22,483 nt of DNA from a virus. Of this stretch, positions 1-22,483 are shown one piece after another (within the stretch, counting starts at the first letter, position 1; every line of letters starts with the position of its first letter). Position numbers and translations under genes: made by a program. The notes below the pieces were generated by a model. That model did not search any database, was not told the DNA's origin, and saw only the letters and a list, made by a program, of their open reading frames with translations. The stretch is taken from positions 1 to 22,483 of the IMG/VR virus record IMGVR_UViG_3300024895_000073. The stretch is one strand, 5' to 3'.

Positions 1-1
1 T

Positions 2-1618
2 GTTAGGCTCCCTAAGAACAAACAAATGGGTGCTCTATCTGGTAAATATGTACGAAAGGAAGTGGCTAATGATTTGGAGTCATTTGTAGCACCTTATAAT
101 ACTGCACATAAGGATAACATTGAGAAATTCTTTGCTCCTAATGGTACTCTAGAAAGAGTTAATAGATTTTGGAAACTTAGCATGGTAGGGTTGAATCCTG
201 CTAGTTGGGTTAGAAACTTCTTTGGTAATTTTGCACTGTTAGATCTAGGTACTAGCACATCTAAAGTTAAATTGATTGGGATGCTCACTGATGAGTTAAT
301 TAAAGCTAAAAATGGACAGCAAAGTAGTTACTGGAAGATGGCTAATGATTATGGATTATTTGGTACTACTTTTAGTGCCGTAGAACTGCAAGATATTTAT
401 AGTCAATATGGTGATGAATTAGAAGCTGCTCAAGCTGCTTATGCTCAAAGAAAATCTACTAGTTTAGATGATATTCTTCATTTTACTGATGAAAGAGTTA
501 TGGCTATGTTAAAAATGGCTGGTCATAAAACTAGTGCTACTACTTCCAAGATGTTTGCATTTCTTGAAGGCACATTTAAAACAGTTGCTTTTAGAGATTA
601 TATTCAAACTTGGGAAACTCAAAATAATAAGAAGTTAGATGATCTAGATAATAATCATAAGCAAGTTCTATTGACTAAAGCGGCTAATCATGCTAATGAA
701 ACTTTATTCGATTATACCCAAGTACATAGTTGGGTAAGGACTTTGAGAAGGATACCTTTTGGTGCTCCTTTCTTAACTTTTACTTATAAGGCTGGTCCAG
801 CTGCTATAAGAGCTATGATTAAACATCCATTAAAGTTTGCTCAGTATGCTACTCTTCCGGCTTTACTTACTATGATCTCTCAAATGGCTAATGATTGGGA
901 CGATGAAGATATTAGAAAGTTTAAAAGAAGATTACCAGATTATTATAGACATAATGCAGGTACTGCTTTCTTACCTTTCAAAGATAGTTCTAATCGTCCT
1001 CAAATACTACCATTAGATTATCTGATTCCTTGGAGTCAGTATGTAACTGCTGCTAGAAAAGTTCATGAGAATTATGTAGAAGATGGGATGGAATCACCTA
1101 TTTCTACTGGTGTTCAATCAGTAGGCACAGTATTTAATGAGTTTGGATTCTTAGGTGGTCCTACCCCTACTGCTGTTGCAGCAATGCTAAATGGTAAGGA
1201 TAGTTTTACTGGAAAGAACATTATGACCCCTGGAGCTTCTGGAAGTCAACAACTCTCTGAATTGATGTTGTTTTCTATGAACATTATGACTCCTGCTTGG
1301 CTTTCATCCCATGGATGGGCTAGCAAGATGGTTGATACTTTTGTTACTAATACCCCACCTAAAGATAGGTTTGGTGATATTAAATCTACTCCTGGACAGG
1401 TATTAGCCGGTATTACTGGATTTGGTGCTATTGGTGTGAGTGAATCTGGGGATTACAATAGAAAGAAATATTATCAGAAGAGATTACAGGAAGTGGCTAC
1501 TTTAAGAAGTAAGGTAGTGCATGATCGTAATTTATCATTTGAAGACAGAGCTTCTAAACTAAGAGATATTAACAGTAGATCTAAGTTAATTAGAACTCAA
1601 ATGCAAGAAGAATTTTAA
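2..1618 (+). CDS. C-terminal part of a large phage (probably virion-associated) protein, 5' partial
   Basis: The frame is open to the left edge, so the ATG at 26 is probably internal and the gene is cut by the window. About 538 residues are visible. The start of the visible part (LPKNKQMGALSGKYVRK) resembles the GALAGKYV-type segment I associate with very long phage polyvalent or ejected-type proteins, and it is followed by a Trp/Asn-rich block around NPASWVRNFFGN. The middle (about residues 250-300) has hydrophobic stretches next to basic ones, and the C-terminal 50 residues are highly charged and helical. It is the only + strand gene and ends 7 bases before a strong terminator, so it probably closes the virion-gene unit. 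No catalytic motif was recognised. Alternatives are an internal capsid protein or a component of the ejection apparatus. The coding call is certain; the role is inferred. Confidence 0.8.
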   Translation, partial: VRLPKNKQMGALSGKYVRKEVANDLESFVAPYNTAHKDNIEKFFAPNGTLERVNRFWKLSMVGLNPASWVRNFFGNFALLDLGTSTSKVKLIGMLTDELIKAKNGQQSSYWKMANDYGLFGTTFSAVELQDIYSQYGDELEAAQAAYAQRKSTSLDDILHFTDERVMAMLKMAGHKTSATTSKMFAFLEGTFKTVAFRDYIQTWETQNNKKLDDLDNNHKQVLLTKAANHANETLFDYTQVHSWVRTLRRIPFGAPFLTFTYKAGPAAIRAMIKHPLKFAQYATLPALLTMISQMANDWDDEDIRKFKRRLPDYYRHNAGTAFLPFKDSSNRPQILPLDYLIPWSQYVTAARKVHENYVEDGMESPISTGVQSVGTVFNEFGFLGGPTPTAVAAMLNGKDSFTGKNIMTPGASGSQQLSELMLFSMNIMTPAWLSSHGWASKMVDTFVTNTPPKDRFGDIKSTPGQVLAGITGFGAIGVSESGDYNRKKYYQKRLQEVATLRSKVVHDRNLSFEDRASKLRDINSRSKLIRTQMQEEF

Positions 1619-1624
1619 ACAAAT

Positions 1625-1666
1625 AAAAGCCCCTATAGGAGTATTAATTCCTATAGGGGCTTTTTT
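1625..1666. terminator. Bidirectional rho-independent terminator between convergent units
   Basis: A perfect 16-bp inverted repeat (1625-1640 with 1649-1664) encloses an 8-base loop. The core of the left arm is AGCCCCTATAGGA. On the + strand it runs into six T residues (1661-1666). On the - strand the same stem ends in TTTTATTTGTTT. It lies between the end of the + strand structural gene (1618) and the last - strand gene (stop at 1730), which is where a two-way terminator is expected. Confidence 0.95.
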
Positions 1667-1673
1667 GTGGGTA

Positions 1674-1702
1674 TTGACAAATGAAAGAAAGTATGATATA
1701 AT
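1674..1702 (+). promoter_or_regulatory. Consensus sigma70 promoter pointing rightwards, antisense to the - strand operon
   Basis: TTGACA (1674-1679), a 17-base spacer and TATAAT (1697-1702) match the E. coli sigma70 consensus at all 12 hexamer positions with the best spacing. Transcription would begin near 1708-1710. The next bases include a small hairpin, TCCC-AGAA-GGGA (1710-1721). No convincing + strand reading frame follows, so the product would be a noncoding RNA complementary to the 3' end of the - strand operon. It sits immediately downstream of the terminator and is therefore insulated from the structural-gene transcript. Confidence 0.8.
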
Positions 1703-1729
1703 ACACTTGTCCCAGAAGGGAGAGTAGTA

Positions 1730-1951
1730 TTACTTAGATATAATATCAGTCATCTCTTTTAACTTAACTATAAGCATAGTGTATTTAGACCTAATATCTA
1801 CATATGATTCAACTAATTTACTATACTCAGTTAATACTCTTTTATACTCTGATTCTAGTACTTCATAATCTTTAACATTAACTAACCATCCATCCTCACT
1901 CTCCCATAGTGGATCATTATCATCTTTAGCATATTTCTTAATAGGTTGCAT
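1730..1951 (-). CDS. Hypothetical coiled-coil protein, 73 aa
   Basis: This is the last gene of the leftward operon. I do not recognise it. The N-terminal 30 residues are acidic with Trp (DDNDPLWESEDGWLVNV). The remaining 40 residues are a charged helix with a heptad-like pattern of Leu, Val and Ile (ESEYKRVLTEYSKLVESY), so a short coiled coil is likely. It starts 6 bases after the stop of the HTH gene and ends just before the convergent terminator. An antisense promoter at 1674-1702 reads into its 3' end. Confidence 0.7.
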   Translation of the reverse strand: MQPIKKYAKDDNDPLWESEDGWLVNVKDYEVLESEYKRVLTEYSKLVESYVDIRSKYTMLIVKLKEMTDIISK

Positions 1952-1957
1952 AATTAT

Positions 1958-2602
1958 TTACTTCATTACTAATATTCTATCTATAGGATAGATTATATCT
2001 AAAGTTCCTTCCTTGACCATCTTATCATATTCCTTTTCTTTTATAATACCTTGTCTTAATTTCTTAGCTTTAAGAAGAGAAGTAGTATAATATAATATTT
2101 CAATATTACTAGGAGTAGTTCTATGAGATATAGAATATATTCTGTGAGTCCTAAATTCTGTTGCATCTGATTTAATTGCTATTCCTTTAAGGATAGCTTT
2201 TAATCTTCTAACAAATAAATACTCCCAATGCCAGTCTGGGCTATCTCCTCTTCTAATAGCTCTTATTTTAGTAGCAGATACACCATAGGTCTCGGACAGT
2301 CTATCTGCTGATTGAGTAGTAGATAAGAAATAAAGAACATCAGCAGATGTAAGTTTGCCATGTTTAGTAAATCTAAATGATGCTGCCTTTGGTCCTTGTT
2401 TTACAAACTGAAATATTCTTCTTTCTTTATCTAGCTCTTCTTTAGGTATTACTTCCTCCTTATCTGCATAAGATAAGATCTTATAAAGATAAGATTCAGC
2501 TACATTAAAAGCTTCCATTAGTTCCTCATCTGTACCTTCAGGAGGGAGTTGACTTACTACCCCCCTCCTCTTCATTCCTGAAAACTTAAGTCTTCTAGGC
2601 AT
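1958..2602 (-). CDS. Helix-turn-helix phage protein, 214 aa
   Basis: The protein is basic. About residues 82-140 look like a DNA-binding unit: a helix (TSADVLYFLST), then SADRLSETYGVSATKIRAIRRG, which fits the two-helix pattern of a sigma-region-4 or homeodomain-like HTH (A/S..LSETYGVS...IR.I..G), then DSPDWHWEYLFVRRLK. The N terminus (MPRRLKFSGMKRRG) is strongly basic. The C-terminal 70 residues are Lys-rich with no motif I can name. The start ATG overlaps the stop of the preceding 51-aa gene (TAATG), so translation is probably coupled. It could regulate transcription or act in packaging; the sequence does not decide. HTH is likely, role unknown. Confidence 0.75.
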   Translation of the reverse strand: MPRRLKFSGMKRRGVVSQLPPEGTDEELMEAFNVAESYLYKILSYADKEEVIPKEELDKERRIFQFVKQGPKAASFRFTKHGKLTSADVLYFLSTTQSADRLSETYGVSATKIRAIRRGDSPDWHWEYLFVRRLKAILKGIAIKSDATEFRTHRIYSISHRTTPSNIEILYYTTSLLKAKKLRQGIIKEKEYDKMVKEGTLDIIYPIDRILVMK

Positions 2603-2757
2603 TATTTAATATTTGGATAATGGTTTGAACTACATTCATTTGGATGTTTAGCCCATACACTACATGGATTTTGGGATTGCATCTCAATCTCTACCCAGAA
2701 TAAAAAGGTAAGTGCTAGAACTATCCATCCTAATACTTTAAATAATTTAGCAATCAT
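2602..2757 (-). CDS. Small single-pass membrane protein, 51 aa
   Basis: The frame runs from ATG at 2757 to TAA at 2602-2604. Its start overlaps the upstream stop as ATGA, and its stop overlaps the next start as TAATG, which strongly supports real translation. Residues 5-23 form one hydrophobic helix (LFKVLGWIVLALTFLFWV) behind a short basic N terminus. The remaining 28 residues are polar with two Cys (NPC and NEC) and would lie outside the inner membrane by the positive-inside rule. It follows a lipoprotein and a secreted protein. The three may act together at the envelope, in lysis or exclusion, but that is inference. Confidence 0.75.
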   Translation of the reverse strand: MIAKLFKVLGWIVLALTFLFWVEIEMQSQNPCSVWAKHPNECSSNHYPNIK

Positions 2758-3005
2758 AACTGCTTTCTTAATTCAATGAAATTACCAGTAGGGTTTACCT
2801 CACCTCTACTTAACTCTTCCTGCGGATATAATTTACTTCCTTTGCACCACTCTTGATATTCTTTAAAGAACACTTCTTTACCTGAAGTTACATAATCAGC
2901 CCTAATCTCATTACATGAGAATACAGAGCCATCATGCCTTTTATCTAAATCTTCTGCTATTACTTGCGTAGTAAATAGTAAAAATAGTAATACTAACTTT
3001 TTCAT
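2754..3005 (-). CDS. Secreted small protein with signal peptide, 83 aa
   Basis: A classical Sec signal peptide is visible: MKK, a hydrophobic core (LVLLFLLFTTQ), and a VIA-ED cleavage site after about residue 17. The mature part of about 66 residues is polar with two Cys (SCNE and EWCKG) that could form a disulfide in the periplasm. It starts with an ATGA overlap at the lipoprotein stop and has an AGGGG ribosome-binding site 7 bases upstream. I do not recognise a family. The position between a lipoprotein and a membrane miniprotein suggests an envelope function. Confidence 0.8.
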   Translation of the reverse strand: MKKLVLLFLLFTTQVIAEDLDKRHDGSVFSCNEIRADYVTSGKEVFFKEYQEWCKGSKLYPQEELSRGEVNPTGNFIELRKQL

Positions 3006-3265
3006 TTCAATGCCCCTTTAGCAGCGCCTTCTACGATTAATGATAAACCTTGATTAACTTGTTTTAAGCCTTCTACTTGATCCTTATTAAACGAATCTAT
3101 CTTAAGTGATCTACTTGTTCCAGTAGTACTAAAATCAGCCCCTGAGAGAGCTGTAGTTGATCCTATTTCCCATCCTTTTACAACTGTACTTCCATCTGGT
3201 TTACCCTCATAAGTAATATATGAACAACCTGATAAGAGCACTACTAATACTATTAACTTCCACAT
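3002..3265 (-). CDS. Small phage lipoprotein, 87 aa
   Basis: From ATG at 3265 the protein begins MWKLIVLVVLLSGCSYITYEG, a signal peptide with lipobox LSGC and lipidation predicted at Cys14. The mature part is rich in Ser, Thr and Gly, with a C-terminal amphipathic helix (about residues 60-87). A GTG at 3274 would add three residues, but AAGGTGAG lies about 9 bases before the ATG and supports 3265. The start lies inside the 3' end of nrdA (13-base overlap). Without the Pro-rich content typical of Rz1 it is not an obvious outer-membrane spanin. Superinfection exclusion is another possibility. Confidence 0.8.
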   Translation of the reverse strand: MWKLIVLVVLLSGCSYITYEGKPDGSTVVKGWEIGSTTALSGADFSTTGTSRSLKIDSFNKDQVEGLKQVNQGLSLIVEGAAKGALK

Positions 3266-4950
3266 GCTACACACTCACCTTTATGGGATACCACTCCCGT
3301 TTCACTACGAATATAATACAATGATTTTATATATTTATCTTCAAATGCTATTTTATGTACCTCTGAAATATACTCTTCACTTTCATCTGCTGAAAAGAAT
3401 AAATTAATTGATTGAGCCTGATCAATAAATCTTTGTCTAGTTGATGCTGCTCTTAGGATTACCCTTTGATCTATTTCAAAGGCTGTCTTAAAAACTTCTT
3501 TCTCTTCATTACTCAACCAGTCTACGTTTCTAACAGAGCCTTTATCTTTTATAATATTATCTAAAGTTTTCTTAGAGTACTTTCCTCTCTCTCTCATTAT
3601 CTTTAATAGAGATGGATTAACTCTATCCATTTCTCCAGCAGCACTTCCTTGAATATACACATTCTTATAGATAGGTTCTATCCCTTGAGAGACCCCACCA
3701 GCATATAGAGCCGAAGATAGATTAGGTGCGATAGCTATACGAGTTGCATTAGCTACTCCATAACCTTGAGTGATAGGGGCTTCTCCAAATATAGTTGCTA
3801 ACCATTGAGAAGCATCCAGTGTCTCTGAGTGCATTTGTCTATAAACTTCTACATTCCACAGATGAGCTGTTAGAGACTCATAAGGTATTAGGTTATCTTG
3901 AAGATAGGTATGGTATCCAAGAGTACCCAGACCAAGAGCCATATGGTTCCTAGTAAAATTAATAGCTTTTTCAAGTCCGAGAATGTTTGAACCATTATTA
4001 ATAAAGTCCAAAGCCACACAATGGAGAAATACAAGAGAATCAAAGAAAACATTTTTTGATTTCCATTCATCCCATTTAGATAAGTTATTAGATGAGAGTA
4101 CACAGGTAAAAGTCTCCTCTAGGGTAGATGGAAGGGCTATCTCAGTACAAAGGTTAGAAGCTACTATTTTTCTATTTTGCTCTCTATACCAAGAAGGTGC
4201 TAATCTATTCACCTTATCAATGAAGAAGTAGTAGCCCTTACCAGTAATCATCTTTAACTTTAAAGTCTTCTGGTAACGTTCTATGGCGTCAGAATCACCA
4301 TTATTAAGTCTATCTATAAACTTATCTGATATTATCCATCCTACATTAGCATCATCAGGTGTCTTAGAGATAAAGTTTAGTATTTCTAAGAAATCTGGAT
4401 GATCTATTTCTAAGTATCCTGCCCAAGCACCTCTTCTAGAAGACCCTTGAGAGATGTCTTTACTAACTTGTATATAATCTTTAAATACTGGTAGAACACC
4501 AGAAGCACTACCACGAATCCCATTAATACCGGAGCCTCTTGGACGAATAGCTCCAAGGTATCCTGATGTACCAAATCCATTCTTCGAGAGTAGAGCCGCT
4601 TCCACTTGTCCATTATAGAAATCATATACTGAATCACCAATGTACCCTCCTGAGCAAGAGACTTGGCATCCTTTATCTCTACCCATATTAGCTAGTACTG
4701 GAGTAGATGGAATTAGCCATCCATTCCACATTAATAAAAAGAACTTATCAAACCATTCATGTTTTATATTGTCTGGCATATAACTAGCAGCTCTATTACT
4801 AATAGAAGCAAATCTACTTAATAAAGTCTCATCTTTATCTAAGTATTTACTCTTTAACATTTGCCAAGAGTTAGTAGTTATCCAATTAGGTAATTCTCCT
4901 TTAGCTTGAAGTTCTTTTCTTTCTTCACTTAATTCTTTATAGATACTCAA
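3253..4950 (-). CDS. nrdA: Class I ribonucleotide reductase, large (alpha) subunit
   Basis: It reduces ribonucleoside diphosphates to deoxyribonucleotides using the radical made by NrdB. The catalytic loop NLCTEIALPS (residues 266-275) contains the Asn-Cys-Glu triad N266, C268 and E270. The redox pair is probably C99 (in VSCSGGYIGDS) and C283 (in FTCVLSS). The radical-transfer Tyr pair is in SLYYIRSET, and the C-terminal CVACGS (C560 and C563) is the thioredoxin/glutaredoxin-reducible tail. At 565 residues it is much shorter than E. coli NrdA (761). It lacks a recognisable N-terminal ATP-cone, so the usual dATP activity switch is probably absent. It follows the 120-aa gene by 3 bases and lies downstream of nrdB. 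No glutaredoxin gene is in the window, so the host reductant is probably used. Confidence 0.95.
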   Translation of the reverse strand: MSIYKELSEERKELQAKGELPNWITTNSWQMLKSKYLDKDETLLSRFASISNRAASYMPDNIKHEWFDKFFLLMWNGWLIPSTPVLANMGRDKGCQVSCSGGYIGDSVYDFYNGQVEAALLSKNGFGTSGYLGAIRPRGSGINGIRGSASGVLPVFKDYIQVSKDISQGSSRRGAWAGYLEIDHPDFLEILNFISKTPDDANVGWIISDKFIDRLNNGDSDAIERYQKTLKLKMITGKGYYFFIDKVNRLAPSWYREQNRKIVASNLCTEIALPSTLEETFTCVLSSNNLSKWDEWKSKNVFFDSLVFLHCVALDFINNGSNILGLEKAINFTRNHMALGLGTLGYHTYLQDNLIPYESLTAHLWNVEVYRQMHSETLDASQWLATIFGEAPITQGYGVANATRIAIAPNLSSALYAGGVSQGIEPIYKNVYIQGSAAGEMDRVNPSLLKIMRERGKYSKKTLDNIIKDKGSVRNVDWLSNEEKEVFKTAFEIDQRVILRAASTRQRFIDQAQSINLFFSADESEEYISEVHKIAFEDKYIKSLYYIRSETGVVSHKGECVACGS

Positions 4951-4953
4951 TAC

Positions 4954-5316
4954 TTACTCCACATCTAGTTGATTGCTATATTTTAGAGTTTCTTTTATCT
5001 CATGGTGTTCTTTATCTGTCATCAATGCAGGCTTAGTCCTATAAAATATCCTTTTAAATAATCTTATATATTCATTTATATTATGTACTCTCTTATCATG
5101 AATAAAGGATGATTTGACTTTATCAATAGTTAAATAGATATGCTTATTGATTATATAAAGTAGCACATCATCAATTCTAGATAATATAATACATTCGATT
5201 ATTTCTGCATCCTCTGGAGTAATTAACCTCCCGAATTTAGATGGTATTACAACTTTAATAGTAATTTCATTATTGTGAATCTCGCTACTAGTACTATACT
5301 CATAGAATGGTTTCAT
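4954..5316 (-). CDS. Hypothetical protein between nrdB and nrdA, 120 aa
   Basis: I do not recognise a family. The protein has alternating hydrophobic strands (EITIKVVIPSKFGRLI), then a long region with many Ile (IIECIILSRIDDVLLYIINKHIY), and a basic C-terminal half with Lys and His. It has no clear membrane segment or signal peptide. It sits between the two reductase subunit genes with 12- and 3-base gaps, so it is co-translated with them. Involvement in reductase assembly or control is possible but unsupported. Confidence 0.75.
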   Translation of the reverse strand: MKPFYEYSTSSEIHNNEITIKVVIPSKFGRLITPEDAEIIECIILSRIDDVLLYIINKHIYLTIDKVKSSFIHDKRVHNINEYIRLFKRIFYRTKPALMTDKEHHEIKETLKYSNQLDVE

Positions 5317-5328
5317 TTTCTTACTCCT

Positions 5329-6315
5329 TTACCATTTGAATGCTGTCTCTTTCCAGTTTCTATTATAGTCACTTCCTTGTTTAACAAAGAAATCATGTAG
5401 AATAGAACTATTAATATTATTATAAAACCATTCAGCTATAGGGTTATATTTAGGTTTGAAGATAGGTTCAATATTAAGTTGAGATAAACACAGGTCTAAT
5501 CTAGATTGAACAAAGTTATTTAATTGGAGAGCTGTAATCCCTTCCATCTCACCTGTTTCAAATATCTTGTTGTTTATAATACTCTCATGTTCGTAAATAA
5601 TTTTAGCAGTATTTATAATTTCTTCTACTAATTCTACTAGATTGAAATTAGAGTTTTCTACTAAGACCTCTTGTAAGTAAGTTTTAAATAATAAAGCCCC
5701 TCCTACAGAATGGATGTCCTCATCTTGTACTGAGAAGTTAATACCTGCATTTACGTTTATTAATTTATTCTTCCCTTTAGTTTGAAAATGTTTAATAAAT
5801 GCAAATGAGGAATAAAGAATAGCACCTTCAATCATAGAGAAGATTGCTACTGACTTTAATCTATCTAAATGTGTCCCTTTTCTTCTTAATCTTTTAGCCA
5901 CCCAATCCATTCTATTAGATAGAACTTCATCTTCTAAATATGAATTAAAGAATTCTGGTGTATCTAATCCTAATACCTCATTAAGCTTTGCGTAGAATGG
6001 AGCATGAACCCCTAATTCCATATAGGAGAAAGTGGCTGCCATTCTTTGTATGTCTGGCCTAGGGAAGACTTTAGATACATAGTCTTTCCAGTACTCATTT
6101 CCCACCCTAGTTTCATAAAGAGTAAACAATTTTAAGACTGTTACAATTCCATGATATTCGCTAGGAGAGAAATTAGTCTTTATATCATGTAAATCCTTCT
6201 CTACTTCTATCTCATCTGGAAGCCATATAATCTCAGCTTGTCGTTTGGCTAGTTCTACAAACTGAGGGTAATCCATTATGTAAGTCTCTTTTGGTTCTAA
6301 TATTCTTACTGTCAA
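5329..6315 (-). CDS. nrdB: Class I ribonucleotide reductase, small (beta) subunit, TTG start
   Basis: It houses the di-metal site and stable radical that start catalysis in NrdA. Likely metal ligands are E68 (LYETRVG, where many relatives have Asp), E100 and H104 (MELGVHAPFY), E163 (MIEGAILYSSF), and E199 and H202 (QDEDIH). Y108, four residues after H104, matches the radical tyrosine. The spacing E100-x3-H104 is one residue longer than the usual E-x2-H. Length (328) is normal for phage NrdB. The start is TTG at 6315, with AAGGAGAG four bases upstream; the next in-frame ATG (residue 14) has no such site. The TTG may lower output relative to nrdA. Confidence 0.95.
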   Translation of the reverse strand: MTVRILEPKETYIMDYPQFVELAKRQAEIIWLPDEIEVEKDLHDIKTNFSPSEYHGIVTVLKLFTLYETRVGNEYWKDYVSKVFPRPDIQRMAATFSYMELGVHAPFYAKLNEVLGLDTPEFFNSYLEDEVLSNRMDWVAKRLRRKGTHLDRLKSVAIFSMIEGAILYSSFAFIKHFQTKGKNKLINVNAGINFSVQDEDIHSVGGALLFKTYLQEVLVENSNFNLVELVEEIINTAKIIYEHESIINNKIFETGEMEGITALQLNNFVQSRLDLCLSQLNIEPIFKPKYNPIAEWFYNNINSSILHDFFVKQGSDYNRNWKETAFKW

Positions 6316-6352
6316 TACACTCTCCTTGCAAATCTAACTATATCTATCTTTA

Positions 6353-6583
6353 TCATTCAACTATCCTCTTTATTTTAAAATAGGATCTATCTTTGATTAC
6401 TTTAGCTTCTTCAAGACACTTGAATTTACAACGTTTTACTATTATATCAGGTAGGGTCCATCTTGCACACTCTTCATCTAAGTAATATTCTATTATTTTA
6501 AACCAAAAGAAGTAGGTTACTGCTCTAACTCCATAAGTTCCATCTACAAATTCAACTATTTCAAAGTCTTTTCCAAACAACAT
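6353..6583 (-). CDS. Hypothetical small phage protein, 76 aa
   Basis: The sequence carries the pattern YGVRAVTYFFWFK...YYLDEECARWT...KFKCLEEAKVI, which I associate with small conserved phage proteins of unknown function (a GVR strand, an aromatic Trp patch, and Cys residues). It is the first gene after the - strand terminator at 6612-6646 and precedes nrdB by 37 bases. No function can be assigned. Confidence 0.75.
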   Translation of the reverse strand: MLFGKDFEIVEFVDGTYGVRAVTYFFWFKIIEYYLDEECARWTLPDIIVKRCKFKCLEEAKVIKDRSYFKIKRIVE

Positions 6584-6611
6584 GCTACACTCTCTTACTA
6601 AATTTTAGAGG

Positions 6612-6646
6612 AAAAAAAACGCCCACCGAGAATCCCCAGTAGGCGT
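6612..6646 (-). terminator. Rho-independent terminator (leftward)
   Basis: Read on the - strand, ACGCCTAC pairs with GTGGGCGT (six Watson-Crick pairs at the base with one G-T, extended by wobble and G-C pairs to a four-base loop). Eight T residues (6612-6619) follow. There is no T tract in the other direction, so it acts only on leftward transcription. It lies 7 bases after the stop of the SleB-like gene and ahead of the gene preceding nrdB. Confidence 0.9.
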
Positions 6647-6652
6647 ATAAAA

Positions 6653-6970
6653 TTAATAGTAAACTAACTTACTAATTCTTATAGGTTTATGTGGTGTACT
6701 AAATCTCTTTCCAAGGGATATATGATTAAAATACTTCCTATTCCCTATAGGATTGTTTAGTTTACCAGATAAGTAAAGTGAGGCCACTTGCTTAGCTTTA
6801 TTATAAGCTTTAGGCTCTTTTATCTTTACTCGCTTCTTTGTCCAAGAAAAAGACCCTGGTTGATATACTACTCTACAAATAGTTGATTTCTGATCCTTCT
6901 CCATCACCCTATTCATAGTCACAGCAGCTATAGCAACCTGACTTTCTATTGGCTCACTGCGTGCCTCCAT
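6653..6970 (-). CDS. SleB-like cell wall hydrolase; N-terminal signal-anchor out of frame
   Basis: The protein matches the SleB/Hydrolase_2 fold: YMEARSEPIESQVAIAAVTMNRV (the Glu of MEAR is the expected catalytic acid), then TICRVVYQPGSFSW and the conserved NHI region, lacking only the extreme N terminus. It would cleave peptidoglycan glycan strands and is a candidate endolysin. The ATG at 6970 has no ribosome-binding site and falls inside the conserved domain. The same frame stays open upstream to 7048 and encodes DEWIIIAASALLCLTLNIY, a convincing membrane or signal-anchor segment, but that stretch has no standard start codon. The only well-placed start (ATG 7068, AGGAG upstream) is in the other frame. 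This implies a -1 frameshift, a sequencing indel or a broken gene. Confidence 0.75.
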   Translation of the reverse strand: MEARSEPIESQVAIAAVTMNRVMEKDQKSTICRVVYQPGSFSWTKKRVKIKEPKAYNKAKQVASLYLSGKLNNPIGNRKYFNHISLGKRFSTPHKPIRISKLVYY

Positions 6971-7014
6971 ATAAATGTTTAATGTTAAACATAATAAGGC
7001 GGATGCAGCTATTA

Positions 7015-7068
7015 TTATCCACTCATCTTGATTCGCATCCTGCTGAATCTAGTTACTGATAATTTCAT
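7015..7068 (-). other. Leader reading frame with strong RBS, probably the displaced N terminus of the wall hydrolase
   Basis: ATG at 7068 lies 6 bases after AGGAG, the best translation-start signal in this region. It encodes MKLSVTRFSRMRIKMSG and stops at 7015. The basic N-terminal residues (K, R, R, R, K) are what should precede the hydrophobic segment encoded in the overlapping -1 frame (7048-6971). Joined by a -1 shift between 7048 and 7018, the two give a normal signal-anchor followed by the SleB domain. Alternatively it is a translated leader peptide. Confidence 0.5.
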
Positions 7069-7077
7069 AGTAATCTC

Positions 7078-7281
7078 CTATTTTTTTAAAGATTCCCACA
7101 TTCTTTTTTCAATAGTTTTCCTAGATTGTGAAATATCTTTAATAGTTATAGTTTTAGAATTAAACCAATTATTGATTACCTCTTTAAATTCTTTACATAC
7201 ATTAGGATCTTCTAGTGCAGCACTTAACCAAGCGCCTAGTTCATCATCCTCTTTTGTAAAAGGTATCCTTATTATTGGCAT
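7078..7281 (-). CDS. Hypothetical protein, 67 aa
   Basis: I do not recognise it. It is a small helical protein with an acidic middle (EDDELGAWLSAALEDPN) and a basic C terminus (SRKTIEKRMWESLKK). It overlaps the end of the DUF6378-like gene by 10 bases. Its stop sits inside the ribosome-binding region of the next leader frame (7068), which suggests coupled translation. Confidence 0.65.
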   Translation of the reverse strand: MPIIRIPFTKEDDELGAWLSAALEDPNVCKEFKEVINNWFNSKTITIKDISQSRKTIEKRMWESLKK

Positions 7282-7679
7282 TCTTTTTCTGCAAGAGTAG
7301 CATACCCAGCAATGTCATGCCAGCTGTCTGTATAGTTAGGATCACCATTAAGTATCCTACCGATTTTATGAAAAATCATATCTAAAGCTTCTTTGTGTGC
7401 TGGAGAAAGAGTTTTAAAATTAGTCTCAGGGACATATATAGTCTCTACACCATCTCCAATAGGTAATGTAATATCACCCTCTGCTACTCTTTTTAATGCT
7501 TGTGTAATAGCTGAGTGGTTTGCAAATTCACCATATCTATTTCCACGTTCTTGTAATGTTTCATCTACATTACTCATCTTAGAGTTCTCTTTTTTGATAA
7601 AAGTTCCACTGTCACTTTTTATAAGGGCATTATTTAATTTAATCAAGTAATCTTCAGTTAAATGATCATTAATTAGCAT
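7272..7679 (-). CDS. DUF6378-like phage protein, 135 aa
   Basis: The C-terminal half carries the pattern I associate with this phage family: ETLQERGNRYGEF around residue 40, then HKEALDMIFHKIGRILNGDP and YTDSWHDIAGYATLAE at the end. The family has no established function that I know. The all-helical character and conserved acidic/His residues recall the fold of MazG-like pyrophosphohydrolases, and a MazG-like gene lies just upstream, but that link is only suggestive. Met35 (MSNVDETL) could be an alternative start, since the conserved part begins there. Confidence 0.75.
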   Translation of the reverse strand: MLINDHLTEDYLIKLNNALIKSDSGTFIKKENSKMSNVDETLQERGNRYGEFANHSAITQALKRVAEGDITLPIGDGVETIYVPETNFKTLSPAHKEALDMIFHKIGRILNGDPNYTDSWHDIAGYATLAEKECQ

Positions 7680-7923
7680 TAGGCAACATCCTAGTAGTAG
7701 CTCTAATTGAATTTAGGTAGTTCTTCTTTTTACTTTGGTATAGAGCTCTAAAACAAGAAGATAATCTAAAATTTCTTTTAACTATATCCTCCCCTTTTCT
7801 AGTTTTACTTAGTTTACTTGTTATTCTATACTTAGATTCCATTGAAATCGTACTAAGAGACCCCATATCAGCAATTACTAACAAAGTTTCTCTCTTTAAT
7901 CTTTTAGATACTGCCCCTCTCAT
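7669..7923 (-). CDS. Hypothetical basic protein, 84 aa
   Basis: The protein is rich in Lys, Arg and Ser with few acidic residues (e.g. SKLSKTRKGEDIVKRNFR and YQSKKKNYLNSIRATTRM). It might bind nucleic acid, but no domain is recognisable. Its ATG overlaps the stop of the 54-aa gene as ATGA, and its end overlaps the next gene by 11 bases. Confidence 0.65.
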   Translation of the reverse strand: MRGAVSKRLKRETLLVIADMGSLSTISMESKYRITSKLSKTRKGEDIVKRNFRLSSCFRALYQSKKKNYLNSIRATTRMLPNAN

Positions 7924-8084
7924 TCTTCTTCCTCGATAGGTAGTTTTACAATTGAGATAGTATATCCTTGCTCTTCATAAGCATGGATAATTTCATCGAT
8001 TGATACAAACATATTCTCTTTAGTAACTAAATCACCATCACTGTCTACATATATTTCTTGTGGTACATCTCGTGAATCACTCAC
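7920..8084 (-). CDS. Hypothetical acidic protein, 54 aa, GTG start
   Basis: The frame runs from GTG at 8084 to TGA at 7920-7922 and fills the space between mazG and the 84-aa gene. It overlaps the mazG stop by 8 bases and the next start as ATGA. The bases AGGG lie 8 bases before the GTG. The protein is acidic (VPQEIYVDSDGDLVTKEN and a terminal EEEE) with predicted beta strands; no family recognised. The coupled junctions are the main evidence that it is real. Confidence 0.65.
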   Translation of the reverse strand: MSDSRDVPQEIYVDSDGDLVTKENMFVSIDEIIHAYEEQGYTISIVKLPIEEEE

Positions 8085-8454
8085 AATTATCACCCTCTTT
8101 TACAAAGATACCGTTAACCATCTTACCCTTTCTACCAGCAATCTCATCGTAGGCTAATTGAATACATTCAGCAAATGAATACCCTTGTAAAGCACATTGA
8201 AGAACTAATGTTACCACAATATCCCCAATATCATCCCTACAATCTCTCCCTTTAGCTACGTTATCAGCAAACTCTCCAATTTCACTAATAGTTTTTAGTG
8301 CTTGAGTTTTAGGATCAGAAGACTCTAATATCCCTCTTTTTCTCCCCCATTCCTCTATTTGATGTGCTAATGAGTTAATATCTGGTTCCACGTTTACTTT
8401 GCCTCCATTATGGTAAATTACAAATCCATCATTATCTTTATACTTTATATTCAT
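8077..8454 (-). CDS. MazG-like nucleotide pyrophosphohydrolase, 125 aa
   Basis: The central block fits the all-alpha NTP pyrophosphatase family: HQIEEWGRKRGI, then ALKTISEIGEFADNV (E58, E61 and D64), a short loop, and CRDDIGDIVVTLV (D74, D75 and D78), corresponding to the two metal-binding ExxE and ExxD helices. Such enzymes hydrolyse (d)NTPs to monophosphates. In phage they are thought either to clean the nucleotide pool or to lower ppGpp. The N-terminal 25 residues resemble a short beta hairpin not typical of the core fold. It lies among nucleotide-metabolism genes and overlaps its neighbours by 4 and 8 bases. Confidence 0.85.
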   Translation of the reverse strand: MNIKYKDNDGFVIYHNGGKVNVEPDINSLAHQIEEWGRKRGILESSDPKTQALKTISEIGEFADNVAKGRDCRDDIGDIVVTLVLQCALQGYSFAECIQLAYDEIAGRKGKMVNGIFVKEGDNCE

Positions 8455-8711
8455 TCTTGACCTTTTAAAGTATCTATTCCTTCTATTGTATTGAGAAGGG
8501 ATAAATCAATTGCTTCTTTAGTAGCGTATCTATCTGGTTTACCTAATCCATATACACTTCCTGATGCAGTTACTACATAATATACTCCATCATCTTCGTA
8601 GTAGTTTACAACTGTGCTGGTATGGATGTAGCACCCATTTGGAAAGTTAGGGTTTCCATATACCTCCCCAAGAATACGTTTATTCAGGATTATCCAATTT
8701 TCAATCTTCAT
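8451..8711 (-). CDS. Hypothetical protein, 86 aa
   Basis: I do not recognise it. Tyr- and Val-rich strands (CYIHTSTVVNYYEDDGVYYVVTASGSVYGL) suggest a small beta-barrel or SH3-like fold, followed by a short helix. Its ATG is the third ATG of a 7-base tandem repeat that also contains the stop of the phosphoesterase gene. It overlaps both neighbours by 4 bases. Confidence 0.65.
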   Translation of the reverse strand: MKIENWIILNKRILGEVYGNPNFPNGCYIHTSTVVNYYEDDGVYYVVTASGSVYGLGKPDRYATKEAIDLSLLNTIEGIDTLKGQE

Positions 8712-9268
8712 AATTCATAATTCATAATTCTTTTAAATCTCTCGTTAATTAGTCCTTGTTCTTGCATTGCTAATAATTCTTCTAATGTAGATAGAGCTTG
8801 TCCTGTAGCATCATATCCAACATCTATTCTATCAAATTTTGTAGAAATAGAGTGAGATAGATTATTGTGTGTGTGTCCGTGTAGGTGTATAGATCTTTGC
8901 TTATCCATTCCGTCCCATGATTCTATTGGGAAATGACAGAGAATAAGTTTTCTACCTCTTTCTGAATGTATTTTTCTATAGTCATAGACTTCATCCCAAA
9001 TACCATTTAATTTATTAGAGAATCCCTTTGGATCATGGTTTCCTTTAATTAATACTTTATACCCTGGTAAGTCTTTTAAATCTATAATTGCTTTATTAGA
9101 AAAGGAAATATCGCCTAAAAGATATACTGTATCATTCCTCTTTACTTTGCTTAAGTACTCATGTATAAAATAATCTTTCATATCATCAATAGTTAAGAAA
9201 GGCCGATTAGAGAATTCTAAGACTTTCTTATGATATAGATGCCAGTCAGCCCCAAAGTAAACAGTCAT
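8708..9268 (-). CDS. Calcineurin-like metallophosphoesterase, 186 aa
   Basis: All five motifs of the superfamily are present in order: DxH (D8 and H10 in ADWHLYH), GD (G52-D53), GNHD (76-79), H112 (CHFP) and GHTH (131-134). These residues bind two metal ions and catalyse hydrolysis of phosphoesters. The substrate cannot be read from the sequence; phage relatives include phosphatases and nucleases for 2',3'-cyclic or 5'-nucleotide ends. The small size with no extra domain is typical of the stand-alone phage form. An RNA ligase is encoded elsewhere in the operon, so a role in preparing RNA ends is possible but speculative. Confidence 0.9.
   Translation of the reverse strand: MTVYFGADWHLYHKKVLEFSNRPFLTIDDMKDYFIHEYLSKVKRNDTVYLLGDISFSNKAIIDLKDLPGYKVLIKGNHDPKGFSNKLNGIWDEVYDYRKIHSERGRKLILCHFPIESWDGMDKQRSIHLHGHTHNNLSHSISTKFDRIDVGYDATGQALSTLEELLAMQEQGLINERFKRIMNYEL
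8709..8729. repeat. Three tandem copies of a 7-base repeat at a gene junction
   Basis: CATAATT on the + strand (AATTATG on the coding strand) is repeated three times without mismatch. It encodes the C terminus of the phosphoesterase (MNYEL), its stop, and the start ATG of the 86-aa gene. Each copy carries an ATG in a different frame. Confidence 0.85.
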
Positions 9269-9271
9269 TAT

Positions 9272-9490
9272 TTATTTCTCCCAGAAGAACTTTTTCTTAC
9301 ATGATAAATTTAGATCAATGTTTTTAAAATACTCACTAATAATGAATGGGAGTAGAATAAGCCATCCAAAAATAATAGCAATAGTTACACCTATAATTTC
9401 TGAATTTGAAAGATCAGGAAGACTCTTTCTTTCCCTAGTATTTATTAAAAGAGCTATAGCACACCCAAGTAGTATATAAAACAAATACAT
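9272..9490 (-). CDS. Small membrane protein with two helices, 72 aa
   Basis: There are two hydrophobic helices, residues 2-17 (YLFYILLGCAIALLIN) and about 32-50 (IIGVTIAIIFGWLILLPFI), separated by a basic, polar loop. The C terminus is charged (SCKKKFFWEK). The ATG overlaps the thyX stop by one base (TAATG). A holin is conceivable from size and topology, but it is far from the wall hydrolase gene. Function unknown. Confidence 0.75.
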   Translation of the reverse strand: MYLFYILLGCAIALLINTRERKSLPDLSNSEIIGVTIAIIFGWLILLPFIISEYFKNIDLNLSCKKKFFWEK

Positions 9491-10275
9491 TATGATAAAC
9501 TCTCCATGTCATACCTATACTGTCTCCAACCTTTAAAGTTAGAGGTTCTGTCGTTATTCCAAGGGGTTGCTATATGTTCAAACGGGGACATATGCCTCTC
9601 TTTTAAAAGTGACTCATGTAAACCTTCATCCCTATCTATATCTAATTTCTTATCATGATTTAGATAAGATACTCTAGCACAACGAGCTGTGCTTAGTTTC
9701 TTTTGAATAGATAATTCTAATATACTCTCATCCTCTTTTAGGTAAGGCAAGTGCCATTCACCTATATCCAAATGATCAGGGTTAGAATTAAGCATAGCGT
9801 CTCTGATAGTAGTCGCTAGTACTTGTATCTCTTGTTGAGCTGCTGGATGGATTCTTAACCTAAAGAAATTATTCCATTCAGTAGCACTAACAATAACCTT
9901 AATCGTTGAAAAAGGCTCTAAGAGTCTATTAACTATTTGCTTATGTATTCCACTCCTAGCTAATACTCTAGCCCTCCTAATCATTTCTGCTTTAGCATTA
10001 TCCCAATCTGCTTTAGCTATTTGTTCTTCGTTAAACGATAAAGGTACAGAAGCTGTCATCCCTGATTGATTCTTCATAAAGATTGGGTACCATTTGCTTT
10101 CTTCTACTCTACTAATCATTCTATCAATTGGTATCGCTCTACTACTTTGAGCATTTCTAGAGAAGACTCTATGAGTCATAAATTCTGAATGAATGTATCT
10201 TGGATACTCTAATTCTAAAGTAGTTAATCTTTTTCCATTATAGATTGAATCTTTAATTACTTTTGCTGTTATCAT
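9490..10275 (-). CDS. thyX: Flavin-dependent thymidylate synthase, permuted ThyX, 261 aa
   Basis: It makes dTMP from dUMP with methylene-tetrahydrofolate and FAD/NADPH. The signature THRVFSRNAQSSR (34-46) corresponds to RHRxxSxNExSxR. AAQQEIQ (145-151) matches the segment that normally ends the fold. The block that normally begins the fold, ARVSY (200-204) and HMSPFEH (228-234), comes last, followed by FKGWRQYR (247-254). The two halves are therefore in circularly permuted order relative to cellular ThyX. I recall similarly arranged phage sequences, so this appears to be a stable subfamily. The gene begins with a good RBS (GAGAG) and overlaps its neighbour by 23 bases. It supplies dTTP alongside NrdAB. 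Confidence 0.92.
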   Translation of the reverse strand: MITAKVIKDSIYNGKRLTTLELEYPRYIHSEFMTHRVFSRNAQSSRAIPIDRMISRVEESKWYPIFMKNQSGMTASVPLSFNEEQIAKADWDNAKAEMIRRARVLARSGIHKQIVNRLLEPFSTIKVIVSATEWNNFFRLRIHPAAQQEIQVLATTIRDAMLNSNPDHLDIGEWHLPYLKEDESILELSIQKKLSTARCARVSYLNHDKKLDIDRDEGLHESLLKERHMSPFEHIATPWNNDRTSNFKGWRQYRYDMESLS

Positions 10276-10498
10276 TAATTCTCTCTGTAGTTATTTTAGC
10301 AATATACCTAGTATTATAAAAGCCTTCTAAACTATAGGGCTCTTCATTCCATAGCATTAAGAATCCTGGAACTTCCTGAGATATTCCCATATAGTCTGCT
10401 TTTATTACTTCTACCTCTCCTGTATGATAGGTAATATTAACTAGACCAGATGAAGAATCTTCTTTCTCAAAATTTAAAAGTGTTAAATTATCTTTCAT
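10253..10498 (-). CDS. Hypothetical protein, 81 aa
   Basis: ATG at 10498 overlaps the stop of the 18-codon frame as TAATG, which argues for this start rather than an ATG 15 bases upstream. The sequence is beta-rich with acidic patches (EKEDSSSGLVNITYHTGEVEVIK split by turns) and no recognised motif. It overlaps thyX by 23 bases. Confidence 0.65.
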   Translation of the reverse strand: MKDNLTLLNFEKEDSSSGLVNITYHTGEVEVIKADYMGISQEVPGFLMLWNEEPYSLEGFYNTRYIAKITTERINDNSKSN

Positions 10499-10554
10499 TA
10501 ATACAATACCCAAAGAACTAATAGTAAAAGAGCTGTAAATACAAAAATATCCAT
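10498..10554 (-). CDS. 18-aa membrane micropeptide
   Basis: ATG at 10554 overlaps the HNH gene stop as TAATG, and its own stop overlaps the next start as TAATG. The peptide MDIFVFTALLLLVLWVLY is one uninterrupted hydrophobic helix. A frame linked at both ends by coupled start/stop signals and coding an ideal transmembrane helix is unlikely by chance. The shortness keeps confidence moderate. It may also serve simply to pass ribosomes to the next gene. Confidence 0.5.
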   Translation of the reverse strand: MDIFVFTALLLLVLWVLY

Positions 10555-10976
10555 TATTTCCTTTTATATATATTATTTGAAGAAGATAGTCTTTTAAATA
10601 AAGACAGACCTTTGTCTTCCCATTTAGAAACTAATCTTAATAGTTGTCTGAACTCCTTTTCAGTCATCTGTCCTTTTATATTATTATACCATCTTGATGT
10701 AATACCTACATTATCTAAATGTAATTTACCGCCCCTACTTAATGGGGTTTTATGATCTAATTCTATTGTATCTAGAACAATAAAACCACCTGTAAAATAA
10801 CATTTGACTGGATGTTGATCCTCTAACCATTTCTGAATTTCAGCTCTAGTAGGCACTTCATCTAAAGATAGTCCAAACTTTCTAGCTCTAGTCCTCCATG
10901 AGCTACGAACTTGAGAAGCTTTCCATTGACACCAATTCTTTTTCTTTAAAGGGTTAATACTTTTCCTTTTAGTCAA
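10554..10976 (-). CDS. HNH endonuclease, 140 aa, TTG start
   Basis: The HNH core is CYFTGGFIVLDTIELDHKTP, then LSRGGKLHLDNVGITSRWYN and NIKGQMTEKEF. It has the His of LDH, the Asn of DNV and the second Asn pair before KG, which together form the beta-beta-alpha-metal site. The N terminus is very basic (KRKSINPLKKKNWCQWKASQ). TTG at 10976 with AGGAG nine bases upstream is preferred over the TTG at 10985, which abuts the same AGGAG. It lies directly after the 5' exonuclease, where related phages carry a junction-resolving or nicking endonuclease. It may therefore be a replication/recombination enzyme rather than a homing enzyme, but homing is not excluded. Confidence 0.8.
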   Translation of the reverse strand: MTKRKSINPLKKKNWCQWKASQVRSSWRTRARKFGLSLDEVPTRAEIQKWLEDQHPVKCYFTGGFIVLDTIELDHKTPLSRGGKLHLDNVGITSRWYNNIKGQMTEKEFRQLLRLVSKWEDKGLSLFKRLSSSNNIYKRK

Positions 10977-11877
10977 TATCGCCAACTCCTATTAATTTAA
11001 TCATTTGTTTATAGGAATCAGGAGTCCCCCATCTCTCATCCTTGTCTAATGTTCTGTGCATCCATAATAGATTTCCTACTTCCCAAAGTACATCATGTAT
11101 GTCTTGTCCATTATACCATTTAGTTTTGTAGTTACCTTCTTTATCTACTGATAATAAATACTTTTCATAGCAAGGTAAAATGCCTTCGTAGTAGAAATAA
11201 TATGAAGAACCATATAGTTCTTTCAATACAGCTTTAGCTGTTACTGGTCCTAGGTAATAAGGAGAGGGAATATTATCTACTTCGTCTCCTACTAACAGTT
11301 GATAATAGAAATTATACATAGCTTCATCTTGATCAATTTCTATTATCTTCTTAGTTGTGATATTATAGTTAGTACAACTAACTGTCCTTAAATCTTTATC
11401 ACTTGAACAAATTATTGTTTTTTCTGGTAAGATTACATTATATGCAGATAATAGATCGTCCGCTTCTAGATAATCTACATACTCAGCTCCTCTATCCTCA
11501 CACTCCTTTCTAATGAGTGAATAGCATACTGGTTTAAGGGTGGGGTCTCGATTACCTTTATAGGGTTGCAAGGTTGCAAGTGCATGTCTGAAATTGTTTT
11601 CTCCAGAAAAGAATAATCGATAATTAGAGCTATTAGTATCACTAATAATGCTATCAATGAATTTCGTAATTCTGTCTTTGTAACCATTTGTATCTAATTC
11701 CTCTACCGCTGGTTCAATCTCAAGATCATCTCTATTACCTATAGACTCTACTGCTTCCTCCTTTGTTTTGGTTTTCCATAAAACTTTATCATCTTTTAAA
11801 ACTACATAGTATTTATTTTGATAAGTAGATGCAATTTTATAAGCTACCTCATCTCCATCTATTAAAGCAGTTTGCAT
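10969..11877 (-). CDS. 5'-3' exonuclease (FEN/T7 gp6-like), 302 aa
   Basis: The acidic metal-site residues of the FEN superfamily are visible: D7 and D9 (LIDGDEVAYK), YKGNRD (106-111, helical arch), E138/D140/D141 (EADDLLS), D160 and D162 (SSDKDLR) and GDEVDNIP (197-204), which begins the helix-hairpin-helix region. It would remove RNA primers and degrade DNA ends, supplying nucleotides from host DNA. ATG at 11877 gives the usual IDGD spacing from the N terminus and follows GGGG by 6 bases; ATG at 11889 is possible. The end overlaps the HNH gene by 8 bases. The start overlaps the 36-aa membrane frame. Confidence 0.9.
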   Translation of the reverse strand: MQTALIDGDEVAYKIASTYQNKYYVVLKDDKVLWKTKTKEEAVESIGNRDDLEIEPAVEELDTNGYKDRITKFIDSIISDTNSSNYRLFFSGENNFRHALATLQPYKGNRDPTLKPVCYSLIRKECEDRGAEYVDYLEADDLLSAYNVILPEKTIICSSDKDLRTVSCTNYNITTKKIIEIDQDEAMYNFYYQLLVGDEVDNIPSPYYLGPVTAKAVLKELYGSSYYFYYEGILPCYEKYLLSVDKEGNYKTKWYNGQDIHDVLWEVGNLLWMHRTLDKDERWGTPDSYKQMIKLIGVGDID

Positions 11878-11972
11878 ACATAGCCCCATGCTCTAATTAT
11901 AATATAACCTACTATTATGATTAGGTATAGTTTAGTTAAAGTAATACTTCTATTTCTCCAGTCTCCTCTCAT
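11862..11972 (-). CDS. Small membrane protein, 36 aa
   Basis: ATG at 11972 follows the stop of the 51-aa gene by 5 bases. The peptide has a basic N terminus (MRGDWRNRS), one hydrophobic helix (LYLIIIVGYIII) and a basic tail (RAWGYVCKLL). It overlaps the 5' end of the exonuclease gene by 16 bases. The position in an otherwise unexplained gap and the topology support it; ribosome-binding signals are weak. Confidence 0.5.
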   Translation of the reverse strand: MRGDWRNRSITLTKLYLIIIVGYIIIRAWGYVCKLL

Positions 11973-11977
11973 TGGTT

Positions 11978-12133
11978 TTAAGTACTCTCTCTATTACTAG
12001 AGAGAAAGAAATACAATGGAACTAAAGCTATTAAAAAATCAAAGAGTCCTTGAAAAGGCATAGAATGAGTTAGTTCATATATCGAAGAGAGATAGAATGT
12101 AGAGAAAAATATAGACAGAGCTATCCTATTCAT
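11978..12133 (-). CDS. Small membrane protein with two helices, 51 aa
   Basis: ATG at 12133 overlaps the end of the 96-aa gene by 8 bases; the stop is at 11978. Residues 4-20 (IALSIFFSTFYLSSIY) and about 27-46 (FQGLFDFLIALVPLYFFL) are hydrophobic, and the tail is polar (SSNRES). It fills a gap that would otherwise be noncoding. No family recognised. Confidence 0.55.
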   Translation of the reverse strand: MNRIALSIFFSTFYLSSIYELTHSMPFQGLFDFLIALVPLYFFLSSNREST

Positions 12134-12416
12134 ACTTAGCCCCATTAGCTACTTTAATCCAGAAATTTTCATCTAAAGATTCATCTTTACTTACTTCTAC
12201 TTGCTCATCTACTAAAGCATCTGGTTCAGCAATTATAACTTCTACATGATAAACTATGTTTACCAGCTTTACATTTTTATCATCTGATACTTTCTTAATG
12301 AATCTAGATGCTCTATTAGCTCTCTCTATAAAGTTAGTAACAGATGTTACTGGATCTTTTTCCCAACCCTCACCTAATTGAAAAGTATCTGCAAAGGTTA
12401 TAGTATCATTACTCAT
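12126..12416 (-). CDS. Hypothetical acidic protein, 96 aa
   Basis: I do not recognise it. The N-terminal part (MSNDTITFADTFQLGEGWEKDP) looks like a short strand plus turn. A basic helix follows (NFIERANRASRFIKKV), then strands (VKLVNIVYHVEVIIAE) and an acidic C-terminal third. It lies between ssDNA-binding protein and exonuclease genes, so a DNA-metabolism accessory role is plausible but unproven. Confidence 0.65.
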   Translation of the reverse strand: MSNDTITFADTFQLGEGWEKDPVTSVTNFIERANRASRFIKKVSDDKNVKLVNIVYHVEVIIAEPDALVDEQVEVSKDESLDENFWIKVANGAKYE

Positions 12417-12418
12417 TA

Positions 12419-12520
12419 TTATTTTAATCCTATTATTATTTCAGTAAATCCTAGAAGTAATAGCACTACAATTACTATTACTTCTAGTACTTTTAATTTA
12501 TCAGATAGTTGGCTTAGCAC
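12419..12520 (-). CDS. Putative 33-aa membrane micropeptide, GTG start
   Basis: GTG at 12520 overlaps the 3' end of the 83-aa gene by 20 bases and the frame stops at 12419, two bases before the next ATG. A short polar N terminus (SQLSDKLK) is followed by a strong hydrophobic helix (VIVIVVLLLLGF). The RBS is poor, so the evidence is position, topology and similarity of pattern to the other gap-filling membrane peptides here. Confidence 0.4.
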   Translation of the reverse strand: MLSQLSDKLKVLEVIVIVVLLLLGFTEIIIGLK

Positions 12521-12752
12521 TACTTAATTGTACAACCTTCTTCCCATCTGTCTTACCCATATCTCTAATAGCATCTAGAGCTACTTGTAGATCATCTACA
12601 AACTTTAAAGCTTGTGGTAATATCTGAGTGTCTAATTCAATAATCCCATATTGTTTATTTCTAATTTGATAAGAATCTTCTGATTCTGATCCTTTTGCAT
12701 TTGAGGTAGCACATAAAATATAATCTTGAGTTTCTTTAATAATCTGAGTCAT
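12501..12752 (-). CDS. Hypothetical protein, 83 aa
   Basis: The start at 12752 has AAGGA about 6 bases upstream. The first half forms likely beta strands (DYILCATSN, DSYQIRNKQYGIIELD). The second is a helix (ILPQALKFVDDLQVALDAIRDM) followed by a Lys-rich turn. It is the first gene after the ssDNA-binding protein, 47 bases downstream. No domain recognised. Confidence 0.7.
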   Translation of the reverse strand: MTQIIKETQDYILCATSNAKGSESEDSYQIRNKQYGIIELDTQILPQALKFVDDLQVALDAIRDMGKTDGKKVVQLSSAKPTI

Positions 12753-12799
12753 TTAGTTCCTTTTGAATTTATAAGATTTAATTTAGTTTATAATAATTA

Positions 12800-13300
12800 T
12801 TATGAGAAGTCTTCATCATCAAAAGACTCTTTATTAGGGGTATTACGGCTGTCAACAGATACATTTACTTCCCCAAACCCTTCTCCATCCTGTTCTCCAA
12901 ATGGGATATGCTTAATTACTTGGACCCCTTTTAAATCAGATGTAACTCCAACACCATATTTATTATTAAATTCGGAGAAAGAATATTGAATATTGCAGAT
13001 GCTCCCATTCCCTATAAGTTTGTCCCAATGATCGTCTTTACCTTTTGGTCCACAGACCAACGGTGGCTTATTTTCTCCATTACCATCTGCTCGTGCTACC
13101 TTCCTACGGAATCTAAAAGAAGTAGCTCCATCTTCCGTTTTCAACTTAATCCCTTTCTTATTAACAGCTTTAGCTTCTTCCTTAAGTTGAGCAGCTTGTT
13201 CATCTGTTAGCAACACTTGAATTTCCCAAGCAGGCTCAAACTGTGTGCTAGGGGATAACACTTGCGCCCACATAACAGGAACTTCTCTTAAAATTGGCAT
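12800..13300 (-). CDS. Single-stranded DNA-binding protein, T7 gp2.5-like, 166 aa
   Basis: The N terminus (MPILREVPVMWAQVLSPS) and the middle with a basic, aromatic beta region (ATSFRFRRKVARADG, HWDKLIGNGSICNIQYSF) fit the OB-fold ssDNA-binding proteins encoded at this place in T7-like replication modules. The C terminus is acidic and ends DDEDFS, like the acidic tail with aromatic residue by which T7 gp2.5 contacts polymerase and helicase. It should coat single strands at the fork and coordinate leading and lagging synthesis. It has a strong RBS (AGGAG, 9 bases before ATG) and lies shortly after the promoter at 13819-13847. Fold assignment rests on pattern and context. Confidence 0.8.
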   Translation of the reverse strand: MPILREVPVMWAQVLSPSTQFEPAWEIQVLLTDEQAAQLKEEAKAVNKKGIKLKTEDGATSFRFRRKVARADGNGENKPPLVCGPKGKDDHWDKLIGNGSICNIQYSFSEFNNKYGVGVTSDLKGVQVIKHIPFGEQDGEGFGEVNVSVDSRNTPNKESFDDEDFS

Positions 13301-13312
13301 TCTTTAATTCTC

Positions 13313-13432
13313 CTAAGCTTTATTTAAAACAAATTGTATTATATTTAATACAAGATAATATACTACAAAAGGTGTAACTACAGATATTACTAGTAATAAT
13401 ACTAGCGTTGATCTATATTTAACAGCCTTCAT
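13313..13432 (-). CDS. Small membrane protein, 39 aa
   Basis: ATG at 13432 overlaps the end of the 59-aa gene by 14 bases; the stop lies in the RBS region of the ssDNA-binding protein gene. Basic residues (MKAVKYRS) precede a long hydrophobic stretch (LVLLLVISVV, PFVVYYLVLNIIQFVL) that could form one long or two short helices. No family recognised. Confidence 0.55.
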   Translation of the reverse strand: MKAVKYRSTLVLLLVISVVTPFVVYYLVLNIIQFVLNKA

Positions 13433-13598
13433 TAAACTCACTTTCATCTAAATCTATTAGCCAATCTGAATGTTCTTTATCAGCTATAGCATCTATAATT
13501 GATTCAGTATCATCTGTTTCAAAGAATCTACTTCTATTTAAAAATTCATTATTATTTGATTCGATAAGTAATGAATGTTCATATGGTACTCCTGACAT
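13419..13598 (-). CDS. Hypothetical acidic protein, 59 aa
   Basis: ATG at 13598 follows AGGTGG by 4 bases. The product is strongly acidic (FFETDDTESIIDAIADKEHS and WLIDLDESEFNEGC), with no recognised domain. Its acidity and early place in the P2 transcript would suit a DNA-mimic or inhibitor, but nothing in the sequence proves that. Confidence 0.65.
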   Translation of the reverse strand: MSGVPYEHSLLIESNNNEFLNRSRFFETDDTESIIDAIADKEHSDWLIDLDESEFNEGC

Positions 13599-13606
13599 AA
13601 ACCCAC

Positions 13607-13774
13607 CTATTTCTTAGTAGTCTTTTTAACTTCTAAATGCCCTTTATGAGTAACTCCACAAACTGTACAAGTACTTCCTCCTTTATCATCATAGTTACAA
13701 ACTCTCATTCCACTACCATACTCTTGATCCTGAAATATGTTTTTACAAGAACACTTACGAACTTCCGTAGTCAT
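13607..13774 (-). CDS. Zinc-binding miniprotein, 55 aa
   Basis: ATG at 13774 is about 38 bases after the predicted start of transcription from the promoter at 13819-13847, so this is its first gene. The sequence has CSC near residue 8-10, FQDQEYGSGMRVC in the middle and CTVCG at 36-40: a CxC...CxxC arrangement of a small zinc ribbon. I recall similar short phage proteins (FQD.RYG.G.RV...CTVCG) of unknown function. The C terminus is basic (EVKKTTKK), consistent with nucleic-acid binding. Confidence 0.75.
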   Translation of the reverse strand: MTTEVRKCSCKNIFQDQEYGSGMRVCNYDDKGGSTCTVCGVTHKGHLEVKKTTKK

Positions 13775-13818
13775 TATTATTTTACCTTTTTCATAATCTA
13801 TCTCTATTTAATATGAAT

Positions 13819-13847
13819 ATTATACCATGGATTTACTTATTTGTCAA
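13819..13847 (-). promoter_or_regulatory. Consensus sigma70 promoter (leftward)
   Basis: On the - strand TTGACA (13847-13842), a 17-base spacer and TATAAT (13824-13819) match the consensus at all 12 positions. Transcription should begin near 13812 and run through the zinc miniprotein, ssDNA-binding protein, exonuclease and thyX genes. The element overlaps the last five codons of the 80-aa gene. Confidence 0.9.
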
Positions 13848-14075
13848 GCTTTTTAATAGTTTTAAATACTCCTCTTCTTTAAGTTCTTCCTCTTCTGCTA
13901 TTCCTATCAATTCTGATAAATCCAGATTTTCCAATAGTTCTTTTTGTTTGCAAAAAAAGTAATGTAGTAGATCCTCCATATCTATATTGTCAGTTCTTTT
14001 TTGCGCTATTACACTAGGTAGTTCATCCTGTAACTTCTCCATTTCTTTAAGTGTTAACTTACTCATATCTAGCAT
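13833..14075 (-). CDS. Hypothetical acidic helical protein, 80 aa
   Basis: The product is dominated by Glu, Leu and Lys (KLTLKEMEKLQDELPSV and IAEEEELKEEEYLKLLKSL), so it is helical and possibly a coiled coil. The start at 14075 directly abuts the previous stop; ATG at 14066 is an alternative. Its 3' end carries the consensus promoter for the next genes. No family recognised. Confidence 0.65.
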   Translation of the reverse strand: MLDMSKLTLKEMEKLQDELPSVIAQKRTDNIDMEDLLHYFFCKQKELLENLDLSELIGIAEEEELKEEEYLKLLKSLTNK

Positions 14076-14297
14076 TTAATGACTCTCATTATACATAATT
14101 CTTTTAATCCTGTATCTTTCTTTCTTTTTCCAATAAATTCTAGTAGCCCTCCTTTCCTTGGAAGAACGAGTATAAGATTTATATTCTCCTGATTTAGTAA
14201 TTAATTGTCCTACATGACTTGCCATTCCAAACTCTTTAATATCTAATGGATCTGGAAATTCTCTACTTATAACTCTAGGTATTCCATACGCTTTCAT
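14076..14297 (-). CDS. Small basic phage protein, 73 aa
   Basis: The pattern MKAYGIPRV...PDPLDIKEFGMASHVG...SGEYKSYTR...SKERRATRIYWKKKERYR resembles a small protein common in phages, with an Arg/Lys-rich C-terminal helix likely to bind nucleic acid. The ATG follows the polymerase stop directly. Function unknown. Confidence 0.7.
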   Translation of the reverse strand: MKAYGIPRVISREFPDPLDIKEFGMASHVGQLITKSGEYKSYTRSSKERRATRIYWKKKERYRIKRIMYNESH

Positions 14298-15650
14298 TTA
14301 ATGAACTCCCCAATCTCTACCAATAGCATACTTTCCAGTTATTGGAATTCTTAGTCTATAGTATTCACCAGCTAATCTCATAGAATCGACCATAATCTCA
14401 CCTACCTCCTCTGCACAATCTGGATCAGATTCATAAGCATACTCATCATGATAGAATAGTATTTGATTAGCATTTAACCCTCTTCTTTTTATTTCATAGT
14501 TGGTTATAGCCATAGCCCTCTTAGTTACAATACTTCCATCTGTTTGTAACTTAGCATTAAGGGCTGTATGAACTAATACCCTTCCTTCAAAAGTACGGAT
14601 ATAGATCTTTCTATTATCGATTGAAGGGATGTATCCATGTTTCTCTGAGAATCTCTTACATTTAGCAATTAGATTAGCTAATGCTGGAATTCCCTCCAAG
14701 AAGGTGTCTTTAAGACGTTTTCCATCTTTAGCAGTGCTATTTATTACTCTACCTGCTTTCTCATCGCCGCCTCCATATATAAACATGTAGATGAATGTTT
14801 TAGCTAAATCCCTATCAGTTAAATAGGGTTGTCCCATATTCATGTTATAAGTATGAATATCTCCATTTAATATTTGATCAATATAATTAGGATCATTCAT
14901 ATGATGAGCCAACATTCTTAACTCTAAGCCAGATACATCGGCTCCAACAAACACTTTATTAGGAGGGACGGTAAATAAACTTCTCATCTCCTTCCCAAAT
15001 ACAGAAGATGGCCTAGGGATATTAGCTACTACCCTATGAACCCCTCTATAAGTGTTGGTTGCACAAGTATCTATCTGTGCAGCTATTCTATGGTCATTAC
15101 GAACATGAGGAAGAAATCCAGTTACCTGGGATTGTCTATGATTGTAAACATACCAATCAGATAAAGCTTTACCAAAAGGTCCAACTTCTTCTAATGTATC
15201 TACTGGTTCTCCCTTAACTGTTAATTGTGGGAACCCCTTCTCGGTAAACTCCTTTGGTTTCCAGCCGAGTTTAAGAAGCTGCTGTACAATAGACTGTCTC
15301 TTACTAATCGATGGCTCATCAATTCTGATCCTACTGAATGGCCCAACAACGATAGAAGGATCACTATACCTAGAAAGAACTGATTCGACATAGTTACCAT
15401 TTTTAAGTTTAATTTTCTTAACATAATTCCATGAGTTTTCTAATAGAATTTTTGTTTCTTCTTTTATTATTTCAAAGTTTAGAAACTCTCTTATCTCATT
15501 ATACCTCTCCTCTTTTAGAGTTTCTAATTCATCTATTAATCTATAAGCTTTGTCTAAGTCAAAGTATATACCATGCTCTTCCTGAGCTTGGCAGATAATA
15601 GCTACATCTCTCTCTAATGCTAGCGCCTCATCCCATTTAATATGTGCCAT
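14298..15650 (-). CDS. Family A DNA polymerase, polymerase domain only, 450 aa
   Basis: It extends primers during phage DNA replication. Motif A is VGADVSGLELR with catalytic D238; motif B is RDLAKTFIYMFIYGGG with R280, K284 and Y288 (Tyr at the position that in T7 admits dideoxynucleotides); motif C is H401-D402-E403 (YHDEY). The N terminus (EALALERDVAIICQAQEEHG) matches the sequence that in T7 gp5 immediately follows the 3'-5' exonuclease, which here is a separate gene 1.8 kb upstream (17407-17937). No equivalent of the long thioredoxin-binding insertion is seen, so processivity must come from elsewhere. The usual NTGR motif is replaced by NTYRGVHR. RBS is weak. Confidence 0.93.
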   Translation of the reverse strand: MAHIKWDEALALERDVAIICQAQEEHGIYFDLDKAYRLIDELETLKEERYNEIREFLNFEIIKEETKILLENSWNYVKKIKLKNGNYVESVLSRYSDPSIVVGPFSRIRIDEPSISKRQSIVQQLLKLGWKPKEFTEKGFPQLTVKGEPVDTLEEVGPFGKALSDWYVYNHRQSQVTGFLPHVRNDHRIAAQIDTCATNTYRGVHRVVANIPRPSSVFGKEMRSLFTVPPNKVFVGADVSGLELRMLAHHMNDPNYIDQILNGDIHTYNMNMGQPYLTDRDLAKTFIYMFIYGGGDEKAGRVINSTAKDGKRLKDTFLEGIPALANLIAKCKRFSEKHGYIPSIDNRKIYIRTFEGRVLVHTALNAKLQTDGSIVTKRAMAITNYEIKRRGLNANQILFYHDEYAYESDPDCAEEVGEIMVDSMRLAGEYYRLRIPITGKYAIGRDWGVH

Positions 15651-15663
15651 CTTTGTTCAATGA

Positions 15664-15840
15664 CTAGTAGACTCTATTTTTACTTTTTAGATATTTTTCA
15701 AGTTCCTCTTCTCTTTGTTTAAAGTCATGGAACTCTTTAAGGTCATCCATATCAAATACTTCTACTTCAACATCAGTCTTATTAGAGTAGACTGACTGTA
15801 CTACTCCACCTCTTATAAATACTGCTACTTGTGTACTCAT
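15664..15840 (-). CDS. Hypothetical phage protein, 58 aa
   Basis: ATG at 15840 lies 3 bases after the RNA ligase stop, with GAGAA in the ligase end as a possible RBS. The sequence MSTQVAVFIRGGVVQSVYSN followed by VEVEVFDMDDL resembles a short phage protein of unknown role with paired strands. A charged helix follows (FKQREEELEKYLKSK). Confidence 0.75.
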   Translation of the reverse strand: MSTQVAVFIRGGVVQSVYSNKTDVEVEVFDMDDLKEFHDFKQREEELEKYLKSKNRVY

Positions 15841-15843
15841 TTT

Positions 15844-16923
15844 CTATTCTCTTTCCAAGAAATAATTAGATACTGCTTTAAATGATTCACTAGATTTTAA
15901 ACTTTTAAATACTAACCCTTCTCTAAAGGCATTAGGATTAAGTATAGAGTTTCCATCTGCTGAACTTAATAGTGAATCAATAGTTGTTTCAGGTGTTACT
16001 TTAAATACAGGTAGAATGGGAACATGCTTTATATTCAATAATTCACATAGTTGTACTCTTTCTTCTGAAGAGAACCATCTTTGATGTATAATATCCCAGA
16101 TATTAAATAGATAGAAATCTATCTTATCTAGGTTGTACATATTACCATGTACTCCTGGTCCTATCAGCTCTCCTTGAATAGCAAGGTTTCTACCAGTGCT
16201 TCTTAACTTTGGTATTAACTCATTTGATTGAGCTACAAGCCAATAAGGATTAAATACTCCATTTTCTGGAACTTTAAGATTAATATTCCTAGAACATACT
16301 CCCTCATCCTGATCATTAACATACACTGTCATAGAAGAACCATGTAATTTCTCGGTTACTTCAAATTCCTCTCTATTTTGAATCCATCTTGATAACTGCT
16401 TAGAACAATTTTGTATTCTTTCTTGATCTGTTTTAGGTATGTACCAAGGAAAACCACCTTCTCTAGCTTCAGGGTTCCCTATGTAGTTACCTCTGCTATC
16501 ATATTTAGTGGGGGCCTCCCATACCATAATTCCTAGAGTTTCCGTAAGATCTTCATATTCATCTACAACTATTAGTAAAGTTCTTCCTGCTGGAGTAGTC
16601 TCCTGATACCCCCAGAAGGTGCCTTCTTTTACTAAAGGTAAAATTAGACCTTGGGATATTTGACCTTTCATTCTAATTGTTTTTAGTTTTTCTCCTTTAA
16701 TCCCTTTGAACTCTCTAGGCTCCTTTCCTCTACTTAAGAATGGAGCTAATTTGGTAGGTACCCAAGAGTCAATCTCTAAATAAAGAACTAAATCATCTAT
16801 ATTAAATTGATCCTTTTGCCCTATTACCCACCAGCCATCTACTCGATAAGCCACAATCCTATCAGCACCTTCAATGCTTTTTATTTCTGCTATTCTTCTG
16901 ATAGTAGCTAGTTTTCTACTCAT
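15844..16923 (-). CDS. RNA ligase, DraRnl (Rnl5)-like, 359 aa
   Basis: The N-terminal 120 residues (LATIRRIAEIKSIEGADRIV, DLVLYLEIDSWVP) form the extra OB-like domain seen before the catalytic part of Deinococcus RNA ligase. The adenylyltransferase motifs follow: I, EKLHGSS with nucleophile K192; III, QGELIGPG with E252; IIIa, FYLFNIWDI (270-278); IV, REGLVFKS with E335; V, FKAVS with K349. It should seal nicked RNA with ATP, most likely repairing tRNA or other RNA cut by host defence nucleases. ATG at 16923 overlaps the previous stop (ATGA) and has GGAG 9 bases upstream; an ATG 15 bases earlier is less likely. No kinase-phosphatase partner is in the window. Confidence 0.88.
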   Translation of the reverse strand: MSRKLATIRRIAEIKSIEGADRIVAYRVDGWWVIGQKDQFNIDDLVLYLEIDSWVPTKLAPFLSRGKEPREFKGIKGEKLKTIRMKGQISQGLILPLVKEGTFWGYQETTPAGRTLLIVVDEYEDLTETLGIMVWEAPTKYDSRGNYIGNPEAREGGFPWYIPKTDQERIQNCSKQLSRWIQNREEFEVTEKLHGSSMTVYVNDQDEGVCSRNINLKVPENGVFNPYWLVAQSNELIPKLRSTGRNLAIQGELIGPGVHGNMYNLDKIDFYLFNIWDIIHQRWFSSEERVQLCELLNIKHVPILPVFKVTPETTIDSLLSSADGNSILNPNAFREGLVFKSLKSSESFKAVSNYFLERE

Positions 16924-17147
16924 TTTATTCCACTCCAATTATTCGGTTTATCTACTTGCTCAACTATTGTGAATGCTGCTAAGTGATATGTTTTACCTTG
17001 TTCATCATAACAAAGAGAGTACATACCATCGATACGTTTCAGATGTAAAATAGGGAATTCATTAACTTCATTTGTAGAAGCTATTTTAAAGTATGAATCT
17101 CTTTCTAACTCGTATAGATGTTTGTAATTATTAGTTTCTTCTTTCAT
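16920..17147 (-). CDS. Hypothetical protein, 75 aa
   Basis: The N terminus is helical and acidic (MKEETNNYKHLYELERD), followed by a beta-rich part (FPILHLKRIDGMYSLCYDEQ and TYHLAAFTIVEQV). It overlaps both neighbours as ATGA. No family recognised. It lies between the two polymerase pieces. Confidence 0.65.
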   Translation of the reverse strand: MKEETNNYKHLYELERDSYFKIASTNEVNEFPILHLKRIDGMYSLCYDEQGKTYHLAAFTIVEQVDKPNNWSGIK

Positions 17148-17407
17148 ATTTCTTCCTTAGATATTATTTCAAAATCTATTACCTTTCTACCAAAATAATC
17201 TATATAGTCTGGCTTTATCCAGAAAAATCCACCAGTTCTATCATCTCTATTTACTAGAAACAAAGAGTATGAGTAAGCATTATGTCTTACTTTCTTAACT
17301 ATCTCCCCAATTATATCAGAGTAGCTTAAATTAAATTTAAGTTTTAATGTAGTCTCTATTGGAATAGAATCAAATAGTCTCTGGCATTCTTCTGTTTTAG
17401 ATAACAT
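17144..17407 (-). CDS. Hypothetical protein, 87 aa
   Basis: Mixed alpha/beta with aromatic strands (YSYSLFLVNRDDRTGGFFWI, PDYIDYFGRKVIDFEII). No motif recognised. It shares one base with the exonuclease gene stop and four with the next gene, so it is tightly coupled to both. Confidence 0.65.
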   Translation of the reverse strand: MLSKTEECQRLFDSIPIETTLKLKFNLSYSDIIGEIVKKVRHNAYSYSLFLVNRDDRTGGFFWIKPDYIDYFGRKVIDFEIISKEEI

Positions 17408-17937
17408 TACAGTTCCTTAAGATTAGCTTCTTTTAATAGTTTATAATAAACCTTCTCATTTATAATTACATCTCCTTCACATCTTTGAATAATCTCTGGA
17501 GTAAATTCTCTCCAATCGTGAATGGCTAATTTTCTTTCTCCTACTCTCCAAGCCCAACTCTCTAATCCATGAGGGCCAATTTTCTTTGATCTGTTAGTAA
17601 CTGGATTTAATATGGAGGTAGGACAATTCTTAGGCATAGGTCTATCTGGATAAAGTACTTTAGACATTAAATAGGTGTCAATTATGTTTTCATTTTCTAA
17701 AGTATCTATTAGATCTAACTTATAGAATTTCTTAAGCATTGGAATATCATACTTTATTATATTATGCCCAATGACTATTTTATCCTTGAATAGAGCAGAT
17801 ATTTTATACTTGTTTAGAGATGGTCCATATAAAGTATTAACTTCTGTAGTCTCTAAGTTTTTATAAGAAATACACCAAATATTTTCAGATTCTTCTAATA
17901 GTCCATCAGCTTCTATATCAAAGACTATTCTTTCCAT
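17407..17937 (-). CDS. DnaQ-like 3'-5' proofreading exonuclease, separate polymerase subunit, 176 aa
   Basis: This matches the N-terminal exonuclease domain of T7-type DNA polymerase: Exo I FDIEADGLL with D7 and E9, Exo II HNIIKYDIPML with D64, IIDTYLMSKVL (86-96), the GPHGLESWAWRVG segment (121-133), and Exo III with D156 (CEGDVIINEKVY). In Exo III a Cys stands where Tyr is usual four residues before the Asp. All four metal-binding acids are present, so the domain should be active. It ends exactly where T7 gp5 continues into the polymerase part, which is encoded at 14298-15650. The two proteins probably assemble into one polymerase. Confidence 0.9.
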   Translation of the reverse strand: MERIVFDIEADGLLEESENIWCISYKNLETTEVNTLYGPSLNKYKISALFKDKIVIGHNIIKYDIPMLKKFYKLDLIDTLENENIIDTYLMSKVLYPDRPMPKNCPTSILNPVTNRSKKIGPHGLESWAWRVGERKLAIHDWREFTPEIIQRCEGDVIINEKVYYKLLKEANLKEL

Positions 17938-18202
17938 TAATAACTGACTCCTTAAAAGTTATTAGACTAGATAATGATAGTTTTATTTCTTTTATTTTAT
18001 CATTATGCGCCTTCTCCATACAAGTTACTAACTTAATAAAAGCTTCTTTATCTGTCACTTTATCTGGGTTAAAATGATAAAATCCAAGTGGATATGGTTC
18101 AGTTTTTCCATTTACATACACATCTTCTGTTGCCTTAGTTATATAAAATGAAAATTTATTTTTACCATAGGCTTTATCAATTCTAATAGTCTTTAGTTTC
18201 AT
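17918..18202 (-). CDS. Hypothetical protein, 94 aa
   Basis: The first half is beta-rich with Tyr and Lys (KTIRIDKAYGKNKFSFYITKA, VYVNGKTEPYPLGFYHFNPD). The second is helical (EAFIKLVTCMEKAHNDKIKEI). No family recognised. It overlaps the exonuclease gene by 20 bases and the previous gene by 4. Confidence 0.65.
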   Translation of the reverse strand: MKLKTIRIDKAYGKNKFSFYITKATEDVYVNGKTEPYPLGFYHFNPDKVTDKEAFIKLVTCMEKAHNDKIKEIKLSLSSLITFKESVINGKNSL

Positions 18203-18498
18203 GATCTAAGATTTCCTATATATTCAAGATAGTATAATATTCTATCTTTACTTTGTTTTGTCTCTTTGTTCTCACCATTTTGAAATAGACTTTTATCAGA
18301 AAAATCTATATAAAAATGGAACTCATATATAGTTATCTTTACTTCTATTTTATTACTAAATTGGAGTGTGATAATGTCTCTGTCTACATTAATCGTTAGT
18401 AATGCTACTGCTAATAATCTATATAACTTTCTATTTTGTTTCTCTTCTTCTTCCATAGAGAAGAGCTGATAAAGCATGTTCGACTGTTGTTCAATCAT
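18199..18498 (-). CDS. Hypothetical protein, 99 aa
   Basis: ATG at 18498 follows AAGGA by 5 bases. The N-terminal helix is charged (SMEEEEKQNRKLYRLLAVALL), then come amphipathic strands (DIITLQFSNKIEVKITIYEF). No motif recognised. It follows the primase-helicase gene by 32 bases. Confidence 0.65.
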   Translation of the reverse strand: MIEQQSNMLYQLFSMEEEEKQNRKLYRLLAVALLTINVDRDIITLQFSNKIEVKITIYEFHFYIDFSDKSLFQNGENKETKQSKDRILYYLEYIGNLRS

Positions 18499-18530
18499 CT
18501 TAATCCTTATTAATTGTAAATAATGAAATA

Positions 18531-20162
18531 CTAAAAAGATTCATTATATTCATCTTCATCTTCTTCTCCCCATCTACCTGTAGTATGGTTATACTTTAAT
18601 CTAAAAGTAGTTCCTGTAGCTAATCCTGTATTTCTATCTTTTAGAACTCTGAGAGTTGTTGTATTTCTTTCATCCAAATCTTCTGCCTGTTGATTCCTTT
18701 CAAGCCCAATAAGAAAGTTTGACCAAAAGACGATTGCCCCACTACCTTTAAACTGATCTGCTGTAACTCTTCCACCTTCTTCATGTGGAGTACCTGAAGC
18801 TTTACGCAAATGAGAGACATAAAAAAGAGTACAATTAAGCTCTTGGCAAAGACTAGACATTTCTTCCATAAGCCTATTGAGTGCTTTATACTCATTATCC
18901 TCTTGAGCTACTAACGCAGTTAAATGATCTAAATAAATTCTTTTAATACCTAAAGACTGAACCATGAATCTTATCTTAGGTTTAATAGATTCCCAGTCTT
19001 TTGCTCCAAAATGATTATAAAGGAAAACCTTTCCTTTTAAGTCATTAATACCATCTACCAATTCTTCTATAGTCCAATCTCCGCCTTTATCTGATGGAAT
19101 ATGGAATCTCTTATTAACTTTTTTACCAGCTAATACTTTAAGTGTTTTGGCTGCTGGCTCTTCTAAAAAGATAACTCCAGCTGTTTCATGGTGAAAATTG
19201 ATTGTATGATGAATGCACTCTTTAAAGAATTCTGTTTTTCCAGTTCCTGAGCCTGCGCCTATACCCCAAAGTTCTCCATCTCTATATCCGTAAGTAGCCT
19301 CAGTTAATGTAGGCCAAGGAAAAGATAAGCCCATTTCTGGGGGTTTAATAGCCTCATCAAACAAATCTTCTACACTTACAATACCGTCTGGCCTGCTTTC
19401 TTTAGCACAATAGATAGCTTCTAAGAATTCCTTGGATTTCCCTGATAGTAGTAAGGCATTTGGGTCTTTCTCAGAGAAAGTTATATTCTTTACTTTATTA
19501 GGGGGAAACATCTCAGATATAGAAGGAACCATTTTCTGCCCTGGTTCATCTTGATCAAATGCTAAGAAGATATTCTCAAAAGAGGCTAACCATTCATAAT
19601 TATCTTTTACTACTTTTACTGCTGAGCCTGCACCATTATTAACAGAGACAACCCTATAGGACTTTCCTTGTAATGCTAGCATTTCAACTGCCGCTAGGCA
19701 ATCACAAACACCCTCAGTAATAATAATCATCTTACCCTTACTACCAACAACCCTTTGTCCAAAGAATTCCTGATTAGCTCCTGCATCCACCCATTTAAAC
19801 TTTTTACCTTTAACTTCCCTAATACACACTGATAGAGACAGGTCTCCATTTAATACTGGATAAAAGTGTACTAAATCATTTCCATCAGAATCTACTACAC
19901 TCTTTACTTCATACTTCTCGCATACTTTTTGTGATATACCTCTACTTTTTAATGGATGAAACTCAGCACTGTAATAATCATAATCTATTTTAGATGGAGC
20001 ATTACTAACAACGTCTTTTGTTTCATCCATACTATGTACCTCATTACATTTAAAGCATTTTCCAAATGTTGATCCATTAGGTCTAAGATAAACTCCTAGA
20101 CCATTAGACGATCCACAAGATGGGCAACTTTCGTTTCTTAGATATTTATTTTTTTCTGTCAT
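18531..20162 (-). CDS. Bifunctional primase-helicase, T7 gp4-like, 543 aa
   Basis: It unwinds the fork and lays down primers. Residues 13-39 are a four-Cys zinc ribbon (CPSC and CFKC) that reads the priming site. The TOPRIM catalytic part has E150 (IITEGVCD) and D203/D205 (AFDQDEPG). The RecA-like helicase has Walker A GAGSGTGKT (302-310), Walker B IYLDHLT (409-415), and VSHLRKASGTPHEEGG plus GSGAIVFWSN for the later motifs. The C-terminal tail EEDEDEYNESF is acidic and ends in Phe, like the T7 gp4 tail that docks on the polymerase. ATG at 20162 has GGGAG four bases before it; an in-frame ATG at 20207 is less likely. It overlaps the preceding gene by 17 bases. Confidence 0.95.
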   Translation of the reverse strand: MTEKNKYLRNESCPSCGSSNGLGVYLRPNGSTFGKCFKCNEVHSMDETKDVVSNAPSKIDYDYYSAEFHPLKSRGISQKVCEKYEVKSVVDSDGNDLVHFYPVLNGDLSLSVCIREVKGKKFKWVDAGANQEFFGQRVVGSKGKMIIITEGVCDCLAAVEMLALQGKSYRVVSVNNGAGSAVKVVKDNYEWLASFENIFLAFDQDEPGQKMVPSISEMFPPNKVKNITFSEKDPNALLLSGKSKEFLEAIYCAKESRPDGIVSVEDLFDEAIKPPEMGLSFPWPTLTEATYGYRDGELWGIGAGSGTGKTEFFKECIHHTINFHHETAGVIFLEEPAAKTLKVLAGKKVNKRFHIPSDKGGDWTIEELVDGINDLKGKVFLYNHFGAKDWESIKPKIRFMVQSLGIKRIYLDHLTALVAQEDNEYKALNRLMEEMSSLCQELNCTLFYVSHLRKASGTPHEEGGRVTADQFKGSGAIVFWSNFLIGLERNQQAEDLDERNTTTLRVLKDRNTGLATGTTFRLKYNHTTGRWGEEDEDEYNESF

Positions 20163-21168
20163 TATTCTCCCATGTCTTAGTGATTCTTTTAAATGACTCT
20201 TTTTCATCTACTTTAACTGATTTGAAAATCCCTTTCTCTATAGCTAAATCAATATAATTGGAAACCCAATCTAAGCCCATGCAAGACTCAGACATATCTG
20301 ACATAAAAGTGCCTTTTTCTATAAGGGTTAATAAGTATGTTATATGAACTATTCCTGATTGAGGATGCGTTACATTCAAAGAGAATCTATAATTAGTTCT
20401 AATATACTTGTTAGAATAAGTACTTTGATGGTCCATAGAATATTGTCCAAAAGAGCTACTTTCTATACTAAAAACTGTGTTAGTTAACTCTTCATCATTC
20501 ATACCTGTTAATGGGTTCTTACCTAATATTCTATCTAAGTTAATTAGATAGAATCTAATATCGATATAAGGTAGAAATCTGAATATGAAAGAAGCATCAT
20601 TAGAGTTTGTATACTCTATTAAAATCATATTGAATAATTCTTCAATAGTTGTTATTGATTTATCAGATGGATAGCACAAACATCTTATTAGGAAAGTGTA
20701 GATAGATATTGCATGTGGAGACTTCATCCATAAGCTATCTCCGATAAATACTAACTTTTTCCTACCATTAATTCCAATTTTAACATTGGTTTCATGGACA
20801 GTTGTAGGAGTGATACCCATCTCTCTCTCTATATCATTTAAAATGCCTATTCTAGACTTTGGTAAATCTGAATGAAGGGCATTTATTGATATAGAGACAA
20901 GCGCTTCATCAATAGAAGCAATTCTATTTTTATCGTTAGTATTTAAAGGATTATGAAATCTTAGATTAGAAGCTAAACAAGTACTACCGACAAAATCTCT
21001 ACACTTAGACTCTAGTGCTAATTCATAGTAGACTTCTTTCTTGTCAAACTCTACTACTTTGCGAAGGATAGAGAATAAAGGGGCTTGAGTTGAAAGTGGT
21101 CTACCATAACTATTGCCATAATCTACTATTACTAAATTTACTTTTTCATTCATTTTGGTTATTCTCAA
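20146..21168 (-). CDS. Unknown protein A of a tandem paralogous pair, 340 aa
   Basis: I do not recognise a family. It aligns along its length with the next upstream gene: APLFSIL near residue 30, CRDFVGSTC (56-64), GDSLWMKSPHAISIYTF (143-159), RCLCY, DIRFYLINLDRILGKNPLTG in the middle, QSGIVHITYLL, and GLDWVSNYIDLA near 305. Conserved Cys, Trp and His suggest a structured, possibly metal-binding, domain; there is no membrane segment or signal peptide. The start may be TTG at 21168, which restores the MRI-K start shared with the paralogue, or ATG at 21153. It overlaps the primase-helicase gene, so it is probably made with the replication proteins. Confidence 0.8.
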   Translation of the reverse strand: MRITKMNEKVNLVIVDYGNSYGRPLSTQAPLFSILRKVVEFDKKEVYYELALESKCRDFVGSTCLASNLRFHNPLNTNDKNRIASIDEALVSISINALHSDLPKSRIGILNDIEREMGITPTTVHETNVKIGINGRKKLVFIGDSLWMKSPHAISIYTFLIRCLCYPSDKSITTIEELFNMILIEYTNSNDASFIFRFLPYIDIRFYLINLDRILGKNPLTGMNDEELTNTVFSIESSSFGQYSMDHQSTYSNKYIRTNYRFSLNVTHPQSGIVHITYLLTLIEKGTFMSDMSESCMGLDWVSNYIDLAIEKGIFKSVKVDEKESFKRITKTWENNDRKK

Positions 21169-21187
21169 TTTTTAATGTAATAAGACT

Positions 21188-22156
21188 CTAGTTTGCTTCA
21201 AATGACTGAAGACCATTAGTAGGGTTTCTTTTAAGGGTTAAAACTTTATTCTCTACAGCTAAATCAATATAGTTGGAGACCCAATCTAAACCAAGATTCG
21301 AAACTCCTATATAGTGCTGCCGTTCTTGATGTACTAAAAATAGACAGTCTGAGAAGGTGACTAGCCCTGATTGAGAATAGAGGCTACTCATTCTAAACTG
21401 ATATTTGTTATTAAAGTAAGAGCTTTTGTAAACTCCTTCTAAAATATCTGGATAGCTCTTTGTTTTATCTTCAATCCAAGAAGTATCTTTAAGAATTACC
21501 TTATCATTTAAACCAGTGAAAGGATTATCTCCTAAAACTCTATCTAAATTACCAAATAATAATCTTACATCTATATTTGATATAATCTTTTTGGCATAAT
21601 TAGAATCTACGTTATCAGAGCCTTTTGACGATAGGTATTTAAACGCACTCTCTATAGTACCTATATTCTTATGATACTCGAAATATGTTAAACATCTTAA
21701 GAAAAAAGTATAGAATGAGATTGCTAATGGAGCCTTTATCCAAAATTTATCACCTATGATAACTAAATGAGCCCTGCCGAATCTATCTAATTCGTTAGTA
21801 CTACAGACTTCAGTTAGTTTTATACCGAGATGTTGTTCAAACTCATGCAATATTCTGATGTTATTTAATAAATGATTCATTCCATCTGGGTTAATAGAGA
21901 TAGAGATGGACGTTTGGTTTGTATCAGTCAATAGATCTTCTTCTAGAATCATATTTGAAAATATATTCCTTACCTTTTTGTGAGCACATACACAAGCTGG
22001 CCCAACAAAATCTCTACATAAAGATGGGTAATTTAATTCTAGGAATGTATCATCCTCCTTCATTTTTAATAAAGCAAATGCAGGGGCATTACTAATATCT
22101 ATAGAAGTGTGGTCATTTACTCTACTTGTTAGAAGTTTTAATTTTACAATTCTCAT
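21188..22156 (-). CDS. Unknown protein B of a tandem paralogous pair, 322 aa
   Basis: Paralogue of the following gene. Shared landmarks are MRI-K at the start, APAFALL (24-30), CRDFVGPAC (47-55), GDKFWIKAPLAISFYTF, RCLTY, DVRLLFGNLDRVLGDNPFTG, QSGLVTFSDCLFL and GLDWVSNYIDLA near the C terminus. Between these blocks the two proteins differ strongly, so the duplication is old or the copies have separate jobs. The C-R-D-F-V-G...C motif and the G-D-x-x-W-x-K-x-P-x-A-I-S-x-Y-T-F motif are the best handles for a family search. The start follows the stop of the zinc-ribbon frame by 3 bases. Confidence 0.8.
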   Translation of the reverse strand: MRIVKLKLLTSRVNDHTSIDISNAPAFALLKMKEDDTFLELNYPSLCRDFVGPACVCAHKKVRNIFSNMILEEDLLTDTNQTSISISINPDGMNHLLNNIRILHEFEQHLGIKLTEVCSTNELDRFGRAHLVIIGDKFWIKAPLAISFYTFFLRCLTYFEYHKNIGTIESAFKYLSSKGSDNVDSNYAKKIISNIDVRLLFGNLDRVLGDNPFTGLNDKVILKDTSWIEDKTKSYPDILEGVYKSSYFNNKYQFRMSSLYSQSGLVTFSDCLFLVHQERQHYIGVSNLGLDWVSNYIDLAVENKVLTLKRNPTNGLQSFEAN

Positions 22157-22159
22157 AAT

Positions 22160-22482
22160 TTAATATATACTCTCTGGAAATGAGGCAACGCAATAGTTGC
22201 AATAAGGTTTATTATCAATTGCTATAAATGGTTTCTCTGAAATAACCTCTTCGTCACAATTAGAGCAGTAGACTTTTTTTTTTCAAATTGTACTACAGTA
22301 CCACCACCATAATCCTCATAATCTTCTTCATTATCATCTGGTAGCTCGTCTGCTAGTCCTAGTATCCTTCCTGATGCTACCTCATCAGAGTGCATTGATG
22401 TAAGGGTCACCTTTACCATCTTACCTAAATAAGAATCCATATCTTGTTTAGTCTGTCCACCAATTTGAATTTCAAGATCATT
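22160..22482 (-). CDS. Acidic/zinc-ribbon protein read through a -1 frameshift, 5' partial
   Basis: The frame is open to the right edge, so ATG at 22440 is probably internal. The first part (NDLEIQIGGQTKQDMDSYLG, ELPDDNEEDYEDYGGG) is acidic. Read without a shift, the frame crosses ten A residues and ends at 22222 after STALIVTK... and RLFQRNHL, which look random. Read with a -1 shift at A-AAA-AAG (22279-22273) it continues VYCSNCDEEVISEKPF and PYCNYCVASFPESIY to a stop at 22160-22162. That downstream frame has a clear CxxC...CxxC zinc ribbon and ends 3 bases before the next gene. Either the gene uses frameshifting, or one A is missing from the assembly, or the gene is broken. Confidence 0.7.
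22273..22283 (-). promoter_or_regulatory. Candidate A-AAA-AAG ribosomal slip site (A10 run)
   Basis: Ten A residues followed by G on the coding strand. The zero-frame codons are GAA AAA AAA AAG, so the last seven bases are A-AAA-AAG in the phase used by E. coli dnaX for -1 frameshifting. A -1 move enters the zinc-ribbon frame directly. An A10 run can also cause RNA polymerase slippage. No strong downstream stem-loop was seen by eye. Confidence 0.5.
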
Positions 22483-22483
22483 A

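Follow-up and report, generated by a model that had tools for sequence, protein, structure and literature searches.

A probable -1 frameshift onto a C-terminal zinc ribbon in a family of phage glutamine amidotransferases

At the end of a 22,483-nucleotide stretch of viral DNA (IMG/VR record IMGVR_UViG_3300024895_000073, positions 1 to 22,483, which we refer to as the window) a gene on the minus strand runs through ten adenines and stops shortly afterwards, and a second frame leading out of the same run encodes a zinc ribbon. Does the phage join the two by slipping back one base, giving two proteins from one start, or has the break another origin? The features concerned are as follows.

22222..22483, minus strand: zero-frame end of a class-II glutamine amidotransferase (GATase) open-reading frame, last 86 codons and stop, with the start outside the window
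22273..22283, minus strand: slip site A10-G, the A10 at 22283-22274 and the G at 22273
22279-22273, minus strand: heptamer A_AAA_AAG, in phase with the zero frame
22160..22273, minus strand: zinc ribbon CxxC-x18-CxxC in the -1 frame, 37 codons after the slip, stop at 22162-22160
21188..22156, minus strand: downstream neighbour gene of 322 aa with no Pfam family, ATG at 22156, 3 bases past the ribbon stop

The zero-frame codons across the run are GAA AAA AAA AAG TCT, which places A_AAA_AAG, a heptamer of the form X_XXY_YYZ, exactly in phase and within the overlap of the two frames, as a preliminary description of this DNA had read it. Also borne out were its statements that the zero frame closes after 16 more residues (stop at 22224-22222) and that the -1 frame holds an intact CxxC...CxxC motif ending three bases short of the next start. 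Past the A run the -1 frame encodes VYCSNCDEEVISEKPFIAIDNKPYCNYCVASFPESIY. A TGA lies immediately 5' of the run in this frame and no ATG, GTG or TTG occurs between it and the first cysteine, so the window ribbon lacks an independent start. The A10 exceeds every other run in the window and, at nine or more A or T, is also of the length associated with transcriptional slippage. In 42 other minus-strand open-reading frames checked in the window no in-phase A_AAA_AAG was found (0 in 6689 codons); two further in-phase copies lie in the GATase gene of this phage, 146 and 122 codons from its end, neither with a path to the ribbon. As a separate observation, the minus-strand open-reading frames at 21188-22156 and 20146-21168 are diverged adjacent paralogues, 34% identical over 292 columns (E 1e-50); neither has a Pfam family over the cut-off or a clear PHROG match (best E 0.0085).

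The complete gene was recovered from a 63-kb IMG/VR record (3300024974_000006, G001), which differs from the window by 3 mismatches in 22,483 bases without gaps and has an identical A10; it encodes 407 aa and lies at L002:1712-2935, equivalent to L003:3001-4224, where L003 is the window. Three loci in our sample with the same A10 (L002, L410 and L095) represent one single public record, and a third record (3300024970_000008) ends within the GATase gene, ahead of the A run. The gene was assigned through PF13522 (E 1.9e-13) and phrog_4736 (E 3.2e-71), its first residues M1 C2 G3 (MCG) are invariant across the ten-row alignment A1 of the GATase family, and Cys2 of the phrog_4736 GATases we take to be the N-terminal nucleophile. 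These matches identify the window gene as a phage class-II GATase, clipped at the window edge so that its 3' end is left. Because the near-identical 63-kb record holds the complete gene, the supposed acidic domain upstream of the slip is actually the end of this 407-residue GATase, and the acidic stretch falls in the disordered linker region of a relative's model. In the same record an amidoligase gene (PF12224) adjoins the GATase gene.

The predicted model is that of L018, a relative with the ribbon in frame (mean pLDDT 77.8), and runs from the GATase (~1-235) through a beta domain (~266-341) and a low-confidence stretch (358-395) to the ribbon region. Structurally, its GATase part matches the GlmS glutaminase domain (1xff_A, Z 23.8, rmsd 2.5, 209 aligned), and the slip site, between beta domain and ribbon, corresponds to the disordered linker of this model. 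Taken by itself, the beta domain of the window phage yielded weak matches, OB-type in many instances (best Z 6.3, rmsd 3.2, 71 aligned), and its counterpart in the L018 model matches 1luz_B (Z 8.9, rmsd 2.0, 72 aligned); these structural matches carry no functional claim. On the ribbon no Pfam family scored over its cut-off, the best being LIM (E 0.002, 18.8 bits vs a cut-off of 22.9). A DNA search of a phage collection with the window end gave no match, a pattern search returned the same 63-kb record and no other, and a scan of bacterial genomes gave no relative.

We therefore turn to the protein family. Searches of viral contigs contributed the best 80 of 381, 266, 241, 195 and 263 confirmed relatives, with heavy overlap between searches, and of 339 matching records of annotated phages 25 regions were taken (9 and a later 16). 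These gave 213 gene tails distinct in their last 100 bases, of which, with contig relatives represented by the best 80 per search, 165 carry the ribbon pattern in frame, 34 carry none and 14 carry it in another, overlapping frame; three of the 34 are truncated, and some are irregular or indel-broken genes (e.g. L019, L024 and L215). A profile search places the ribbon in frame in 170 of 229 genes at E<0.01, the profile itself having been built from 156 of these in-frame C-termini with the case genes left out. When it was run against 1640 stop-to-stop six-frame peptides from 15 case loci, shifted tails took the first 14 ranks, decoys the next two (15 and 16) and the shifted tail of L416 rank 17. 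The window -1 peptide ranked 13 of 1640 (E 0.0036) and the shifted ribbon of L060 reached E 2.5e-20; the L416 ribbon, at E 0.31, fell below the two decoys, so that its assignment rests on position and its four cysteines. Judged by the profile, the window -1 peptide is homologous to the in-frame ribbons beyond chance, and this match together with the four cysteines assigns it to the C-terminal ribbon of the family, with zinc binding predicted. Separately, L028:1546-2082 shows a second ribbon-like motif (E 0.0028) in an open stretch that comes after a GATase whose ribbon is in frame; the stretch uses another frame and overlaps the gene.

Among the 14 out-of-frame tails (best 80 per search) ten are in -1, namely the window (L003), L007, L060, L137, L178, L207, L307, L386, L389 and L390, and four are in +1 (L021, L055, L094 and L177). 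An in-phase A_AAA_AAG within the overlap was found in 8 of the 10 -1 rows vs 0 of the 4 +1 rows. The later 16 annotated regions held two -1 cases that lie outside the automatic list and were recognised on reading, L412, taken as a relative of L007, and L416, from a mixed sample of named phages. In the final -1 set of 12, ten have A_AAA_AAG, L307 has C_CCT_TTC and L178 has the tetramer A_AAG before a stop, against a chance expectation of 0.033 of 12 for A_AAA_AAG if codons are chosen independently in each gene. Under the same assumption, removal of two near copies leaves the motif in 8 of 10 (p 9e-20), and one row per clade, with the motif-bearing member picked where available, leaves it in 6 of 7 (p 3e-16). 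Of the +1 rows, L094 is presumably an indel in that record, and L021, an apparent +1 at an A8, was counted but given no weight in our conclusions because several single-base indels separate it from its sister record L024. These two records (IMGVR 3300028206_000018 and 3300028285_000026) are otherwise near-identical, the L024 GATase is cut short, and both are unsafe for frame analysis.

Three phages of the -1 set are named: Vibrio phage 1.293.O (L007, MG592660) and Vibrio phage 275E43-1 (L412, OX241572, a record that gives no host), each with a run of 6 A, and Pseudoalteromonas phage vB_PtuP_Slicky01 (L416, OQ508958), with a run of 8 A. In all three annotations the GATase ends at the zero-frame stop, the ribbon being unannotated in MG592660 and OQ508958 and a separate CDS (3724-3870) in L412, which suggests that the three annotations are incomplete. 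The window A10 is the longest run among the ten A_AAA_AAG cases; the other nine have 6-8 A, so that in none of these relatives was a run of at least nine A kept with the break. In L007 the motif lies two codons from the gene end, and the zero-frame stop directly follows the slip site in L007, L412, L416 and L389. In the 12 cases the zero-frame tail is between 0 and 16 residues long, with shared sequence only in the close pair L386/L390; the basic tail earlier ascribed to the short product looks incidental.

The two Vibrio phages, L007 and L412, are 72.8% identical in DNA and have kept both the motif and the -1 protein. For the 59 codons of their -1 ribbon we obtained dN 0.107 and dS 1.116, close in ratio to the GATase body (0.207 and 1.617), and by this measure the -1 ribbon of the pair is evolving as a protein. 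The ribbon frame of L386/L390 gave dN 0.069 and dS 0.109, with no clear selection, and the ribbon end there overlaps a further open-reading frame; for the window, the only other record across the slip site is the near-identical one (3 differences in 22,483).

Stimulatory elements were compared with control sites 25 codons ahead of the ribbon in in-frame genes. An SD-like match of at least 5 nt located 4-15 nt upstream occurs in 7 of 12 cases vs 20 of 166 controls (Fisher p 0.0004), and one of at least 4 nt in 10 of 12 vs 52 of 166, by a measure fixed after a first look at the data and in a set of 12 that holds two close pairs. Downstream folding also lies above that of the controls (median z -1.0 vs -0.22, p 0.011), chiefly owing to marked folds in L416, L137, L207 and L178. 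The window copy has an SD-like match of length 0 and a downstream fold of z -0.12. Of the dnaX-type site proposed earlier, the in-phase heptamer thus holds for the window, but the SD-like and stem-loop elements are absent from this copy, and because the stimulators are absent we do not class it as a dnaX-type signal.

A FastTree phylogeny was built from 191 GATase N-terminal parts, with near copies removed (L390 and L412 among them) and with L094, L024 and truncated or short rows left out. Ribbon states were available for 223 of 229 genes; L019, L036, L040, L047, L074 and L091, in which the last cysteine pair is irregular, were set as in frame wherever present. The -1 state, in 10 tree rows, requires 8 changes, gains or losses, of which at least 7 are forced by starred branches; of the 188 inner branches of this tree, 79 are weak. 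In it the window clusters with L017, L018 and L191, in which the ribbon is in frame, and with L008, which has none. In the comparison of homologues called for in the preliminary description, most relatives examined are thus single-frame, and A_AAA_AAG recurs in most of those with the ribbon in -1. One starred clade consists of L178, L416, L055 and L177, all of them out of frame. In L055 (3960-4115) and L177 (4017-4184) the ribbon is in +1 (or -2), the frames overlapping at CAA AAG AAG just before the zero-frame stop; no known shift site was recognised in either and no start precedes the first cysteine, and the overlap is a possible +1 or -2 recoding site.

Owing to the recurrence, the common slip motif, the selection in the Vibrio pair and the 8 tree changes, it is very probable that the break is programmed and recurs in the family, and we hold with high confidence, from sequence comparison, that a -1 shift onto the ribbon is a real and recurrent feature of these GATases. 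The earlier proposal that a -1 slip fuses the ribbon and yields two products is thus strongly supported for the gene family and less sure for the window copy itself.

We propose that normal reading would give the 407-residue form, consisting of the GATase domain, the small beta domain and the acidic linker, and that at A_AAA_AAG part of the ribosomes would slip back one base, the two Lys tRNAs pairing anew in -1. The slipped ribosomes would carry on through the C-terminal zinc ribbon, so that this form reaches about 428 residues. Whereas most relatives examined have the ribbon in frame, on several separate branches it stands behind a -1 slip site, and only a fraction of the enzyme molecules would then be made with it. 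That a ribosomal -1 slip gives the window phage its GATase in two forms, with and without the ribbon, we rate at a probability of about 0.72. The shift is likely to work in the phage of the window, a single species with an A10 and no stimulators; that slippage takes place there, by ribosomes and not RNA polymerase, as well as the ratio of the forms and the function of each, we infer from the family pattern. The shift would presumably set the ratio of ribbon-bearing to ribbonless enzyme.

The leading alternative for the window phage, which we consider unlikely, is that RNA polymerase slips on the A10 and that mRNAs with an extra A are read straight into the ribbon. Of all runs in the set and in the window the A10 is the longest, the window site is without ribosomal stimulators, and in bacteria slippage is efficient on runs of 9 A or T (PMC5009743); as nine A's suffice by that source, transcriptional slippage may contribute or dominate in the window. 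The other nine A_AAA_AAG cases, however, fall under the 9 given in PMC5009743, the -1 cases L307 and L178 are without any run of six A, and the ribosomal motif is in phase in 10 of 10.

Considerably less probable is the loss of one A, through the assembly or within the phage population, from a gene that is in truth single-frame like those of the nearest relatives. The in-frame ribbons of L017, L018 and L191 would fit this, homopolymers are error-prone, A-run indels could create apparent -1 cases, and the second record is so nearly identical that it may stem from a related sample; yet two separate records agree on the A10, gap-free over 22,483 bases, and the same arrangement exists in named phages. 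Codon phase was tried as a decisive test against indel error and failed, since about half of the A-runs of at least six in control genes (79 of 160) happen to share the slip phase. Phase alone, with p 0.0009 for 10/10 and p 0.014 for 6 lineages, argues moderately against homopolymer error, and assembly error as a general explanation is weakened by the runs of 6, 6 and 8 A in the named phages and by the recurrence.

It is very improbable that a recent one-base deletion cut off the ribbon and left it to decay: ribbonless relatives do exist, including the neighbour L008 and a six-row clade (L022, L026, L029, L034, L041 and L056), but after the slip the -1 frame continues open through 37 codons, keeps its four cysteines, ends at the gene boundary and shows no decay. 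Hardly credible is the ribbon as a separate small protein made through re-initiation, for which the CDS of its own in the L412 annotation and some start ahead of the first cysteine in 7 of 12 cases might speak, and against which the other 5 (the window, L416, L060, L207 and L178) have no ATG, GTG or TTG in that position.

Set beside known systems, the proposed ribosomal slippage in this GATase family is close to that of dnaX of E. coli (tau/gamma), which likewise has A_AAA_AAG in phase and two products from one start, and several GATase relatives share with it SD-like and hairpin elements. In dnaX the shift leads to the short product (PMC3711429), whereas here it would lead to the long one with an added ribbon. 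With stimulators present, A_AAA_AAG ranked in the top three for efficiency of the heptamers tested in E. coli (PMC4066793). The lambda G/GT tail chaperone and T7-like capsid proteins also gain a C-terminal extension by a -1 slip (PMC5009743 and PMC7881722), but these are assembly and capsid proteins, whilst here an enzyme is concerned and the extension is in frame in most relatives examined. In the endosymbionts Buchnera and Blochmannia genes are rescued through poly(A) slippage, and there as in the window a long A run interrupts a frame for which repair at the RNA level is possible (PMC5009743); unlike these, the other A_AAA_AAG members here have 6-8 A and ribosomal phase. Annotated phage frameshifts belong mainly to tail chaperones, which account for 2397 of 2476 in one collection (PMC10885494), with some enzymes named too. 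No report of a frameshift in a phage GATase family was found in the full-text literature, subscription journals and preprints being mostly outside it, and the word amidotransferase occurs 0 times in the main text of PMC3711429, PMC10885494 and PMC5009743 (first 300,000 of 475,107 characters). The slippage mechanism is thus well known; its use in this GATase family was not found in print.

The GATase family appears to dose one domain through the same slip signal on several branches, and the natural series of ribbons in frame, shifted and absent could be used for probing what the ribbon does. More tentatively, and with the odds somewhat against it, the family may repeatedly switch between an in-frame, a frameshift-dosed and no ribbon, with the ratio tuned, and the clade of L178, L416, L055 and L177 may have kept an out-of-frame ribbon whilst changing the direction of the shift. 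If the ratio is tuned, one setting would be complexes that need ribbons on some subunits only, like tau/gamma in the clamp loader.

The phrog_4736 GATases of phages (tf, LUZ24-like and Zobellviridae) belong to the same N-terminal family, and the members examined have the ribbon mostly in frame, in contrast to the -1 frame of the window. Amidoligase and COOH-NH2 ligase genes lie nearby in most annotated regions seen, and genes near the GATase include amidoligase, COOH-NH2 ligase and gamma-glutamyl cyclotransferase in varying sets. For amidoligase/GATase neighbourhoods cell-wall modification or metabolite synthesis has been suggested (PMC10580990); such functions are suggestions and not a demonstrated role. 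Two of the annotated regions are 86.7% identical in DNA over 4.2 kb, L422 (OP650935, 'Poriferisphaera phage ZRK32', reported from a planctomycete) and L421 (Pseudomonas phage SCYZ1), and because of this identity to a Pseudomonas phage, in a record marked unverified, the host assignment of OP650935 deserves a check. Endonuclease genes (homing, HNH or unspecified) are annotated immediately next to the GATase at L412:2057-2479, L419:1988-2404, L426:3907-4374 and L427:1984-2463.
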